Assembly (NCBI RefSeq): GCF_014200595.1
Contig: NZ_JACHCG010000004.1
Coordinates: 434,001-498,000, forward strand
DNA: 64,000 bases
Direction of reading: 5' to 3'
Source of the DNA: Pedobacter cryoconitis
GTDB lineage: Bacteria; Bacteroidota; Bacteroidia; Sphingobacteriales; Sphingobacteriaceae
The translations under genes and the position numbers were made by a program. How positions within the stretch are numbered: position 1 is the stretch's first letter; each line of letters starts with the position of its first letter. Under the pieces are notes generated by a model, which was not told the origin of the DNA, ran no database searches, and saw nothing but the letters and a program-made list of their open reading frames with translations. Shown piece by piece: positions 1 through 64,000 of the stretch.

Positions 1-519
1 CTTTAGTTTCAGATACATTTCTGCGATTTCATCCTGTCCGTCACGGCTGTCTATATTGACACAGAATCCTGCGGGTGTAGCATGGGTAATTGGTACGGTA
101 GTTACACAGCCCACTTTTTTACCACTCTGTTTAAATTTCTGTAAAATTGGCTGTGGCATTTCTCCTTTCGGGCCCACGTTTAAAGATCCGTTTTTAACAC
201 GCATCCCTCCGCCCCACGAAGAGCTCGCAGCAGCAGAATCTGTAACCAGTGAACTTGCTGAGGCCGTATCCATCAGGGCACGGGTAACTTTTGAATCTTT
301 ATATAATTGTATCCAGTTTGTGCTTTTACCAAAGGTGCGGTTTGCATAAAGGTCCGCCATGTTTAAAGTCCCGATACTCATTCCATCGCTCACCAGCATA
401 ATAATGTTCTTCGCTTTTTTTGCAAATGGTTTCGATTGGGCCAGCAAATCTGCTGGTGATAAAAAAGGCAAGCCTATTCCGGCTAATAAACCTCCTTTTA
501 ATAGTGATCTTCTGTTCAT
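1..519 (-). CDS. alkaline phosphatase, N-terminal part (cut by window edge)
   Basis: Reading the minus strand from the ATG at 517-519 gives an open frame that runs off base 1, so about 173 N-terminal residues are present. It starts MNRRSLLKGG, a twin-arginine-like signal, and an export region follows up to about residue 28. The segment LVSDGMS (Asp45) matches the first metal ligand of the PhoA-type alkaline phosphatase fold. VTDSAA (Asp94-Ser95) matches the phosphorylated serine motif, and THATPA follows later. The likely role is release of phosphate from phosphomonoesters in the periplasm or outside the cell. The C-terminal metal ligands lie outside the window. A second alkaline phosphatase, fused to a GDPD-like domain, lies at 52999-54843. 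The family call is firm; the substrate is unknown. Confidence 0.88.
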   Translation of the reverse strand, partial: MNRRSLLKGGLLAGIGLPFLSPADLLAQSKPFAKKAKNIIMLVSDGMSIGTLNMADLYANRTFGKSTNWIQLYKDSKVTRALMDTASASSLVTDSAAASSSWGGGMRVKNGSLNVGPKGEMPQPILQKFKQSGKKVGCVTTVPITHATPAGFCVNIDSRDGQDEIAEMYLKLK

Positions 520-607
520 GTGTGTGTGCAATTAGTGACAGCAAAAGTATCTTTCACCTATGCGCTTAACTTGAACCTGGCATTACCATATTGTTAATAA
601 AAACAAA

Positions 608-643
608 AAAACCGCCTGTTTCTCTAAAAAACAGGCGGTTTCA
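608..643 (-). terminator. intrinsic terminator after the FucP-like permease gene
   Basis: A 12-bp perfect inverted repeat (AACCGCCTGTTT and AAACAGGCGGTT) encloses a 7-nt loop. On the minus strand it is followed by a T-rich run, as expected for the end of the permease transcript. It lies 18 bases past that gene's stop codon. Confidence 0.85.
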
Positions 644-660
644 AGCTTAATATGAGTTGA

Positions 661-2073
661 TTAGTGATTTGTACGGACGACACCGCCTTCTGCACCATGG
701 CCACGTTTGGCGCAGTATAATCCGAAAATCAGGATATATAAATAGCATAATGCTGGTAGAATGAATGAGGTTTGGATACCCATTGAATCGGCAATACTAC
801 CTTGAACCAGTGGCAATAAAGCACCTCCTAAAATCGCCATAACCAGCAAAGAAGACCCTTGACTCACGTATTTTCCTAATCCCGAAATTGACAGGGTATA
901 GATATTGGAGAACATAATCGAGTTAAATAACCCGATTCCTAAAATAGGGTATAAGGCCATGTTGCCTTTGCTGAAAATAGAAACAAGTAATAAAGCGATA
1001 TTCACGGCTGCAAAGATTACCAGTGTACGTGCAGGAGCAGATTTACCGATCACAAAAGCCACAATATTCAATACAATAAAGACGATAAAGAAACTGGTTT
1101 GTGCAAAGGTCAGGTCAACGATACTGAAGACTAATAAATAGACAGCAGCAGCGGCAAGAACCATATAAATAAACTTTTTGGTTTGTGGCAATTCACTTAA
1201 AGAAATTGCGCCCAGGAACCTTCCGATCATTGCTCCTCCCCAATACAGGGCAAGGTAATTTTTACTGACTACTTCTGTCAGGTTGGTTACATCTGGTTGC
1301 TCCATAAAAGCAATCAGCAAACTTCCTATACCTACTTCGGCACCTACGTAACAGAAAATCCCAAATATCCCCATTTTTAATTGCGGGAATTTCAATGCGC
1401 CCAGGCCTCTTTCTGAAGATTCTTCGCTGCTGAAAGATGGCAATTTAACCCGGCTGATGATCAGCGCAAGCACGACAAGGATACCAGCAAAAATCAGGTA
1501 AGGAATACGGGTAGAATCTGCCGATGCAGTACCATTTTTTTCCAGGAACAGGGTAAATATTAAATGGCCACCAAGAATTGGGGCAATAGTTGTTCCGAAT
1601 GAGTTAAAGGCCTGAGTCAGGTTTAAACGACTGGAAGCACTTTCTTCTGGCCCTAATAAAGTTACATAAGCATTTGCAGTGATCTGCAAGATTGTAAACC
1701 CTAAGCCCAGTACAAATAAGGCAGCTAAAAAGACGCCATAAATAGAAAGGGTTGCGGCGGGATAAAATAAGCAGCAGCCGACAGCAGAAAGCAGCACTCC
1801 TGCAATAATTCCTTTTTTATAACCGACTTTGTTAACAGGATCTCCGTTAAAGTAGGAGATCAGGAAGTAAATTAATGATCCGATAAAATAAGCACCAAAA
1901 AAGGCGAACTGTACCAGCATTGACTGTTGAAAGTTTAAATTAAACTGAACTTTTAAGTGCGGGATTAAAATATCATTCATGCAGGTAATAAATCCCCACA
2001 TAAAGAAAAGGAGCGTCATTGTAACAAGCGGGATAATAGAACTATTTTTTTTAACGGGAGTAGTGGTTTCCAT
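661..2073 (-). CDS. FucP/GluP-type sugar:H+ symporter (MFS)
   Basis: This 470-residue inner-membrane protein has about twelve hydrophobic segments. The first follows a short polar N-terminus (MTLLFFMWGFITCMNDIL). That N-terminal helix with its FMWGF..CMNDIL signature, and the later LGLGFTILQITANAYV and SRLNLTQAFNSFGTTIAP motifs, are typical of the fucose/glucose/galactose permease branch of the major facilitator superfamily. Proton-coupled hexose or deoxyhexose import is the expected role. The exact sugar cannot be read from sequence, so no symbol is given. It is monocistronic: a terminator follows it, and it is divergent from dgkA across about 190 bp. Length is normal to slightly long for the family. 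Confidence 0.88.
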   Translation of the reverse strand: METTTPVKKNSSIIPLVTMTLLFFMWGFITCMNDILIPHLKVQFNLNFQQSMLVQFAFFGAYFIGSLIYFLISYFNGDPVNKVGYKKGIIAGVLLSAVGCCLFYPAATLSIYGVFLAALFVLGLGFTILQITANAYVTLLGPEESASSRLNLTQAFNSFGTTIAPILGGHLIFTLFLEKNGTASADSTRIPYLIFAGILVVLALIISRVKLPSFSSEESSERGLGALKFPQLKMGIFGIFCYVGAEVGIGSLLIAFMEQPDVTNLTEVVSKNYLALYWGGAMIGRFLGAISLSELPQTKKFIYMVLAAAAVYLLVFSIVDLTFAQTSFFIVFIVLNIVAFVIGKSAPARTLVIFAAVNIALLLVSIFSKGNMALYPILGIGLFNSIMFSNIYTLSISGLGKYVSQGSSLLVMAILGGALLPLVQGSIADSMGIQTSFILPALCYLYILIFGLYCAKRGHGAEGGVVRTNH

Positions 2074-2267
2074 GTTTGATTAAAATATCTGAATTAGTTA
2101 AAGCGAAAAGGCCTTGTTTAATATCTCCTAAATCGAATCAGCAAATAAAGGAAAATAAACTGTTTCTTGAATAAGAAATTGTGTTGATTAGGTAAAAATA
2201 ACGATGTAAGCGGGTATTAAAGTCAAATATTAGTTTTTCTTTATAAGTTTGATGATAAGCTGATACT

Positions 2268-2615
2268 ATGCGAAGATTAATCAAGAGTTTTGGGTATGCG
2301 TTATCCGGAATCGCTTATACGGTAAAAACGCAAATGAACTTTCAAATTCACCTGGTAGCAACGATACTGGTTGGAATTGCAGGGTGGTATTTGCAATTAT
2401 CTGGCAATGAGTGGCTATGGATTGTTTTGGCGATAGGACTTGTTTTAGTTGCCGAACTTTTAAATACAGCAATTGAGTTATTGGTTGACCTGGTTTCGCC
2501 GGATTTCAATGTTCAGGCCGGAAAAGTCAAGGATGTGGCTGCGGGAGCTGTCATTGTTGCGGCTTTCATTTCTGTAATTATAGCAGCTATTATTTTTATC
2601 CCAAAATTGATCTGA
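2268..2615 (+). CDS. dgkA: diacylglycerol kinase / undecaprenol kinase family protein
   Basis: This 115-residue integral membrane protein has three hydrophobic helices. The helix-2/3 motif AELLNTAIELLVDLV and the following KVKDVAAGAV are the ATP- and lipid-binding signature of the prokaryotic DgkA family. In many non-proteobacteria these enzymes phosphorylate undecaprenol or diacylglycerol, recycling lipid carrier for cell-wall synthesis. The ATG is well placed and the stop lies one base before the recO start, so the two genes are probably cotranscribed. Whether the substrate is diacylglycerol or undecaprenol is not decided by the sequence. Confidence 0.9.
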   Translation: MRRLIKSFGYALSGIAYTVKTQMNFQIHLVATILVGIAGWYLQLSGNEWLWIVLAIGLVLVAELLNTAIELLVDLVSPDFNVQAGKVKDVAAGAVIVAAFISVIIAAIIFIPKLI

Positions 2616-2616
2616 T

Positions 2617-3342
2617 ATGCTCCACAAAACCCGTGGAATAGTTTTAAAAACAACTTTATACAGCGAAAGCAGTGTAGTGGTACAAATATTTACGGCTAAA
2701 TTCGGCATTCAGTCTTATATGGTTAATGGGGTAAAGAAGCCAAAGGCGAAGATCCGGATGAATATGCTACAGGCACTTCATCTGGTCGATATGGTAGTTT
2801 ACCATAAAACAAATTCCAGTATTCAGCGGATTTCTGAACTCAGGCCTTCTCCTGTATTCCGGACTATTCCTTATGATATTATCAAAAGTACGATCGTGAT
2901 GTTCCTGAACGAAGTGCTTTATAAAAGTATCCGTCAGCAACATGCGGATGAGAATATCTTTGATTACATTTTCAATGCGGTTTCCTGGTTTGATGAAACA
3001 GATGCGGCAAGTGCGAACTTCCATCTTGCTTTTTTACTGAAGTTATCCCGGTTTTTAGGTTTTGCACCAAGCACAGAGACTAAAAGTGACCAGAGTTATT
3101 TCGATTTGCAGGAAGGTGAATTCAAGTCTTTGCCTCCTGTTCACCCCTATTTTATAGAAAAAACAGCGGCAGAATTATTTATTTCTTTGTTCACGACTCC
3201 TTTTGAAAAATTAAATGAAATAAAAATAGACAACGCGACAAGAAGACTTGTTCTCGATAAAATACTGATATACTACACCTTACATACCGCTTCTTTTGGC
3301 GAAATAAAATCTCACCAGGTATTGGAAGAGATCTTATCTTAA
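2617..3342 (+). CDS. recO: DNA repair protein RecO
   Basis: This 241-residue protein has the RecO layout. An N-terminal OB fold begins MLHKTRGIVLKTTLYSESS and contains the IFTAKFGIQSYMVNGVK strand. A helical C-terminal half with LLKLSRFLGFAP follows. RecO helps load RecA on SSB-coated single-stranded DNA in the RecFOR pathway and in gap repair. Family length is about 240 residues, so it is complete. The zinc-binding cysteines found in some RecO proteins are absent, which is common in Bacteroidota. It directly follows dgkA with one base between stop and start. Confidence 0.92.
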   Translation: MLHKTRGIVLKTTLYSESSVVVQIFTAKFGIQSYMVNGVKKPKAKIRMNMLQALHLVDMVVYHKTNSSIQRISELRPSPVFRTIPYDIIKSTIVMFLNEVLYKSIRQQHADENIFDYIFNAVSWFDETDAASANFHLAFLLKLSRFLGFAPSTETKSDQSYFDLQEGEFKSLPPVHPYFIEKTAAELFISLFTTPFEKLNEIKIDNATRRLVLDKILIYYTLHTASFGEIKSHQVLEEILS

Positions 3343-3357
3343 AAATATTAAAAAAGT

Positions 3358-3388
3358 TTTGGAGTTTTAGTTTAGAGGTGTATATTTG
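3358..3388 (+). promoter_or_regulatory. Bacteroidota-type promoter for the tRNA-Val pair
   Basis: A -33 TTTTGG element precedes a perfect -7 box TATATTTG (3381-3388), with 19 bp between TTG and the -7 box. This matches the TTTG-n(19-21)-TAnnTTTG consensus of the Bacteroidota housekeeping sigma factor. The first tRNA starts about 60 bp downstream. Confidence 0.7.
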
Positions 3389-3447
3389 CACTCCCAACAA
3401 CGAAGAAGGTTATTCAAATAGCAGAAAACAATGAGGGAAGAACCAAG

Positions 3448-3525
3448 GGGAGATTAGCTCAGCTGGTTCAGAGCACCTGCCTTACAAGCAGGGGGTCACT
3501 GGTTCGAACCCAGTATCTCCCACCA
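3448..3525 (+). tRNA. tRNA-Val (anticodon UAC), CCA encoded
   Basis: The cloverleaf is complete. The acceptor stem GGGAGAT pairs with ATCTCCC, the D stem is GCTC/GAGC, and the anticodon stem CCTGC/GCAGG holds the loop CTTACAA. The T arm contains GGTTCGAACC. Loop positions 34-36 read TAC, so it decodes GUA and probably other valine codons. A CCA end is encoded at 3523-3525. Confidence 0.95.
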
Positions 3526-3562
3526 AAAAAGCCCGCCAGGCTGTTACATGGCAAGAACCAAA

Positions 3563-3637
3563 GGGAGATTAGCTCAGCTGGTTCAGAGCACCTGCCTTAC
3601 AAGCAGGGGGTCACTGGTTCGAACCCAGTATCTCCCA
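3563..3637 (+). tRNA. tRNA-Val (anticodon UAC), CCA not encoded
   Basis: The body is identical to the upstream tRNA-Val copy, with anticodon TAC in the loop CTTACAA. The discriminator A at 3637 is followed by CTT rather than CCA, so this copy needs the CCA-adding enzyme. A strong terminator begins five bases later, making this the last gene of the two-tRNA transcript. Confidence 0.95.
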
Positions 3638-3641
3638 CTTC

Positions 3642-3676
3642 AAAAAGCCTTTCAGTAATACTGAAAGGCTTTTTTG
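3642..3676 (+). terminator. intrinsic terminator of the tRNA-Val transcript
   Basis: The repeat AAGCCTTTCAG pairs with CTGAAAGGCTT around a TAATA loop and is followed by a T6 run. It lies immediately after the second tRNA. Confidence 0.88.
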
Positions 3677-3919
3677 TTACCTATCAATTCTGGATCTCCA
3701 AGGCATTTCAAGCTATATGCGGATCAATTCATAAACTTGTGGATCAGGGATTAAATTTCAAGTTTTGGGTTTGATATTTTCTTAGTTCAAAGCAGATGGT
3801 TACGGTTCTTTAATAAGCTAATTACTCCCTGATTTTATATTTCAATTTATGTCCGCAGGTTAGTTTTCCACAAATACAATAATTAATATTATCCTAACAC
3901 GAGAGCTTTTTAATCCTTA

Positions 3920-3927
3920 TATTTTTG
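3920..3927 (+). promoter_or_regulatory. candidate -7 box for the large secreted PHP protein
   Basis: TATTTTTG fits the TAnnTTTG -7 consensus and lies 24 bp before the ATG at 3951. No clear TTTG is seen at the -33 distance. The rest of the 3677-3950 gap shows no gene. Confidence 0.4.
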
Positions 3928-3950
3928 TCCGTTAAACAAAAATTTCAGAT

Positions 3951-6900
3951 ATGAAAAAAACGCTACTCTTAATCTTATTGTTTTCAGGCCTTTTTCTCCC
4001 GGCCCAGCTGTTCGCTCAGCTGGTCAGCTGGAACTTTACAGGGCCTGGTTCTTTAAACACTGCCACAGCTAATGTAGCTGACCCCGGACTTTCCTTTACC
4101 CCAATATTGACACGTTCTACAGCAGCAGTTGCCAGCGCAGGTGCCAACTCTTTCAGAACAGTTAAATTCGGAAATACAGGTATTTCAATTACCAGCCCCA
4201 ACTATTTTGAGTTTACACTCTCTGCTGCTGCCGGTAAAAAGATGTCTTTATCCACCATAGATGCTGCCTATCAGGGTACTGCGGGTTATTTTGCAGGTGC
4301 AGGCGCGTCCAATCAATTCGCCTATAGCCTGGACAACACGACATTCACTTTGATTGGCTCACCAACTATCATTACAAAAACAGGTGCTGCCCCGGTAGTT
4401 TATCCGACTATCGATATCTCAGGCATTGCTGCATTGCAAAATGTACCTGCGGGAATGACGGTCACTTTTCGTTATTTTGCCAGTGGACAAACCTCTACAG
4501 GCGGATGGGGCTTCTTCTCCCCTGACGCCAGCCAGGGATTAAAAATTGGAGGTACGATTACTGCGCTTGGCGGCGGTACAGATACCACTCCTCCGGTCAA
4601 TGCTTCCGGTTATCCTAAAACCAGCGCAATTACCTCAACCGCTGTTGACCTGTCAAGCAATATCAATGAAGATGGAACTACTTATTATGTTTTAATCCCC
4701 GCTACAGGAACAGCACCATTAACGGCCGCTCAAATTAAAGCGGGTACAGATGGAAGCGGAAACCCTGCATTTAAATCCGGATCTTTAATCAATACACCAA
4801 ATTCAGATGCGGTCGTTACACTAAATGGTTTAAATGCCGCTACTGCTTATAAAATATATGTGATATCGGCCGATGCCGCAACCACACCAAACATCCAGAC
4901 TACTTTTACTACGCTGAATGTCACCACAGGCACTGCCGATTTAACACCTCCTGTTTTTACAGCAACTTATCCGAAACTGAGTAATATTGCAGCCAATTCA
5001 ATTACGCTGCTCAGCAATATCAATGAAACAGGAACAACATATTATGTAGTAACTCCTGCTACGGGAACAGCACCATTAACTCCCGTACAGGTTAAAAATG
5101 GCCTGGACGGTACTGGAAGCCCTGCTTTCAAAGCCGGATCTTTTGCCAATACACCAAATACTGAAGTTTCAGCAAACCTGGCTGGATTAAGTTCATCTAC
5201 TGCTTACAAGATTTATGTAGTTGCAGCAGATGCAGCTTCTACCCCGAACCTGCAAACTACGATAACTACACTTACTGCAACAACTATTGGTACGCCACTG
5301 GTCAGCGCCCCGGTTATCATCAGTCAATATTATGAAGGTACATCTGTCAATAAATGGATCGAATTAACTAACCTGAGCAATGCACCTGTAAATACTGCTT
5401 CCCCGCAGTTAAAATTGGCGCTGTATAATATTTCGGGCGATGCAGGAAATATTAATATCACACCTGCCCCATCCCAAACAATGGATCTGAATGTGATTAT
5501 TCCCGCTCAGGGCTCTGTATTGATCGGAAATACCGGTAATGGAAATGAAGTCCCTTATTTAACAGCAACCAGTGCAGCACAAACCAGTAATGCTGTCATT
5601 AATTTTAATGGAAATGATGGTGTAGCGTTATTGGATGCGTCCAACAATATTATAGATGCATTTGGACAGGGTGTAAATGCAAAAGATGTCTCTTATGTTA
5701 GAAATATCACTGTCACAGCACCCAGCCCAACTTTTATCGTTGAGGACTGGACAAGATTACCACTTGCTATTGTTCAGAATGCGAGTGATGATGATGACCT
5801 TAATGGTTTAGGGGTACATTTTCCACCTAACTTATCGCCTTGTGCTGCACCAACTGTAGCTGCGGCTGATTTAACTTTCAGCAAGGTCAATACCAGTAGT
5901 ATTACTTTATCTTTTACGGCTTCTACAGCTGCAAATGAGTACCTGATTATCCGCAGCACAAGCAGCACTTTAACAGCAATGCCACAGGATGGAACTGTTT
6001 ACAACCCGGGCACTGCAATAGGCGGCGGTACGGTTGCAGGTCGTATTGTTAATACAACTTTAACTGACCTCAACTTAACCAGCTCTACTAAATACTATTA
6101 TTTTATTTTCCCATTAAACAATGTTTCCTGTACAGGTGGGCCAAAATATCTGTTTACAAACTATCTGACCGCAAACCAGACTACAGCGACCTTATCAGTT
6201 TGTGCAACGCCAGTTAGCCAGCCTTCGGACTTTACGGTAACTTCTTCTAATTATAACTTTATCCAGGGTAGTTATCAGCCCGCAGCAGCGGCGGACGAAT
6301 ATCTGGTGGTGATGAGTACCAGCAGTAATTTGACCGCCAATCCACTGAATCAAACTATTTACAATATTGGTGATCAGCTTGGCGGAGGGACAGTTATTAA
6401 AAGAGGGACAGGCAATAGTTTCATCAGAAGCGGACTTGCCCAAAACACAACTTATTATTTTTACATTTTTGCCCTGAACAGCAGTTGCAGTGGCGGCCCG
6501 CTTTATTTAACGGCTGCTCCGCTTACCGGCATGCAAAAAACGGGTGTCTTAGATGCAGACAACTTAAATTTCTATTATGGAAACCTGCATAGTCACAGCA
6601 GTTATTCTGATGGAAACAAAGACGACAAAACTAAAAAACCTGAAGACGATTATGCATTTGCCAAGAACTCCATGAAAATGGACTTTTTAGGGATTTCTGA
6701 GCATAACCATACACAAGCAGGCATGTCACTCGCTTATTGGAAGCCCGGTATCGAAGCTGCCAAAAATGCAACAACTTCAACTTTCCTTGCCCTGCATGGA
6801 ATGGAATGGGGTGTAATTAGTGGCGGTGGCCACGTGATCGTTTATGGTATCGATTCTTTGATCGGATGGGAAGCTGGCGAGAACCAGATCTTTGTTCCTA

Positions 6901-9146
6901 AAAGCACCTATACAGGTAATAATGGCTTATTTAAAGTTATTAACCGTCATGGCCTGAATGCGATTGCAACACTTGCTCACCCGAATACAACGGATTACAA
7001 CAATATTTCAGCTACTTATGACCTGAGTGCAGATAGTGCAATTGTAGGCGCTGCTTTAGAAAGCGGGCCTGCATTTTCAACCAACCTTACTTATTCTGAC
7101 CCGGCCAGTTCAATGAGCTACCTGAGTTATTATAACAGGATGCTTGCCAGAGGATATCATTTGGGTGCAACTATAGATCATGATAACCACAATATGACTT
7201 TTGGACGCCATACACGCGCCAGATTAGTTGTACTGGCACCAGCATTAACAGAAAATGATTTGCTGGACGCCATGAAGAAAATGCGCTTTTACGCTTCTGA
7301 AGATTCAGCTGCAAAAGTCACTTTCTTATTGAATAAAGAGCCGGTAGGCAGTGTATTTACAGGTGTAGGGACACCAGAGATTTCTGTGAGTACAGCAACT
7401 ACAAGTCCTGTTTCCAGTATTAAATTATTTTATGGTACACCGGGCACGGGTGTGAACCCTGTTCAGGTAACCAGCAGCAGTTCTGGAACTTTAAGTTTCA
7501 AGCATGAAGCTTTAGCAAATCTGGCAACGGGTTATTATTATGCAGATATTGTAGAAGCTGATGGCAGCAGGATCATTACTTCCCCAATCTGGTATAGCCG
7601 TGATGACAGTTATGTTAAAAAAACACAGACGATCACTTTTGCTCCTGAAAGAAGCGCAACTTACGGAGACCCTGACCTGGAAATCGGTGCAAGCAGTGAT
7701 AACCCAGCTATTAAGCTAACTTATACAACCAGCGACCCTAAAAAGGCGACCATCACAGATGGCAAAATACAAATCCATAGTGCGGGTAAAGTTACACTGA
7801 CAGCAAATCAAAAAGGTGACGCTTACTTTAGTGCTGGTACAGCAAGCCAGGTATTGACGATCATTCCAAAATCCATCTTTGTTAAAGCAGAAGGCAAACA
7901 AAAACTGACAGGTATGGCAGATCCTGTATTCACCTATACCACGACTTCAACTTTACTGGATTCGGCTGCTTTTACGGGAAGTCTGACCAGGGCACCAGGA
8001 GAAACTCCTGGAAATTATGCAATCACACAGGGTACACTTGCTTTAGATTCCAACTACCTGATCAATTATACGCCTGCCGCATTAAAGATTCTGGACAGAC
8101 CTTCAGCTCAGATCAGTGGTGATATCCATACCAGTGTTAATGCGCCATCACCTGTAGTTACTTTCACTGCACAGAAAGGGACTGCGCCATTTACATTTAC
8201 TTACCATATCAATACGGGAGCGGATCAGACGGTAACTACCACCGGAAGTACGGCTACACTCAATGTTCCAACCGCAACCGCAGGAAGTTATGTTTATACA
8301 CTGACCAAAATTACCGATGCGAATAGTGCCGAAGTACAAAATTTATCGTCAACGGTTACTGTTCATACTTTGCCAGCCGCTCAAATCACAAGTACGGGTA
8401 ATGTATGTATCAACGGTAAAGCACCAATAGTCACTTTTACAGGGACTGGCGGAACTGCTCCATATACTTTTACTTATAATTTGAATGGAAGCAGTAAAAC
8501 GATTACGACCAGTTCAGCTATCGCAACTGTAGAGGCTCCTTCCAACTATTCAGGTGTATTTACCTATGCGCTGTTAAGTGTTTCGGATACTTATGGAACA
8601 CAGGTTCAAACTGGAAATACAGTAATTACAATCAACGATTTACCAGCTGTACAAATCATCAGTGACAAAGGAGAAAGCATTTCTAAAGGGAGCGTATTGC
8701 AGCTTACTGCAACCGGAGGCGCGAAATATAGCTGGACGGGCAGCGAAATCCTGAGCGGACAGTATACGGCAACAGTAGCGATCAGGCCGAAACAAAGCGG
8801 CACTTATAAAGTGACAGTTACGAATGCCAGTGGCTGTACTGCGGATCAGTCTGTTTACATCACTGTTGTGGATGATTATAAACTGGAAGCCGGAACTTTA
8901 GTTACCCCGAATGGTGATGGTATCAATGATAAGTTCGTGATTAAGAATATCGATTATTACCCGAATAACACGCTTAAATTATTTGATAAAGCGGGCCGCG
9001 TATTTTATACTAAAAGCGCTTATGCGAATGATTGGGATGGTACGGTGAATGGTAGTCCGCTAGCGGAAGGTACCTATTACTACATCCTGGACCTGGGGCC
9101 TGGCTTAGGGACTTTGAAAGGTTATATCAATATTTTAAGAGACTAA
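3951..9146 (+). CDS. giant secreted PHP/CehA-McbA-like metallohydrolase with T9SS sorting domain
   Basis: This 1731-residue protein carries a signal peptide (about residues 1-22, ending LFAQ). Domains in order: a beta-rich module (25-205); two similar repeats, each opening TPP (about 211-330 and 330-450); a lamin-tail-like module with KWIELTNLSNAPVN (454-600); and two fibronectin-like modules (630-865). Next is a PHP-type metallohydrolase (873-1215) with GNLHSHSSYSDG, in which His880 and His882 form the first HxH metal pair, then ISEHNH and TLAHPN. Two MBG-like modules (1225-1385), Ig-like repeats (1385-1640) and a type B gliding-associated C-terminal domain with TPNGDGIND (1645-1731) complete it. 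The last directs export by type IX secretion. The PorP/SprF gene follows 14 bases later. A metal-dependent phosphoesterase or hydrolase role is inferred; the substrate is unknown. Confidence 0.85.
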   Translation: MKKTLLLILLFSGLFLPAQLFAQLVSWNFTGPGSLNTATANVADPGLSFTPILTRSTAAVASAGANSFRTVKFGNTGISITSPNYFEFTLSAAAGKKMSLSTIDAAYQGTAGYFAGAGASNQFAYSLDNTTFTLIGSPTIITKTGAAPVVYPTIDISGIAALQNVPAGMTVTFRYFASGQTSTGGWGFFSPDASQGLKIGGTITALGGGTDTTPPVNASGYPKTSAITSTAVDLSSNINEDGTTYYVLIPATGTAPLTAAQIKAGTDGSGNPAFKSGSLINTPNSDAVVTLNGLNAATAYKIYVISADAATTPNIQTTFTTLNVTTGTADLTPPVFTATYPKLSNIAANSITLLSNINETGTTYYVVTPATGTAPLTPVQVKNGLDGTGSPAFKAGSFANTPNTEVSANLAGLSSSTAYKIYVVAADAASTPNLQTTITTLTATTIGTPLVSAPVIISQYYEGTSVNKWIELTNLSNAPVNTASPQLKLALYNISGDAGNINITPAPSQTMDLNVIIPAQGSVLIGNTGNGNEVPYLTATSAAQTSNAVINFNGNDGVALLDASNNIIDAFGQGVNAKDVSYVRNITVTAPSPTFIVEDWTRLPLAIVQNASDDDDLNGLGVHFPPNLSPCAAPTVAAADLTFSKVNTSSITLSFTASTAANEYLIIRSTSSTLTAMPQDGTVYNPGTAIGGGTVAGRIVNTTLTDLNLTSSTKYYYFIFPLNNVSCTGGPKYLFTNYLTANQTTATLSVCATPVSQPSDFTVTSSNYNFIQGSYQPAAAADEYLVVMSTSSNLTANPLNQTIYNIGDQLGGGTVIKRGTGNSFIRSGLAQNTTYYFYIFALNSSCSGGPLYLTAAPLTGMQKTGVLDADNLNFYYGNLHSHSSYSDGNKDDKTKKPEDDYAFAKNSMKMDFLGISEHNHTQAGMSLAYWKPGIEAAKNATTSTFLALHGMEWGVISGGGHVIVYGIDSLIGWEAGENQIFVPKSTYTGNNGLFKVINRHGLNAIATLAHPNTTDYNNISATYDLSADSAIVGAALESGPAFSTNLTYSDPASSMSYLSYYNRMLARGYHLGATIDHDNHNMTFGRHTRARLVVLAPALTENDLLDAMKKMRFYASEDSAAKVTFLLNKEPVGSVFTGVGTPEISVSTATTSPVSSIKLFYGTPGTGVNPVQVTSSSSGTLSFKHEALANLATGYYYADIVEADGSRIITSPIWYSRDDSYVKKTQTITFAPERSATYGDPDLEIGASSDNPAIKLTYTTSDPKKATITDGKIQIHSAGKVTLTANQKGDAYFSAGTASQVLTIIPKSIFVKAEGKQKLTGMADPVFTYTTTSTLLDSAAFTGSLTRAPGETPGNYAITQGTLALDSNYLINYTPAALKILDRPSAQISGDIHTSVNAPSPVVTFTAQKGTAPFTFTYHINTGADQTVTTTGSTATLNVPTATAGSYVYTLTKITDANSAEVQNLSSTVTVHTLPAAQITSTGNVCINGKAPIVTFTGTGGTAPYTFTYNLNGSSKTITTSSAIATVEAPSNYSGVFTYALLSVSDTYGTQVQTGNTVITINDLPAVQIISDKGESISKGSVLQLTATGGAKYSWTGSEILSGQYTATVAIRPKQSGTYKVTVTNASGCTADQSVYITVVDDYKLEAGTLVTPNGDGINDKFVIKNIDYYPNNTLKLFDKAGRVFYTKSAYANDWDGTVNGSPLAEGTYYYILDLGPGLGTLKGYINILRD
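4581..5285 (+). repeat. internal duplicated module of the secreted PHP protein
   Basis: Two consecutive modules of about 118 codons share TPPV, YPK, SNINE.GTTYYV, ATGTAPLT, NTPN and TAYKIYV. This is an in-frame tandem domain duplication, with DNA similarity lower than protein similarity, so it is old rather than recent. Confidence 0.75.
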
Positions 9147-9160
9147 TTTACGCTAGAAAC

Positions 9161-10081
9161 ATGAGATTAATTATATATATAAAGCAAATCAGCCGTATTG
9201 CCATCTGCTTATTTGCCGGAACTACCGTTCTGTTCCTGAATACTGCCAAGGGTCAGATACTACCACTTAATGCGCAATATTTCCAAAATAAGTACTTCGC
9301 GAACCCATCTATGGCGGGGATTAACAGCGGCCTGAATATCAATGCCAGCTTGCGCAAACAATGGTCTAATATACCGGGTGCACCGCTAACGCAGGGCATT
9401 ACTTTAGATCAGCAATTAGATAAAGTTGGTTTGGGTGTGAATGTATACAATGAGAAGGCCGGAGGTATACAAATCACCAAAGCGGTGGCGACTTTTGCCT
9501 ATCATTTACCTGTCAATGGAGAAGACCAGCAATTGAATTTTGGTGTTTCGTTCGGAACCAGCCGCGAGCGGTTCGATAGAGGCAGTATACAAAACAGTGA
9601 TGGTAATGATCCTTCTATAGCCCGCTTCAATGACAGGGGATACTATTTTGATGGAGATTTTGGTGCTTCTTATACTTCTAACGGATTAAATGTGGAGGCA
9701 ACTTTGCCCAACATGAGATCTGTACTGAGAAAGGATGATACAAATTATGCCGACAAACCGACTTTTTATACGGCGATCAGCTATAAGCTTGCTTTTGGCA
9801 GTGGTCTGGATGGCATCAATCTGGAGCCTAAAGCGGTGTACAGAGGAATAAAGAACTATAAAAATTTATGGGATGCGGGTGTAAACGCCAATTTCGCTGA
9901 TGATAAGTTATCTGTAATGGGCATGTATCACAGTACGGAAAATGCGACAGTAGGCTTTGGGATTAATTATCTGAAAAGCTTATACATTATGGCCTATTAC
10001 AATACAGCCACTTCTGCTTTAAAAGGTTATACGGGTGGGGATTTCGAAATTAATCTTCGTTTCAATATCGGTAAAAAGTAA
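9161..10081 (+). CDS. PorP/SprF family type IX secretion outer-membrane protein
   Basis: This 306-residue protein has a signal peptide ending near TAKGQ. The PorP/SprF opening follows (QILPLNAQYFQNKYFANPSMAGI), with the conserved NPSMAG and RKQWSNIPGAP elements. Alternating beta strands run to a C-terminus ending in an aromatic-rich strand and NIGKK. Family members such as SprF in Flavobacterium help deliver individual large gliding or adhesion substrates carrying a type B C-terminal domain. Its place directly after such a substrate fits a dedicated secretion partner. It ends just before a long palindromic terminator. Confidence 0.9.
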   Translation: MRLIIYIKQISRIAICLFAGTTVLFLNTAKGQILPLNAQYFQNKYFANPSMAGINSGLNINASLRKQWSNIPGAPLTQGITLDQQLDKVGLGVNVYNEKAGGIQITKAVATFAYHLPVNGEDQQLNFGVSFGTSRERFDRGSIQNSDGNDPSIARFNDRGYYFDGDFGASYTSNGLNVEATLPNMRSVLRKDDTNYADKPTFYTAISYKLAFGSGLDGINLEPKAVYRGIKNYKNLWDAGVNANFADDKLSVMGMYHSTENATVGFGINYLKSLYIMAYYNTATSALKGYTGGDFEINLRFNIGKK

Positions 10082-10090
10082 CCAGAAATA

Positions 10091-10148
10091 CCTGTTTAAA
10101 AAGAAACCCGGCCGGATTATAATCCGGCCGGGTTTCTTTTTAAACAGG
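10091..10148. terminator. perfect 58-bp palindrome, bidirectional terminator
   Basis: The left arm (29 bases, from CCTGTTTAAA to GGCCGGATTA) is followed immediately by its exact reverse complement, with no unpaired spacer. A T-rich tract forms on either strand. It separates the convergent PorP/SprF and RDD genes and ends two bases before the RDD stop codon, so it can serve both transcripts. Confidence 0.88.
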
Positions 10149-10150
10149 AT

Positions 10151-10882
10151 TTACTGCGCAACAGAAGTCACTTGGTTATAGTCTTTAAGTATCGTATTTA
10201 AGAAATCCAGTTCATGCATCCCTGCGGGTAAGCTCACCCCTAAACGTGCTTTGATTTTATCTGCCATCGCATAAACCAGTTCATAATGTGCGGTCTGGTA
10301 ATAAGTTGTCAGCACTTCATGGATCAGCTCAGCTTCCTGATCATTGAGCAGGTGAACGTTGGTAAAAACAGGTATATATTCCTCTGCTTCTGGTGCAAAA
10401 GCAATTTGTTCGAGTGTAGTACGCCCAATAGTTTTAATCACAGTAGTTGCTGCAACCAGATCTCCGATCCTTTGTTTACGCTCAGATAAAGTGACACAAA
10501 GCAAGCCTCCTATTTGTCCGGTCAGCCAAAAATCGACCAGTCTGAATAACCAGCGGATAAAGTACTGGCCGATACCGGCCTGTCCGCCATCCAGGCTGAT
10601 GACTTTAATTTTCATTAACTTTTTCCCGGGACTCTGACCGTTAAAGAAAATCTCAAAGATCAGGTGATAGAAAACAAAGGCGATACCATAAAGAACATAC
10701 AGACCGATAAATACCACATTCCACTTAGGAATAGCAATGACACCAATAAAAAATATAAACAATAAAAGCACTGCGAACAGCACGCCAAAATCTATCATCC
10801 TTGCCGCTATACGTTCGCCTAAACCAGCAACAGGATAGTCAATATCCACATGCTGAGTGGTGTTTACCTTTATTGTTTCCAT
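10151..10882 (-). CDS. RDD family membrane protein
   Basis: From the ATG at 10880-10882 the protein has 243 residues. An upstream in-frame TTG adds only three residues and is less likely. The RDD signature is present: GLGERIAARMIDFGVLF in helix 1 and FNGQSPGKKLMKIKV after helix 2, then a third hydrophobic region and RKQRIGDLVAATTVI. The C-terminal 80 residues are soluble. RDD proteins are integral membrane proteins, some linked to ion or metabolite transport. In Bacteroidota they commonly sit beside SpoIIM/MoxR/DUF58 operons, as here. It is divergent from that operon across about 83 bp, which suggests shared control. Function is not established. Confidence 0.88.
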   Translation of the reverse strand: METIKVNTTQHVDIDYPVAGLGERIAARMIDFGVLFAVLLLFIFFIGVIAIPKWNVVFIGLYVLYGIAFVFYHLIFEIFFNGQSPGKKLMKIKVISLDGGQAGIGQYFIRWLFRLVDFWLTGQIGGLLCVTLSERKQRIGDLVAATTVIKTIGRTTLEQIAFAPEAEEYIPVFTNVHLLNDQEAELIHEVLTTYYQTAHYELVYAMADKIKARLGVSLPAGMHELDFLNTILKDYNQVTSVAQ

Positions 10883-10965
10883 AAAAAACAAATATAATAT
10901 TGATATTTAATTAATTATTGCAAAATCACTTTTTGTCAGTATTTTAACCGAAAATTAGATTCGCT

Positions 10966-11925
10966 ATGAGGGAGGCCTTGTTCGTTAAACAGAATTCCGA
11001 AAAGTGGAAGGCCTATGAGCATTCACCTGCGACTCACCCGGACGAGATCGCAGACCGTTTTATAGACATCACAAACGATCTCTCTTATGCTAAAACATTC
11101 TATCCCAAATCTAAAACGACCAGTTATCTGAATGGTTTAGCTTCAACGCTGCACCAATCTATTTATAAGAATAAAAAAGAAGATAAAAACAGGTTTGTTA
11201 ATTTCTGGAAGTTTGAACTGCCTTTGCTGTTTTATACTTACCGGATGCAATTGTTATATGCTTTCCTGTTTTTTACAATTTCAGCGTCCATAGGCGTTCT
11301 GTCAGCAAAATATGATGACCAGTTTGTCAGGCTGATTCTCGGTGACAGCTATGTAAATATGACCAATGAGAACATTACCAAAGGCGATCCTTTTGGTGTA
11401 TATAAGCAGACTTCAGAATTCCCCATGTTCTTCTCTATTGCAGCAAATAATATTTATGTGTCGCTATTGATGTTTGTAAGCGGTATATTTTTATCCATCG
11501 GCCCGATTTTCTACCTGTTACAAAACGGGATCATGCTGGGTTCTTTTGAATATTATTTTTTCAGCAGAGGTCTGGGCATAGAATCCATCTTAGTGATCTG
11601 GATTCATGGTACTTTAGAAATTTCGGCCATTATTATTGCAGGGGCCGCCGGCCTGGTTCTTGGCCATGGTCTGCTTTTCCCAAAAACATATACGCGCTTT
11701 CAAGCCTTTAAACAAAGTGCCAGAGATGGTACTAAAATCGCATTGGGCATTGTCCCGATCCTGTTAGTTGCCGCCTTTTTTGAAGGTTTTATTACCCGCC
11801 ATACAGAAATGCCGGTATGGATGAGTACAGGTATTTTAGCCCTGTCACTTATTTTTATCATCTGGTATGTCATTTTATACCCATTAACTCTTTCCAAACG
11901 CAATCATCCATCCCAAAATGTCTGA
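10966..11925 (+). CDS. SpoIIM-like (stage II sporulation protein M, DUF95) membrane protein
   Basis: This 319-residue protein has a soluble N-terminal region of about 85 residues starting MREALFVKQNSEKW. About five to six hydrophobic segments follow, containing the family elements FYTYRMQLLYAFLFF, NNIYVSLLMFVSGIF and IWIHGTLEISAIIIAGAAG. In Bacteroidota these proteins are not connected to sporulation and travel with RDD, DUF4129, MoxR and DUF58 genes. It is the first gene of a six-gene operon and overlaps the next gene by 8 bp. The molecular role is unknown. Confidence 0.85.
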   Translation: MREALFVKQNSEKWKAYEHSPATHPDEIADRFIDITNDLSYAKTFYPKSKTTSYLNGLASTLHQSIYKNKKEDKNRFVNFWKFELPLLFYTYRMQLLYAFLFFTISASIGVLSAKYDDQFVRLILGDSYVNMTNENITKGDPFGVYKQTSEFPMFFSIAANNIYVSLLMFVSGIFLSIGPIFYLLQNGIMLGSFEYYFFSRGLGIESILVIWIHGTLEISAIIIAGAAGLVLGHGLLFPKTYTRFQAFKQSARDGTKIALGIVPILLVAAFFEGFITRHTEMPVWMSTGILALSLIFIIWYVILYPLTLSKRNHPSQNV

Positions 11926-12793
11926 AAAAGTAGAATTCAAAAAGCTCCGTGAATTTGGAGATATTATTAACGATACCATCAAATTCTTCAAAGAGAATTT
12001 CAAACCTTTATTAAAAGTGTTCGTCTATTTTTGCGGTGTATTCATTGTAGCCGGAATGATTGCGGCCATCTTTCAGCAGATTGGTATGCAGCGTGCCATC
12101 AGAAATATGGATGTAACAAATACTTACGGCAAACTGGCCGGCCTGTTCTCTATTGCTTATTTCTTTGTTGCGCTGATCGGAATACTAGGTTACACGGCTT
12201 TAAACGTTTCTATTTTAAGCTTTATAGCTTTATATATAGAGAAAGGGAATGCAGCGCCTACAGTAGAAGAAGTATGGGGTTATTTTAAGTATTACTTTCT
12301 CCGGGTATTTGGCAGTAGCTTCTTGCTTGGACTTCTCCTGATTGTTAGTTTTTCTTTATGTCTGATTCCTGGTTTTTACATGTTTCCTGCCATCTCACTG
12401 ATGATCCCCATCATGATTTTTGAGAATGCAAGTCTGGGCTATGCCTTTAATCAGTCTTTCAGGTTATTGAAAGAAAACTGGTGGATTACCGCAGCCACGT
12501 TACTTATCCTTTGGGTAATTACTTATGCGACGTCGTCCCTGGCTTCTTTACCTGCTATTATTTTAACTATGGTCAGCGCGCTGACTAATGGGCCAAAAGG
12601 GCTAAGCAATACTGTAATTATTATTTCTACTGTCATTCAGTATCTCTGCCAGGTTTTTATGATTATTCCGATTATTGGTATCTCTCTTTGTTATTTTAAT
12701 CTTTCTGAGCGCAAGAATAGTACGGGTTTAATGGACCGTATTCAAAAGATGGGACAAGAGGGAAATCCTTTCCCTAACAAAGAAGAATACTAA
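11918..12793 (+). CDS. polytopic membrane protein of the MoxR operon
   Basis: This 291-residue protein has about six hydrophobic stretches, for example KVFVYFCGVFIVAGMIAAIF and SSFLLGLLLIVSFSLCLIPG. A short polar N-terminus is followed by a segment rich in Lys and Phe (IINDTIKFFKENFKPLLK) that resembles the amphipathic start of DUF975 or GDPD-membrane-domain proteins. The later FENASLGYAFNQSFRLLKENWW resembles the repeated signature of such proteins. I cannot assign a named family with certainty. It overlaps the SpoIIM-like gene and is one base from the DUF4129 gene, so it is translated as part of the same operon. Confidence 0.75.
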   Translation: MSEKVEFKKLREFGDIINDTIKFFKENFKPLLKVFVYFCGVFIVAGMIAAIFQQIGMQRAIRNMDVTNTYGKLAGLFSIAYFFVALIGILGYTALNVSILSFIALYIEKGNAAPTVEEVWGYFKYYFLRVFGSSFLLGLLLIVSFSLCLIPGFYMFPAISLMIPIMIFENASLGYAFNQSFRLLKENWWITAATLLILWVITYATSSLASLPAIILTMVSALTNGPKGLSNTVIIISTVIQYLCQVFMIIPIIGISLCYFNLSERKNSTGLMDRIQKMGQEGNPFPNKEEY

Positions 12794-12794
12794 C

Positions 12795-13559
12795 ATGTTC
12801 AAATACCTGGTCGCTTTTCTCTTTGTATTAACTGTACAGTTTTTTCCTGTTCAGGCGAAGCAGTCTGTTAAGACTAGCCTGGCTGTTCCGGCGAAAGTGA
12901 GTCTGGCTGTTCCGGCAAAAGTAAAACCGCTCAGGAGTGACAGCAGTAAAATACAACTCAGAAGTTTCGATGCGCAAAAGCTGAAGTCTTACAGTCAGCA
13001 AACGGATTTTAAATATGACCAGCCAGCACCAATTGATGCCAGTTTATGGGATCGGTTCTGGGCATGGTTCTGGAGAAAGCTTTCGGGGGTTGCAAGAATC
13101 AACTATTCAGTAAACTTCTTCAGATATATTATAATCGCAGCTTTCATCGCTTTAATTGTCTTTGTGGTCATTAAATTTACAGGTGTCGATTTCAAACTTT
13201 TTATAGGCAAATCGAAAGCGGTAGCTATTCCTTATGCAGAGTCCACTGATAATATTCATGAGATAGACTTTAACACAGAAATAGATCAAGCTATTCAAAG
13301 TGCCAATTACAGACTTGCAGTAAGATTGATGTATTTACTTTCCCTGAAAAAACTGAACAGCAGAAACCTGATTAACTGGCAGCCTGAAAAGACCAATCAA
13401 ACTTATATCAGGGAAATTGCTGATCCGCAGCAAAGAGCGCAGTTCAGCTTGCTGACCACGCAGTTTGAATATATCTGGTACGGCGAATTCTTTATTGATC
13501 ATGAAAACTTTAAGCAAGTACGAAATAGTTATGACCAGTTTAATACAGCACTGTCATGA
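12795..13559 (+). CDS. DUF4129 domain-containing protein
   Basis: This 254-residue protein has an N-terminal signal or anchor (MFKYLVAFLFVLTVQFFPVQA), a periplasmic linker, and one transmembrane helix around residues 110-135 (FRYIIIAAFIALIVFVVI). A C-terminal soluble domain follows with AIQSANYRLAVRLMYLLSLKKLN and QFEYIWYGEF, the hallmarks of DUF4129. Such domains accompany transglutaminase-like or MoxR/DUF58 systems of the cell envelope. The linker holds a perfect two-copy peptide repeat SLAVPAKV. The stop overlaps the next start by 4 bp (ATGA). Confidence 0.85.
   Translation: MFKYLVAFLFVLTVQFFPVQAKQSVKTSLAVPAKVSLAVPAKVKPLRSDSSKIQLRSFDAQKLKSYSQQTDFKYDQPAPIDASLWDRFWAWFWRKLSGVARINYSVNFFRYIIIAAFIALIVFVVIKFTGVDFKLFIGKSKAVAIPYAESTDNIHEIDFNTEIDQAIQSANYRLAVRLMYLLSLKKLNSRNLINWQPEKTNQTYIREIADPQQRAQFSLLTTQFEYIWYGEFFIDHENFKQVRNSYDQFNTALS
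12876..12923 (+). repeat. two-copy 24-bp tandem repeat inside the DUF4129 gene
   Basis: Units 12876-12899 and 12900-12923 differ at three bases and each encode SLAVPAKV. The length is a multiple of three, so the frame is kept. It sits in the periplasmic linker, where length change would be tolerated. Confidence 0.85.
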
Positions 13560-14734
13560 CAGGGATGAGATTATATCTGATCGGCAGTGCCACTGTATTA
13601 ATTTTATACCTGGTTGCACAGTATTATAAGCCAAAACCAACTGACTGGAGCCCCACCTATCTCAAAGAAGATAAAATACCTTACGGGCTTTATGTTTTAA
13701 ATCAGGAAAAGGAAACTATTTTCCCGGGTGCACAACTTAAAACAAGCAGGCTGCCTGTATATAATACTTTAAAGGATCAGCATTATCAAAAGACCAGTTA
13801 TCTTTTCATAGCCAGCAGTCTGCAATTTGATAAACCCGACTATCAGGAGCTGGTGAAATTTATGAATGCAGGAAACCAGGTATTCATTGCCGCTTTTAAC
13901 CTGGGAAAAGTACTGAGCGACACCCTTAAACTAGAAACAAGCACGATTTTATCTGCCACCGTAAAACCTGGTTCCATCAACTTTGTAAACCCGGCGCTGA
14001 AAGCAAAAAGCGGTTATGTTTTTGACAAGGGATTAGGAGACCAGTATTTCACAAATGTTGACACTTCCCGCTGTACAGTTTTGGGAAGGAACAACAATGG
14101 AGAGGTAAATTTTATAAAATATACTTTTGGTAAAGGCGCATTATACATCTTACCTAATCCACAGCTATTAACTAATTATAGTTTACTTCAACCTGCGGGT
14201 GCAGCCTATGCTGCTAAAGCTCTTTCTTATCTGCAAACCGGTAAAACGCTGATCTGGGATGAAAACAGCACAAAGGGTAATATAGAAAACGGCTCTATTT
14301 TAAGGGTCTTTTTCAAACACGATCAATTACGCTGGGCCTATTGCCTGGCACTGACCGGCTTACTGGTTTTTGTCCTGTTTGAGATGAAACGCAGACAGCG
14401 GATTATTCCTGTTTTACTGCCCTTAAAAAATTCCTCTGCTGAGTTTGTGACGGTCGTTGGAAAAGTATATTATCAGCAGCGCAACAATAGTGATATTGCA
14501 CAAAAGAAGATCAATTATTTTTTAGAATATATCCGTTTAACCTACCGCCTGAAAACTTTAAAAACGGACGAAGAGTTTATTTCCTCTTTAATACTGATAT
14601 CGGGCGCACAGGAGGAAACAACAAGGCAGTTATTTACAGTCATCAATACAATTCATCATGGAAGTAAAGTTACCGACACACTCCTGATTGAACTAAACAA
14701 ATTAATAGAGAAATTTTATAATCAAGCGAAATAA
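13556..14734 (+). CDS. DUF4350 domain-containing membrane protein
   Basis: This 392-residue protein has an N-terminal membrane anchor (MRLYLIGSATVLILYLVAQYY). A periplasmic domain follows with the DUF4350 pattern: DKIPYGLYVLNQ, then TSYLFIASSLQFDKPDYQELVKFMNAGNQVFIAAF, a GATase1-like fold that lacks an obvious catalytic triad. A second transmembrane helix lies near residue 265 (WAYCLALTGLLVFVLFEMKRRQR), followed by a cytoplasmic helical tail. It starts inside the DUF4129 stop codon and ends 2 bases before the MoxR gene, so the three are translationally linked. The function is not known beyond co-occurrence with MoxR ATPases. Confidence 0.85.
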   Translation: MTGMRLYLIGSATVLILYLVAQYYKPKPTDWSPTYLKEDKIPYGLYVLNQEKETIFPGAQLKTSRLPVYNTLKDQHYQKTSYLFIASSLQFDKPDYQELVKFMNAGNQVFIAAFNLGKVLSDTLKLETSTILSATVKPGSINFVNPALKAKSGYVFDKGLGDQYFTNVDTSRCTVLGRNNNGEVNFIKYTFGKGALYILPNPQLLTNYSLLQPAGAAYAAKALSYLQTGKTLIWDENSTKGNIENGSILRVFFKHDQLRWAYCLALTGLLVFVLFEMKRRQRIIPVLLPLKNSSAEFVTVVGKVYYQQRNNSDIAQKKINYFLEYIRLTYRLKTLKTDEEFISSLILISGAQEETTRQLFTVINTIHHGSKVTDTLLIELNKLIEKFYNQAK

Positions 14735-14736
14735 CA

Positions 14737-15714
14737 ATGGAAGCGGAAACAGCTAATCAAAGAACCGACCTTACACAGCTTAATTTGGCAGTAGAGCAGA
14801 TCAGGGAATCAATTGGCCATATCATTGTAGGCCAGAAAGATACTATTGACTTCCTGATTGCCGGTATTCTGGCCGATGGGCACCTTTTACTGGAAGGCGT
14901 TCCGGGAGTTGCTAAAACACTCAGTGCCAAACTAATTGCAAAAAGTATCGACGCTGTCTTTTCAAGAATTCAGTTTACACCCGATCTCATGCCTTCGGAT
15001 GTGCTGGGGACTTCTGTATTCGACCCCAGATCAGCATCTTTTGAGTATAGAAAGGGCCCTGTTTTCGGAAATATTATCCTGATTGACGAGATCAACCGTG
15101 CACCTGCAAAAACACAGTCAGCACTGTTTGAAGTCATGGAAGAACGTCAGGTCACTGTAGATGGCCATACCTACGCAATGGACGAACCTTTTATGGTACT
15201 GGCTACACAAAATCCAGTGGAACATGAAGGAACTTACAGATTGCCCGAAGCGCAGTTAGACCGGTTTTTATTTAAGATAGAGATTAAATATCCTACGCTT
15301 GAAGAAGAGATCATTATTCTGTCCAGACAACATCAGCAGAAACTGGAAGATGAACTAAAGGAGATTAAGGCCGTTTTAAGTATAGAACAGATCAAGACTT
15401 GCCGCGCGCTGATCAAAGCATTACATGTAGAACCCAAATTAATTGAATACGCGGCAAAGATTGTTCATGAAACCAGGAATAATAAGTCGCTGTACCTGGG
15501 TGCTTCACCACGCGCTTCTTTAGCATTAATCAATGGGGCAAAAGCCATTGCCGCAATGCAGGGCCGTGATTTTGTAACCCCCGAAGATATCATTAAAGTC
15601 GCAGCCCCTGTACTTGCACACCGGATTATGCTGAGTCCTGATAAAGAAATGGAGGGTTTAACACCTGGTGATATCGTTGCCCAGATTATTCAAAAAATAG
15701 AGATCCCAAGGTAA
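14737..15714 (+). CDS. MoxR family AAA+ ATPase
   Basis: This 325-residue cytoplasmic AAA+ protein of the MoxR group is full length. Walker A is GVPGVAKT (residues 54-61). Walker B is ILIDEIN (114-120). Sensor 1 lies in ATQNPVEHEGTYRLPEAQLDRFLFK, and the C-terminal lid has GASPRASLALINGAKA. MoxR ATPases act as chaperone-like motors that help mature or insert metal centres or assemble membrane complexes, usually with a DUF58 or VWA partner. Here the DUF58 partner is the next gene. The operon also supplies DUF4129 and DUF4350 membrane proteins, the usual envelope set. Confidence 0.94.
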   Translation: MEAETANQRTDLTQLNLAVEQIRESIGHIIVGQKDTIDFLIAGILADGHLLLEGVPGVAKTLSAKLIAKSIDAVFSRIQFTPDLMPSDVLGTSVFDPRSASFEYRKGPVFGNIILIDEINRAPAKTQSALFEVMEERQVTVDGHTYAMDEPFMVLATQNPVEHEGTYRLPEAQLDRFLFKIEIKYPTLEEEIIILSRQHQQKLEDELKEIKAVLSIEQIKTCRALIKALHVEPKLIEYAAKIVHETRNNKSLYLGASPRASLALINGAKAIAAMQGRDFVTPEDIIKVAAPVLAHRIMLSPDKEMEGLTPGDIVAQIIQKIEIPR

Positions 15715-15726
15715 ACCATAAAAAGA

Positions 15727-17070
15727 TTGAAACACTTATTCATCAAATATTACAAAGACCTTTTTCTGGGTAAAAGACTGTTTGCTGGCTTAGGCTTTTG
15801 TATCAGCCTATTTCTGTTCGCTTTCTTTTTGCCCTGGCTGGGTGACTTGCCTTATATCTGCTTTTGGGCACTACTGCTATTGGTATTTATTGACCTGGCC
15901 TTATTGTTTAGCGGTAAAGGTGTGTTTTTACGCCGTGATCTTCCCGAAAGACTAAGTAATGGAGATGACAACGAGCTTCATATTTATGTGGAAAGCTTTT
16001 TTACCTTCCCTATAGCGATTGGAATTATTGATGAAATCCCTTTTCAGTTTCAAAAAAGAGATTTATGGTTTACAAGCAGGTTAAAAGCCGGGGAACAGAA
16101 AACAATTACTTATGCACTAAGACCAGTCAAAAGAGGTGAATATACCTTTGGGCAGACGCGCCTCTATGTCAAATCACCACTGGGTTTGGTTTCCCGCAGA
16201 TTCAATTTCGGAACTGCATATACTGTTCCTGTTTACCCTTCTTTTCTTCAGCTGCGTAAATATGAGCTGATGGCCATATCTAACAGGCTGACGGAAATAG
16301 GGATTAAAAAAATCAGGCGTGTTGGACACAGCATGGAATTCGATCAGGTAAAAAACTATGTGCAGGGCGATGATTATCGCACGGTGAACTGGAAAGCGAC
16401 GGCCAGAAAGGGTGAGCTGATGGTGAATTCTTTTGTGGAGGAAAAGGCGCAGCATATTTACTGTATCATTGATAAGTCGAGAGTAATGAAAATGCCTTTT
16501 GACGGGTTAAGTTTAATGGATTACGCAATTAACGCAAGTTTAGTCCTGTCTAATGTGGCCCTGTTAAAAGAGGATAAAGCAGGGCTGATTACGCTTTCAG
16601 AAAAGGTAGGGAGCGTTGTTCCCGCAGACCGCAGGCCGGGCCAGCTGGGCAAAATAATGGAAGTTTTGTACAAAGAAAAAACGCAATACCTGGAAAGCAA
16701 TATTGAAGCCTTGCATCTGGCTATCCGCAGTGTAATCAAACAGCGGAGCCTGATTCTCTTTTTCACAAATTACGAAAGCATGTCTGCCTTACACAGACAG
16801 CTTCCTTTTTTAAAACATATCGCCAAATTTCATTTGCTGATGATTGTCTTCTTCGAAAATACAGCCGTCAAATCAATGAGTGATCTGCCCGCCAAGGATG
16901 TAGAAGGCATCTATATTAAAACCATCGCAGAAAAGTTTGTCTACGAAAAGCGGCTTATGGTCAAAGAATTGGCAAAACATGGTATTCTCAGTATCCTGAC
17001 TTCACCAGAAAATTTAACGGTCAATGTGGTTAACCGTTATCTGGCTATTAAAGCACAGCAGAAAATCTAG
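15727..17070 (+). CDS. DUF58 domain-containing protein (TTG start)
   Basis: This 447-residue protein has two N-terminal transmembrane helices (LFAGLGFCISLFLFAFFLPWL and YICFWALLLLVFIDLALLF), then a beta-rich region. The DUF58 core follows with FDQVKNYVQGDDYRTVNWKATARKGELMVN, and a VWA-like fold with CIIDKSR. These proteins partner MoxR ATPases. The frame has no ATG until far inside the protein, so TTG at 15727, 12 bases after the MoxR stop, is taken as the start; a weak start may set its level against MoxR. The last 4 bp overlap the convergent MarR-GNAT gene, and no terminator is visible between them. Confidence 0.9.
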   Translation: MKHLFIKYYKDLFLGKRLFAGLGFCISLFLFAFFLPWLGDLPYICFWALLLLVFIDLALLFSGKGVFLRRDLPERLSNGDDNELHIYVESFFTFPIAIGIIDEIPFQFQKRDLWFTSRLKAGEQKTITYALRPVKRGEYTFGQTRLYVKSPLGLVSRRFNFGTAYTVPVYPSFLQLRKYELMAISNRLTEIGIKKIRRVGHSMEFDQVKNYVQGDDYRTVNWKATARKGELMVNSFVEEKAQHIYCIIDKSRVMKMPFDGLSLMDYAINASLVLSNVALLKEDKAGLITLSEKVGSVVPADRRPGQLGKIMEVLYKEKTQYLESNIEALHLAIRSVIKQRSLILFFTNYESMSALHRQLPFLKHIAKFHLLMIVFFENTAVKSMSDLPAKDVEGIYIKTIAEKFVYEKRLMVKELAKHGILSILTSPENLTVNVVNRYLAIKAQQKI

Positions 17071-18020
17071 CTCAGCACAAGTTCCATTTGAATATTACAG
17101 CGTTCATAAGGCGTAATCCTGCCAGCTACTTTTACAAAACCTAACTTATGATATAAGTTAATAGCAGGTTTCAGGATTGTATTACTCTCCAGGTATATTT
17201 TCTGAGCGCCTAATTCTTTTGCTTTCTGAGCGATGGCACTTCCCAGTAACCACCCAATACTTTTTCCCTGTACAGCCGGAGATACTGCCATTTTAGCCAG
17301 CTCGTAATCATAGTCCGGATCATTCATCTTAATGAGTGCACAAACGCCTACGGGCTCACCTTGATACAACGCAACCAGTATATAGCCTCCTTTATCCAGG
17401 ATATAACCTTGCGGATCATCAAGCGCATTATAATCTGCCTGCTCCATTTTAAACCAGTTGGAGATCCATTGTTCATTGAGTGCCCTGAAGGCCTGCTGAT
17501 ATTCCGGCACATAGTTCACGATAGTAACTTCTTTGCTTTCCCGTTCTTTTTTAATCTCCTGCACACGACGTAAAAGTGTTTTCTGTCCCAATAAAAATTC
17601 CCACTCTTCCATAGCTTTCCATAAATCGTTTCTGGATTGTGCTGCTATATCTGCTACTGCCTGATCCAGGTCAGCATATTGATTTTGTATTTTTACGGTG
17701 ATTTCGTCTCCTTTTGGGGAAAGGCTCACCATGTTCCTTCTACCATCGGTTTCGTCTTTTTTCTCGTCAACCAAACCTTTTTTTGCCATCTCTCCAATAA
17801 TCTTACTCACCGAAGGATGGGAATGACCAATTTCTTTAGCGATTGCAGTAATAGTCATCGCTTCTCCCTGTGAAAGCACATAAAAAACCGGAAACCACTT
17901 GGGCTGCATATCGATATCATAACACTGATAAATCTGAGCTGCATCTTCTGTGATCTTCTCTGTCAACATCCGTAACCTGCTCCCTATTGCTTTTTTACCT
18001 ACCTGATTGAAAAACTCCAT
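17067..18020 (-). CDS. bifunctional MarR-type regulator / GNAT acetyltransferase
   Basis: This 317-residue fusion has a winged-helix MarR domain in residues 1-150: ITAIAKEIGHSHPSVSKIIGEMAKKGLVDEKKDETDGRRN, with the DGRR wing. The C-terminal GNAT domain covers about 165-317, with ELAKMAVSPAVQGKSIGWLLGSAI carrying the acetyl-CoA pyrophosphate loop (VQGKSIGWLLG in place of the usual QxxGxG/A) and NLYHKLGFVKV near the end. It probably binds DNA and acetylates a small molecule or amine. A perfect 10-bp inverted repeat 12 bp upstream of its start is the likely autoregulatory operator. Such fusions recur in Bacteroidota; the acetyl acceptor is unknown. Confidence 0.9.
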   Translation of the reverse strand: MEFFNQVGKKAIGSRLRMLTEKITEDAAQIYQCYDIDMQPKWFPVFYVLSQGEAMTITAIAKEIGHSHPSVSKIIGEMAKKGLVDEKKDETDGRRNMVSLSPKGDEITVKIQNQYADLDQAVADIAAQSRNDLWKAMEEWEFLLGQKTLLRRVQEIKKERESKEVTIVNYVPEYQQAFRALNEQWISNWFKMEQADYNALDDPQGYILDKGGYILVALYQGEPVGVCALIKMNDPDYDYELAKMAVSPAVQGKSIGWLLGSAIAQKAKELGAQKIYLESNTILKPAINLYHKLGFVKVAGRITPYERCNIQMELVLS

Positions 18021-18031
18021 TGTGTATACCT

Positions 18032-18055
18032 ATTTACGTAACTGATTACGTAAAT
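18032..18055. promoter_or_regulatory. palindromic operator for the MarR-GNAT gene
   Basis: ATTTACGTAA, a CTGA spacer and TTACGTAAAT form a perfect inverted repeat. Each arm itself contains the palindrome TTACGTAA. The site lies 12 bp upstream of the regulator's ATG, the usual place for MarR self-repression. That this protein binds it is inferred from position and symmetry. Confidence 0.7.
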
Positions 18056-18147
18056 GTAGCAAGTATTTTTATAATTCAAAATATGAGTGGTGAAAATTTG
18101 TGATTCTGGTGACGAATGTCATCGGATAATATGACGGGCATCACAGG

Positions 18148-18162
18148 TAAACACCCTGTTTA
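18148..18162. promoter_or_regulatory. short dyad upstream of the universal stress protein gene
   Basis: TAAACA, CCC and TGTTTA form a perfect 6+3+6 inverted repeat 40 bp before the UspA-type start codon. It could be a regulator site for that gene. The repeat is short, so chance is possible. Confidence 0.35.
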
Positions 18163-18201
18163 TCATCACTTTTACTTTAGTAAACACAAATATCTTTTGC
18201 T

Positions 18202-19134
18202 ATGAAAACGATAACTGTACTAACCGATTTTTCCGCCAATGCAGAAAATGCAGCACGTTATGCTGTACGCCTTGCACAACATCTTCAGACAAATCTTACC
18301 CTTTATAATTCCTTTTTAGTACCCATGGCCGAACCTTTAGGTGGGCAGGTTTACTGGTCTATGGAAGATTACAATATTTTACAGAAAGACAGTGAAGAGC
18401 AGTTACGTGCACTGGGCGCCAGATTAGAGGAAGAACTCTCTACACTTCCAATTAACGCTTTCAGACCTGTTATAGATTTCAAATGCCAGGAAGGGCCTTT
18501 ATATAGATATATCAATAGATTATCAGCAGACAGAGATCTGATGCTTTTGGTGATGGGTACGCACCGGAAAGGTTTAGGTTCCATAATTATGGGCAATCAT
18601 ATGCGCGAAATTATAGGTGCTGTACCCCTGCCAGTGCTGATCATACCTGAAAACCAAACCTTTAAAAAGCTGGATAAGCTTGTTTTCGCAACGGATATGG
18701 AGGATAGCGATCTGGAGGTTATTCAGGCACTTACAGCATTTGCAAAACCATCTCATGCAGAGATCACGTTAGCACATATACAACATCCGGATACTCCTGA
18801 AAACGATACAAAAAAATTGGTTACCAGTTTTCTGGAAGATGTAGCCAATAAAATAAACTATCCTAAAATTTATTACCGGGCGGTAGAACATGCTCCTGTT
18901 AAAACTGGTTTAAAATGGCTGGCAGAAAATGTGACTTGTAACCTGTTCGTGATGGTACATCGCCATAAAACTTTTCTGGAACAGCTTTTCAATTTAAGCA
19001 ACACACAAAAGATGGCGGCAAATACCAATTTACCATTATTGATCTTTCCCTGCGCAGAAAACATAGCAATGGGACTGAACGCAAACCTGGAAACAGGTTA
19101 CCAGGAAAACATAATCGCTGCTGCGATCAGTTAA
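18202..19134 (+). CDS. universal stress protein, two tandem UspA domains
   Basis: This 310-residue cytoplasmic protein has two Usp folds. The first (about 1-152) begins MKTITVLTDFSANAENAARYAV and ends with VMGTHRKGLGSIIMGNHMREII and PVLIIP, close to the ATP-binding G-x2-G-x9-G(S/T) motif. The second (about 155-285) begins KLVFATDMEDSD and ends FVMVHRHKTFLEQLFNLSNTQKMA and LPLLIFP, with a degenerate nucleotide motif. Tandem Usp proteins respond to starvation and oxidative or energy stress; partners are unknown. It is monocistronic, with its own dyad-containing upstream region and a terminator downstream. Confidence 0.92.
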   Translation: MKTITVLTDFSANAENAARYAVRLAQHLQTNLTLYNSFLVPMAEPLGGQVYWSMEDYNILQKDSEEQLRALGARLEEELSTLPINAFRPVIDFKCQEGPLYRYINRLSADRDLMLLVMGTHRKGLGSIIMGNHMREIIGAVPLPVLIIPENQTFKKLDKLVFATDMEDSDLEVIQALTAFAKPSHAEITLAHIQHPDTPENDTKKLVTSFLEDVANKINYPKIYYRAVEHAPVKTGLKWLAENVTCNLFVMVHRHKTFLEQLFNLSNTQKMAANTNLPLLIFPCAENIAMGLNANLETGYQENIIAAAIS

Positions 19135-19177
19135 TTTTCACAAACACTATAAGATATAAAATTTTCCAATTTCTAAT

Positions 19178-19212
19178 AAAAGGCCATTCTTTAAACAAGG
19201 AATGGCCTTTTA
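19178..19212 (+). terminator. intrinsic terminator after the universal stress protein gene
   Basis: AAAAGGCCATTC pairs with GAATGGCCTTTT around a loop of about ten bases, with T residues after the stem. It lies about 45 bp past the stop codon. Confidence 0.85.
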
Positions 19213-19310
19213 TATGCCGTCAATCTGAGCAAAACAATTGACGAATTGTCTGTTAAATCTCAGAATATCCTAGTAATAAAATATATACTATAGATTTAGT
19301 AGTTTATTTA

Positions 19311-19318
19311 TATATTTG
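19311..19318 (+). promoter_or_regulatory. -7 promoter box ahead of the SAM riboswitch
   Basis: TATATTTG matches the TAnnTTTG consensus exactly. It would start transcription around 19325, about 20 bases before the aptamer P1 stem, so the transcript would carry the whole riboswitch. The -33 element is less clear (TTTAG about 15 bp upstream). Confidence 0.6.
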
Positions 19319-19346
19319 CCCGACAATTAGCTGTTCATTGATTTCT

Positions 19347-19455
19347 ACTTATCAAGAAAGACCGAGGGAAAGGCCCTATGAAGTCTTAGCAACCTATACA
19401 TCCCAAATATGTAAAAGGTGCTAACTCCTATCCACTTTAAGCGGAAAAGATAAGT
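19347..19455 (+). ncRNA. SAM-I (S-box) riboswitch aptamer
   Basis: The stretch carries the S-box core elements in order. P1 5' strand CTTATC (19348-19353) pairs with GATAAG (19449-19454). The P2 and kink-turn region reads AAGACCGAGGGA, then GGCCCTATGAAGTCTT and AGCAACC. P3 is formed by TACAT and ATGTA. The junction GGTGCTAACTCC and a P4 hairpin (TCC..GGA) follow. All diagnostic blocks (GAGGGA, GGCCC.ATGAAG, GCAACC, GGTGCTAA.TCC, GATAAG) are present. S-box RNAs bind S-adenosylmethionine and usually switch off genes for methionine or sulphur uptake and synthesis. Here the only genes downstream are a SusC/SusD pair. A computed covariance score was not available. Confidence 0.93.
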
Positions 19456-19489
19456 GACAGATATACCTTCAAAAAAATGGTTACTGTCA
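19455..19489 (+). promoter_or_regulatory. candidate expression-platform hairpin of the SAM riboswitch
   Basis: TGACAG, directly after the P1 3' strand, pairs with CTGTCA at 19484-19489, with an inner ACC/GGT helix. A shifted register pairs ACAGAT with ATCTGT (19489-19494). Its base overlaps the last P1 bases, so it may compete with P1. No U-run follows, so it is not a standard terminator. Confidence 0.4.
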
Positions 19490-19587
19490 TCTGTTCCCTT
19501 AATTATTCCTGATAAATAGAGCTGTTCAAAGAATGCTATGTTAATAAATTGAATTAAACACACCAATTATATAACTAGACCATTAAT

Positions 19588-22500
19588 ATGTATAAAACTT
19601 ACAAATACTTATTTGGGATCCTGCTATCCTTTATAATCGTACAGACTGCTGCGGCACAAACCGCTAAAATTACCGGCGTGGTCACCGAGAAATCTAACGG
19701 GCAACCTATACCTGGCGTAAGCATTTCTGTTAAAGGAACAAATGCGGGTACACAAACTGATGGAAATGGTAAGTTCTCCATCATCGCCAAACCAAATGAT
19801 ATCTTAAAAATCATCTCTATTGGTTATGCCACACAAGAACTCAAAGTAACTTCAGCAAATCCAATAGCTATACAACTGGATGAATCTTCTAATGAATTAA
19901 GTGAAGTCGTAGTGACGGCTTTGAATATTCCTAAGGAGAAAAAATCATTAGGTTATTCGGTGCAGGAGTTAAAATCAAAAGATATCTCCGAAGCGAAAGA
20001 AACTAACCTGCTGAATTCTATCTCTGGTAAGGTAGCTGGTGTACAGATTACCAATAGCCAGGGAGATATGGGTTCTTCCAGGATTATTATCCGTGGAGAA
20101 ACTTCTATTTCAGGAAACAATCAACCACTGTTTGTGATCGATGGAGTACCAGTAGATAACTCACAAAATTTAGGATCAGGCGGCTCACGGGATTTTGCTA
20201 ATACGATTTCAGACATCAATTCGGAGGATATTGAATCGATGAGTGTACTAAAAGGCCCTAACGCAGCTGCACTTTACGGCTCCCGTGCTGCGGCAGGTGT
20301 GGTCTTGATTACCACTAAAAAAGGTAAAAACTCTCCGGGTTTAGGAATCAGTGTGAACTCCAATGCGACTTTCTCTACTTTGTTAACCATTCCATCTTAT
20401 CAGAATTCATTCGGACAAGGGGCTAACGGTCAATTCAGCTATGTAGATGGTAAAGGCGGAGGCCTGAATGATGGAGTAGATGAAAGCTGGGGCCCAAGAT
20501 TAGACGGTCGTTTAATCCCTCAATTTAATTCTAACGGAGTAGCTGTTCCTTTTATCGCACATCCAAACAATGTACGTGACTTCTTTAACACAGGTTACAC
20601 CTTGAACAATGGAATTGCGATCTCAGGATCAGGAGATAAATATGATTTACGTTTCTCTTATAATAACCTGGATCAGAAAGGTGTTATTCCAAATTCTTCT
20701 CAATCAAAAAACTCATTCTTACTGAATACCACTTATAAAATAACGCCAAAGCTGACTTTTAATGCCTCAGCTAATTATGTAAATACGAGTGCAAACCTTC
20801 CTGGTTCAGGTGGAAAAAGAGCAAGCAGCACGATGTTGCAGTTCACCTGGTTTGGCCGTCAGGTTGATGTAGACCAATTAAAAACCTACAAAGACGCGAA
20901 TGGAAAAGATATCAACTGGAACAATAGCTATTACAGTAATCCATATTTCGTTGCTTACGAAAACACAGTGGGCCAGGTTCGTAACAGACTGATCGGAAGT
21001 GCAGAGTTGAACTATAAAATAATAGATGGTTTATCTGCAAATTTCAGAACAGGTAATGATTATTACAACGATCGCAGAAAGATCAGAATCGCTTATGGAA
21101 CGAACGGTACTCCATTTGGTTCGTATGAAGAAGACGCCTATACTTTCAACGAGAACAACACGGAAGGAAGACTGGATTTCACCAAAAAATTAAATGCTGA
21201 TTTTAATCTTGATCTCTTATTGGGTGGGAATATAAGAACGACTACTTTTGAGAGCAATGATCAGAAAGCTCCTAAATTAGCTGTTAATAACCTTTACACG
21301 CTTAGTAATTCACGTGATCCACTAATTTCTTCTAACATTTACAGTAAACAACGTGTATACAGTACATTCGGTTCTGCTCAACTGGGCTTCAGAAATTATG
21401 CTTATTTGAACCTTACAGCCAGAAATGACTGGTCATCGACTCTGCCTTCTCAAAACCGTTCTTATTTTTATCCTTCGGTTAATGCGAGTTTAATCCTTAC
21501 CGAAGCATTTGATATCAAAAGTGATGTGCTGAACTTTGCCAAACTTCGTGGTGGCTGGTCGCAGGTTGGTAAAGATGCTTCCCCTTATCAATTGATTAAT
21601 AATTATTCTTTCACCGCTCCATTTGATAGTAATCCACAACAAAACCTGAGTGATACAGATTTGAATCCGAATCTGAAACCAGAGACAACCAAGTCTACGG
21701 AAGCAGGTTTTGAAGTTGGCTTGTTCAAAAACAGAGTTCGTCTTGATTTCAGTGTATACAATACTAACAGTATCAACCAGATCTTAAGTCTGGATGTAAG
21801 CCCGACTACAGGTTTCCTTAAGAAACTGGTGAATGGGGGTACGATTAACAACAAAGGACTTGAAGCGCAACTTGGGGTAACACCTGTCAAAACAAAAGAC
21901 TTTACCTGGGATATCACTGTGAACTATTCAAAGAACCGCAGTAAAGTAAAAGATCTTTATCAGGGTGTACAAAGTTATCAGTTGGGAGTTGACGGGTCAG
22001 TGCAGATTCTGGCTGCCGTGGGACAACCTTATGGTACAATTTTCGGGACTGCTTATGACAGGAATGCTGCCGGAGATATTATTGTTGGCGCAGATGGAAC
22101 ACCACAGGCAAGCCCTTCTAAAAAGAACCTTGGAAAATATACTCCAGACTGGTTAGGCGGGATTACCAATAGTTTCACTTACAAAAGAATTAATTTAAGC
22201 GTTTTGGTTGATGCACATGTTGGTGGTAAAATTTACTCAGGAACCAATGCGACCGGAACTTATACAGGCGTACTGGCTTCTACCCTTCCGGGTCGTGGCG
22301 CTGAAAACGGCGGATTAACTTATTATAAGAATGCTGCCGGTAAAGCGGTACAGATTACCCCTGGTACTGGTGCGCCGGCAGGTGCAACCATCTATGATGA
22401 TGGTATGATTTTCAAAGGTTCTTTAGCAGATGCCTCTCAGAACAATACGATCATATCGGCCAGTCAATATTATAAATCTTTGAACAACATCGATGAGGCG

Positions 22501-22755
22501 TCTGTTTACAGTGCTACTTATATCAAACTGAGGGAAATCAAATTAGGTTATACTTTACCTGATCAATGGATAAAATCTATTGGTCTGCAAAGCGCAACGA
22601 TCTCAGCAGTTGGCAGAAACTTATTCATCCTGCATAAGAATGTACCTAATATAGATCCTGAGTCTGCGTTTAACACAGGTAATGGTCAAGGTCTTGAAGA
22701 TCTTGGATTGCCAACTGTACGTACTATCGGTTTCAATCTTAATTTCAAATTCTAA
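19588..22755 (+). CDS. SusC/RagA family TonB-dependent transporter under SAM riboswitch
   Basis: This 1055-residue outer-membrane transporter has a signal peptide ending AAAQ (about residue 24). A carboxypeptidase-D-like domain follows (about 28-110) with GVVTEKSNGQPIPGVSISVKG. The TonB plug is at about 115-240, with VAGVQITNSQGDMGSSRIIIRG and PLFVIDGVPVDN. A beta barrel runs to a C-terminus ending NLNFKF. There is no STN domain, so it is not expected to signal through FecR. It lies 133 bases after the riboswitch aptamer and 5 bases before its SusD partner. The riboswitch implies a ligand linked to methionine or SAM, for example methionine, a sulphur compound or methionine-rich peptides; this is inference. 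Confidence 0.93.
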   Translation: MYKTYKYLFGILLSFIIVQTAAAQTAKITGVVTEKSNGQPIPGVSISVKGTNAGTQTDGNGKFSIIAKPNDILKIISIGYATQELKVTSANPIAIQLDESSNELSEVVVTALNIPKEKKSLGYSVQELKSKDISEAKETNLLNSISGKVAGVQITNSQGDMGSSRIIIRGETSISGNNQPLFVIDGVPVDNSQNLGSGGSRDFANTISDINSEDIESMSVLKGPNAAALYGSRAAAGVVLITTKKGKNSPGLGISVNSNATFSTLLTIPSYQNSFGQGANGQFSYVDGKGGGLNDGVDESWGPRLDGRLIPQFNSNGVAVPFIAHPNNVRDFFNTGYTLNNGIAISGSGDKYDLRFSYNNLDQKGVIPNSSQSKNSFLLNTTYKITPKLTFNASANYVNTSANLPGSGGKRASSTMLQFTWFGRQVDVDQLKTYKDANGKDINWNNSYYSNPYFVAYENTVGQVRNRLIGSAELNYKIIDGLSANFRTGNDYYNDRRKIRIAYGTNGTPFGSYEEDAYTFNENNTEGRLDFTKKLNADFNLDLLLGGNIRTTTFESNDQKAPKLAVNNLYTLSNSRDPLISSNIYSKQRVYSTFGSAQLGFRNYAYLNLTARNDWSSTLPSQNRSYFYPSVNASLILTEAFDIKSDVLNFAKLRGGWSQVGKDASPYQLINNYSFTAPFDSNPQQNLSDTDLNPNLKPETTKSTEAGFEVGLFKNRVRLDFSVYNTNSINQILSLDVSPTTGFLKKLVNGGTINNKGLEAQLGVTPVKTKDFTWDITVNYSKNRSKVKDLYQGVQSYQLGVDGSVQILAAVGQPYGTIFGTAYDRNAAGDIIVGADGTPQASPSKKNLGKYTPDWLGGITNSFTYKRINLSVLVDAHVGGKIYSGTNATGTYTGVLASTLPGRGAENGGLTYYKNAAGKAVQITPGTGAPAGATIYDDGMIFKGSLADASQNNTIISASQYYKSLNNIDEASVYSATYIKLREIKLGYTLPDQWIKSIGLQSATISAVGRNLFILHKNVPNIDPESAFNTGNGQGLEDLGLPTVRTIGFNLNFKF

Positions 22756-22760
22756 TTTCC

Positions 22761-24194
22761 ATGAAAACAAAATATATACCCCTTTTACTGTCTGGTTTAT
22801 TACTGATCACCGCTGCTTCCTGCAAGAAAGATCTGACAGACACAAACATAGACCCGAATAACTCACAGAATGCACAACCTGAATTCCTGTTAACGGCTGC
22901 CATTAAAAACACATCCGATACTTATTGGGGCACAACCAATAATATGAATTCAAGTTTACTGTTTGTACAGCACTGGGCAAAAATTCAATATACAGATCCG
23001 GACAGATATATTTTCAGCAATACCGCTTTTCAGGATTTATGGACAACTGGTTACCGCCAGGGAATTGTGAACCTGAACCAGCTGATTAAACTGGCAGATG
23101 CGCAAGGGAATACCAACTACAAAGGTGTTGCGCTCGTGTTGAGATCATGGATATTCGCATTGGAAACAGATGCTTATGGCGACGTTCCTTATTCACAGGC
23201 TGGTGATATCACTCAATTTCTGACACCAAAATATGATGCGCAAAGAGACGTATACCTGGGCATATTAAGTGATTTGAAAGCTGCGCAAGCGAGTTTGGAC
23301 CCTGCTGGAAAAGCAATTTCAGGTGATGTTATTTATGCCAATTCAATTGCCAACTGGAAAAAATTCGCGAACTCTCTGCGTTTAAGAATCGCTTTACGTA
23401 TTGCGGACCGTGAACCAGCTTTAGCGAAACAGGTAATTGCAGATATTCAAGCAGAAGGCGGAACTTATATCAGTTCGAATGCTGAAAATGCACAATTGAA
23501 CTATAAAGCTTCTCCAAATCAAAATCCAATCAGCAATCTGTTTGATACCCGTGATGATTACCGGGTGAGTAAAACAATAGTAGATCAGTTAACTGCTTTA
23601 AATGACCCTCGCCTGCCTGTATATGCAAGTAAAGCAGTAAAGACACAACTTTATACTGGCGTACCTAATGGCTTGCTTACAGGCGATGCTGCGGCACTGG
23701 GATTAACCAGTACTTCAAAACCTGGTGCTTATTTTATTGCACCAACTGCGCCTGCTGTAATTATCAGTTATGCAGAAATATTATTTGACCGCGCAGAAGC
23801 TGCTGCCAGAGGTTTTACAAGTGAGAATGCAGCTGCACTTTATAGTCAGGCAGTAGAGGCTTCTTTATTACAATATGGTATTCCGGCAACGGATATTGCG
23901 ACTTATAAAGCAAGAGCAGATGTTCAGTATGATGCTTCAAATTATAAAAAATCAATTGGAAACCAGAAGTGGATTGCCTTGTTTGGTCAGGGGCTGGAAG
24001 CTTTCGCAGAATGGAGAAGACTGGATTATCCAATTCTTACGCCTCCGGTTGCTGGTGCTTTGAATGGTAAGATACCGGTCAGGTTTATTTATCCGGGCAA
24101 TGAGCAGTCTTTAAACCCTGATGGTTATAAAGCGGCAGTGGCACACCAGGGAACAGATGCTTTAACTACAAAACTTTGGTTTGATGTAAATTAA
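22761..24194 (+). CDS. SusD/RagB family surface lipoprotein (SusD-like_2)
   Basis: This 477-residue lipoprotein has a signal peptide ending ITAASC (lipobox Cys20) followed by KKDLTDTNIDPN. It has the helical TPR-like core of the SusD-like_2 group: LRSWIFALETDAYGDVPYSQA, ANWKKFANSLRLRIALRIAD and a late EAFAEWRRLDYP. The DAYGDVPYS motif is characteristic. It forms the lid on the SusC partner 5 bases upstream and captures ligand at the cell surface. Both genes should be controlled by the SAM-I riboswitch. No terminator is apparent before the barnase-like gene 106 bases on. Confidence 0.92.
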   Translation: MKTKYIPLLLSGLLLITAASCKKDLTDTNIDPNNSQNAQPEFLLTAAIKNTSDTYWGTTNNMNSSLLFVQHWAKIQYTDPDRYIFSNTAFQDLWTTGYRQGIVNLNQLIKLADAQGNTNYKGVALVLRSWIFALETDAYGDVPYSQAGDITQFLTPKYDAQRDVYLGILSDLKAAQASLDPAGKAISGDVIYANSIANWKKFANSLRLRIALRIADREPALAKQVIADIQAEGGTYISSNAENAQLNYKASPNQNPISNLFDTRDDYRVSKTIVDQLTALNDPRLPVYASKAVKTQLYTGVPNGLLTGDAAALGLTSTSKPGAYFIAPTAPAVIISYAEILFDRAEAAARGFTSENAAALYSQAVEASLLQYGIPATDIATYKARADVQYDASNYKKSIGNQKWIALFGQGLEAFAEWRRLDYPILTPPVAGALNGKIPVRFIYPGNEQSLNPDGYKAAVAHQGTDALTTKLWFDVN

Positions 24195-24300
24195 GTATCA
24201 CAGCTATAAATGTTTTATTGGGATTATCATTTTATTAATTCTTCAGAATCTTATAAATTTATCACATAAATCACTGATATTTAAGGAGACCGTTTAAATT

Positions 24301-24708
24301 ATGAGAATTCTACTTGCTTTAATTACTTGTTGTCTCCTGCTTTTTTCCTGCAAAGGATCTCATGCGGTAACTGATCAGGCAACAGCCCAACAGGAAAAAA
24401 CAGCCGTTGATAGTTCATCCTCAACTGATGCAGATACAGAGGATAATGTCAAGGTAGCGGGCGTTCCGCAAAAGGCTTATACCGTTGCTGCTTATATAGC
24501 TAAAAACAACAAAGCTCCACAAGGTTATGTTGGCGGAACAGTTTTTAAGAACCGGGAAGGGTTATTACCTCAGGGTATAGCTTATAAGGAGTATGATGTT
24601 AACCCTAAAGTCAAAGGACAGAACCGGGGGACAGAACGAATTATAATTGGAGCAGATGGTATCCGTTATTATACCGGGGATCATTATAAAACATTTACAA
24701 AATTTTAA
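24301..24708 (+). CDS. barnase-family ribonuclease, predicted lipoprotein
   Basis: This 135-residue protein has an N-terminal signal with a lipobox LLLFSC (Cys17), then a disordered Ser/Asp/Glu-rich linker to about residue 50. A microbial guanyl-specific RNase domain covers 55-135. The catalytic set lines up with barnase: Glu97 in YKEYD (Glu73), Arg109 and Arg113 in NRGTER (Arg83/Arg87), and His128 in DHYKTFTK (His102). It should cleave single-stranded RNA outside the cytoplasm. A strong AAGGAG site precedes the ATG. The barstar gene starts 4 bases after its stop. A membrane-anchored, rather than freely secreted, barnase is unusual. Confidence 0.9.
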   Translation: MRILLALITCCLLLFSCKGSHAVTDQATAQQEKTAVDSSSSTDADTEDNVKVAGVPQKAYTVAAYIAKNNKAPQGYVGGTVFKNREGLLPQGIAYKEYDVNPKVKGQNRGTERIIIGADGIRYYTGDHYKTFTKF

Positions 24709-24712
24709 AGAC

Positions 24713-25162
24713 ATGAACGGATATTGCCTCTTTGAAGCTGGAAAAGAAAAGGATTTGATTAAAGACAACACACGTATCGTCAATATAAACGGACGTGAAA
24801 TTGTTACCGTGGATGAATTTATTCACGAATTAGCCAGACAGCTTGACTTCCCGGATTATTATAGCAGCAGCCTGGATTCACTGGAAGAATTGCTTAATGA
24901 TTTAAGCTGGCTGAAAGAAACCCAGTTTGCGATTGTAGTCCGTAATTATTCCTTTTTCTTATGTGAGGAAAAGAACCCGGCCAGAAAGACTAATTTGCTG
25001 GGTTTACTGAATGATGTAGCCGAACAATGGGACAATGTACCTAACTATCCGGGAGAAGAAGACTTCAGAAATAAAGCTGTCTTTAATATTTATATAGAAA
25101 AGGGCAATATTGCAGCTGCTGAACTGGAGAAACTAAACATCAGCTATAACGAGGTAAAATAA
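24713..25162 (+). CDS. barstar family inhibitor of the upstream ribonuclease
   Basis: This 149-residue cytoplasmic protein has no signal peptide. Residues 21-66 match barstar: RIVNINGREIVTVDEF, then LDFPDYY and SSSLDSLEELL. Asp55 and Glu59 align with barstar Asp35 and Asp39, which contact the barnase active site. The C-terminal half (70-149) is an extra segment not present in the roughly 90-residue classic barstar. An in-frame TTG at 24647 would start inside the RNase gene and is rejected in favour of ATG at 24713. It forms an inhibitor pair with the RNase and protects the producer before export. A bidirectional terminator follows. Confidence 0.88.
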   Translation: MNGYCLFEAGKEKDLIKDNTRIVNINGREIVTVDEFIHELARQLDFPDYYSSSLDSLEELLNDLSWLKETQFAIVVRNYSFFLCEEKNPARKTNLLGLLNDVAEQWDNVPNYPGEEDFRNKAVFNIYIEKGNIAAAELEKLNISYNEVK

Positions 25163-25170
25163 CCAGATAG

Positions 25171-25227
25171 TATCATTTAATAAAAAAGGCGACCTTTTTA
25201 AAGGGTCGCCTTTTTTATTAAATGATA
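25171..25227. terminator. bidirectional terminator between barstar and GH92 genes
   Basis: A 23-bp stem (TATCATTTAATAAAAAAGGC.. and its complement) surrounds a short loop, and runs of A and T flank the GC core GGCGACC/GGTCGCC. It sits between convergent genes and ends 7 bases before the GH92 stop codon. Confidence 0.87.
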
Positions 25228-25233
25228 TATAGC

Positions 25234-27498
25234 TTATTCAGCTCCGGCAGATTTTGGCCGGTCTGCCAAACTCACTCCCCATGTAGCAGAAGGCTGATCG
25301 CCCATGTACAAGGTGAGTTCCCCTCCTGCAACAATAGCTGCATGCAAGAGAAAATTCTTAGTATAAGGCTTGCCATTTAAAACAGCCTTCTGGATATACT
25401 TATTTTTCGGACTGTTGCCAATCACTTTAAGTTCAAATTTCTTTGCTCCCGGAAGATTAATGATTGCATGATCTACTAGTGGAGAACCAAATACATAAGC
25501 TCCGTTAGCTGGATTTACAGGATAAAATCCTAGAGCCGAGAATACATACCAGGAAGACATCTGTCCTAAATCTTCGTTACCACAAAGACCATCAGGTTTA
25601 GCAGTGTACAATGAATCTGTAATCTGACGTACTACCTGTGCAGTTTTCCATGGTTTGCCAGCATAAGCATACATATAGGGTGTATGGTGATTAGGTTCAT
25701 TTCCTTGTGCATACTGACCGATTAAACCACTGATATCCGGAGAACCACCTGCTTCTACTACTGAACTGATGCTGAATAAAGAATCAAGTTTTCTTGTAAA
25801 ACCAGCTTCGCCGCCAAATAAGTGAATTAAACCTTCCGGATCTTGTGGAACCAACCAGGTATACTGCCAGGCATTTCCTTCAGTATAATCATCTTCACGG
25901 TGTTTAGAAGCTACCGGGTCAAAAGGTTTGCGCCAGCTGCCATCTGCAAGTTTACCACGCATAAATTCTACCTGCGGATCAAAATATTCTGCATATAACT
26001 TCGCTCTTTTGCTGAAATAAACATAATCTTCTTCTTTATGCATTGCTTTTGCCATACGGGCAATACACCAGTCATCAATCGCATATTCCAGCCCTTTTGC
26101 AACAGCTTCATTTACTTTATCAGCAGGGATATATTTCAATTTTTGCGCGTATTCGATCCCGTCTTCTTTTTGCATTGCAGAATGTTTGATCGCTTCATAA
26201 GCAAGCTCTACATCATACTTTCTGTAACCTTTCAGATAAGCATCCACAATAATCGGTACGGCATGGTATCCAATCATCGTATTCGTTTCATTACCCATTA
26301 AGTGCCATACAGGCAATTTGCCCTGTTGTTTATAAATTGCCAGGAATGAACTGATAATGTCTGATACTTTATCCGGATGAATAATAGTATATAAAGGATG
26401 AAAAGCACGGTAGGTATCCCACAGTGAAAAGGTGGTATAGTTATCAAATCCGGGCTTGTGATAAACTTTCTTATCTGTTCCACGGTAATCACCATTCGCA
26501 TCATTAAATAGTGTAGGCGCAATCATCGTATGGTACAAAGCAGTATAAAAAACCTTTTTAGTCTCTTTACTTCCTTCGATCTGAATTTTTGCCAGTTCTT
26601 TATTCCATTTGGCATCGGCCGATGCTACTACTTTCGCGAAATCCCATGCTGGAATCTCAGCAGCTATATTTGCCAATGCATTTTCATAACTAACCGGAGA
26701 AATACCCACTTTCATTTGCAGGACATTTTTCTCAATAGCTTTGAAATTCAACACAGCTTTCATTTTTCTGCCTTTTCCTTCGATACCTTTAGCGACCTGC
26801 GTGCTGTCATAAAGTGACATGCTGCTTAAAGGCTGTGATAATTTAACAGCAAAGTATAAACGCTGGTCTTTAGCCCATCCTGTAGATAAACGATAACCGA
26901 CCAGAGTTGTGCTGTTTACCTGTTTGATATAGGTTTCAACTGGTTTATCCCACCCTATTCCATCACTTAAATCCAGCATTACATGTGGATTATCTTGTTT
27001 TGCAGGAAATGTGTAACGGTGAAAACCAACTCTTTCTGAAGCAGTAAGCTCTGCTTTGATTTTATATTTATCCAGAATAACACTATAATATCCTGGTTTA
27101 GCCACCTCATTGGCATGAGAGAAAGTAGAAACATAGCCGTTCTTCTGGTCAGTTTTAGTCCCTTTATCCAATTGCACTTTACCTGTAGCCGGCATAATCA
27201 GTACATCATTCAGATCACCAATTCCGGTACCACTCAAATGTGTATGGGTAAACCCTACAATTGTATTGCTGGAATAGTGATAACCACTGCACCAGTCCCA
27301 ACCTTCAAAAATGTTTGTGGGGCCTAACTGAACTGCTCCGAATGGGACGTTTGCACCAACAAATACGTGCCCGTGTGCATCCGAACCAATGATCGGATTT
27401 ACGTACTGACTTAATTTATTCTGCGCGCTCAGATTAAGACTAAAAATGAAACTGCAAATAAAGATCAGACCTGTTTTTTTTCTACTCATTTTACTCAT
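25234..27498 (-). CDS. GH92 family glycoside hydrolase (probable exo-alpha-mannosidase)
   Basis: This 754-residue secreted enzyme has a signal peptide ending LSAQ. GH92 marks are present: YVNPIIGSDAHGHVFVGANVPFG at the N-terminus, FTHTHLSGTG, FSLWDTYRAFHPLYT, then EGNAWQYTW (the Glu expected to act as general acid), GNEPNHHTPYMY and LCGNEDLGQMSSWYVFSALGFYP with the acidic calcium and base residues. GH92 enzymes are calcium-dependent inverting alpha-mannosidases that trim mannose from N-glycans and yeast mannan. It lies downstream of a SusD/SusC pair on the same strand, with a terminator between, so it may also have its own promoter. Linkage specificity is not readable. Confidence 0.92.
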   Translation of the reverse strand: MSKMSRKKTGLIFICSFIFSLNLSAQNKLSQYVNPIIGSDAHGHVFVGANVPFGAVQLGPTNIFEGWDWCSGYHYSSNTIVGFTHTHLSGTGIGDLNDVLIMPATGKVQLDKGTKTDQKNGYVSTFSHANEVAKPGYYSVILDKYKIKAELTASERVGFHRYTFPAKQDNPHVMLDLSDGIGWDKPVETYIKQVNSTTLVGYRLSTGWAKDQRLYFAVKLSQPLSSMSLYDSTQVAKGIEGKGRKMKAVLNFKAIEKNVLQMKVGISPVSYENALANIAAEIPAWDFAKVVASADAKWNKELAKIQIEGSKETKKVFYTALYHTMIAPTLFNDANGDYRGTDKKVYHKPGFDNYTTFSLWDTYRAFHPLYTIIHPDKVSDIISSFLAIYKQQGKLPVWHLMGNETNTMIGYHAVPIIVDAYLKGYRKYDVELAYEAIKHSAMQKEDGIEYAQKLKYIPADKVNEAVAKGLEYAIDDWCIARMAKAMHKEEDYVYFSKRAKLYAEYFDPQVEFMRGKLADGSWRKPFDPVASKHREDDYTEGNAWQYTWLVPQDPEGLIHLFGGEAGFTRKLDSLFSISSVVEAGGSPDISGLIGQYAQGNEPNHHTPYMYAYAGKPWKTAQVVRQITDSLYTAKPDGLCGNEDLGQMSSWYVFSALGFYPVNPANGAYVFGSPLVDHAIINLPGAKKFELKVIGNSPKNKYIQKAVLNGKPYTKNFLLHAAIVAGGELTLYMGDQPSATWGVSLADRPKSAGAE

Positions 27499-27516
27499 AT
27501 AATTTGTAAAAATAAA

Positions 27517-27567
27517 AAAACACCGGCCTTTCTATGCCTGTAACAGACGATAAAAAGGCCGGTGTTT
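27517..27567 (-). terminator. terminator between the SusD gene and the GH92 gene
   Basis: AAACACCGGCCTTT pairs with AAAAGGCCGGTGTTT around a loop of about 20 bases. On the minus strand it comes after the SusD stop and is followed by T residues. It may attenuate read-through from SusCD into GH92. Confidence 0.75.
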
Positions 27568-27581
27568 GTAATTTTATTGTG

Positions 27582-29192
27582 TTAGAAATTACCTTTCGCT
27601 AAATCCCACCATACTCTCACACCACCATTATCCTGCCCACCGATTGATTGTACAGCTTTTGCAAGCTCCACACCATTGGAAGTTTTCTCATTCGAAGGAT
27701 AAGGTAAACGGCGGATCTGAATTTGTGTATCAATCAGCCCGTTACTTGTATTGTTAACTACAGGGAATAACTTTGGATAACCTGTACGACGGAATTCTGT
27801 CCATGCTTCTTGTCCTTCAGGAAAAACAGCCAGCCATTTCTGAGTCATGATGCGTTCTAATTTCACTTCATTAGCAGCAGCATCATCCCACTTAATGGTC
27901 ATCGTAGAAACTGCCTTAATGTTATTCACATTATTTTTTGGATCTACATAATCAGCTTGTTTACTGGTTGCATCATTGATATAGGCAGTTGCATCCGTAA
28001 CTCCCCACTGTGACATAGATACCGTAATACCTTTTTCATAGTTTGTTTTTGGATCTCCTGCATTAGCCCAGCCTCTTAATCCAGCTTCTGCTTTTAAGAA
28101 CCAGATCTCAGCAGCTGTCATGATTTGCTGAGGAGCTGTATTTGTAAATGTTTTAACTACGTTCAAACTTGCATAAGTAACATAAGCACTTTTAGAAGGG
28201 ATATTAGAACCTATTCTGATTCCAACATACTGGCCAGCAAAAGCAGGATCCGTTGCCGGGGTTGCATAAGATTTCAACCTTGGATCATTATAGCCCACAA
28301 GATAAGTAGCAAGTGTTGCACCTAAACGGTTGTCACTATAATCATTTGTCAATTGAAAAAGATCATTTACTGAACCCGGAGCAACTGCAATAGCTGCATT
28401 GTCAGCAGCATCTGTTAATAAACCACCCGCAGCACTCATTGCTTTCTCAGCCTGTAACTTCGCAGTTGCAGGATCTGCTTTCACAATATGCATCGCTAAA
28501 CGCAATCTCAAAGAGTTGGCAAACTTGATCCATTTCGAATAATCTCCGTTATAAATCCTGTCATAAGCTGTAAAAGGTTTTGCACCTGGATTTGCAGCCT
28601 GAAAAGTTTGCAGGTTATTAACCGCAGTATCCAGTTCATTGAAGAACTGATTATATACGCTCTGCTGACTGTCATAAGGCGTATTGGTTAATGTTTTACC
28701 AACAGCACTGTATGGGATCGGGCCAAATTTATCAGTAACCCTGTGCATTGCTTCTACCTTGATAATTAAGGCAATAGCCCATAAATCGGGGTTAGCAGTT
28801 CTTAATCCTAATCTTGCCATTTTATTAACAGGCGCCATTACATAAGTATACTGGTCATTAAAGCCTGCTTTATCCCAACCATCGAACGGAGAATAGTTCA
28901 GGTCGTAATTCGCCATAAAAGGGGTTGGAGACATCATGTAACCAGAGAAACCGTCTGCACTTAAATTCTGTGCAATCTGGTAGTTTCTAAAGATAGAAGA
29001 TTGTAATGGCGGAAGTAAAGTAGGCAATTTGATTTCACTGTCAGGAATACCTGTCCCGTCAGTTGCATCTTTTTCAAAATTCTTTTTACAGCCTACCGCA
29101 GTAAGCAATAGTAACCCGGATAAAATGACCGCACCAGAACGGACAACTTTAGTCAGGCTGTTGTTATTTATTAATTTATGACTCGTGTTCAT
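27582..29192 (-). CDS. SusD/RagB family surface lipoprotein (SusD-like_2)
   Basis: This 536-residue lipoprotein has a long N-terminal n-region before the hydrophobic core. The lipobox LTAVGC lies near residue 35, followed by KKNFEKDATDG. Core elements include RVTDKFGPIPYSAVG, the group's equivalent of the D.YGD.PYS motif, SKWIKFANSLRLRLAMHIV and EAWTEFRRTGYPKL. It pairs with the SusC gene upstream, 24 bases away on the minus strand. With GH92 next in line, a mannose-containing glycan is a likely ligand, by inference from context only. Confidence 0.9.
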   Translation of the reverse strand: MNTSHKLINNNSLTKVVRSGAVILSGLLLLTAVGCKKNFEKDATDGTGIPDSEIKLPTLLPPLQSSIFRNYQIAQNLSADGFSGYMMSPTPFMANYDLNYSPFDGWDKAGFNDQYTYVMAPVNKMARLGLRTANPDLWAIALIIKVEAMHRVTDKFGPIPYSAVGKTLTNTPYDSQQSVYNQFFNELDTAVNNLQTFQAANPGAKPFTAYDRIYNGDYSKWIKFANSLRLRLAMHIVKADPATAKLQAEKAMSAAGGLLTDAADNAAIAVAPGSVNDLFQLTNDYSDNRLGATLATYLVGYNDPRLKSYATPATDPAFAGQYVGIRIGSNIPSKSAYVTYASLNVVKTFTNTAPQQIMTAAEIWFLKAEAGLRGWANAGDPKTNYEKGITVSMSQWGVTDATAYINDATSKQADYVDPKNNVNNIKAVSTMTIKWDDAAANEVKLERIMTQKWLAVFPEGQEAWTEFRRTGYPKLFPVVNNTSNGLIDTQIQIRRLPYPSNEKTSNGVELAKAVQSIGGQDNGGVRVWWDLAKGNF

Positions 29193-29216
29193 TTGTTTAA
29201 ATTTTAATAAAGGTTC

Positions 29217-32200
29217 TTAGAAAGTAACATTAAGGTTAAAACCAAGACTGCGGATAGCAGGCTGATTAAATACATCAACACCTGAAAGTCCGTTTCCGGT
29301 AGAAAGCGTAAGTTCAGGATCATATGGAGCCTTTTTGTAGAAATACAATAGGTTTCTTCCTGTTACTGCCAATTTTAAGTTTTTAACAAACTTGTCTTTA
29401 ATCGGGAAGGTATAACCTAAAGATGCCTCACGTAAACGTACTACTGTAGCGCTGTACATATATTCACCTGTTACCCCATTTCTTCCACCAATAGTTTTGT
29501 ACCATACCTGAGGATCGATCTGAGTAACTGCTTTTCCATTTGGATCAACACCATTGATCGAAACAAAACCACGGTCACGCGCTTCGCCACTTACTTTTGA
29601 AACACCGTATTCATCCAGCATTGCCTGAGTGATCGACATCACCTGGCCACCGAATTTTCCATCAACAAGAAGACTCAGACTGAAATTTTTGTAGTTAAAG
29701 TTGTTGCTCCATCCCAATTGGAATTTAGGGTTAGAGTTACCTACATAACTAAAATCGCCATTGGTGATCGGTGTACCGTTCGAACCAATCAAAATACGTC
29801 CCTGAGCATCACGTTTCAATGTTTTTCCATAAATATCACCGTAAGATCCGCCAGTAGTAATGTGAGACTCATAACCATTGTTATAATTTCCGGTCATGAT
29901 AAACTCATTGATTCCATCTTTAGAATCCACATCTATAATTACGTTTTTATTTCTCGAACCGTTGAAAGATGTACTCCATTCAAAATCAGAGGTTTTAATC
30001 GCATTATAACCTAACATAAACTCAAAACCTGTATTCTGTACGTTACCCGCATTGACATAACCAATAGAATAACCAGTAGCTACTGAAGGTGCAATCTGGA
30101 TAAACTGGTTGTAAGTATTTGACTTGTAATAACTGAAGCTTAAGCTTAATTTATTCTCGAAAAATCTCATATCAGTACCAAATTCCCATGATTTAGTCTT
30201 TTCAGGTTTTAATTTTGGGAAAGGTGCTACTGTACTCACTACAATCGAACCACTGTCATCAGTGTAATTAACCGGGTTAGTCACATATTGTGGAACACTG
30301 TTACCAACCTCTGCATAACTACCTCTTACTTTAGCATAAGAAATTACATCTGGCAGGTGGAACATCTGGTTTAAAATAAACGTAAGACCAACAGATGGGT
30401 AGAAATAAGATCCGTTTGGTGTAAATGCAAGGTTCGAAGACCAGTCATTTCTACCTGTTACCGTTAAAAATGCCCAATCCTTATAAGAAAGGTTGGCATT
30501 ACCGAAGATAGATTGTAATTGGTTATCATTTGCAGGCAAAGTTTTTGCATTACTCACTGTTGAATTCAACACCGTATTTTGTGTGATAAACAAGTTTGGT
30601 GTATTTAAACCTTGTCCAGCTCCGATAGTAACACCGGTTGTACGAATGTCTTTAATACTTGTACCCAAAATTCCGTCCAGCTTGAAGTCACCCATTTTAG
30701 GCGCTGTGAAAGTAGCCAGGAAATCACCATATTTTTGTTCTACAGTCTGGTTATTCAAAATCATTTGTCCATTCTCTTTAGAAAGAACGCCAGTTGTACC
30801 TGAGTAAAGATCCTGTTCGTAACTATCAGCAGTCCTGTCTAAGTTTCCTCTTACTTGTAAACTTAACCAGTTGTTCACATCATATTTAACACTACCGTTT
30901 AATAATATACGGTTTCTGTTACTGAAGTTTAAGTTACGGTTAGTGATCCACCATGGATTTTGCTGAACATCATTCTTCATCACAAACCAATTCTGTCTGT
31001 TGTAACCTTGCTGGTCACCAAGTTCGTATTGATTTTTATAAGGAGTGATATCATTTCCTCTTGGGAAAAGGTATAAACCCGTAAGCGGATTGAAATATAA
31101 TCCCAGTCCAGGAGTGTTATCAATTTTTTGTGCGATATAATTGATATTTCCATCAACAGTCAGTTTATTATCCAGGAAACGTGCTGTTTCGCGCATATTA
31201 AAGTTATGTCTGCTTAACTTATTTCCAGGCTCAATTCCTCTGGCAGCTGTATTTGCATAAGATACATACGTCTGCGCATTTTCAGTTCCTCCTGATAAGT
31301 TGATCGAATTCGTGAAGTTTGTTCCCGTCTGAAAAAACTGTTTCAGGTTATCCTGACCTCCATTAGAAATCTTCGGGCCATAACTATCAGTTGATCCTGC
31401 TGAAGTCTGTCCATAGTTATTTTGAAACTCTGGCTTGAAGGCAGCATTGTCTACTTGTAAAGAGCTGGAGTAATTGATAATTGCTTTTCCAGCTTTTCCT
31501 TTTTTAGTCGTAATCACAATTACACCATTTGCTGCATCACTTCCGTATAAAGCAGAAGCAGAAGCACCTTTCAGTACACTCATGCTCTCAATATCGTCAG
31601 GATTCAGATTGGAGATTCCGTCACCACCATCTACGTTGGTATTTCCACCCATCGTATTCGTTGGCTGACTGTTGCTGTTGGAACCATTAGACATTGGTAC
31701 ACCATCAATCACATATAAAGGTTGATTGTTTCCAGCGATTGATCTGTTTCCACGCAAAATTACTTTTGCAGAACCACCCACACCAGAAGCACTTGGCGAA
31801 ATTGCCACACCAGCAATTTTTCCGTTTAGTGAATTCATTAAGTTATCACTTTTCACCGTTGTCAAATCTTTATTAGAGATCTGCTGAGTAGCATAAGTAA
31901 GTGATTTCTCCGATTTCTTAACCCCTAAAGCTGTTACCACTACTGTATTCAATTCCTGGGCACTGGATTTCAACACGATATCAACAGTTGCCTGAGTGCC
32001 AACCGTGACTTCTTGTTTATCATAGCCTATATAAGAGAAAACGATGATATCACCTGCTTTAGCAGTTATACCATATTGTCCGGACGCATTGGTTTGCGTA
32101 ACCAGCTTAGTTCCTTTAACCTGAACTGATACCCCCGGTAAAGTTGTTCCTGTGGCATCGCGCACTGTTCCCTTCACCTCATCGGCAGCAGAGAAACCTG

Positions 32201-32309
32201 GAATGTTCATTAAAGGAGTTAATAGTTTAGGATGATCTGACTTTACCGTTGCAAAAGCATGCGACGAAGCGTAAAGTAGTAAACAAGTCAATTGTAATGT
32301 TTTTTTCAT
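29217..32309 (-). CDS. SusC/RagA family TonB-dependent transporter, no STN domain
   Basis: This 1030-residue outer-membrane transporter has an N-terminal signal (MKKTLQLTCLLLYASSHAFA). A carboxypeptidase-like domain (about 42-125) carries GTVRDATGTTLPGVSVQVKG. The plug contains LNGKIAGVAISPSASGVGGSAKVILRG and PLYVIDGVPM, and the barrel ends NLNVTF. Without an STN domain it is not expected to signal to the FecR encoded at 33197. It is nevertheless transcribed divergently from that sigma/FecR locus, sharing about 190 bp of control region. Together with the following SusD and GH92 genes it makes a small glycan-use unit. Confidence 0.92.
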   Translation of the reverse strand: MKKTLQLTCLLLYASSHAFATVKSDHPKLLTPLMNIPGFSAADEVKGTVRDATGTTLPGVSVQVKGTKLVTQTNASGQYGITAKAGDIIVFSYIGYDKQEVTVGTQATVDIVLKSSAQELNTVVVTALGVKKSEKSLTYATQQISNKDLTTVKSDNLMNSLNGKIAGVAISPSASGVGGSAKVILRGNRSIAGNNQPLYVIDGVPMSNGSNSNSQPTNTMGGNTNVDGGDGISNLNPDDIESMSVLKGASASALYGSDAANGVIVITTKKGKAGKAIINYSSSLQVDNAAFKPEFQNNYGQTSAGSTDSYGPKISNGGQDNLKQFFQTGTNFTNSINLSGGTENAQTYVSYANTAARGIEPGNKLSRHNFNMRETARFLDNKLTVDGNINYIAQKIDNTPGLGLYFNPLTGLYLFPRGNDITPYKNQYELGDQQGYNRQNWFVMKNDVQQNPWWITNRNLNFSNRNRILLNGSVKYDVNNWLSLQVRGNLDRTADSYEQDLYSGTTGVLSKENGQMILNNQTVEQKYGDFLATFTAPKMGDFKLDGILGTSIKDIRTTGVTIGAGQGLNTPNLFITQNTVLNSTVSNAKTLPANDNQLQSIFGNANLSYKDWAFLTVTGRNDWSSNLAFTPNGSYFYPSVGLTFILNQMFHLPDVISYAKVRGSYAEVGNSVPQYVTNPVNYTDDSGSIVVSTVAPFPKLKPEKTKSWEFGTDMRFFENKLSLSFSYYKSNTYNQFIQIAPSVATGYSIGYVNAGNVQNTGFEFMLGYNAIKTSDFEWSTSFNGSRNKNVIIDVDSKDGINEFIMTGNYNNGYESHITTGGSYGDIYGKTLKRDAQGRILIGSNGTPITNGDFSYVGNSNPKFQLGWSNNFNYKNFSLSLLVDGKFGGQVMSITQAMLDEYGVSKVSGEARDRGFVSINGVDPNGKAVTQIDPQVWYKTIGGRNGVTGEYMYSATVVRLREASLGYTFPIKDKFVKNLKLAVTGRNLLYFYKKAPYDPELTLSTGNGLSGVDVFNQPAIRSLGFNLNVTF

Positions 32310-32502
32310 TTTTGCTGATTACAGTTAAATATTTTGGTTAGCTCTTTTGTCTTCAAAAATCCGTGACGACAAACCCGGTATTCTTCTAAAAAAAATACGC
32401 GTTAAGGTAGAGACCCCTTTTTAACGGGAATTGCCTACAAGAAAATTGTTTTTATTATTTAACTTGCCCCTTCTTATAACTATTCTATTAATCAATAAAC
32501 TA

Positions 32503-33144
32503 TTGAAGGCTTTGAAACCTGATTTATCTCCTTTATGGACAAAGGTTTGCGTGGAGGATGATGTTAAAGCTTTTGAAGTTTTATATTATCTTTTATTTAA
32601 CAAGCTGATCAAATTCTGCATCTATTATGTAGGCAGAAAAGAAGTAGCCGAAGAGATTATCTCTGATATCCTTGTTAAATGCTGGGAAAACAGGAAAGCA
32701 GAAACAGTTATTCTCAATCTTGAAACTTATCTTTTTACAGCAGTCAGGAACCAGTCCCTGAAGTATATTAAGAAAAACGCCAATGTCCATTTAGTAGAAA
32801 TTGAACCTGCCAATGAATTCCGGTTGATGGACAATACCGATCCTGAAAAACAATTGGAAAATAAAGAATTGCATCATAAATTAGACCAGGCAATTGACAA
32901 GCTTCCGCAGCAGGCCAGGATCATCTTTAAGCTGATTAAAGAAAACGGGATGAAATATAAAGAGGTCGCGGAAATTCTGGAGATTTCACCAAGAACAGTA
33001 CAAACACAATTATTCAGGGCAATAGATAAATTAAGAGTAAGTCTTAAGGCTTATCACCATATTTATACAAAATATAAGCCGGACGATAATGCTGTCAATT
33101 TAACAGCTTTAATATTTTTTTTACATATTTTTCATTTCTTGTAA
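32503..33144 (+). CDS. ECF RNA polymerase sigma factor (FecI-like)
   Basis: Sigma region 2 appears as FEVLYYLLFNKLIKFCIYYVGRKEVAEEIISDILVKCWENR, and region 4 as LDQAIDKLPQQARIIFKLIKENGMKYKEVAEILEISPRTVQTQLFRAIDKL. This layout is the Bacteroidota ECF group that pairs with FecR. There is no in-frame ATG in the N-terminal part. TTG codons at 32431, 32503 and 32512 are possible starts. The hydrophobic residues coded from 32431 look unlike a sigma N-terminus, so 32503 or 32512 is preferred. It should drive the FecR/SusC/SusD genes that follow. Confidence 0.85.
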   Translation: MKALKPDLSPLWTKVCVEDDVKAFEVLYYLLFNKLIKFCIYYVGRKEVAEEIISDILVKCWENRKAETVILNLETYLFTAVRNQSLKYIKKNANVHLVEIEPANEFRLMDNTDPEKQLENKELHHKLDQAIDKLPQQARIIFKLIKENGMKYKEVAEILEISPRTVQTQLFRAIDKLRVSLKAYHHIYTKYKPDDNAVNLTALIFFLHIFHFL

Positions 33145-33196
33145 GCAATTTTAACAAAAAAGGGTACTACTATATACAAAGCATAAATAACGTCCA

Positions 33197-34264
33197 ATGA
33201 CTGATCAGAAATTCACTGAATTACTTAGCGAAAAATTATCGGGTGAGATCTCCGCCGATGATGATCAGGGTTTTATGGAAATGCTTGCAGCAAACGAAGA
33301 TTACAGGCGTGAATATGAATCTTTAAGTGCCTATTTTCAACGGAAAGAACAGCCCTATGAGAATATAGATATTGTATTTCAGCAGATCAAAGAACGGATT
33401 AATGTTGTTGGGTCAAACCCTAAACCGATTTTCACACCGGCACCCGTTAAACGCTCATTTCAGCAGTGGTACCGTATTGCAGCTATTTTTATTTTTGGCC
33501 TTTGTACTTTTTTCGCTTACCAGTTTTTCAAGGCAAAAGATGCAGCTAATCTTCCTGCAACCATGGCCTGGAAGAAATCATATACCCCCGGCAGACAAAC
33601 TTCTACGGTTCTACTTGCCGATGGCAGTAAGGTTACTTTGAACGCCGCGAGTGAAATTAAGTATCCTGCATCTTTTAATGGTCAGACCAGAGAAGTCTAT
33701 TTAACCGGGGAAGCATTTTTCGATGTTGCCAAAGATCATCAGCATCCATTCATCGTACATACAAAAAATATCAGTATCAAAGTACTGGGTACCGCTTTTG
33801 ATGTGAGGTCTTATCCTGATGAAAGTGCAACAGAGACTACATTGCTTAGAGGAAAAGTAGAAATCACACTTAACAAAAGACCTGAAAAGCATATTCTGTT
33901 AAGCCCTGCGGAGAAATTCACTTTAAAACATGCTGCTGAGTCAGGTGCCGGAAGCTTGAATGAAGACATTTACAGTATCACACCGATGACCTATTACAAG
34001 GACGATAAAGATGCGATTCTGGAGACCTCCTGGATGAACAACAAACTCCTTTTCAGAAATGAGACTTTCTCCCTGCTGAGCCTGCGTTTATCAAGATGGT
34101 ATGGGGTAGACTTTGTTTTTAAATCCGATAAATTGAAAGACTATAAGTTTACCGGAGAATTTGAGAAAGAAAATTTAGCCGAGGCCTTAAAAGCGTTACA
34201 GTTCATTGCCCCGTTCGAATATAAAATAGAAGGAAAAACTATCTATCTTTACCCTGTGAAGTAA
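33197..34264 (+). CDS. FecR family anti-sigma factor
   Basis: This 355-residue inner-membrane regulator has a cytoplasmic N-terminal helical region (1-85) for binding the sigma factor. One transmembrane helix lies near 92-112 (YRIAAIFIFGLCTFFAYQFF). The periplasmic FecR domain includes GSKVTLNAASEIKYPASF, REVYLTGEAFFDVAKDHQHPFIVHT and IKVLGTAFDVRSYPDE. The C-terminal DUF4974 domain (about 275-355) has YKFTGEFEKENLAEALKALQFIAPF. It relays ligand occupancy from the STN domain of the SusC at 34308 to the sigma factor upstream. It lies 52 bases after the sigma gene and 43 bases before SusC. Confidence 0.93.
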   Translation: MTDQKFTELLSEKLSGEISADDDQGFMEMLAANEDYRREYESLSAYFQRKEQPYENIDIVFQQIKERINVVGSNPKPIFTPAPVKRSFQQWYRIAAIFIFGLCTFFAYQFFKAKDAANLPATMAWKKSYTPGRQTSTVLLADGSKVTLNAASEIKYPASFNGQTREVYLTGEAFFDVAKDHQHPFIVHTKNISIKVLGTAFDVRSYPDESATETTLLRGKVEITLNKRPEKHILLSPAEKFTLKHAAESGAGSLNEDIYSITPMTYYKDDKDAILETSWMNNKLLFRNETFSLLSLRLSRWYGVDFVFKSDKLKDYKFTGEFEKENLAEALKALQFIAPFEYKIEGKTIYLYPVK

Positions 34265-34307
34265 TATCGCTAAAGCGTTATAGCTAACAGATGCGTAAAT
34301 GTTATAG

Positions 34308-37300
34308 ATGAAGACCGTAGTAAAACTGCTGATTTTTTTTGCGCTACAGGTTACCCTGAATGCCTATTCACAAGTTAAGGTAACATTAAAATTAAAATCT
34401 GCCGGTTTTGAACAGGTATTTGATGCCATACAAAATCAAACTCCTTATCATTTTATTTATAGCGAAGCGCAGCTCCCAACTCAGAAAATCACACTGAAAG
34501 TTCGCAATAAAGAAATATTTGCCGTGCTTAATCAACTCTTAAAAGGCTCTGACTTTACCTACAAATTACTGGAAAATAACCTGATTGCAATCAGACCATT
34601 GGCCGAAATCAAGACCAATATCTTAATCAAAGGAAGAGTAATAGATGAAAATTCTGCTCCCATTGCCAGAACTTCGGTTAAAGTTAAAGGCACCCAGCTC
34701 AGTACTAAAACAGACCAGAAGGGTGAATTTTCAATCCTTACTCCCCCAAATTCAGTGCTTTTACTCAGCCAGGTTGGTTACCAGTACCGGGAGTTTCCCC
34801 TCAAAGAACAGACCTCAGTGCAAATTTCTATGCGCCCTTTGCAGAACGATCTGGATGAGGTCATGATTACTGCCCTGAATATCCCAAAAGAAGAGCGGAA
34901 AATCGGTTATGCCATCTCTGCTATTAATGGATATTCTTTAACAAAAGCAAGAGAATCAAATATTGTCAATGCGCTGGAAGGACAAGTGGCTGGTCTGAAT
35001 ATCAGCGGTGTAAATGGCGGGCCAGGCTCATCTGCCAGAATATTACTCCGCGGGGCAGCAAGTATGACTGCCGGATCTCCATTATTTGTGGTGAACGGAG
35101 TGCCTATTGACAATACACAACGCGGTAGTGCCAATGAATATGGAGGGCCGGATTATGGAGATGGGATCAGTAATATCAACCCGGATGACGTGGAAACGAT
35201 TACCGTTTTAAAAGGTTCGGCAGCTTCTGCACTTTATGGAGCGCGTGCAGCAAATGGTGTGATCCTGATTACGATTAAAAGCGCCCGGAAAAACTCAGGC
35301 ATAGCCATAGAGTATAACACCAACCTATCTTTTGATAAAGCAATTAACAATACTGATTTCCAGTATGTATATGGACAGGGTACACAAAACAAACGTCCCC
35401 AAACCGTTGCTGCTGCTGTTGCCTCCGGTTTGTACAGCTGGGGAGAAAAACTGGATGGCCAGCCAACAATTCAGTTTGATGGCAATATTCATCCCTATTC
35501 CGCAGTAAAAGATAATATTCAAAAGTTCTATCGCACAGCTCCGGCTTTTACCAATACCATTTCGATAAGCCATGGCGGCCAGAACGGTTCTGTTCACTTG
35601 TCAGCTTCCAATCTTAATCAACAATCAATTATCAAAAATGGTAGTTTAGACAGGAAAACGGTCAATCTTTATACTACACATGACCTGACTAAACAATTAA
35701 GTATCACTTTTAACGGAAATTATATCCGGGAGTATAATAAAAACAGATCTTATCTGAGTGACGGGCCATTGAATGCGAATTATGGAATTGCCGCACTGGC
35801 CACAAATATAAATCAGGCCACATTATCACCCGGATATAACTTAAAAACTGGTGCTGAAACCCCATGGAATGACGATGAATACAAAACCAATCCCTATTTC
35901 ATCCTCAATAGACAGTCAGATTATTCAAGCCGTAACCGCTTTATCTCTTCCGCCTCTGCCAAATACAAATTCAGCGACTGGATTTACCTGCAAGCCAGAC
36001 TCGGTTATGATCAAAGTAATGATGATATCCTGAGTGTTATCCCGACAGGCGCCGCCTTTTCTGTGAATGGAGAAGGAGGAATAAATACCCTGAAAAAATC
36101 CAGTATTTCTGAATTAAACAGTGACTTTTTGCTGGCAGCGAACAGAAATCTGAGTCAGGATCTTAACCTCGATGTTTCTGCAGGAACCAATTTCCGAAAA
36201 AGAGAGGTCGAATCCGCAGGTTTAATGGGCTCAAGATTTATCATTCCTTATCTGTATACCGCTTCCAATCTCATTACGGTCATCAACAATAATTCTTATG
36301 CTAAAATAGTTACGGAATCAGCTTACTATACAGCTGATTTAAATTATAAAAACTACCTGAATCTATCTGCAACAGGCAGATATGATGTTTACTCTACCCT
36401 CCCCCGCAACAACCGAGGTATATTTGTCCCTGGTGTTTCAGCAAGTTTCGTTTTCTCTGATCTGTTGAAATTAAAAGGACTGAACTATGGGAAGTTAAGA
36501 GCAAGTTTTGCAAAAACCAGCGGAGAACCTATACAACCTTATACTACACAGACTTATTATTCATCCAGCAGTGATGTGAATGGAGTTCCATTGGGTAATT
36601 TCTCCAGAGACCTGCCCAATTATAATCTCCGCCCCTTTACCTTAAATGAGTTTGAAACCGGGATTAACTTAAAAATGCTCAATAACCGCTTGTTCTTCGA
36701 TTTCAATTATTTCCACCGGATCACAAGCAACGAGATTGTCAATGCTAAACAATCGGTAACCTCAGGTTTTACTTCTGCTTATGTTAATTTAGGAACGACC
36801 CGCAATACCGGGATCGAAATACTTTTACAGGGGATAGTTATTGATCACAAGAATTTCAAGTGGAGAACAGGTTTTAATGTCAGCCACATAAATAACCGTT
36901 TATTATCGATTGATGGGTCAAGTAAATATGCTTTAGCTGGTACTTACAGACCTTTAAATGCTTATACAGCTTTGGTTGTTGGAAAACCGGTTACACAGAT
37001 TATGGCTTATGATTATCAGCGCGATGCCAAGGGGAATATGATTATTGGTTCGGATGGTATACCAGTTCGTGGAGAATTAAAACCAATGGGAAGTACCCTG
37101 CCCGATGTTTACGGCGGTTTCAGCAACAATATTTACTATAAGAATTTCAACTTCTCCATGCTCATTGATTTCAAATATGGGAATAAGATCTTGTCTGCGA
37201 CAGAAAATTATTCTTATGTGTTTGGCTTGAATAAAGCAACGCTGGAAGGAAGAGAAACTGGTATCGTAGCGCCTGGCGTACATCCTGATGGTACAGTCAA

Positions 37301-37637
37301 TACGACTAATGTACCTGCATATAATTATTATCCGCAGCTGGCGACCAATATCTCCACATTATCTGTTTTGAATGGTAGTTTCATTAAGGTCAGACAGGTT
37401 ACTCTGGGCTATACCATTCCTTCGAATAGTTTGAGAAGAACACCTTTCAGTGCGATTTCTATTGATTTAGTAGCCAGAAATTTATTTACACTGGTCAAGT
37501 ATACCAAAAATATCGACCCTGAGTCTGAGTTCTCTTCCAGCCTGAACTATGCTGGTATTGAGGGAGCTTCTTTTCCCGCTATCCGGACTTTTGGTATCAA
37601 TGTCAATTTCAAATTTCAACAAGGAAAAAAACCATGA
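34308..37637 (+). CDS. SusC/RagA family transporter with STN signalling domain
   Basis: This 1109-residue protein has a signal peptide ending NAYSQ. An STN (secretin and TonB N-terminal) domain at about 25-95 carries FDAIQNQTPYHFIYSEAQLPTQKITLKVRN. A carboxypeptidase-like domain (about 105-180), a plug with EGQVAGLNISGVNGGPGSSARILLRG, and the barrel to NVNFKFQQGKKP follow. The STN domain is the part that touches FecR in the periplasm, so this is the sensor of the cascade encoded just upstream. Its stop overlaps the start of the SusD gene by 4 bp. The ligand is unknown. Confidence 0.93.
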   Translation: MKTVVKLLIFFALQVTLNAYSQVKVTLKLKSAGFEQVFDAIQNQTPYHFIYSEAQLPTQKITLKVRNKEIFAVLNQLLKGSDFTYKLLENNLIAIRPLAEIKTNILIKGRVIDENSAPIARTSVKVKGTQLSTKTDQKGEFSILTPPNSVLLLSQVGYQYREFPLKEQTSVQISMRPLQNDLDEVMITALNIPKEERKIGYAISAINGYSLTKARESNIVNALEGQVAGLNISGVNGGPGSSARILLRGAASMTAGSPLFVVNGVPIDNTQRGSANEYGGPDYGDGISNINPDDVETITVLKGSAASALYGARAANGVILITIKSARKNSGIAIEYNTNLSFDKAINNTDFQYVYGQGTQNKRPQTVAAAVASGLYSWGEKLDGQPTIQFDGNIHPYSAVKDNIQKFYRTAPAFTNTISISHGGQNGSVHLSASNLNQQSIIKNGSLDRKTVNLYTTHDLTKQLSITFNGNYIREYNKNRSYLSDGPLNANYGIAALATNINQATLSPGYNLKTGAETPWNDDEYKTNPYFILNRQSDYSSRNRFISSASAKYKFSDWIYLQARLGYDQSNDDILSVIPTGAAFSVNGEGGINTLKKSSISELNSDFLLAANRNLSQDLNLDVSAGTNFRKREVESAGLMGSRFIIPYLYTASNLITVINNNSYAKIVTESAYYTADLNYKNYLNLSATGRYDVYSTLPRNNRGIFVPGVSASFVFSDLLKLKGLNYGKLRASFAKTSGEPIQPYTTQTYYSSSSDVNGVPLGNFSRDLPNYNLRPFTLNEFETGINLKMLNNRLFFDFNYFHRITSNEIVNAKQSVTSGFTSAYVNLGTTRNTGIEILLQGIVIDHKNFKWRTGFNVSHINNRLLSIDGSSKYALAGTYRPLNAYTALVVGKPVTQIMAYDYQRDAKGNMIIGSDGIPVRGELKPMGSTLPDVYGGFSNNIYYKNFNFSMLIDFKYGNKILSATENYSYVFGLNKATLEGRETGIVAPGVHPDGTVNTTNVPAYNYYPQLATNISTLSVLNGSFIKVRQVTLGYTIPSNSLRRTPFSAISIDLVARNLFTLVKYTKNIDPESEFSSSLNYAGIEGASFPAIRTFGINVNFKFQQGKKP

Positions 37638-39235
37638 AGAAATACTGTATTCTCCTGCTTAGTTTTTTAGTCATCATCCAGCTCGGTTGTAGTAAAGCAC
37701 AATTGGATAAGATCAATACTGACCCGACAAAATCGCCTGGTGACCAGTATGATCCAAATGAATTGCTTTCTACTGCGCAGTTCAAATCCTCTAATAAGGG
37801 ATACTATCAATTGCTTTATCAAAGTACAATGATGCAGCTGCTGGCTTCTACTTATCTTTATTATAACAATGGAGATAAGTATGTGAATGCGGGTAGTTTT
37901 ACAGATTACCAGGGCAGAATATTTGAGGAAGGTTATGCGGATGCCTCTACGATCAGAGAAATGCAGCGCCTTGCCCAGCAGAAAGATCCCGCTGCTTATT
38001 CAAACCTGATTAATATCGGCGATATCATGTTTGTCCTGATTTTACAGCGGATTACTGATACTTATGGCGATGTACCCTATTCTGAGGCTTCAAAGGCAAG
38101 GGAAGGAATTAAATACCCGGTATATGATAGGCAGGAAGATATTTATAAGGCTATGCTGACCGATCTGGATAAAGCAATTAACGGATTAGATCCTGCAAAA
38201 CCGAAACCGACCGCAGATTTGTTTTATAAGGGAGATATTACCAAATGGAAGAAGTTTGGCTATTCGCTGATGTTAAGAGTAGCCATGCGTTTAACAAAGA
38301 TTGCACCTGATCAGGCAAAACCATGGGTAGAGAAAGCAGCAGCAGCCGGAACATTTTCTGATAATAATGATAATGCGATAGTAATCACAGATGAGTCAAA
38401 TCTGGATGGTCAGAATGGTACATCACTGGCTTTGCGAACAGTATCTGATTACAGAGAGGTCCGCTGGAGCAAAACGCTGATCGATGCATTAAGAAAAAAC
38501 AATGACCCAAGATTGGGAGTTATTGCTGAGGTTCCGCAAAATGGTTTAGCAAATAATATCAATGAAAATCTTTCAGGGAATACTGATACAGCTGTACAAA
38601 TAGGTCTGCCTAATGGTTATGATTTATCTGGTGGGACATTTGATATCAGCAAGTATGCAGGATATCCGGGCGGAACTGGAACGGGCGCTGATTTTGCGCC
38701 GCTTGGAAGGTATTCAAGGCCCCGGACTGCGGTTTACTTAAAGCTCGGAGGGCCTAATTTCGTCATGACTTATGCGGATATTGAGTTATTAAAGGCTGAG
38801 GCAAAGGTTAGAGGCTGGAACATCCCCGGTACTGCGGCCGAACATTATGCGAATGGTTTAAGAGGTGGTTTACAGGCAATGGCACAGCTGGATCAATTGG
38901 CGGCGATACCGGATGGGGTAATTAGTGATTATGTGGCAAAACATCCGCTCGATGAATCAAGTCAGGAGCATGCTTTTGAAATGATTAATACACAGTATTG
39001 GGTGAATACAGGTACATGTTTTAATTTTATTGAGAGCTGGTTGAATTGGAAAAGGTCGGGTTATCCAGTACTTGTTCCCGTTAACTATCCGGGGAATGTG
39101 ACAAATGCGACGATTCCAAGAAGATTGATTTACCTATCGACAGAAGTATTAAATAATACAGATAATTATAAAGCTGCGGTTAGCAGATTACCAGGAGGTG
39201 ATTTATTGACGTCCAGAGTATGGTGGGATAAGTAA
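37634..39235 (+). CDS. SusD/RagB family surface lipoprotein (SusD-like_2)
   Basis: This 533-residue lipoprotein has a signal peptide and lipobox IIQLGC near residue 19, followed by SKAQLDKINTDPTKSPG. Typical features are QRITDTYGDVPYSEASKARE, TKWKKFGYSLMLRVAMRLTKI and NFIESWLNWKRSGYPVLVP. It is translationally coupled to SusC by a 4-bp overlap and is the last gene of the sigma/FecR/SusC/SusD unit. A terminator lies about 85 bp downstream. No glycosidase is coupled directly, so the ligand is not suggested by a neighbour inside the operon. Confidence 0.92.
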   Translation: MKKYCILLLSFLVIIQLGCSKAQLDKINTDPTKSPGDQYDPNELLSTAQFKSSNKGYYQLLYQSTMMQLLASTYLYYNNGDKYVNAGSFTDYQGRIFEEGYADASTIREMQRLAQQKDPAAYSNLINIGDIMFVLILQRITDTYGDVPYSEASKAREGIKYPVYDRQEDIYKAMLTDLDKAINGLDPAKPKPTADLFYKGDITKWKKFGYSLMLRVAMRLTKIAPDQAKPWVEKAAAAGTFSDNNDNAIVITDESNLDGQNGTSLALRTVSDYREVRWSKTLIDALRKNNDPRLGVIAEVPQNGLANNINENLSGNTDTAVQIGLPNGYDLSGGTFDISKYAGYPGGTGTGADFAPLGRYSRPRTAVYLKLGGPNFVMTYADIELLKAEAKVRGWNIPGTAAEHYANGLRGGLQAMAQLDQLAAIPDGVISDYVAKHPLDESSQEHAFEMINTQYWVNTGTCFNFIESWLNWKRSGYPVLVPVNYPGNVTNATIPRRLIYLSTEVLNNTDNYKAAVSRLPGGDLLTSRVWWDK

Positions 39236-39319
39236 GCTTCTTCCTTTCATGTTCACATTTCTTGAAAAAATGAACATGTTCCTGCTTCTTGTCCATTTTG
39301 CAAAATGGCTTTTAAAATA

Positions 39320-39348
39320 AAGCCCCTCAACTTTACGCTGAAGGGCTT
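39320..39348. terminator. terminator between SusD and transketolase genes
   Basis: AGCCCCTCA pairs with TGAAGGGCT (one G-U wobble) around an 11-base loop, flanked by A/T runs on both sides. It can end either convergent transcript. Confidence 0.75.
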
Positions 39349-39368
39349 CTGATTTTTATTTCTTATGG

Positions 39369-41378
39369 TTACTTGCCTAATAGCGCTTTTGCTTTCGCTA
39401 CTACATTATCAATTGTAAAACCGAATACTTTATAAAGCTCTTCTGCCGGAGCAGATTCTCCAAAAGTATGCATCGCAATGATATCCCCTTCGTCAGTTAC
39501 ATATTTATGCCAGCCCAGTGGAGAACCGGTTTCTACGGCTAAACGTTTACGGATTGCCTTTGGAAAAACTTTCTCCTGATACGCAGCATCTTGCTTTTCA
39601 AAAAGCTCCCAGGATGGCATACTTACTACGCGCGCCGCAATTCCTTCTTCTTTTAATTTTGCCTGTGCATCCAGAATCAAAGCAACTTCAGAACCTGTTG
39701 CAATCAGAATCAGCTCTGCTGTACCTTCCGCTTCAGAAAGGATATAAGCTCCTTTTTCAAGATTTTCTGCTTTACCATATTTCTCCTGATCCAATACTGG
39801 CAAACCTTGTCTGGTAAAGACTAATGCTACCGGTCCATCTTTATGTTCAAGAGCTACTCTCCATGCCTGAGCTGTTTCATTTGCATCTGCCGGACGAATT
39901 AAGGTGATGTTCGGTATAGACCGCAGCGAGATCAGCTGTTCCACTGGCTGGTGCGTAGTTCCATCTTCTCCCAAACCAATACTATCATGTGTATATACAA
40001 AAATAGGCCTGATTTTCATGATGGCCGCTAAACGAATTGGCGGACGCATATACTCCGAGAACATCAGAAATGTTGCCCCAAAAGGAATCACACCTCTGGT
40101 TAAGGCCATCCCTACTAAAGCAGAACCCATTGCATGCTCGCGTATACCAAAATGGAAATTACGTCCGGTACGGTCTTCCGGTGTAAAAGAAGTATATTCT
40201 TTAAGATTTGTATCTGTAGAAGGCGCCAAATCTGCCGACCCTCCTATTAATCCAGGTAAGCTGGCAGCAATTGCATTCAAGACTTTTCCTGAAGCCTGAC
40301 GGGTTGCCATTTTATCTTTTGAAGGAGCGAATACAGGCAGAGACTTTTTCCAGTCTTTTGGTAATTCACCCTTAAATGCTTGTTCGTAAGCTTCCGCTAA
40401 TTCAGGATGCGCCACTTTATATTGAGCGAATAACTCATCCCACTTTTCATTAGCCTCTGTTCCTTTTTTACCCGCAGCCTGATAAAACTCATCAACTTCT
40501 GCCGGAACAAAGAATGATTTTTCAGGATCAAAGCCAAAGAATTCTTTAACCAGCTTAATCTCATCAGCACCTAGCGGAGATCCATGAGAGCCCGAAGTAT
40601 TTGCTTTATTTGGACTACCATAAGCAATTTGCGTACGCACTTTAATTAAAGATGGGCGATGAATTTCTGCTTTGGCATTCCTTACCGCATTAATAATTGC
40701 AGTAATATCATTTCCGTCACTTATTTCTTGTACATGCCAGTTATAAGCTTCAAAACGTTTAGTAACATCTTCTGTGAATGCAATATCAGTATCTCCTTCG
40801 ATAGAGATATGGTTATCATCATATAAGTAGATCAGATTGCCTAGTTCCAGGTGGCCTGCTAATGAGGCAGCCTCAGAAGTTACGCCTTCCATCATATCGC
40901 CATCACTACAGATTGCGTAAATTTTATAGTCAAATAAATCAAATCCTGGTCTGTTGAACCTTGCTGCAAGATGTTTTTGTGCAATTGCGAAACCTACACC
41001 ATTTGCAAACCCTTGTCCCAATGGCCCGGTAGTTACATCAACACCGTCAATTAAACCATATTCAGGGTGACCAGCAGTTTTACTGTTCAGCTGGCGGAAA
41101 TTTTTAAGATCATCAATAGTTACATTAAAACCAGTGAGGTGCAACAAACTATATTGTAACATACAGCCATGACCTGCTGATAAAATAAACCTGTCCCTGT
41201 TAGCCCAATCCGGGTTTTTAGGATTATACTTCATATAATGCGCATACAATACATGACCCATTGGTGCAGCACCCATAGGCATCCCCGGGTGTCCGGAGTT
41301 CGCTTTCTGTACAGCATCAATTGATAAGGTACGTACAGTATTAATTGCTAATTCTTCAATGTTAAGATTCGAATCCAT
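39369..41378 (-). CDS. tkt: transketolase
   Basis: This 669-residue thiamine diphosphate enzyme is of full bacterial length. N-terminal [29 protein letters not shown] is the substrate-binding opening. [42 protein letters not shown] holds the GDG..N cofactor and Mg2+ motif. [22 protein letters not shown] carries the catalytic Glu, and [20 protein letters not shown] lies in the pyrimidine domain. It moves two-carbon units in the non-oxidative pentose phosphate pathway in the cytoplasm. It appears monocistronic, with a short dyad upstream. It is metabolically general and not specific to the SusCD loci around it. Confidence 0.97.
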
Positions 41379-41423
41379 TTTTAAGTATTTATTGTGATAC
41401 TTTTACTACGATCACTATGCCCG

Positions 41424-41440
41424 ATTTGTTTTAAACAAAT
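41424..41440. promoter_or_regulatory. palindrome upstream of transketolase
   Basis: ATTTGTTT, T and AAACAAAT form a perfect 8+1+8 dyad 46 bp upstream of the transketolase ATG. It could be an operator. It is AT-rich, so chance is not excluded. Confidence 0.3.
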
Positions 41441-41462
41441 GCTTTTTTTACAGAATACCGAT

Positions 41463-41492
41463 AAAAAAAAGGAGCGCTTTTTTGCGCCCCCC
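41463..41492 (-). terminator. intrinsic terminator of the EndoH-like GH18 gene
   Basis: On the minus strand GGGGCGC pairs with GCGCTCC (one G-U pair) around an A6 loop, followed by T8. It lies about 30 bp after the GH18 stop. Confidence 0.82.
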
Positions 41493-41524
41493 TTTATCAT
41501 TCTTGGTGTGTGTTAGTAGGAATA

Positions 41525-42472
41525 CTATGGAGTATAGGTTGTAGCCTGTCCACCGTATAGTGCTTTTGATATACTTGATAAGTAAGTGCTTTTATTAGTT
41601 CCTGTCAGATTATAGTACAGATAAACACCATAACCTTCGTTCACAGTTCTGGTTGCATTCGTTGTTGCAGTAGTTACACTGGTTGCCTGGATATCAGTCG
41701 CCGCAGGGCCTAACTGACTTTTAGTCAAACCTGGAATATTAGGAACAGAATAAGTACTGTAATATGGGTTCCATGCATAGTTTACTTTAGAACCTACAGT
41801 TACCCCATTATAAGATAAGTTTGAAGCTGAAGGGCCAATGTTATAAAATGATATAATTTTATTTGGCATTAACTGGCGAAGTGCAGTAACCAGGTATACA
41901 AATGAACTTGAATTTGGTTGTCCCGTTCCGTTGTTACCATATTCTGAGTATTCATCATCAAAGTCAATTCCATCCAAACCATAGGTTGTAACAGCATTGC
42001 TCAATTGTTGTGCAAAGGCCTGTGCTGCCGCCTGATTAGGGAAGTTAGCAAAACCAGCTCCCTGGTGATTACCTAAAACAGAAAGCATTACCTTGATGCC
42101 TTTATCTTGCAGTGGCTTAATTTTAGTAGCCCTGTTATTCAATACACTCGTAACTTGCGGGTTAAAAAATAACTCCGCTTTTTGTGTCGTGGTGTTATAA
42201 TTAATATTGGCAGCGAAAATTATTCCGATATCAAATAACTGTTTGCCATTCGCCAGCTTATACTTACCAACCTCCAGCATATCATTGCTGTTCACTTCCA
42301 CATAACAAACCCCAAGAGGCCCGGCCTGACCAATGGCATTCGTTTGATTGGAAGAAAGATTCTGATCTGGATTTACTTGTTGGTCCTTTTTACATGCTGT
42401 AGCCATTAAAAGGACAAGACTTACCGAAGTAATTGCAGTCTTCTTTAAGATTGCATTGAATTTTTTGTTCAT
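41525..42472 (-). CDS. EndoH-like GH18 endo-beta-N-acetylglucosaminidase, lipoprotein
   Basis: This 315-residue lipoprotein has a signal peptide with lipobox LLMATAC (Cys27). The mature part is a compact GH18 barrel with the catalytic strand YGLDGIDFDDEYSEYG. Asp172 and Glu174 align with the EndoH catalytic pair in DFDDE. Enzymes of this branch cut between the two GlcNAc residues of the N-glycan core, releasing high-mannose chains from glycoproteins. This fits with the GH92 alpha-mannosidase and SusCD genes about 14-17 kb upstream, though the genes are not adjacent. It has its own terminator and appears to be a single-gene unit. Chitinase activity is less likely given the EndoH-type active strand. 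Confidence 0.9.
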   Translation of the reverse strand: MNKKFNAILKKTAITSVSLVLLMATACKKDQQVNPDQNLSSNQTNAIGQAGPLGVCYVEVNSNDMLEVGKYKLANGKQLFDIGIIFAANINYNTTTQKAELFFNPQVTSVLNNRATKIKPLQDKGIKVMLSVLGNHQGAGFANFPNQAAAQAFAQQLSNAVTTYGLDGIDFDDEYSEYGNNGTGQPNSSSFVYLVTALRQLMPNKIISFYNIGPSASNLSYNGVTVGSKVNYAWNPYYSTYSVPNIPGLTKSQLGPAATDIQATSVTTATTNATRTVNEGYGVYLYYNLTGTNKSTYLSSISKALYGGQATTYTP

Positions 42473-42793
42473 ACTAATTAATTTGGTAGATGATTAATTG
42501 TTGTTTAAATATTTGGTTATTTTTTGATAAAATCTGCCTGAATGTCTTAATAGATAAAACGTTTAAGCAAATCTAAGTTAGGAGATTGCTTTGAACAAAT
42601 CAATAGACAGATATTCTTTTATATCCAGCTTAATATCAGCAGCAAACAGGAGCTTCACCCCTGCATTTTAAAACATTTCGTCCATTCGAATAAATAATTA
42701 TATTTATCTAATTATCAGCACAATAAGCTAATATGTTTTAGTAATATCGCTGAAAAACCTAACTATTTACGCAACTCAACAACAACCTTTACT
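42473..42793. other. 321-bp divergent intergenic region, no gene seen
   Basis: This AT-rich stretch between the divergent GH18 and GH97 genes must hold both promoters. No convincing TAnnTTTG box, long repeat, RNA structure or open frame was recognised. Confidence 0.6.
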
Positions 42794-44764
42794 ATGTCAA
42801 GAATAATTCAATTATTATGTTTTTTGCTGCTCTTTCAGACAGCTGCATTCTCAAAAGACTACATTTTAAGCTCGCCGGATAAAAAAATCACTATTCATAT
42901 TTCCGTTGGTAAAAACATTTCGTGGTCAGTTGCCAAAGATCAGGAACTACTGCTTAAACCCAGCGCCATGAGTATGGTTTTAAAAGATGGCAGGAATCCA
43001 GGCATTACACCCGTTGTCTCTAAAGCCGTCAGTAAATCTGTGAATCAAACGATTGTCTCTATCATACCTGTGCGCAACAAGCTGATTCCAGAAGTTTATA
43101 ATGAACTAAAACTCCAGATGAAAGGGAACTATGCCATTGAATTCAGAGCTTATAACGACGGTGTTGCCTATCGTTTTGTAACTGAACTCGGGCCGCAGCC
43201 GATCGAGGTCAACTATGAAGAAGTAGCTTTCAACTTCCAGGAAAACTGCCAGATCTATCTTCCTAAAGAGAATAATCCAGAATTACAATCCCATTATGAA
43301 GGTGATTTTAAACCTGCAAAACTTCAGGAAGTCCCCGCTGAACAATATGGTTATCTGCCCTTGTATGTCGCTACCCCGGCAGGGACTAAAATGGTAATTA
43401 CAGAAGCTGATCTACATGACTATCCCAACCTGTTTTTATATGGAACAGGTACTCAAACCTTAACTGGCCGTTTCCCTAAGGTTATTCTGGAAGCCACCCC
43501 AAAGCCAAACTCTGATCGCGCAGAAATCATTGTCAAAAAAGCAGACTATCATGCAAAAACAACCGGAAACAGAACTTTCCCCTGGAGGACAATCATCATC
43601 ACTTCTTCAGACAAGGAGTTACTGGAAAATGAAATGGTCTTCAAACTTGCCAGGCCGAATGTACTGGCTCATACAGATTGGATCAAACCGGGCAAAGTAT
43701 CCTGGGACTGGTGGAATGACAACAATATTTATGGTGTAAACTTCAAAGCGGGCATTAATACCGAAACCTATAAATATTACGTAGACTTTGCTTCAGCCTA
43801 TGGTCTGGAATATATTATTCTAGATGAAGGCTGGTCAAAAGCAACGACCGATCTGCTTGCTCCAAACCCGCAACTTGATATTGAAGGTCTGGTTAAATAT
43901 GCTGCTGCTAAAAAAGTAGGAGTGATTTTATGGGCATTATGGAAACCACTTGATCAGCAAATGGAGACCATTCTGGATCAGTATGTAAAATGGGGAGTTA
44001 AAGGAGTAAAAGTAGATTTTATGGCGAGAGCCGACCAGTACATGGTTAATTTTTACGAAAGGGCAGCTCAAGAAACAGCGAAGCGAAATTTACTTTTAGA
44101 CCTGCACGGCGCTTATAAACCAGTGGGACTTAACAGGGAATATCCTAACGTGATTAATTATGAGGGGGTCAAAGGCATGGAAAATAACAAATGGGAAGAA
44201 ACCATTACACCAGTTCATAATACAACACTGCCTTTTACAAGAATGGTGGCAGGGCCAATGGATTATACGCCAGGGGCGATGCTGAACTCCAATAAAGATG
44301 AATTTCATGTCAGTATGACTTCCCCGATGAGCAGAGGAACCAGAGCGCATCAAACCTCGATGTATGTTTTGTATGACAGTCCGCTGCAAATGCTTTGTGA
44401 CAATCCCTCCAATTATTTAAGAGAGCCGGTTTACACCCATTATATTGCCCGTTTCCCTACAGTTTGGGATAAGACCATTGCGCTTAAAGGTAAAATAGCG
44501 GAGTATGCAGTTGTAGCCCGTAAAAATGGGAACAATTGGTATATCGGAGGGATGACCAACTGGGACGCAAGGGGATTTGATATCCCCCTGACTTTCCTGG
44601 ATGGTAAAAAGTATAAAATTGAAATCCTCCAGGATGGAATTAACGTTGGCAAACATGCTGCCGACTATCAGCTCATCAGTAAAGAGGTAACTCGTGGAGA
44701 AATTCTACATATCGATATGGCAGCGGGCGGCGGATATACCGCCATCCTGACTCCTATCGGTTAG
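42794..44764 (+). CDS. GH97 family glycoside hydrolase
   Basis: This 656-residue secreted enzyme has a signal peptide ending AAFSK. An N-terminal beta-sandwich with ISSPDKKI-type opening and IEFRAYNDGVAYRFVTE comes first, then a (beta/alpha)8 barrel with KVSWDWWNDNNIYGVNF, YIILDEGW and GVKGVKVDFM. The C-terminal beta domain includes YIGGMTNWDARGFDIPL. Asp408 in KVDFM sits where the retaining members of GH97 carry an Asp nucleophile, and Glu457 in NYEGVKG is another conserved acid. That favours the retaining alpha-galactosidase-type branch over the inverting SusB alpha-glucosidase branch, but this is tentative. Its last 11 bp overlap the convergent aminopeptidase gene. Confidence 0.9.
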   Translation: MSRIIQLLCFLLLFQTAAFSKDYILSSPDKKITIHISVGKNISWSVAKDQELLLKPSAMSMVLKDGRNPGITPVVSKAVSKSVNQTIVSIIPVRNKLIPEVYNELKLQMKGNYAIEFRAYNDGVAYRFVTELGPQPIEVNYEEVAFNFQENCQIYLPKENNPELQSHYEGDFKPAKLQEVPAEQYGYLPLYVATPAGTKMVITEADLHDYPNLFLYGTGTQTLTGRFPKVILEATPKPNSDRAEIIVKKADYHAKTTGNRTFPWRTIIITSSDKELLENEMVFKLARPNVLAHTDWIKPGKVSWDWWNDNNIYGVNFKAGINTETYKYYVDFASAYGLEYIILDEGWSKATTDLLAPNPQLDIEGLVKYAAAKKVGVILWALWKPLDQQMETILDQYVKWGVKGVKVDFMARADQYMVNFYERAAQETAKRNLLLDLHGAYKPVGLNREYPNVINYEGVKGMENNKWEETITPVHNTTLPFTRMVAGPMDYTPGAMLNSNKDEFHVSMTSPMSRGTRAHQTSMYVLYDSPLQMLCDNPSNYLREPVYTHYIARFPTVWDKTIALKGKIAEYAVVARKNGNNWYIGGMTNWDARGFDIPLTFLDGKKYKIEILQDGINVGKHAADYQLISKEVTRGEILHIDMAAGGGYTAILTPIG

Positions 44765-46106
44765 CGTGCAAATCTTCCACAGTTTTGATCAGCGGGGGGC
44801 CTAAAAGACGGCTTCCCATTGTTGTAATCAGGAAATCATCCTCAATCCTTATTCCGCCAAAATCCCTGAACTGCTTCACTTTTTCATAATTAATAAATTG
44901 AGCATGCTTATTTTCAGCAGCCCACGAATCTATTAATACCGGTATAAAATATAATCCTGGTTCAACGGTCACGACAAAACCAGGTTCAAGGGCTTTACCT
45001 AAACGCAGCGACTTCAACCCGAATTCTTTACTCTTTTTCAATTCAGCTGTGTAGCCTATATACTCTTCTCCCAGGTTCTCCATATCATGTACATCAAGTC
45101 CCATCATATGGCCCAGGCCACATTGAAAAAACAAAGTGTGTGCCCCTTCAGCAACAGCTTGTTCAGGATCACCCTTCATCAAACCTAAATCAATAAGTCC
45201 GCGTACTAAATGTGCACTTGCCAATAAATGCACATCTTTATAAAGCACACCAGGCTGAAGCGCTTCAATAGCTTTCAACTGTGCATTTAAAACAATATTG
45301 TAAACATCCTGCTGCAAAGAGCTGAAAGATTTACCTACCGGAAAAGTGCGTGTTAAATCTCCTGCATAAAACAGCTCATTCTCTGCCCCGCAATCACACA
45401 AAACCATTTGTCCATCTTTCAAAACAGTATTACTTGCATGGTTATGCAGAATTTCACCATTTACCGTAAGGATGCTTGGAAAAGAAAGCTGCCCGCCATT
45501 GGCAATAGCGACCGCCTGTAACTGTGCAGCAACTGCATTTTCAGTAACCCCGGGACGTGCAATCTCCTGTGCCTTCAACTGCATCAAAGTACTGATCGTA
45601 ATTGCTTTTTCTATTTCCTGTATCTCCTGTTCACTTTTAATGGAGCGTTGCGCTACAATGGCTTTAATTAACGGTACCGAAGCCTCTCCGGTTAATCCCC
45701 AATCCATCAATTTCAAAGAAGTTTCCGCTCTGTAAACCGGAAGAAAATGAACTTTCCTGTTACCAGCCAGCGCGTTAATAACTTCAGTTTTCTTTCTCGT
45801 AAAAGCAATGCCCGCCTTTTCCGCCTGAGCTTCTATAGTTTCCAGTGCACCCGTCCATACGATATCATCCACCGTAAGTTCATCCCCGAATAAAATCTCC
45901 TGGTCGTTATCAATATCAATGATCAAACACAAATCCGGTCTGCTGATCCCGGTAAAATAGAGGAAACAGCTATCCTGACGAAAATGATAAGTATTATCTC
46001 TGAAATTCATCCCACTTTCACCATTCCCAGGCAAAAGGATAATTCCTTCCCCTATCTCTGATTTAAGCTTATTTCTTCTTTCCTCGTAAACTTCTTTAGC
46101 GAACAT
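44754..46106 (-). CDS. pepP: Xaa-Pro aminopeptidase (aminopeptidase P, M24B)
   Basis: This 450-residue cytoplasmic metallopeptidase has an N-terminal AMP_N domain (1-135) with LLPGNGESGMNFRDNTYHFRQDSCFLYFTG, and a pita-bread M24 domain after it. The five metal ligands are recognisable: the Asp in LCDCGAE, the Asp in YAGDLTRTF, the His in CGLGHMMGLDVHD, the Glu in VTVEPGLYF, and the Glu in GGIRIEDDF. It removes N-terminal residues that precede proline. The full-length frame overlaps GH97 tail to tail and has no visible terminator. It has no metabolic tie to its neighbours. Confidence 0.94.
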   Translation of the reverse strand: MFAKEVYEERRNKLKSEIGEGIILLPGNGESGMNFRDNTYHFRQDSCFLYFTGISRPDLCLIIDIDNDQEILFGDELTVDDIVWTGALETIEAQAEKAGIAFTRKKTEVINALAGNRKVHFLPVYRAETSLKLMDWGLTGEASVPLIKAIVAQRSIKSEQEIQEIEKAITISTLMQLKAQEIARPGVTENAVAAQLQAVAIANGGQLSFPSILTVNGEILHNHASNTVLKDGQMVLCDCGAENELFYAGDLTRTFPVGKSFSSLQQDVYNIVLNAQLKAIEALQPGVLYKDVHLLASAHLVRGLIDLGLMKGDPEQAVAEGAHTLFFQCGLGHMMGLDVHDMENLGEEYIGYTAELKKSKEFGLKSLRLGKALEPGFVVTVEPGLYFIPVLIDSWAAENKHAQFINYEKVKQFRDFGGIRIEDDFLITTMGSRLLGPPLIKTVEDLHANR

Positions 46107-46268
46107 ATCTGATTGTTTATAAGATCAAATTTATCAAATAAAAGTTAAAGTTGTCTGTTATAGGGTTCGTCAAAAACTCTTTTCCATCTGACAATAAAAA
46201 TCCTCTTTTCCTTTAACAAGTAACAATCTCTATCTCCACCACCCGCAACCACACACCCTTCACGCACC

Positions 46269-46341
46269 TTAAAAACAAGCATAGTGTATTTTTGATCTTG
46301 TTCGGGAACGCCGGCAAAAAATATATTATGCTTGTTTTTAA
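46269..46341. promoter_or_regulatory. 15-bp inverted repeat upstream of ECF sigma operon
   Basis: TTAAAAACAAGCATA (46269-46283) and its exact complement TATGCTTGTTTTTAA (46327-46341) are separated by 43 bp that include TATTTTTG and a GC-rich patch. It lies 52 bp before the sigma factor start. It could be a pair of regulator half-sites, a leader hairpin or a footprint of a small mobile element. Confidence 0.5.
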
Positions 46342-46368
46342 CGTAACATTAAGACAACACCCCTGGAA

Positions 46369-46376
46369 TATCTTTG
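46369..46376 (+). promoter_or_regulatory. -7 box for the second ECF sigma operon
   Basis: TATCTTTG matches TAnnTTTG and lies 16 bp before the ATG, giving a very short leader. The -33 element is not clear. A second candidate, TATTTTTG, is at 46287-46294. Confidence 0.4.
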
Positions 46377-46392
46377 CGAAAAAACCCAATCA

Positions 46393-46935
46393 ATGGATCT
46401 GATGACTTCCTTAAAACAAGGCGATCAAACCGCAATGGAAACCATTTACAAAAAACACTGGGAGCAAGTATTCGATGCCGCCTACAAACGTATTGGTACA
46501 GAAGACATTGCACAAGACATCACCCAGGATATCTTCATCTCCTTGTGGGAAAAACGTGAAACCCTGGAAATCAGAGAAACCCTTTCCTCTTACCTTTTAA
46601 CCTCCGTAAAATACCGTGTCATCAACTACTTCAAGGCGAACCTGACCAAAGAAAAATACACCGAAGATCTTTACGCCCTGATCGGCAATACCTCTCCCCT
46701 TCACCCCGCTAACGAACTGGCAGTCAAAGAAATTCACAAAGAACTTGACCAGGCAATCGCCGAACTACCAGAACGTATGCGCCAGATCTTTTCCATGAGC
46801 AGAAAACAGGAAAAATCAAATAATGAGATCTCCGCAGAACTTAACCTCTCCATACAGACCGTTAAAAACCAACTCACCGCAGCACTAAAAATTATCAGAA
46901 AAAGACTCGCCTATCTGACCCTGTTCTTCTTTTAA
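46393..46935 (+). CDS. ECF RNA polymerase sigma factor (Bacteroidota FecI-like)
   Basis: This 180-residue sigma factor has region 2 (about 8-75): METIYKKHWEQVFDAAYKRIGTEDIAQDITQDIFISLWEKRE. Region 4 (about 120-175) reads LDQAIAELPERMRQIFSMSRKQEKSNNEISAELNLSIQTVKNQLTAALKII. It is the first gene of a five-gene unit with FecR, STN-SusC, SusD and a GDPD-phosphatase, and presumably activates that unit when its FecR releases it. The ATG at 46393 gives the normal family length. Confidence 0.94.
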   Translation: MDLMTSLKQGDQTAMETIYKKHWEQVFDAAYKRIGTEDIAQDITQDIFISLWEKRETLEIRETLSSYLLTSVKYRVINYFKANLTKEKYTEDLYALIGNTSPLHPANELAVKEIHKELDQAIAELPERMRQIFSMSRKQEKSNNEISAELNLSIQTVKNQLTAALKIIRKRLAYLTLFFF

Positions 46936-47003
46936 CAAAAACGTAACCTAACCTTAACACCATCTCCCGGTACCACTGACCACTTAAACTGACTAGTTGG
47001 TAG

Positions 47004-47963
47004 ATGGAAGACAAAAAGCTTGCAGAAGATCTGCTGAAAAAATATTTAGATGCTAAAGCTACCCCCAAAGAAATTGAACAGGTTGAAAACTGGTACAATT
47101 CCTATGAGGAAAAAAACAAAACACTAAGTCAAAACCAGAAAGCTGTTATAGAACGCCGTATGCGCATTACCCTGCAACAGCACATGCAGCAAAAGCCTGA
47201 AGCAAAAACAGCCTTCATCCGCAGCAACACTTTCCTTCAAATTGCCGCATCACTCCTACTGGTTTGCAGCATTGGATTGGCCTGGTGGAAAACCGTACCC
47301 CATTCACAACAAAAAACAAATCCAACTCTGCGCATTGCCAGTACAAAAGTAAACGAGAAAAAGACGATCACCTTAGCAGACGGTTCAGAGGTTGCGCTGA
47401 GCCCATCCAGCAGACTATCCTACCCTGCAAAATTTGCCGCCTCTTTCAGAGAGATTACTTTAGAAGAAGGAGAAGCATTTTTCAAAATCACTCACGATGA
47501 GAAACGTCCTTTTAACGTTCAGTTACCCGGAAAACTTTATACAAAAGTACTCGGTACATCCTTTACAATCCGCGCATTTAAAGCCTCCAATGCCCTGAAT
47601 GTTTCCGTAAGCACTGGTAAAGTAGCTGTGGGGAATAAAAGCCAGGTATTTGGCACACTGATCAAAGGTCAGCAAATCACTTACGATAAAAACAAAGAAA
47701 CAGCGATCATCAGCCAGACACCAGTTCCAGATACCAGGATCGTATTTGAAGGCATAAACCTGCGTCAGGCGCTGCAAAAACTAGAATATATCTACTCCAT
47801 AAAAATTGAACTGAACCCAGCTTCCTTAGGAAATCTCGGCTGTACGGCAACATTCCATAGCAAGCAAAAACCAGAAGAGATCCTGAACATCATTTGCAGC
47901 CTGTACAATCTTAAATATGACAGCAATCCAGATCATCAATCATTTAAAATCCATAAACAATGA
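47004..47963 (+). CDS. FecR family anti-sigma factor
   Basis: This 319-residue protein has a cytoplasmic helical N-terminus (LAEDLLKKYLDAKATPKEIEQVENWY). A transmembrane helix lies near residues 75-90 (FLQIAASLLLVCSIGLAWW). The periplasmic FecR domain has ITLADGSEVALSPSSRLSYPAKF, REITLEEGEAFFKITHDEKRPFNVQ and YTKVLGTSFTIRAFK. The C-terminal DUF4974 region includes GINLRQALQKLEYIYSIKIELN. It is 68 bases after the sigma gene and 88 bases before the STN-bearing SusC, the expected order for a trans-envelope signalling chain. Confidence 0.94.
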   Translation: MEDKKLAEDLLKKYLDAKATPKEIEQVENWYNSYEEKNKTLSQNQKAVIERRMRITLQQHMQQKPEAKTAFIRSNTFLQIAASLLLVCSIGLAWWKTVPHSQQKTNPTLRIASTKVNEKKTITLADGSEVALSPSSRLSYPAKFAASFREITLEEGEAFFKITHDEKRPFNVQLPGKLYTKVLGTSFTIRAFKASNALNVSVSTGKVAVGNKSQVFGTLIKGQQITYDKNKETAIISQTPVPDTRIVFEGINLRQALQKLEYIYSIKIELNPASLGNLGCTATFHSKQKPEEILNIICSLYNLKYDSNPDHQSFKIHKQ

Positions 47964-48051
47964 AACACTGATACAAACCTATTTAACGGCAATGTTCAAT
48001 ACAGTCCCCCTCAAATTAATCATTCAATTAACGCGCTAATCAATTAACAGT

Positions 48052-51000
48052 ATGAAAACACCCTCCTATAAGAGGTTAACAGCCCTTTATAAAGCCATGA
48101 AGTATTCTTTATTAATTTTCACGGTCATTTGCACATTCTGCGGAACAATCTTCGCTTCCGTCACTATGGCTCAGAAATTAGATCGTGCCCTGGTATCGCT
48201 TACGATTACCAAAGACAAATCACAGCAAGCTATTCTAAAAGAAATAGAAGCAAAAACAGGCCTTCATTTTGTTTACAATCAAAATCAGTTGTCGATCAAC
48301 AAACAAGCAGTAAACGAAACTTTCAAGCAGGAGAAAGTAGAGATAGTCTTACATAAACTAGGTTTTGAATGCCTGGAAAAAGGAGACTATGTAATCCTTA
48401 AAAAAATACCAGCACCTGTAAAAAAAGCAGACCGGACAGTTTCCGGAACAGTAAAAGACTCCACTGGCCTGGCTATGCCGGGCGTGTCGGTCAAAGTATC
48501 AGGCACAACTTTAGGAACCACCACAAATGCTGATGGAAAATTCAGTATTCCCGCACCTGAAGAAACTACGCTGATTTTTTCGATGATTGGTTATAAAACA
48601 CAACAAGTGAAAATCGAAGGAAAAGGCATGATCAACATTATTTTAACAGAAGACAATTCACAGTTAAATGAAGTTGTAGTAGTCGGCTATGGTACACAAA
48701 AGAAAATCACTGTTTCTGGTGCAGTAGCAGAAGTATCACTGGATAAACTAAATTCAAGATCAGTAAACGATATCGGAAGTATTTTACAAGGAAAGGCTCC
48801 GGGTGTGGTTGTAGTGAGTGAAAGTGGGGACCCTACTGCCACCGCCAAAGTAAATATCCGTGGACAGGGTGGTATCAATGGAGAAAACCCTTTATATGTA
48901 ATTGACGGTTCATTATTCTATGGTACACCAGTCCTGAACCCAAACGATATCGAATCTATTTCCGTACTAAAAGATGGAGCAGCAGCAATTTATGGTGCAA
49001 GAGCTTCGGGAGGAGTTATCCTGATCACGACTAAAAAAGGAGCTAACCAGAAATTGAATATCACTTTTGATGCTAAAGTAGGTACACAAACTGCCTGGAA
49101 AAAGTTGAAATCATTAAACGCAAAAGAGTTTGCCGATGTTTCAAACCTGGCTGCCGATAATGCAGGTATTCCAAGAAAAGATGCTTTTGATGCAGTAAAA
49201 TATCCTGATGGACAAATTACCCGTGCAGACTGGGTAGATGAAATTTTCAGAACAGGATTGATCCAGGACTACAACATGGGTATCACTGGTGGAAACGACA
49301 AGTCGAGCTTTTACCTGAGTTTCAATTACCGTAAAGCAGAAGGTACGCTATTGAACACTTATGGAAACCGTTATAACTTCAGGATTAACTCTGAACACCG
49401 GATCAATTCGTGGATGAAAGTTGGAGAGAATTTATTCTACGATTATACCAATGGAAACGGGTCGAACTCAAATGCACCTAACATTAACGGAGCAAATACA
49501 AAAAGCGCCTATACAGGAACAATAATTTCAGCTATATTTTATCCTTCAAACGTTGCGCCATACACTGCAACAGGCGGATTTTCAGGTTTACCTTTAGCTT
49601 ATGCGGGTGCTTACGGAGATATTATCAACCCTGTAGCCTATTTAAAACGACTAGACGTCAACAACCCGGTTAATACCATCGTAGCGAATCCTTATGCAGA
49701 ACTTGATTTAGCAAAAGGGCTTAAGTTCCGTTCTAATTTATCTTTCACTAAAAGGATTAATGACTCTAAAACCTTCCAGACCAAAGTTCCTGAGATTGGT
49801 AAGATTTTTGACTTTAATCAGCTGACACAAACTTCCAACACCAGCAATGATCTGTTAGCAGAACAGGTATTAACTTACGATAAGTATTTCGGTTCTCATC
49901 ACCTGAACGTGATTGGTGGTTTCTCTTACCAAAACACGCATTCTGAATACCTGTCTGTTTTTGCACAGGGCTTTGATGACGAATCTCCAAAGTACCGTTA
50001 CATGGTGAATGCGACTAAACCTTTCTTACCTGAAAGTAATGTATCCAGCGAAACATTAACCTCATTCTTTGCCCGTGCAAATTATGATTACAAAAGCAAA
50101 TACCTGCTTTCTTTGATCGGAAGAAGAGATGGAACTTCTTTGGTTGCACCACAAAATCGTTTTGCTAATTACTACTCTGCATCCGCAGGATGGGTAATTA
50201 ACAGAGAAGACTTCCTGAATAAAGTGGATTGGATCAGTAATTTAAAAATCAGAGGTAGTTATGGTCTTTTGGGTAACCTGGCCAGTGTAACCAGCCAGGC
50301 GGTGAACCCTACCCTTTCTAAAACTACCATCTACATGGGTCAGAACCCAGCGCAGCTTTTAGGTTATTATGAAAATGTATTGTCTAATCCTGACTTAACC
50401 TGGGCAAAATCTAAACAAACCAATATCGGTCTTGACTTCGGTATCTTTAAAAATAGGTTAAACCTGGTTGCTGATTATTTCATTAAGGATACGAAAGACA
50501 TGTTGATTTATCAGCCCTTATCCGGAACTACAGGTGTAGACGGACAATGGAAAAATGGTGGTTTATCCAGAGATAAAGGAATTGAGGTTGGACTGAACTA
50601 CAATAACAAGCCGGAAGCAGCATTCCAGTACAGCATCAATGCTACCTTCACTAAAATGAATAACAAACTGGTTTCTTTACCAGCAGGTTTAACAAGTCAG
50701 GCGGTAGATTTTAATGTACGCGGTACACTGACTCCTGTTCTTTTACAAGTTGGACAGCCTTTATATTCTTACTATGTGGTACAGACAGCAGGGATTTTCC
50801 AGTCGGACGCAGAAGCTAAAAACTATAAAAATGCGAGTGGAAATATGATTCAGCCCAACGCTAAAGCTGGGGATTTCCGTTTCGTAGATAGCAATAACGA
50901 TGGTAAAATTGACAACAATGACCGGGTATTCAGAGGCAGTGCTTATCCCGATTTCTCTTATGGTTTCAGCTTCAATGCAAGCTACAAAGGATTTGACCTG

Positions 51001-51441
51001 AACTTATTTGCACAAGGTGTAAAAGGCAACAAGTTATTTAATGCCTTAAAATATACAGGACTGAATGCAGGAAGTGGTCAGAACTACAACTTACTGAAAG
51101 GTGTATTAGATGCCTGGAGCCCAACCAATACAGGAAGCAGCCTTCCCCGTATATCGGCAAGTGATGCGAATGGGAACTTCTCTACCACATCAGATTTTTA
51201 TCTGGAAAGCGGTTCTTATTTAAGATTAAAGAGTGCAACTATAGGGTATACTTTCCCAAAAACCCTTTTAAAAGCAGCTAAAATAAGTAATCTGCGTCTT
51301 TACGTGACTTCTAATAACCTGTTTACGATTACTAAATATTCTGGTTTTGATCCCGAAGTAGGAATGGATCAGTATGGTGTAGATGTAGGCCGTTACCCAC
51401 AAGCAAGAACATTCCTGTTTGGTGCAAGTCTGAATTTTTAA
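48052..51441 (+). CDS. SusC/RagA family transporter with STN signalling domain
   Basis: This 1129-residue outer-membrane protein has a long n-region signal (ends near SVTMAQ, residue 41). An STN domain (about 45-122) reads LVSLTITKDKSQQAILKEIEAKTGLHFVYNQNQL. A carboxypeptidase-like domain (about 128-200), the TonB plug with VVVVGYGTQKK, LQGKAPGVVVVSESGDPTATAKVNIRG and PLYVIDGSLF, and the barrel to FLFGASLNF follow. The C-terminal barrel strand ends in Phe. The STN domain ties it to the FecR upstream. The phosphatase gene at the end of the operon suggests a phosphorylated or phosphodiester ligand. Confidence 0.94.
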   Translation: MKTPSYKRLTALYKAMKYSLLIFTVICTFCGTIFASVTMAQKLDRALVSLTITKDKSQQAILKEIEAKTGLHFVYNQNQLSINKQAVNETFKQEKVEIVLHKLGFECLEKGDYVILKKIPAPVKKADRTVSGTVKDSTGLAMPGVSVKVSGTTLGTTTNADGKFSIPAPEETTLIFSMIGYKTQQVKIEGKGMINIILTEDNSQLNEVVVVGYGTQKKITVSGAVAEVSLDKLNSRSVNDIGSILQGKAPGVVVVSESGDPTATAKVNIRGQGGINGENPLYVIDGSLFYGTPVLNPNDIESISVLKDGAAAIYGARASGGVILITTKKGANQKLNITFDAKVGTQTAWKKLKSLNAKEFADVSNLAADNAGIPRKDAFDAVKYPDGQITRADWVDEIFRTGLIQDYNMGITGGNDKSSFYLSFNYRKAEGTLLNTYGNRYNFRINSEHRINSWMKVGENLFYDYTNGNGSNSNAPNINGANTKSAYTGTIISAIFYPSNVAPYTATGGFSGLPLAYAGAYGDIINPVAYLKRLDVNNPVNTIVANPYAELDLAKGLKFRSNLSFTKRINDSKTFQTKVPEIGKIFDFNQLTQTSNTSNDLLAEQVLTYDKYFGSHHLNVIGGFSYQNTHSEYLSVFAQGFDDESPKYRYMVNATKPFLPESNVSSETLTSFFARANYDYKSKYLLSLIGRRDGTSLVAPQNRFANYYSASAGWVINREDFLNKVDWISNLKIRGSYGLLGNLASVTSQAVNPTLSKTTIYMGQNPAQLLGYYENVLSNPDLTWAKSKQTNIGLDFGIFKNRLNLVADYFIKDTKDMLIYQPLSGTTGVDGQWKNGGLSRDKGIEVGLNYNNKPEAAFQYSINATFTKMNNKLVSLPAGLTSQAVDFNVRGTLTPVLLQVGQPLYSYYVVQTAGIFQSDAEAKNYKNASGNMIQPNAKAGDFRFVDSNNDGKIDNNDRVFRGSAYPDFSYGFSFNASYKGFDLNLFAQGVKGNKLFNALKYTGLNAGSGQNYNLLKGVLDAWSPTNTGSSLPRISASDANGNFSTTSDFYLESGSYLRLKSATIGYTFPKTLLKAAKISNLRLYVTSNNLFTITKYSGFDPEVGMDQYGVDVGRYPQARTFLFGASLNF

Positions 51442-51460
51442 CACGTATTAATCAACAAAA

Positions 51461-52984
51461 ATGAAAAAGAATTTACTCCACATATTAATAGCTGGCTTAA
51501 CCATGGTTACGATCAGCTCTTGTAAAAAACAATTAGATATTACCCCTGAAGGTGCTCCTTCGAAAGGAAATTTCTGGAAAACCAGTACGGATGCGGTGAA
51601 AGGTGCCAATGCGATGTATGACCTTTATGACGATGAAAACTTTTATGGCCGTGGTTTCTTCTGGTTTATCAACGCCAGTGATGACATGATTACCGGACGT
51701 GTAAAAGCACAGGGTGATAACGTAAGAGACTTCAACTCTGCTTATATTGGTGGGGATTATACCGAAGGACAATGGAAAATGAGATATGCAACAATTAAAA
51801 GAGCAAATGATGTGATTCGTTATGTGCCTTCAATTGAGATGGATGCTGCTTTGAAAAAGAGATTGATCGGCGAAGCGTATTTTACAAGTGGTTATATGTA
51901 TTTCCAGTTAGCTTCCAATTATGGTAATGCTAAAGCCGGGGTACCTATTGTAACCAGGGCAAATATGGATGATCCGAACCCAACACCAAGAGCAGCTAAT
52001 GTAAATTTGAACTATGATTACCTGATTAGTGAATTACAACAGGCAGCAAATTATCTTCCCTACTTTGATCAGCTGGGTGCCGCAGATTATGGCCGTCCGC
52101 ATAAAGTGGCTGCATGGGCAGTATTGTCCAAAGCCTTCTTATTTAAAAAGGATTATCCTAATGCAGAAAAATATGCCGACTCTGTCATCAATTTCGGTAA
52201 ACGTGACTTAATGCCAAATTTTGCAGATGTATTTAAAGCATCAAATAACTGGGGACCTGAATATATCTGGTCAGCTGTTTCTACTCCTTCTGGTGCTGCT
52301 GGCTGGGGAAGTATTCTGCCTGGCGTGATGCTTGAAAATAAAGGCTGGGGAAAATACAATGGCTGGGGCTATTACGTTCCAACCAAAGAATTATATGATT
52401 CTTACCAGCCAGGTGATATCCGCCGTGAGGCAACGATCTTAAAACCGGGAGATCATTTTATGTTTTTTGGGGCAGACAATGTTTATGCTTCTGTGAATAG
52501 TTTATCTGGCTTCCAGTTCAGAAAATACATGGACCCATTCAGTTTTGCAGATCCGGTAGGCAAACATATCAGTCCAAACGGTGACCATCCGACAACAGAT
52601 TTAAACCTTCCGTTATTGCGTTTTGCAGAAGTATTATTGATCAAAGCAGAAGCGGCAATTATGCAGCGGGGTGCTGGTGCCGGTGATACAGAATTGAACA
52701 GAATCAGGGTAAGGGCAAAACTTGCAGCTGCAAGCGGAATGACACTGGCAGATCTGAAAAGAGAACGCCGTAATGAACTGGCCGGAGAATGGGCAGACAG
52801 ACATCGCGATATGGTGCGCTGGGGTGATGCTGAGGCTGCTTATGCACAACCAGCTCATGGATTCAGCGGGGCAACAGTATGGCCTGCAAGAAAATTCAAT
52901 CCTCAGGTACATGATGTATGGGCTGTTCCACAAAAAGAAATTGATAACAGTGGCGGCGTAATTAAACAAAACGCTGGCTGGTAA
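51461..52984 (+). CDS. RagB/SusD family nutrient-uptake lipoprotein
   Basis: This 507-residue lipoprotein has a lipobox MVTISSC (Cys21). It has the classic SusD layout: TPEGAPSKGNFWKTSTDAVKGANAMYD, a TPR-like helical part with GEAYFTSGYMYFQLASNYGNAKAGVPIVTR, and the C-terminal signature RFAEVLLIKAEAAI, LNRIRVRAKL and LKRERRNELAGEWADRHRDMVRWG. It differs from the SusD-like_2 type of the three other SusD genes in this window. It partners the SusC 19 bases upstream and precedes the GDPD-phosphatase gene by 14 bases. Confidence 0.94.
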   Translation: MKKNLLHILIAGLTMVTISSCKKQLDITPEGAPSKGNFWKTSTDAVKGANAMYDLYDDENFYGRGFFWFINASDDMITGRVKAQGDNVRDFNSAYIGGDYTEGQWKMRYATIKRANDVIRYVPSIEMDAALKKRLIGEAYFTSGYMYFQLASNYGNAKAGVPIVTRANMDDPNPTPRAANVNLNYDYLISELQQAANYLPYFDQLGAADYGRPHKVAAWAVLSKAFLFKKDYPNAEKYADSVINFGKRDLMPNFADVFKASNNWGPEYIWSAVSTPSGAAGWGSILPGVMLENKGWGKYNGWGYYVPTKELYDSYQPGDIRREATILKPGDHFMFFGADNVYASVNSLSGFQFRKYMDPFSFADPVGKHISPNGDHPTTDLNLPLLRFAEVLLIKAEAAIMQRGAGAGDTELNRIRVRAKLAAASGMTLADLKRERRNELAGEWADRHRDMVRWGDAEAAYAQPAHGFSGATVWPARKFNPQVHDVWAVPQKEIDNSGGVIKQNAGW

Positions 52985-52998
52985 ATAAATTTAAACAC

Positions 52999-54843
52999 AT
53001 GAAAAACCTATTTTGCGCTACTGTATTTACCTTATTTTCATTGGCGGCCGTTGCACAGACACCGTTATCAGCTAATTCAGGTCACAGCCACAATGATTAC
53101 AAACAAAACATCCCATTACTGCGTGCTTATTACGCAGGGATGGGCTCTATTGAAGCTGATGTTTTTCTGAAGGATGGCCAGCTGTTTGTCGCTCATGAGT
53201 TAAAGGAAATCAAACCAGGGGCAACACTTTTGAAACAATACCTGGAGCCTTTATACCGGTTGTATCAGGAAAACGGAAATCATCCTTATGCGAATCATCA
53301 GTTAAAATTGCAATTGGTGATTGATATTAAAGAAGATTACCAGCATGTTTTACCGCAGCTGCTGAAAGAGCTTAAACCTTTTCAGGACATGGTAAACAAG
53401 CCAGTTAATCCGGACGCGGTAAGTATTGTGGTCAGCGGAGATATGCCAGCCCCTGAAAACTTTAAGAATTATCCTGCTTTAATTTCTTTTGACGGCCGCC
53501 CGGCTACGGTTTATACACAAGAGCAGTTGGAGCGTGTAGCAATGATCAGCGATGATCTAAAGAATTACACGGTCTGGAATGGCAAAGGAACACCGACAAA
53601 AATTGATCAGGATAAGCTTTTAAAGGTAATTAATGCGGCACATCAGCAAAAGAAACCTTTCCGCTTCTGGGCAACACAGGATAGTCCGAATACCTGGCTG
53701 GAGCTGGAGAAATTCGGAGTAGACTGGATTAATACGGATGCGCCTGAGAAGCTGCGTGATTTCTATTTACGGAAAGATAAACTGACTTATACTAATCCGG
53801 TTGCTTATCCTGTTTATCAGCCAACTTATCAATCTGATGGCCCGGCCAAAAAGGTAAAAAACGTGATTTTGCTGATTGGCGATGGAATGGGCCTGGCTCA
53901 AATCCATGCGGGATGGATTGCGAATCATGGTAACCTGAATATCACGATGATCCGCAATAGTGGTTTCTCTCAGACTGCGGCTTCTAATTCTGGAAATACA
54001 GATTCTGCGGCTGGCGGATCGGCTATTGCTATGGGCGAGAAAACAAATAACCGCTATATAGGCATGGGACCTGATGATAAGAAACGTACGAATCTGGCAG
54101 ATACTTTAGCTGGTTATGGTATAAAAAGCGGAATTATCAGTGTTGGTGATATTACGGATGCTACTCCTGCTGTGTTTTATGCACATCAGTTAGACCGTTC
54201 GTATAGTGAAGCCATAGCAAAGGATTTTCTGGATAGTCATGTAGATATTTTAGTAGGTTCTAATCAAAAGAGCTTTCTGCAAAATCCCGATACTGGTTTA
54301 ATGAAAAAACTGGAAGCTAAAGGTTATACTTTGAGTAAATCGGTAGCAGACTTCAAACAGAAAAGCAGTGGTAAGCAATTGGTTTTATTACCCGATTCTG
54401 CAACGCGTCCGGTAAAGGATGGCAGAGGAGATATGCTGGCGCAGTCTTTAAAACAAACTATCAAATTATTATCAGCTAATAAAAAAGGCTTCTTTATAAT
54501 GACTGAGGGTGCTCAGATTGATTATGGAGGTCATGTCAATGATTTAAAATATGTGGTGACTGAACTGCATGATTTTGATAAAACCGTAGCTGAGGCTTTA
54601 CGTTTTGCTGATCAGGATGGAGAAACCCTGGTTTTAATTACCGCGGATCATGAAACGGGAGGTTTGACTTTACTGGATGCTTCGGCAGCGGAAGGCAGGA
54701 TTCAGGGAGAGTTTAGTACGAATGACCATACGAATATCATGGTGCCTGTTTATGCTTATGGCCCGCATTCAGGAGATTTCACGGGTACTTATCCGAACAA
54801 TGAGATTTTTAAAAAGATCATGAAATTGTTTACAGGTAAGTAA
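52999..54843 (+). CDS. GDPD-like / alkaline phosphatase two-domain enzyme
   Basis: This 614-residue secreted enzyme has a signal peptide ending AAVAQ. The N-terminal domain (about 25-265) is a PI-PLC/GDPD-like TIM barrel with SHNDYKQNIPLLRAYYAGMGSIEADVFLKDGQLFVAHE, holding the His and Glu/Asp metal and catalytic residues. The C-terminal domain (about 285-614) is an alkaline phosphatase: NVILLIGDGMG, SGNTDSAAGGSAIAMG with the Asp-Ser nucleophile motif, TADHETGG and DHTNIMVPVYAYG. It could open phosphodiesters and then release phosphate. Its position at the end of the sigma/FecR/SusCD unit suggests organophosphate scavenging. A terminator follows. Confidence 0.93.
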   Translation: MKNLFCATVFTLFSLAAVAQTPLSANSGHSHNDYKQNIPLLRAYYAGMGSIEADVFLKDGQLFVAHELKEIKPGATLLKQYLEPLYRLYQENGNHPYANHQLKLQLVIDIKEDYQHVLPQLLKELKPFQDMVNKPVNPDAVSIVVSGDMPAPENFKNYPALISFDGRPATVYTQEQLERVAMISDDLKNYTVWNGKGTPTKIDQDKLLKVINAAHQQKKPFRFWATQDSPNTWLELEKFGVDWINTDAPEKLRDFYLRKDKLTYTNPVAYPVYQPTYQSDGPAKKVKNVILLIGDGMGLAQIHAGWIANHGNLNITMIRNSGFSQTAASNSGNTDSAAGGSAIAMGEKTNNRYIGMGPDDKKRTNLADTLAGYGIKSGIISVGDITDATPAVFYAHQLDRSYSEAIAKDFLDSHVDILVGSNQKSFLQNPDTGLMKKLEAKGYTLSKSVADFKQKSSGKQLVLLPDSATRPVKDGRGDMLAQSLKQTIKLLSANKKGFFIMTEGAQIDYGGHVNDLKYVVTELHDFDKTVAEALRFADQDGETLVLITADHETGGLTLLDASAAEGRIQGEFSTNDHTNIMVPVYAYGPHSGDFTGTYPNNEIFKKIMKLFTGK

Positions 54844-54860
54844 GGATTCAATTTAACATA

Positions 54861-54898
54861 AAAAGCGGCTGTATCGTAAAAGATACAGCCGCTTTTTT
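54861..54898. terminator. terminator after the GDPD-phosphatase operon
   Basis: AAAAGCGGCTGTATC pairs with GATACAGCCGCTTTT around a short GTAAAA loop and is followed by T residues. Flanking A and T runs let it also end the convergent small-protein gene. Confidence 0.9.
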
Positions 54899-54921
54899 AT
54901 ATAGTAGTAAAATTTAAATTC

Positions 54922-55176
54922 CTAATCTTTCACTGGTTCTGCCGCTTCCACCGGTGCTTCCGGATCTAATTCTACACACCCCTCTTTATCTTTTCTTGCA
55001 AAAAGTATTGGATAAAGAAAAAGAAGTGCACTCAGCATCAGGAATAATCCCGAAACTTCCAATACATATTTACTCCATTCTACCTCATTCGCACCGAGAA
55101 ACAGGTAAGCGACAAGGGCAATTATAGCTAGGATCAAGGCGATTACCGCCTTCTGAAGTTTCATTACTTTAATCAT
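54922..55176 (-). CDS. small two-helix membrane protein, unknown
   Basis: This 84-residue protein has two predicted transmembrane helices (about 9-27, AVIALILAIIALVAYLFLG, and 38-58, LEVSGLFLMLSALLFLYPILF) and an acidic C-terminal tail rich in Glu, Asp and Pro. The start could be Met1 or Met5. I do not recognise a family. It is monocistronic, ends near the shared terminator, and has a normal composition for the region, so it is probably real. Confidence 0.65.
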   Translation of the reverse strand: MIKVMKLQKAVIALILAIIALVAYLFLGANEVEWSKYVLEVSGLFLMLSALLFLYPILFARKDKEGCVELDPEAPVEAAEPVKD

Positions 55177-55354
55177 GACCGCTGAGATTGTTGTTGTTAA
55201 TTGATATGATTTCTACGCTGAAAATCCGTCTGATATATTTTTATCCTCTGAATTAAAATCGTTTTAAAATACAAGCATCAAAAACCAAACCAATTTAAGT
55301 TTTTGAAGATCAATGTATTTCCTGAATAGCTACCTTTTTTTAATTCTTAATACT

Positions 55355-55362
55355 TAACTTTG
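55355..55362 (+). promoter_or_regulatory. -7 box for the ileS operon
   Basis: TAACTTTG matches TAnnTTTG and lies about 30 bp before the ileS ATG. A -33 TTTG at the right distance is not clear. Confidence 0.45.
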
Positions 55363-55391
55363 CATCCTCATTTTTTTAAGATACTGGATTG

Positions 55392-58300
55392 ATGTATAGG
55401 GAATTTAAACAATTAGAACTACCTAAGATAGGCGAAGAGATATTACGGTTTTGGAAGGAAGAAAATATATTTGAAAAAAGTATTTCTACCCGCTCAAAAG
55501 CTAACCCATTTACTTTTTATGAAGGCCCGCCTTCAGCTAACGGCATGCCTGGTATTCACCACGTCATGGCTCGTGCTATTAAAGATATTTTCTGTCGTTA
55601 TAAAACTCTTAAAGGCTTCCAGGTAAAACGTAAAGGTGGCTGGGATACGCATGGTTTGCCTATTGAGCTTGCTGTAGAGAAGAAACTGGGTATCACAAAA
55701 GTAGATATCGGAATTAAAATTACAGTGGAAGAATACAATGCAGCCTGCCGTGAAGAAGTAATGCGTTATACCGATATCTGGAATGACCTTACGGAAAAAA
55801 TGGGGTATTGGGTGGATCTGGAAAAACCTTATATCACTTACGAAAACGAATACATTGAATCTCTTTGGTGGATACTTAAAACCTTTCATGAAAAAGGGCT
55901 TTTATACAAAGGATATACTGTACAGCCTTACTCTCCAGCTGCGGGAACAGGTTTAAGTTCTCATGAGCTGAACCAGCCTGGTACATACAAAATGCTGAAA
56001 GATACCTCGATCACTGCGCAGTTCGCTATCAAAAGAGAACAGCAGCACGCAGCGATATCTTCCATATTTGAAAATGATACAGAAGATACTTCTTTTATCG
56101 CCTGGACAACTACGCCATGGACTTTACCGTCTAACGGTGCACTGGCAGTTGGCGCAAAGATCAATTATGTAAAAGTTAAAACTTTAAATCAATATACTTT
56201 CTTACCGGTAAGTGTAATATTAGCTAAGGATTTAGTCGGGAAACACTTTAAAGCTGACGCAAAAGATATTTCTTTTGAAGACTATAAAGGCGGCGATAAA
56301 CTGATCCCGTGGACAATCACAGCTGAGTTTACAGGTAAAGATCTGGTTGGACTGGTTTATCACCAGTTAATGCCTTATGTAACCAACGCTGAATTAGAAG
56401 CCAAAGCTTTCCGCGTGATCCCTGCTGACTATGTAACTACAGAAGATGGTACAGGTATCGTGCATCTTGCAGCGGTATTCGGAGCGGACGATTTTCGTGT
56501 TGTAAAAGAAAACGACATGCCATATGTCATGGTGAAAGATGAACAGGGCAATGAACTTCCGCTAGTCAACAAACAAGGTAAATTCGTAGATGAGGTTACT
56601 GATTTTGCTGGCTACTATGTGAAAGAAGAATATTATAGTGATGAAGAACGTAAAGCACCTGATTTCAAGCCTACGGACGTGCTGATCGCTATTAAGCTGA
56701 AAGAAGAGAATAAAGCGTTTGATGTTAAAAAATACGAACACAGTTATCCGCATTGCTGGAGAACTGATAAACCTATTTTATACTATCCGCTGGACAGCTG
56801 GTTTATCAAAACTACTGCTGTAAAAGATAAGATGGTGGCGCTGAACAAAACAATCAACTGGAAACCGGAAGCTACCGGAACAGGCCGTTTTGGTAACTGG
56901 CTGGAAAACCTGGTAGACTGGAATTTATCACGCTCCCGTTATTGGGGAACTCCTTTACCAATCTGGAGAACTCAGGATGGTACGGAAGAAAAATGTATAG
57001 GCTCTATTGCTGAACTGAATGCAGAGATCAAAAAATCTGTGGAAGCTGGTTTTATGGAGGCTGCTTTTGAATTGAAAGATATGCACCGTCCTTTTGTGGA
57101 TGATGTGATCCTGACTTCTTCAAAAGGAGAAAAAATGACCCGTGAACTGGATCTGATCGATGTATGGTTTGATAGTGGCGCAATGCCTTATGCGCAATGG
57201 CATTATCCTTTTGAAAATCAGGAAGAGTTTGAGAATGCTTATCCGGCAGATTTTATCGCTGAGGGTGTGGATCAGACTCGTGGATGGTTTTTTACTTTAC
57301 ATGCGATTGCTGTGATGCTGAGCGAAACAAGTGAGGAAATCAAAGCGGTAAATGAGCGTATCGGCAATAAAGGCATTGCTTATAAAAACGTGGTTTCCAA
57401 CGGATTGGTACTGGATAAAAACGGCAACAAAATGTCTAAACGCTTAGGCAATGGAGTTGATCCCTTCCATACAATTGATACTTACAGTGCTGATGCAACC
57501 AGGTGGTATATGATCAGTAATGCTTCTCCATGGGATAACCTGAAGTTCAGTACTGAAGGTTTGGATGAGGTAAGACGCAAGTTCTTTGGAACGCTATACA
57601 ATACTTATGCTTTTTTCGCTTTATATGCGAATATTGATCAGTTTGAGATTGATGAAAATAACGAGACCCCTGTAAAAGATCGTTCTGAATTAGACAGATG
57701 GATTTTATCGCTGTTACAGAACCTGATCAACGAGGTGGATGAGAGTTATAATACTTATGAGCCTACTAAAGCAGCGAGAGCTATTCAGACTTTTGTAGAT
57801 GAGCATTTAAGTAACTGGTATATCCGTTTATCGCGCCGCCGCTTCTGGAAGGGTGAAATGACTGCGGATAAAAAGGCTGCGTACGAGACTTTGTATACTT
57901 GTTTGATGAGTGTATCTCAGTTAATGTCTCCGGTTGCACCTTTCTTCGCGGATTGGTTATACCAGAACTTATCAGTTAATAAAAAGACTGCTGAACAGTC
58001 GGTGCATTTGAGCTTGTGGAAAGAAGGTGATACTTCACTGATTGACACAGAATTGAATGAGCGTATGGAGCTGGCACAGAATATTTCTTCCATGGCGCTT
58101 TCGTTAAGGAAAAAATCAAGTATTAATGTGCGTCAGCCGCTGGCTAAAATCCTATTGCCTGTACTGGACAAAACTTTCCAGGAGAAGGTAGAACTGGTGA
58201 AAGAAATCATCTTATCTGAGACTAATATCAAGGATATTGAATACATCACTGACACTGCTGGTTTCATCAAGAAAAAGATCAAGCCTAATTTCAAAGCACT

Positions 58301-58784
58301 TGGGCCAAAGGTTGGCAAAGACATGAAATCGGTAGCGGAAACAATTAGTAACATGAGTGCTGAAGATTTAAGCAAATTTGAAGCTGAAGGTTCTTATCTT
58401 GTACCGGAGACCAGTTATGTAATTTTGCTGGAAGATGTGGAAATCATTGCTGAAGATATCCCTGGATGGCAGGTAACAAATATCGGAAACCTTACGGTTG
58501 CTTTGGATGTTACGGTCACCGAGGTATTGAAGGAGGAAGGTTTATCGCGTGAATTGATCAACAGAATCCAGAATTTAAGAAAAGAGCTTAATTTCGAGGT
58601 GACTGATCGCATTACGGTGAGTTTACAAAACGATAATTTGATCGCCGCAGCGGTAGCACAGAATAAAGCATACATTTGCGCTGAAACATTAGCGGATGAT
58701 ATTAATTTGATAACTAATTTAGATAAAGGAAACACAATCGTAATTGATGAAGTTGAATTACTGATTTCGATTGCAAAACAATAA
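55392..58784 (+). CDS. ileS: isoleucyl-tRNA synthetase with GIHH signature
   Basis: This 1130-residue class I synthetase is read from ATG at 55392; the TTG three bases earlier is ignored. The N-terminal catalytic motif reads PPSANGMPGIHHVMAR. In the HIGH position it has Gly54-Ile-His56-His57 instead of His-x-Gly-His. The editing domain has FIAWTTTPWTLPSNGALAVG and EDGTGIVHLAAVFGADD. KMSKR (680-684) is in GNKMSKRLGN, and the anticodon-binding domain contains YIRLSRRRFWKGE. It charges tRNA-Ile with isoleucine. Length and the KMSKR ending suggest the type-2 (eukaryote-like) branch. It is followed 5 bases later by a DksA-like gene and then lspA. Confidence 0.96.
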   Translation: MYREFKQLELPKIGEEILRFWKEENIFEKSISTRSKANPFTFYEGPPSANGMPGIHHVMARAIKDIFCRYKTLKGFQVKRKGGWDTHGLPIELAVEKKLGITKVDIGIKITVEEYNAACREEVMRYTDIWNDLTEKMGYWVDLEKPYITYENEYIESLWWILKTFHEKGLLYKGYTVQPYSPAAGTGLSSHELNQPGTYKMLKDTSITAQFAIKREQQHAAISSIFENDTEDTSFIAWTTTPWTLPSNGALAVGAKINYVKVKTLNQYTFLPVSVILAKDLVGKHFKADAKDISFEDYKGGDKLIPWTITAEFTGKDLVGLVYHQLMPYVTNAELEAKAFRVIPADYVTTEDGTGIVHLAAVFGADDFRVVKENDMPYVMVKDEQGNELPLVNKQGKFVDEVTDFAGYYVKEEYYSDEERKAPDFKPTDVLIAIKLKEENKAFDVKKYEHSYPHCWRTDKPILYYPLDSWFIKTTAVKDKMVALNKTINWKPEATGTGRFGNWLENLVDWNLSRSRYWGTPLPIWRTQDGTEEKCIGSIAELNAEIKKSVEAGFMEAAFELKDMHRPFVDDVILTSSKGEKMTRELDLIDVWFDSGAMPYAQWHYPFENQEEFENAYPADFIAEGVDQTRGWFFTLHAIAVMLSETSEEIKAVNERIGNKGIAYKNVVSNGLVLDKNGNKMSKRLGNGVDPFHTIDTYSADATRWYMISNASPWDNLKFSTEGLDEVRRKFFGTLYNTYAFFALYANIDQFEIDENNETPVKDRSELDRWILSLLQNLINEVDESYNTYEPTKAARAIQTFVDEHLSNWYIRLSRRRFWKGEMTADKKAAYETLYTCLMSVSQLMSPVAPFFADWLYQNLSVNKKTAEQSVHLSLWKEGDTSLIDTELNERMELAQNISSMALSLRKKSSINVRQPLAKILLPVLDKTFQEKVELVKEIILSETNIKDIEYITDTAGFIKKKIKPNFKALGPKVGKDMKSVAETISNMSAEDLSKFEAEGSYLVPETSYVILLEDVEIIAEDIPGWQVTNIGNLTVALDVTVTEVLKEEGLSRELINRIQNLRKELNFEVTDRITVSLQNDNLIAAAVAQNKAYICAETLADDINLITNLDKGNTIVIDEVELLISIAKQ

Positions 58785-58789
58785 TTAAC

Positions 58790-59173
58790 ATGGAAAAACC
58801 TACAAAAACCCGTTACTCAGATAACGAGCTACAAGAATTTAAAGAACTAATCCAGGATAAACTGCGTATGGCGAGAGAGGAATTTCTCAACTTAACGAAT
58901 TCTTTGAGCAGTCCGAACTCTAATGGTACAGAAGATACTTCTGGTACTTACAAGACTTTGGAAGATGGTTCGGCCACATTGGAGAAAGAGCAATTAAATC
59001 AATTAGCTGCACGTCAGAAAAAATTCATTGAGAATTTAGAAGCTGCTTTGGTACGTATTGAGAACAAAACTTATGGTATTTGCCGCGAAACTGGTAAATT
59101 GATCCAAAAAGAACGTTTACGTGCTGTACCTCATGCAACTTTAAGCATGGAAGCCAAATTGAAGCAAGCATAA
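58790..59173 (+). CDS. TraR/DksA-type protein without a full zinc finger
   Basis: This 127-residue protein has a helical hairpin (about 12-95) and a C-terminal TraR/DksA zinc-finger-like fold: IENKTYGICRETGKLIQKERLRAVPHATLSMEAK. Family members normally hold four Cys (or Cys/other) zinc ligands; only one Cys is seen here (YGIC), so zinc binding is probably lost. DksA-like proteins enter the RNA polymerase secondary channel and modulate stringent control. Its stop overlaps the lspA start by one base, so it is likely cotranscribed with ileS and lspA. Confidence 0.88.
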   Translation: MEKPTKTRYSDNELQEFKELIQDKLRMAREEFLNLTNSLSSPNSNGTEDTSGTYKTLEDGSATLEKEQLNQLAARQKKFIENLEAALVRIENKTYGICRETGKLIQKERLRAVPHATLSMEAKLKQA

Positions 59174-59775
59174 TGAAAGGCTATTCTAAACCTTTGCTGG
59201 TTATCTTCCTGGTCCTTTTAGTGGATCAGGTGTTGAAGACCTGGATTAAAACTAATATGTATGTGGGTCAGGAGTTCAAAATTATTGGCAACTGGTTCAT
59301 TATACATTTTACGGAGAACAATGGAATGGCCTTCGGAATGGAGTTTGGTGGTGAATTCGGTAAACTGGCTTTATCATTATTCAGAATTGCTGCGGTAGCG
59401 GCAATTGGCTATGGTTTGTATTACCTGGTGAAACATAAGTACCACAGAGGTCTTGTCCTGAATGTGGCCCTGATTTTTGCAGGTGCATTGGGTAATATAA
59501 TTGACTCTGTAGCTTATGGTAAGATATATGGTTATTCTACGCTGTTTCACGGCCGCGTAGTGGATATGTTTTACTTTCCGATACTGGAAGGCATCTTCCC
59601 TAAATGGGTGCCTGTATGGGGCGGAGAAGACTACATTTTCTTCAGACCGGTGTTCAATGTTGCAGATGCTGCCATATCTGTTGGGGTGATCGCTATCCTG
59701 ATCTTCCAGAAAAAATATTTTAAGGAAGAGGTGAAGGAAGAGATCGGGCCGAATAATGAGGTCGTTGAAGATTAA
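59173..59775 (+). CDS. lspA: lipoprotein signal peptidase
   Basis: This 200-residue inner-membrane aspartic protease has four hydrophobic segments. Conserved motifs are VDQVLKTWIKTN near the start, FTENNGMAFGM, GALGNIIDS, HGRVVDMFYF with catalytic Asp131, and FNVADAAIS with catalytic Asp165. It removes the signal peptide from prolipoproteins after lipidation, so it should process the SusD-type, barnase-type and GH18 lipoproteins encoded in this window. The C-terminal acidic tail is longer than in Proteobacteria. The gene is the last of the ileS-dksA-lspA cluster, with a terminator just downstream. Confidence 0.95.
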   Translation: MKGYSKPLLVIFLVLLVDQVLKTWIKTNMYVGQEFKIIGNWFIIHFTENNGMAFGMEFGGEFGKLALSLFRIAAVAAIGYGLYYLVKHKYHRGLVLNVALIFAGALGNIIDSVAYGKIYGYSTLFHGRVVDMFYFPILEGIFPKWVPVWGGEDYIFFRPVFNVADAAISVGVIAILIFQKKYFKEEVKEEIGPNNEVVED

Positions 59776-59791
59776 AGACTTTTAAACTAAT

Positions 59792-59827
59792 GGAAAGGCT
59801 TTCTCTAAGGGGAAAGCCTTTTTTTTG
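59792..59827 (+). terminator. intrinsic terminator after lspA
   Basis: GGAAAGGCTTTC pairs with GGAAAGCCTT around a TCTAAG loop and is followed by T8. It sits about 17 bp after the lspA stop. Confidence 0.87.
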
Positions 59828-60119
59828 TTTCAAGGGATTTGTGGAGGGGGATGGAATCAGGTTGAAAAGGTATTTTGTTTGGTGGCTGGTTAGGAGAAAT
59901 AGAGAGAAGAAAAAAAAGAAAGAAAGATTAGATGACTGTATAGACTGGATAGCTGATATAACAGGCCTGATTTTCAGTGGATTTTTATGAACAAAATAAA
60001 TAAAGGCTGGCTGAGAGAATATTCTTAATTTGCAGGAAATTAAAATTCTTCCATTATTGTTATGGAATCGGCATGGTTTTTACATCTAATCTGTAAATAC
60101 ACACAAATTGAAAATTATT
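59828..60119 (+). other. noncoding gap before the SIMPL gene
   Basis: About 290 bp with a purine-rich stretch near 59895-59930. The short open frame that crosses the lspA terminator is not a credible gene. No RNA or repeat was recognised; the promoter of the next gene must lie here. Confidence 0.5.
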
Positions 60120-60824
60120 ATGAGAAAGTTATTCGTCTTTGCCTTTGTTACTTTAATCAGTGTTAGTGCTATGGCTCAACAAGTAGATTTACGCAAAAAG
60201 ATCACCGTTAGCGGAACAGCTGAAACGGAAGTTACCCCGGATATTATTTATTTAAGCATTTCGCTGAAAGAGTATCTGAAAGATGGTAACAGCAAGAAAA
60301 AAGTGGAGATTACGGATTTAGAGAATCAGTTATATAAAGCTATTCAGGCTGCTGGTATTCCTAAGGAGAATTTAATGATCAATAGCTTATCAAGTTTCAA
60401 TACTGCACCAGAGAAAAAGAAAAACCCTGATTTCTTAGTAAGCAAACAATATCGTTTGAAGGTTACTGATCTGAACAAATGGAATGAAATTATTGGTTCG
60501 GTAGATCCTAAGGGAGTAGCCTATACTAATATTGATAGTTATGATTATTCTAAAATTGAAGCTTTAAAGAAAGATTTAAAAATTAAAGCGTTACAGGCTG
60601 CTAAAACAAAAGCGACTTACCTGGTTGAGGCTTTAGGTAATCAATTGGGTAGCGTAATTGATATCCAGGAACAAGGTAATGAGAACTTCCCTGTTTACCG
60701 TGCAAGCGGAATGATGATGATGAAGTCTGCTATGGCTGAAGACGCTGGCGGTCCTGCACCGGAAATCGACTTCAAGAAAATTAAACTAAGCTATGTAATG
60801 AATACAGTTTTTGAAATTAAATAG
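60120..60824 (+). CDS. SIMPL (DUF541) domain-containing periplasmic protein
   Basis: From the ATG at 60120 the protein has 234 residues; an upstream in-frame TTG is less likely. It has a signal peptide ending SAMAQ. The SIMPL domain starts ITVSGTAETEVTPDIIYLSISLKE and continues with AIQAAGIPKENLMINSLSSF and LKIKALQAAKTKATYLVEALGNQLG. These proteins form periplasmic or outer-membrane-associated ring assemblies in some bacteria and are tied to stress tolerance; the function here is unknown. It is monocistronic, with a terminator about 110 bp downstream. Confidence 0.9.
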   Translation: MRKLFVFAFVTLISVSAMAQQVDLRKKITVSGTAETEVTPDIIYLSISLKEYLKDGNSKKKVEITDLENQLYKAIQAAGIPKENLMINSLSSFNTAPEKKKNPDFLVSKQYRLKVTDLNKWNEIIGSVDPKGVAYTNIDSYDYSKIEALKKDLKIKALQAAKTKATYLVEALGNQLGSVIDIQEQGNENFPVYRASGMMMMKSAMAEDAGGPAPEIDFKKIKLSYVMNTVFEIK

Positions 60825-60931
60825 TGACTATTACTGTATACAGTAGATTAAAATCTGACTACCTATTTATTGTTTTTTGATTATTGTCGATTAGATAATA
60901 CATTAATAATCATCTATTCAGGGATACACGG

Positions 60932-60963
60932 GAAACCTACCAACAATTTGGTAGGTTTTTTGT
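60932..60963 (+). terminator. intrinsic terminator after the SIMPL gene
   Basis: AAACCTACC pairs with GGTAGGTTT around an AACAATTT loop and is followed by T residues. It ends the SIMPL transcript ahead of the small membrane protein gene. Confidence 0.85.
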
Positions 60964-61007
60964 TATAAGTTGAGTCTGTCAATAACTACACAATTTAAAT
61001 TATAACC

Positions 61008-61316
61008 ATGAAAAAATTAATCTACTCATTCTTGTTAATCTTCATTGTAGGATTAAGTGTTAACACAGTCTCTGCTGCCACAGTTAAGGACAAAGTTGAA
61101 ATGACTACTGAGCAAAAAGTTCAGTTAGAAAGAATCACTAACCGTGTGGAAGAAATTAAAGCTATGGACAAGTCTAATTTGTCAAGAGCTGAGAAAAAAG
61201 AATTGCGCAAAGAGTTAAGAACGATGAAAAAAGAAGCCCGTGCTATTGGTGGAGGTGTTTATCTTTCTGTTGGTGCAATTATTATCATTATCTTATTATT
61301 AATCCTGATTTTATAA
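61008..61316 (+). CDS. small secreted/membrane protein, unknown
   Basis: This 102-residue protein has a signal peptide (about 1-23, ending TVSAA). A charged, helical, coiled-coil-like middle (about 35-78) is rich in Lys, Glu and Arg with ELRKELRTMKKEARAIGG. A single C-terminal hydrophobic helix (about 83-102, VGAIIIIILLLILIL) ends the protein without a polar tail. I do not recognise a named family; this layout is common among small Bacteroidota envelope proteins. Codon use and the flanking terminators support a real gene. Confidence 0.75.
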   Translation: MKKLIYSFLLIFIVGLSVNTVSAATVKDKVEMTTEQKVQLERITNRVEEIKAMDKSNLSRAEKKELRKELRTMKKEARAIGGGVYLSVGAIIIIILLLILIL

Positions 61317-61337
61317 TCAAACCGGGGTTAACTCAAA

Positions 61338-61378
61338 TAAAAAAGCGGGTGTTTCTTTAGGAGACATCCGCTTTTTTA
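61338..61378. terminator. bidirectional terminator between small protein and amidohydrolase genes
   Basis: AAAAAAGCGGGTGTTTC and GAGACATCCGCTTTTTT form a stem of about 15 bp with two wobble or mismatch positions, flanked by A and T runs. It serves both convergent genes. Confidence 0.85.
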
Positions 61379-61389
61379 TTTTTTGATGA

Positions 61390-62757
61390 TTAGTTTTTAT
61401 ATTCCACACCACTTTTTATAATTGTTCTTGTTGCGCTGAAATTTGCGGGATCTTCAAACGGGCTTTTATCCCAGATAATCAAATCTGCTTGTTTGCCTTT
61501 TTCAATAGTACCTGCCCTGTCTGCAATTCCAATGGCCTCTGCCCCGTTGTAAGTTGCTATTTTAAAAACATCAGCTACTGAAAACCCATATTCCGTCATA
61601 ATAATAAGTTCAGAGATCAGTGATTTTCCTCCGTTAATACCATCTGTGCCAATACGCAGTTTAATGCCTTTATCACTCATTAATTTTGCATATTTCATTA
61701 AAACAGCAAAGTTTTCTTTGCATCGCTTAAGCTGTACTGCGGTCAGCAGCTTATCGGCAGGTTGTGTAAAGTAAGTAGGCTGAAACTGTTCGTACATTCT
61801 TTGTATGGTCGTTGAAAAAGTAGCATTGCGGCTTGCAAGACTATCTATTAATGCTTCCATTTTATGTTTTTCATGCTGGTCTATATAGCTGAATGCTTCC
61901 ATGAACATTTCCAGGACTCTGGACTCTGTGTCTGTGGTGCCATAGTTCGAGGCAAATTCTGTTTCAAACTGCCTGTATTCTTTTTCTGTCAGAATACCGG
62001 CCCCAAGCGTCACCAGGTGTTCGTAGTTGATCAGACCCATTTTTAAAGCCTCTCCAATGTGCAGGTGACGGGTACCGAAATCGCCGATATGACCATAAGT
62101 TATCATTCCAAGACTATCAGCAATCTTTAAAACAGCCTCGGCTTCAGGTCTTCTGATCCGGTAGTACAATTTGATATGTTTAATTCCCAGCCGGTAATAT
62201 TCGAGTATTTTAGCTTTAGCTTTCTCCGGATTTTCCAGTTCTACATGCCCAATATAGGGAGTTCGTTCTTCGTCGGAGATTAAAGCAGCCCCACTCGTGT
62301 AAAAGTCAGTGTATGGAGGGGCGGGATGTTTCTGCCAGTCAAGAATTGGGGTCAGCCATTTTTCAGGTTGTCCTAATATCAAGGCCGTGGTTGTACCATA
62401 AGGCAAATAGGCGTCTGATAGTTTACGGTGAAGGTATTCCAGTGAGTCCTGAGCCAGAAATTCGGGGGCATTTTCGTAATCTCCAAAAACATCTGTTGGA
62501 TGTATATGTGTATCGATGAAACCAGGAGTAACTAACCGGCCGCGGGCATCAATGTTCTTTTTCCCGGTGATTTTCTTCGAAGAGTTAATCATGTTCACAA
62601 TTTTCCCGTCTTTAATCAGCAGCGTCTGATCATCTAATATCTTTCCCGATCTAACGTCTAATACTTCGGCATGGCTGATCACCAGCTCATATTTACCGGA
62701 TTGGCCACGGGCAAATAAAGCAAAGGTTAGTAAGATCAGAGAAAGCGTGAATTTCAT
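61390..62757 (-). CDS. secreted amidohydrolase family protein (imidazolonepropionase-like)
   Basis: From the ATG at 62755-62757 the protein has 455 residues; a TTG two codons upstream is a weaker start. It has a signal peptide ending FARGQ. The amidohydrolase superfamily fold follows: VISHAEVLDVRSGKILDDQTLLIKDGKI, the metal-binding LVTPGFIDTHIHP, a KHIKLYYRIRR strand carrying Lys, TYGHIGD, INYEHLV, RIGTDGINGG with the conserved Asp, and KQADLIIWDKSPFEDP at the end. It probably hydrolyses a cyclic amide or dipeptide in the periplasm; the substrate is unknown. Confidence 0.9.
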   Translation of the reverse strand: MKFTLSLILLTFALFARGQSGKYELVISHAEVLDVRSGKILDDQTLLIKDGKIVNMINSSKKITGKKNIDARGRLVTPGFIDTHIHPTDVFGDYENAPEFLAQDSLEYLHRKLSDAYLPYGTTTALILGQPEKWLTPILDWQKHPAPPYTDFYTSGAALISDEERTPYIGHVELENPEKAKAKILEYYRLGIKHIKLYYRIRRPEAEAVLKIADSLGMITYGHIGDFGTRHLHIGEALKMGLINYEHLVTLGAGILTEKEYRQFETEFASNYGTTDTESRVLEMFMEAFSYIDQHEKHKMEALIDSLASRNATFSTTIQRMYEQFQPTYFTQPADKLLTAVQLKRCKENFAVLMKYAKLMSDKGIKLRIGTDGINGGKSLISELIIMTEYGFSVADVFKIATYNGAEAIGIADRAGTIEKGKQADLIIWDKSPFEDPANFSATRTIIKSGVEYKN

Positions 62758-62792
62758 ACTCAAATATAGATTAACAAATTATATTTTTGACT

Positions 62793-62933
62793 TCATAAAA
62801 CCGGTTCGATATAAGACGTTGGATTATTTAGCACGTAATTATATGGATTCGTTTCATGATGTTTTTCAGCAAGTTGGTCAATCACATTTCATCGTCCAAT
62901 AACCGGATCATAGAACCTGGAATCATAATCATA
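62793..62933 (-). pseudogene. decayed RHS core remnant (orphan core end)
   Basis: Read on the minus strand, one frame gives YDYDSRFYDPVIGR, a TGA stop where Trp is usual, then NVIDQLAEKHHETNPYNYVL and NNPTSYIEPVL before a TGA. This is the terminal RHS repeat-associated core, normally ..DPVIGRWNVIDPLAEK..NPYNYVLNNP..YIDPLG. It has a nonsense change, no upstream start (TAG TAG precede it) and no tip after it. The end of the remnant matches the junction at the window edge (TSYIEP against SYIDPLG). It lies downstream of the intact tip and its lipoprotein. Confidence 0.8.
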
Positions 62934-62951
62934 CTACTATTAATACACAGG

Positions 62952-63377
62952 CTATTTCGTATACATGTTATTAATAACTATCGTATCCAAAGGTTCTTTT
63001 ATTAAATTCAATTGAATTTTAACCTTCTTTAATAATGATTTATCTAAAATACCCTTGACTTTTTTTTCTTGTATCAATTTGTTGAGTGTATCAAGATTAA
63101 AAACATATAAATAAACCATTTCAGAATCTAAAGCATTTTTAAACGTCATATCAGGTAAAGCTATCACCTGATCTGTAAAAGCTGCAATAAGATTAGTACT
63201 AAACTCTTTATTAAAAACTATACTATCTGTCATATACTCATCTGGTTGTTTACCAATAAGAATCGTTGAGCTCAAATCATTCTTAATTACAACGACTTCA
63301 GACTGCCAATGCGGAAAACATCCAAAAAAACAGAAAGAACAGACTGTTAATAACAGTACTTTAATTAAATTTTTCAT
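62952..63377 (-). CDS. small lipoprotein, candidate immunity protein of the RHS tip
   Basis: From the ATG at 63375-63377 the protein has 141 residues; a longer frame from a non-ATG codon overlaps the RHS gene and is rejected. The signal peptide MKNLIKVLLLTVCSFCFFGC has a lipobox FFGC, so it is anchored in the envelope. The rest is an alpha/beta domain with no recognised family. It starts 7 bases after the RHS tip stop, the usual place for a cognate immunity gene. An envelope-anchored immunity protein would fit a toxin acting in the periplasm. The function is inferred from position. Confidence 0.7.
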   Translation of the reverse strand: MKNLIKVLLLTVCSFCFFGCFPHWQSEVVVIKNDLSSTILIGKQPDEYMTDSIVFNKEFSTNLIAAFTDQVIALPDMTFKNALDSEMVYLYVFNLDTLNKLIQEKKVKGILDKSLLKKVKIQLNLIKEPLDTIVINNMYTK

Positions 63378-63384
63378 TATATAA

Positions 63385-64000
63385 TTATTTTTTAGGATAG
63401 TATTTACTTGTAGCAATTGGCGATTTTGGCCCAAAAAAACCAGAAGATAATATATTAGCCCGCACTTCTGTTAGAGAGCGTTTATGCTCTCCGCCTTTTT
63501 TATTAAGAATTTCATACGCTTTTGCCCGAAATGTTGATAAAAAGCTTATTGCCATAACACCTGCATTATAATTTGAGTTATTCGCATATTTATAATCTAA
63601 AAAATGTCCATACTCATGTTGTAAATCTTCTAAACCATTATCTTTCACACTCATAAATATGTCTCCAGTTGGGAACGTGACCCCCGCACCATCGCCCACT
63701 AAAGTTGCACTAATATTTACACCTGGGAAATATATCTTATCGCCACTTACATCAGTAAAAACTGCATATTTTCCAGCTCCACCACCTGTGTATTCAAAAT
63801 TTTCAATCAATCCGTCTTTATATTTTATACGTCCGTTTCCATCAGTTATAGATTCGTCTTTTTTATTTGCAGCAACCTGAATTTCAGGTAATGCATTAAC
63901 TATTTCCTGGCCATTGTCGCCTATGACTATATCTAATGGTTTTATAGGTGCCACACTCCCCGCTTTACTTGTATCCAGACCTAATGGATCGATATAAGAC
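63385..64000 (-). CDS. RHS repeat protein C-terminal tip with HEYGH metalloprotease-like motif (5' part cut off)
   Basis: The frame is open to base 64000, so only the last 204 residues are visible. It begins SYIDPLGLDTSKAGS, the end of the RHS-associated core, where the variable C-terminal toxin begins. The tip contains LEDLQHEYGHFLDYKYANN; His-Glu-x-x-His at 63604-63618 is a zinc metallopeptidase signature. The later SLTEVRANILS offers a further acidic residue. RHS proteins release such tips as interbacterial toxins. The next gene is a lipoprotein, and a second, broken RHS core follows it. A metalloprotease toxin is inferred. Confidence 0.82.
   Translation of the reverse strand, partial: SYIDPLGLDTSKAGSVAPIKPLDIVIGDNGQEIVNALPEIQVAANKKDESITDGNGRIKYKDGLIENFEYTGGGAGKYAVFTDVSGDKIYFPGVNISATLVGDGAGVTFPTGDIFMSVKDNGLEDLQHEYGHFLDYKYANNSNYNAGVMAISFLSTFRAKAYEILNKKGGEHKRSLTEVRANILSSGFFGPKSPIATSKYYPKK

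Follow-up and report, generated by a model that had tools for sequence, protein, structure and literature searches.

A conserved SAM-I riboswitch leader upstream of a SusC/SusD outer-membrane transporter pair in Pedobacter cryoconitis and related bacteria

Described systems related to the locus

SusCD pairs, the principal gates for nutrients in Bacteroidota, are as a rule tied to glycans, and their cargo is mostly guessed from adjacent sugar enzymes. In Firmicutes, the methionine transporters under S-box control are inner-membrane ABC transporters. The P. cryoconitis locus described here has in common with them a SAM-I riboswitch placed over an uptake system, which in this case is an outer-membrane pair. 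An operon with a metN-like gene (a name given by sequence) also carries an S-box in one relative (G028). The presence of S-boxes in Bacteroidetes/Chlorobi has been noted previously (PMC2211319).

Oligopeptide ligands have been described for the SusCD-type transporters BT_2263/BT_2264 of B. thetaiotaomicron and RagAB of P. gingivalis (PMC7782687). BT_2264 is the solved chain closest to the SusC protein of this locus (441.7 bits, the next one reaching 170) and BT_2263 is related to its SusD (90 bits), a similarity that leaves the cargo of the window SusC unfixed. To our knowledge, no riboswitch is known for BT_2263/BT_2264 or RagAB. Cobalamin riboswitches head TonB-dependent transporters in Bacteroidota, including those of the BtuB type and THC0290_1776 of F. 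psychrophilum (PMC9723704). The arrangement is similar in that a cofactor riboswitch precedes an outer-membrane TonB-dependent transporter, but both the ligand and the riboswitch class are different and the window SusC lies outside the TonB-B12 family.

Compared with the SAM-I class itself (RF00162), the locus shows a complete match, a conserved core, a promoter directly upstream and a regulon shared with metY and metH, whereas its target is an outer-membrane SusCD and no canonical terminator was found for the leader in the window (the whole stretch of 64,000 nt of P. cryoconitis DNA analysed). No report of SAM-I control of SusCD was found in searches of the open-access literature. Each of the two parts belongs to a known kind; in combination they seem to form a new target class for SAM-I.

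The S-box leader and the SusCD pair of P. cryoconitis

A single SAM-I riboswitch was revealed by the Rfam search of the whole window, located at 19346-19456 on the plus strand with a score of 84.9 bits (gathering score 44.4, E 1.2e-18) and covering model positions 1-108 of RF00162, so that the match is complete and passes the curated cut-off of the family. The original prediction of an S-box leader preceded by a TAnnTTTG box, for which a covariance search with the SAM model had been proposed, was borne out by this full-length match and by the promoter box TATATTTG at 19311-19318 (+), which fits the Bacteroidota consensus TAnnTTTG and is found 35 nt before the aptamer.

The aptamer is separated by 131 nt from a gene encoding a SusC/RagA-type TonB-dependent outer-membrane transporter of 1055 aa (19588-22755, +), assigned to TIGR04056 with 656.4 bits (cut-off 368.25) and recognised also by the SusC signature model (59.5 bits, cut-off 46.2). 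The family search identified the domains CarboxypepD_reg, Plug and barrel in this protein, and no STN domain was found in it by Pfam, as had been predicted. The SusD-type surface lipoprotein (477 aa, 22761-24194, +) starts 5 nt behind SusC and passes the cut-off of the Pfam SusD family (PF12771, 381.5 bits); the two genes claimed to be the first downstream of the leader are thus confirmed by TIGR04056 and PF12771. The nearest named record of this SusD is its counterpart in Pedobacter cryoconitis DSM 14825, with 94% identity. A structural model of this SusD, built on 20 sequences, was of low quality (mean pLDDT 61.5).

A PF00545 ribonuclease with a lipoprotein-like N-terminus is encoded 106 nt after SusD (24301-24708, +) and may share the SusCD transcript; this gene was found behind SusD in 5 of the 20 window-type loci of the genus. 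It adjoins a gene for a barstar-family protein (PF01337, 24647-25162, +, start uncertain). The neighbours of the S-box SusCD in the window are a ribonuclease and a barstar, with no sulphur genes. Next to the S-box unit, on the opposite strand, lies a GH92 gene accompanied by a SusCD of its own; no carbohydrate-active enzyme was found in the S-box SusCD unit itself, so it does not class as a polysaccharide utilisation locus. In agreement with the earlier claim, neither a sigma factor nor FecR was recognised among the ORFs at 14-32 kb, which were read by eye with nine proteins family-searched. The S-box RNA is plausible as the main control of SusCD.

The P. cryoconitis genome (6.35 Mb) contains four S-boxes and 56 SusC genes, and by simple arithmetic the chance that a random site lies at most 450 nt ahead of a SusC gene on the right strand is about 0.2%. 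With so few S-boxes, this number of SusC genes and the arrangement kept in 20 of 21 genomes (see below), the pairing of S-box and SusC exceeds chance.

Conservation of the leader and composition of the S-box regulon

The conservation of the leader was analysed in the P. cryoconitis genome and 59 relatives, with S-boxes taken from a separate RNA search and matched by coordinates. One close SusD orthologue was present in 21 genomes (61-100% identity, the next best protein showing 43%), and at 20 of these 21 orthologues of the genus an S-box was located upstream of SusC. The exception is G017 (L147), without any S-box match up to E 1. A scan of genome contigs with an alignment of SusD provided a further set, formed by the best 80 of 340 loci. 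These were searched with a covariance model built from 40 aptamers with 14 predicted pairs and P1 left out; this model was partly trained on aptamers of the SusCD locus, and Rfam, used as an independent check, was concordant at all 11 loci sampled. An S-box was found at 65 of the 80 loci, in sense orientation upstream of SusC in 63 and on the opposite strand in two (L177, L183). In 18 of the 63 sense loci the S-box and SusC are separated by one or two genes, among them a short thioredoxin-fold gene (16 loci) and a NifS-like gene (four loci). Three of the 15 loci without an S-box match (L167, L178, L185) end before the SusC start.

By the titles of the records, Sphingobacteriaceae contribute 70 of these 80 loci, and among the 67 readable ones 62 carry a sense S-box, two an opposite one and three none (L169, L186, L188). 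The other ten loci belong mostly to Chitinophagaceae, with an S-box in Sediminibacterium (L215) only. A search for other Rfam elements at gathering score in 11 loci lacking the S-box (L230 excluded) yielded only a tRNA, in L169. The genus set and this set overlap (the contigs of L155 and G022:C2 have the same length, 1102773), so their counts are not additive. The survey of close homologues for S-box leaders, proposed together with the original prediction, came out in its favour in both sets, and S-box control of SusCD is strongly supported by this conservation. The SusCD pair also works without the S-box, since G017, three Sphingobacteriaceae loci and nine of the ten other loci have SusCD without it.

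Covariation was evaluated in 51 aptamers (that of the window and those of 50 of the 63 loci), with the inner part of P3 unscored. In the aptamer stems 93.6% of cells were paired, against 34-48% in slid versions, and changes on both sides were found in 117 cells, a number reached by none of 500 shuffles, such cell counts being inflated by shared ancestry; neither the number of doubly changed pairs (9) nor that of pair types (19) exceeded the shuffles. At the end of P1, the two outermost pairs are open in most aptamers (unpaired in 35 and 26 of the 51), and a further P1 pair is open, reading U.U, in 18 of the 51. The four-stem structure is conserved and kept by compensatory change. A TAnnTTTG box was present no more than 45 nt upstream of the aptamer in 63/63 sense leaders vs 2/189 control windows further upstream, and in 48 of all 123 S-box sites analysed.

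These 123 sites comprise 116 from genomes G000-G034 (G035 has none) and seven from other genera. Their first genes are metH (36), the metY type (35), window-type SusC (20), NifS-like (9), a long thioredoxin-fold protein (6), DUF4833 (5), M28 peptidase (3) and metX-like (3), and four sites are single cases: another SusC (G022), a thioredoxin-M28-SusC-SusD operon (G028), a metN-like operon (G028) and an unassigned one (G056). Two of the 123 sites have no downstream gene. The names metX, metN and metH were assigned by reading of the sequence. SusC plus SusD are headed by 23 of the 116 same-genus S-boxes, 21 recognised by script together with those of G028 and G034, in which SusD was confirmed; most of the others head metH or metY. 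Two further same-genus S-boxes head a SusC-like protein and a lipoprotein to which Pfam assigns no family. The assignment of SusC plus SusD at G011 C40 and G019 C2 was dropped, the 510-aa protein of G019 having no SusD domain in Pfam. The count of 23 leaves out the TonB receptor encoded in the thioredoxin-fold operon, as well as G009 (L064), in which a NifS-headed operon reaches SusC and SusD across a 405-nt gap. In G011, G019, G028 and G034, S-boxes head genes for M28 peptidases together with SusC.

In P. cryoconitis, the S-boxes other than that of SusCD precede metY (TIGR01326 over cut-off), metH (named by sequence) and an operon encoding two thioredoxin-fold proteins, YceI, a di-haem peroxidase, a TonB receptor and DUF4397. 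The link to methionine and sulphur genes expected of the SAM-I class is found in this regulon for metY and metH, and would by extension apply to SusCD. In a family sample, S-boxes were detected in 118 of 121 genomes; searches of more than 40 genomes run with stricter filters, by which weak RNA matches are lost. Of 27 loci among the top-scoring sites of this sample, seven correspond to window-type SusC, six to NifS, seven to metY and one to thioredoxin plus M28, and the remaining six match none of the seed proteins within 1.5 kb.

Putative mode of control and cargo of the transporter

A canonical terminator was sought in the window leader and was not found. Folding revealed a hairpin after the aptamer (19455-19489, +), without a U-tract and overlapping the outer two P1 pairs, which is possibly part of the expression platform; its arms were also recognised by eye in L154, L155 and L156. 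According to the fold prediction, a strand at 19494-19515 (+) could anneal to the aptamer in its 5' half when P1 is unforced, and it is a candidate for an alternative structure. The whole window leader folds better than its shuffles (z -3.38), which is not the case for the part after the aptamer (z -0.29). A strict terminator was found in 22 of the 63 sense leaders, 21 of Pedobacter type (including L207, recorded only as Sphingobacteriaceae) plus L215. In 16 leaders with a terminator, the pairing in silico of the P1 3' strand with the downstream region ranged from -5.8 to -8.7 kcal/mol, values that have no shuffled control, and this strand meets the loop and arm of the terminator in 14 of the 16, another place in L209 and another register in L215. 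Two leaders were folded in full: in L206 the terminator was lost without P1 and formed with P1 forced, whereas in L227 it was retained in both states. In its predicted folds, this related Pedobacter subgroup, with a terminator and a candidate antiterminator, resembles a classical off switch. Terminator-like matches were found in 6 of 34 metY leaders (3.6 expected) and in 5 of 36 metH leaders (4.5 expected).

The RNA and its link with SusCD are real and conserved. Binding of SAM, control in the off direction, the way in which the window leader acts and the cargo are inferred. It is quite probable that a SAM-sensing off switch governs a SusCD pair importing a methionine-feeding nutrient, most likely an organic sulphur compound, within the S-box regulon. 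Transcription would start just after TATATTTG, so that the SAM-I aptamer is made first. With plentiful SAM the aptamer would close P1 and the leader would adopt a form in which SusC and SusD are shut off, and when SAM is low P1 would open and both proteins would be made. The pair would then import across the outer membrane a nutrient feeding methionine, likely sulphur amino acids or peptides bearing them, as a member of an S-box regulon that would also include the metY, metH, metX-like and metN-like genes and those for thioredoxin-fold proteins and the NifS-like cysteine desulfurase.

This cargo is suggested by genes around the orthologues, in which thioredoxin-fold and NifS enzymes are named by family only, the NifS matches being below equivalog cut-offs. 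A thioredoxin-fold gene adjoins SusCD in 46 of the 80 orthologue loci (25 divergent, 17 upstream and 5 downstream, L169 being counted twice) and a NifS-like gene in 8 of the 80. In Segetibacter, thioredoxin-fold and NifS genes join the SusCD pair, and the S-box was not found there. No S-box lies near the best NifS match in the P. cryoconitis genome (47% identity, C1:126790). The neighbour pattern points to reduced organic sulphur. About 2 of the 56 SusC genes of P. cryoconitis lie within 5 kb of one of its 20 AhpC-TSA genes that exceed the cut-off, as placed by hand, so this association is not the rule in the genome; the window SusCD is not among them. A dependence on organic sulphur for want of sulphate reduction was considered and ruled out, because CysH-like and sulphite-reductase genes are present in the P. 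cryoconitis genome. In line with the original proposal, the reading that fits best is a cargo linked to methionine or sulphur, because the S-boxes of the genus head metY, metH, metX-like and metN-like genes and because of the thioredoxin-fold and NifS-like neighbours. Points that weigh against the proposed SAM switch with an organic sulphur cargo are the ribonuclease and barstar, instead of sulphur genes, beside the window SusCD, the CysH-like and sulphite-reductase genes of the genome, the failure to find a canonical terminator in the window leader, the terminator retained by L227 in both states and the loci in which SusCD occurs without an S-box. Methionine itself is not singled out, and reduced organic sulphur, such as cysteine- or disulfide-bearing peptides, would match these neighbours at least as well.

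A wider scheme can be offered tentatively, in which Sphingobacteriaceae would run a SAM-sensed pathway that scavenges organic sulphur at the cell surface and carries it through to methionine: SusCD would import cysteine- or disulfide-bearing peptides, thioredoxin-fold proteins would reduce them, M28 peptidases would cut them, NifS-like enzymes would free the sulphur and MetX/MetY/MetH would build methionine. Each of these groups is headed by an S-box in some genomes, and SusCD would have come under SAM-I more than once (the window type, the G022 pair and the M28-linked pair of G028/G034).

An import of general peptides for carbon and nitrogen, with SAM signalling amino-acid sufficiency instead of a sulphur cargo, seems unlikely. 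It would agree with the M28 genes under S-boxes described above, with BT_2264 as the closest solved chain and with the oligopeptides contained in the Bt2261-64 structure (PMC7782687), but NifS-like and thioredoxin-fold neighbours suggest sulphur, and BT_2264 is likewise the best match (349.6 bits) of the other SusC in the window, which lies beside GH92. The match to BT_2264 was therefore rejected as a diagnostic of cargo and taken as weak evidence, the G022 SusC having the same top match. Cobalamin or another corrinoid, destined for the B12-dependent MetH of the same regulon, is a very improbable cargo: S-boxes head metH in the same genomes, and TonB-dependent uptake of cobalamin is known in Bacteroides with riboswitches named (PMC10404256, PMC6143338), but the SusC scores 63.3 bits against a cut-off of 599.7 for TIGR01779 (TonB-B12/BtuB), over the plug region only, and the thioredoxin-fold and NifS-like genes nearby give no hint of corrinoids. 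Highly unlikely to the same degree is a glycan cargo, with a riboswitch merely coupling expression to the general growth state, an idea to which the usual role of SusCD pairs and the adjoining GH92 unit would lead; against it, no carbohydrate-active enzyme was found in the S-box unit or among the labelled orthologue neighbours examined, and S-box control is kept across two main genera. A relic aptamer, or an accidental link with SusCD, is hardly credible even though no canonical expression platform was found in the window leader, in view of the conservation across genera, together with the covariation and the spacing of the promoter.

If SusCD imports a methionine-feeding nutrient under SAM control, the pair is expected to be switched by methionine status and its cargo to relieve methionine limitation, which can be tested. 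A ligand-specific riboswitch in the leader provides a clue to cargo that is independent of adjacent enzymes and moves SusCD pairs beyond the glycan frame, and SusC genes that now bear a default starch-type annotation could be given other assignments through their leader riboswitches.

A thioredoxin-fold S-box operon and DUF4833

A second unusual S-box unit was found in the own genome of the window (contig 2 of G000, 329497-338000; locus L037), and it encodes two long thioredoxin-fold proteins along with YceI, a di-haem peroxidase of the MauG type, a TonB receptor and a DUF4397 protein. Among the best 80 of 340 loci from the scan with the SusD alignment, 25 carry a relative of its first gene in divergent orientation beside SusCD. 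Back-to-back S-boxes with a spacing of about 1 kb were present in three loci (L062, L073 and L139, from genomes G009, G011 and G033, respectively), heading the thioredoxin-fold operon and, in the opposite direction, a DUF4833 gene.

Leader variants and tRNA matches

The comparison of 51 SusCD-locus aptamers revealed 18 in which U.U replaces U-A at one pair of stem P1 (alignment columns 7 and 112), a pair that adjoins the ligand site; they belong to the Pedobacter type whose leaders carry a terminator. Among the close orthologues of the genus set, only locus L147 (G017, contig 5, 388000-406000) showed no S-box, and its SusCD genes are abutted by a divergent SusC/SusD pair with 36-37% identity. 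In two Mucilaginibacter loci, tRNA matches of about 46-48 bits were located ahead of SusC (L169, 2185-2254; L184, 2404-2473). The window itself contains two tandem tRNA-Val (TAC) genes (3448-3638), with equal Rfam scores and alignments.

Genes next to the SusCD pair

On the minus strand next door to the S-box SusCD pair (window 25234-32309), a GH92 gene is accompanied by a separate SusD and SusC, in what looks like an ordinary glycan locus. Closely behind SusD, genes were found for a barstar and for a PF00545 ribonuclease whose start resembles that of a lipoprotein (window 24301-25162). They would place a surface nuclease, together with its inhibitor, after a nutrient gate. This position of the ribonuclease and barstar is kept in 5 of the 20 window-type loci of the genus set, and the S-box transcript may include both genes.
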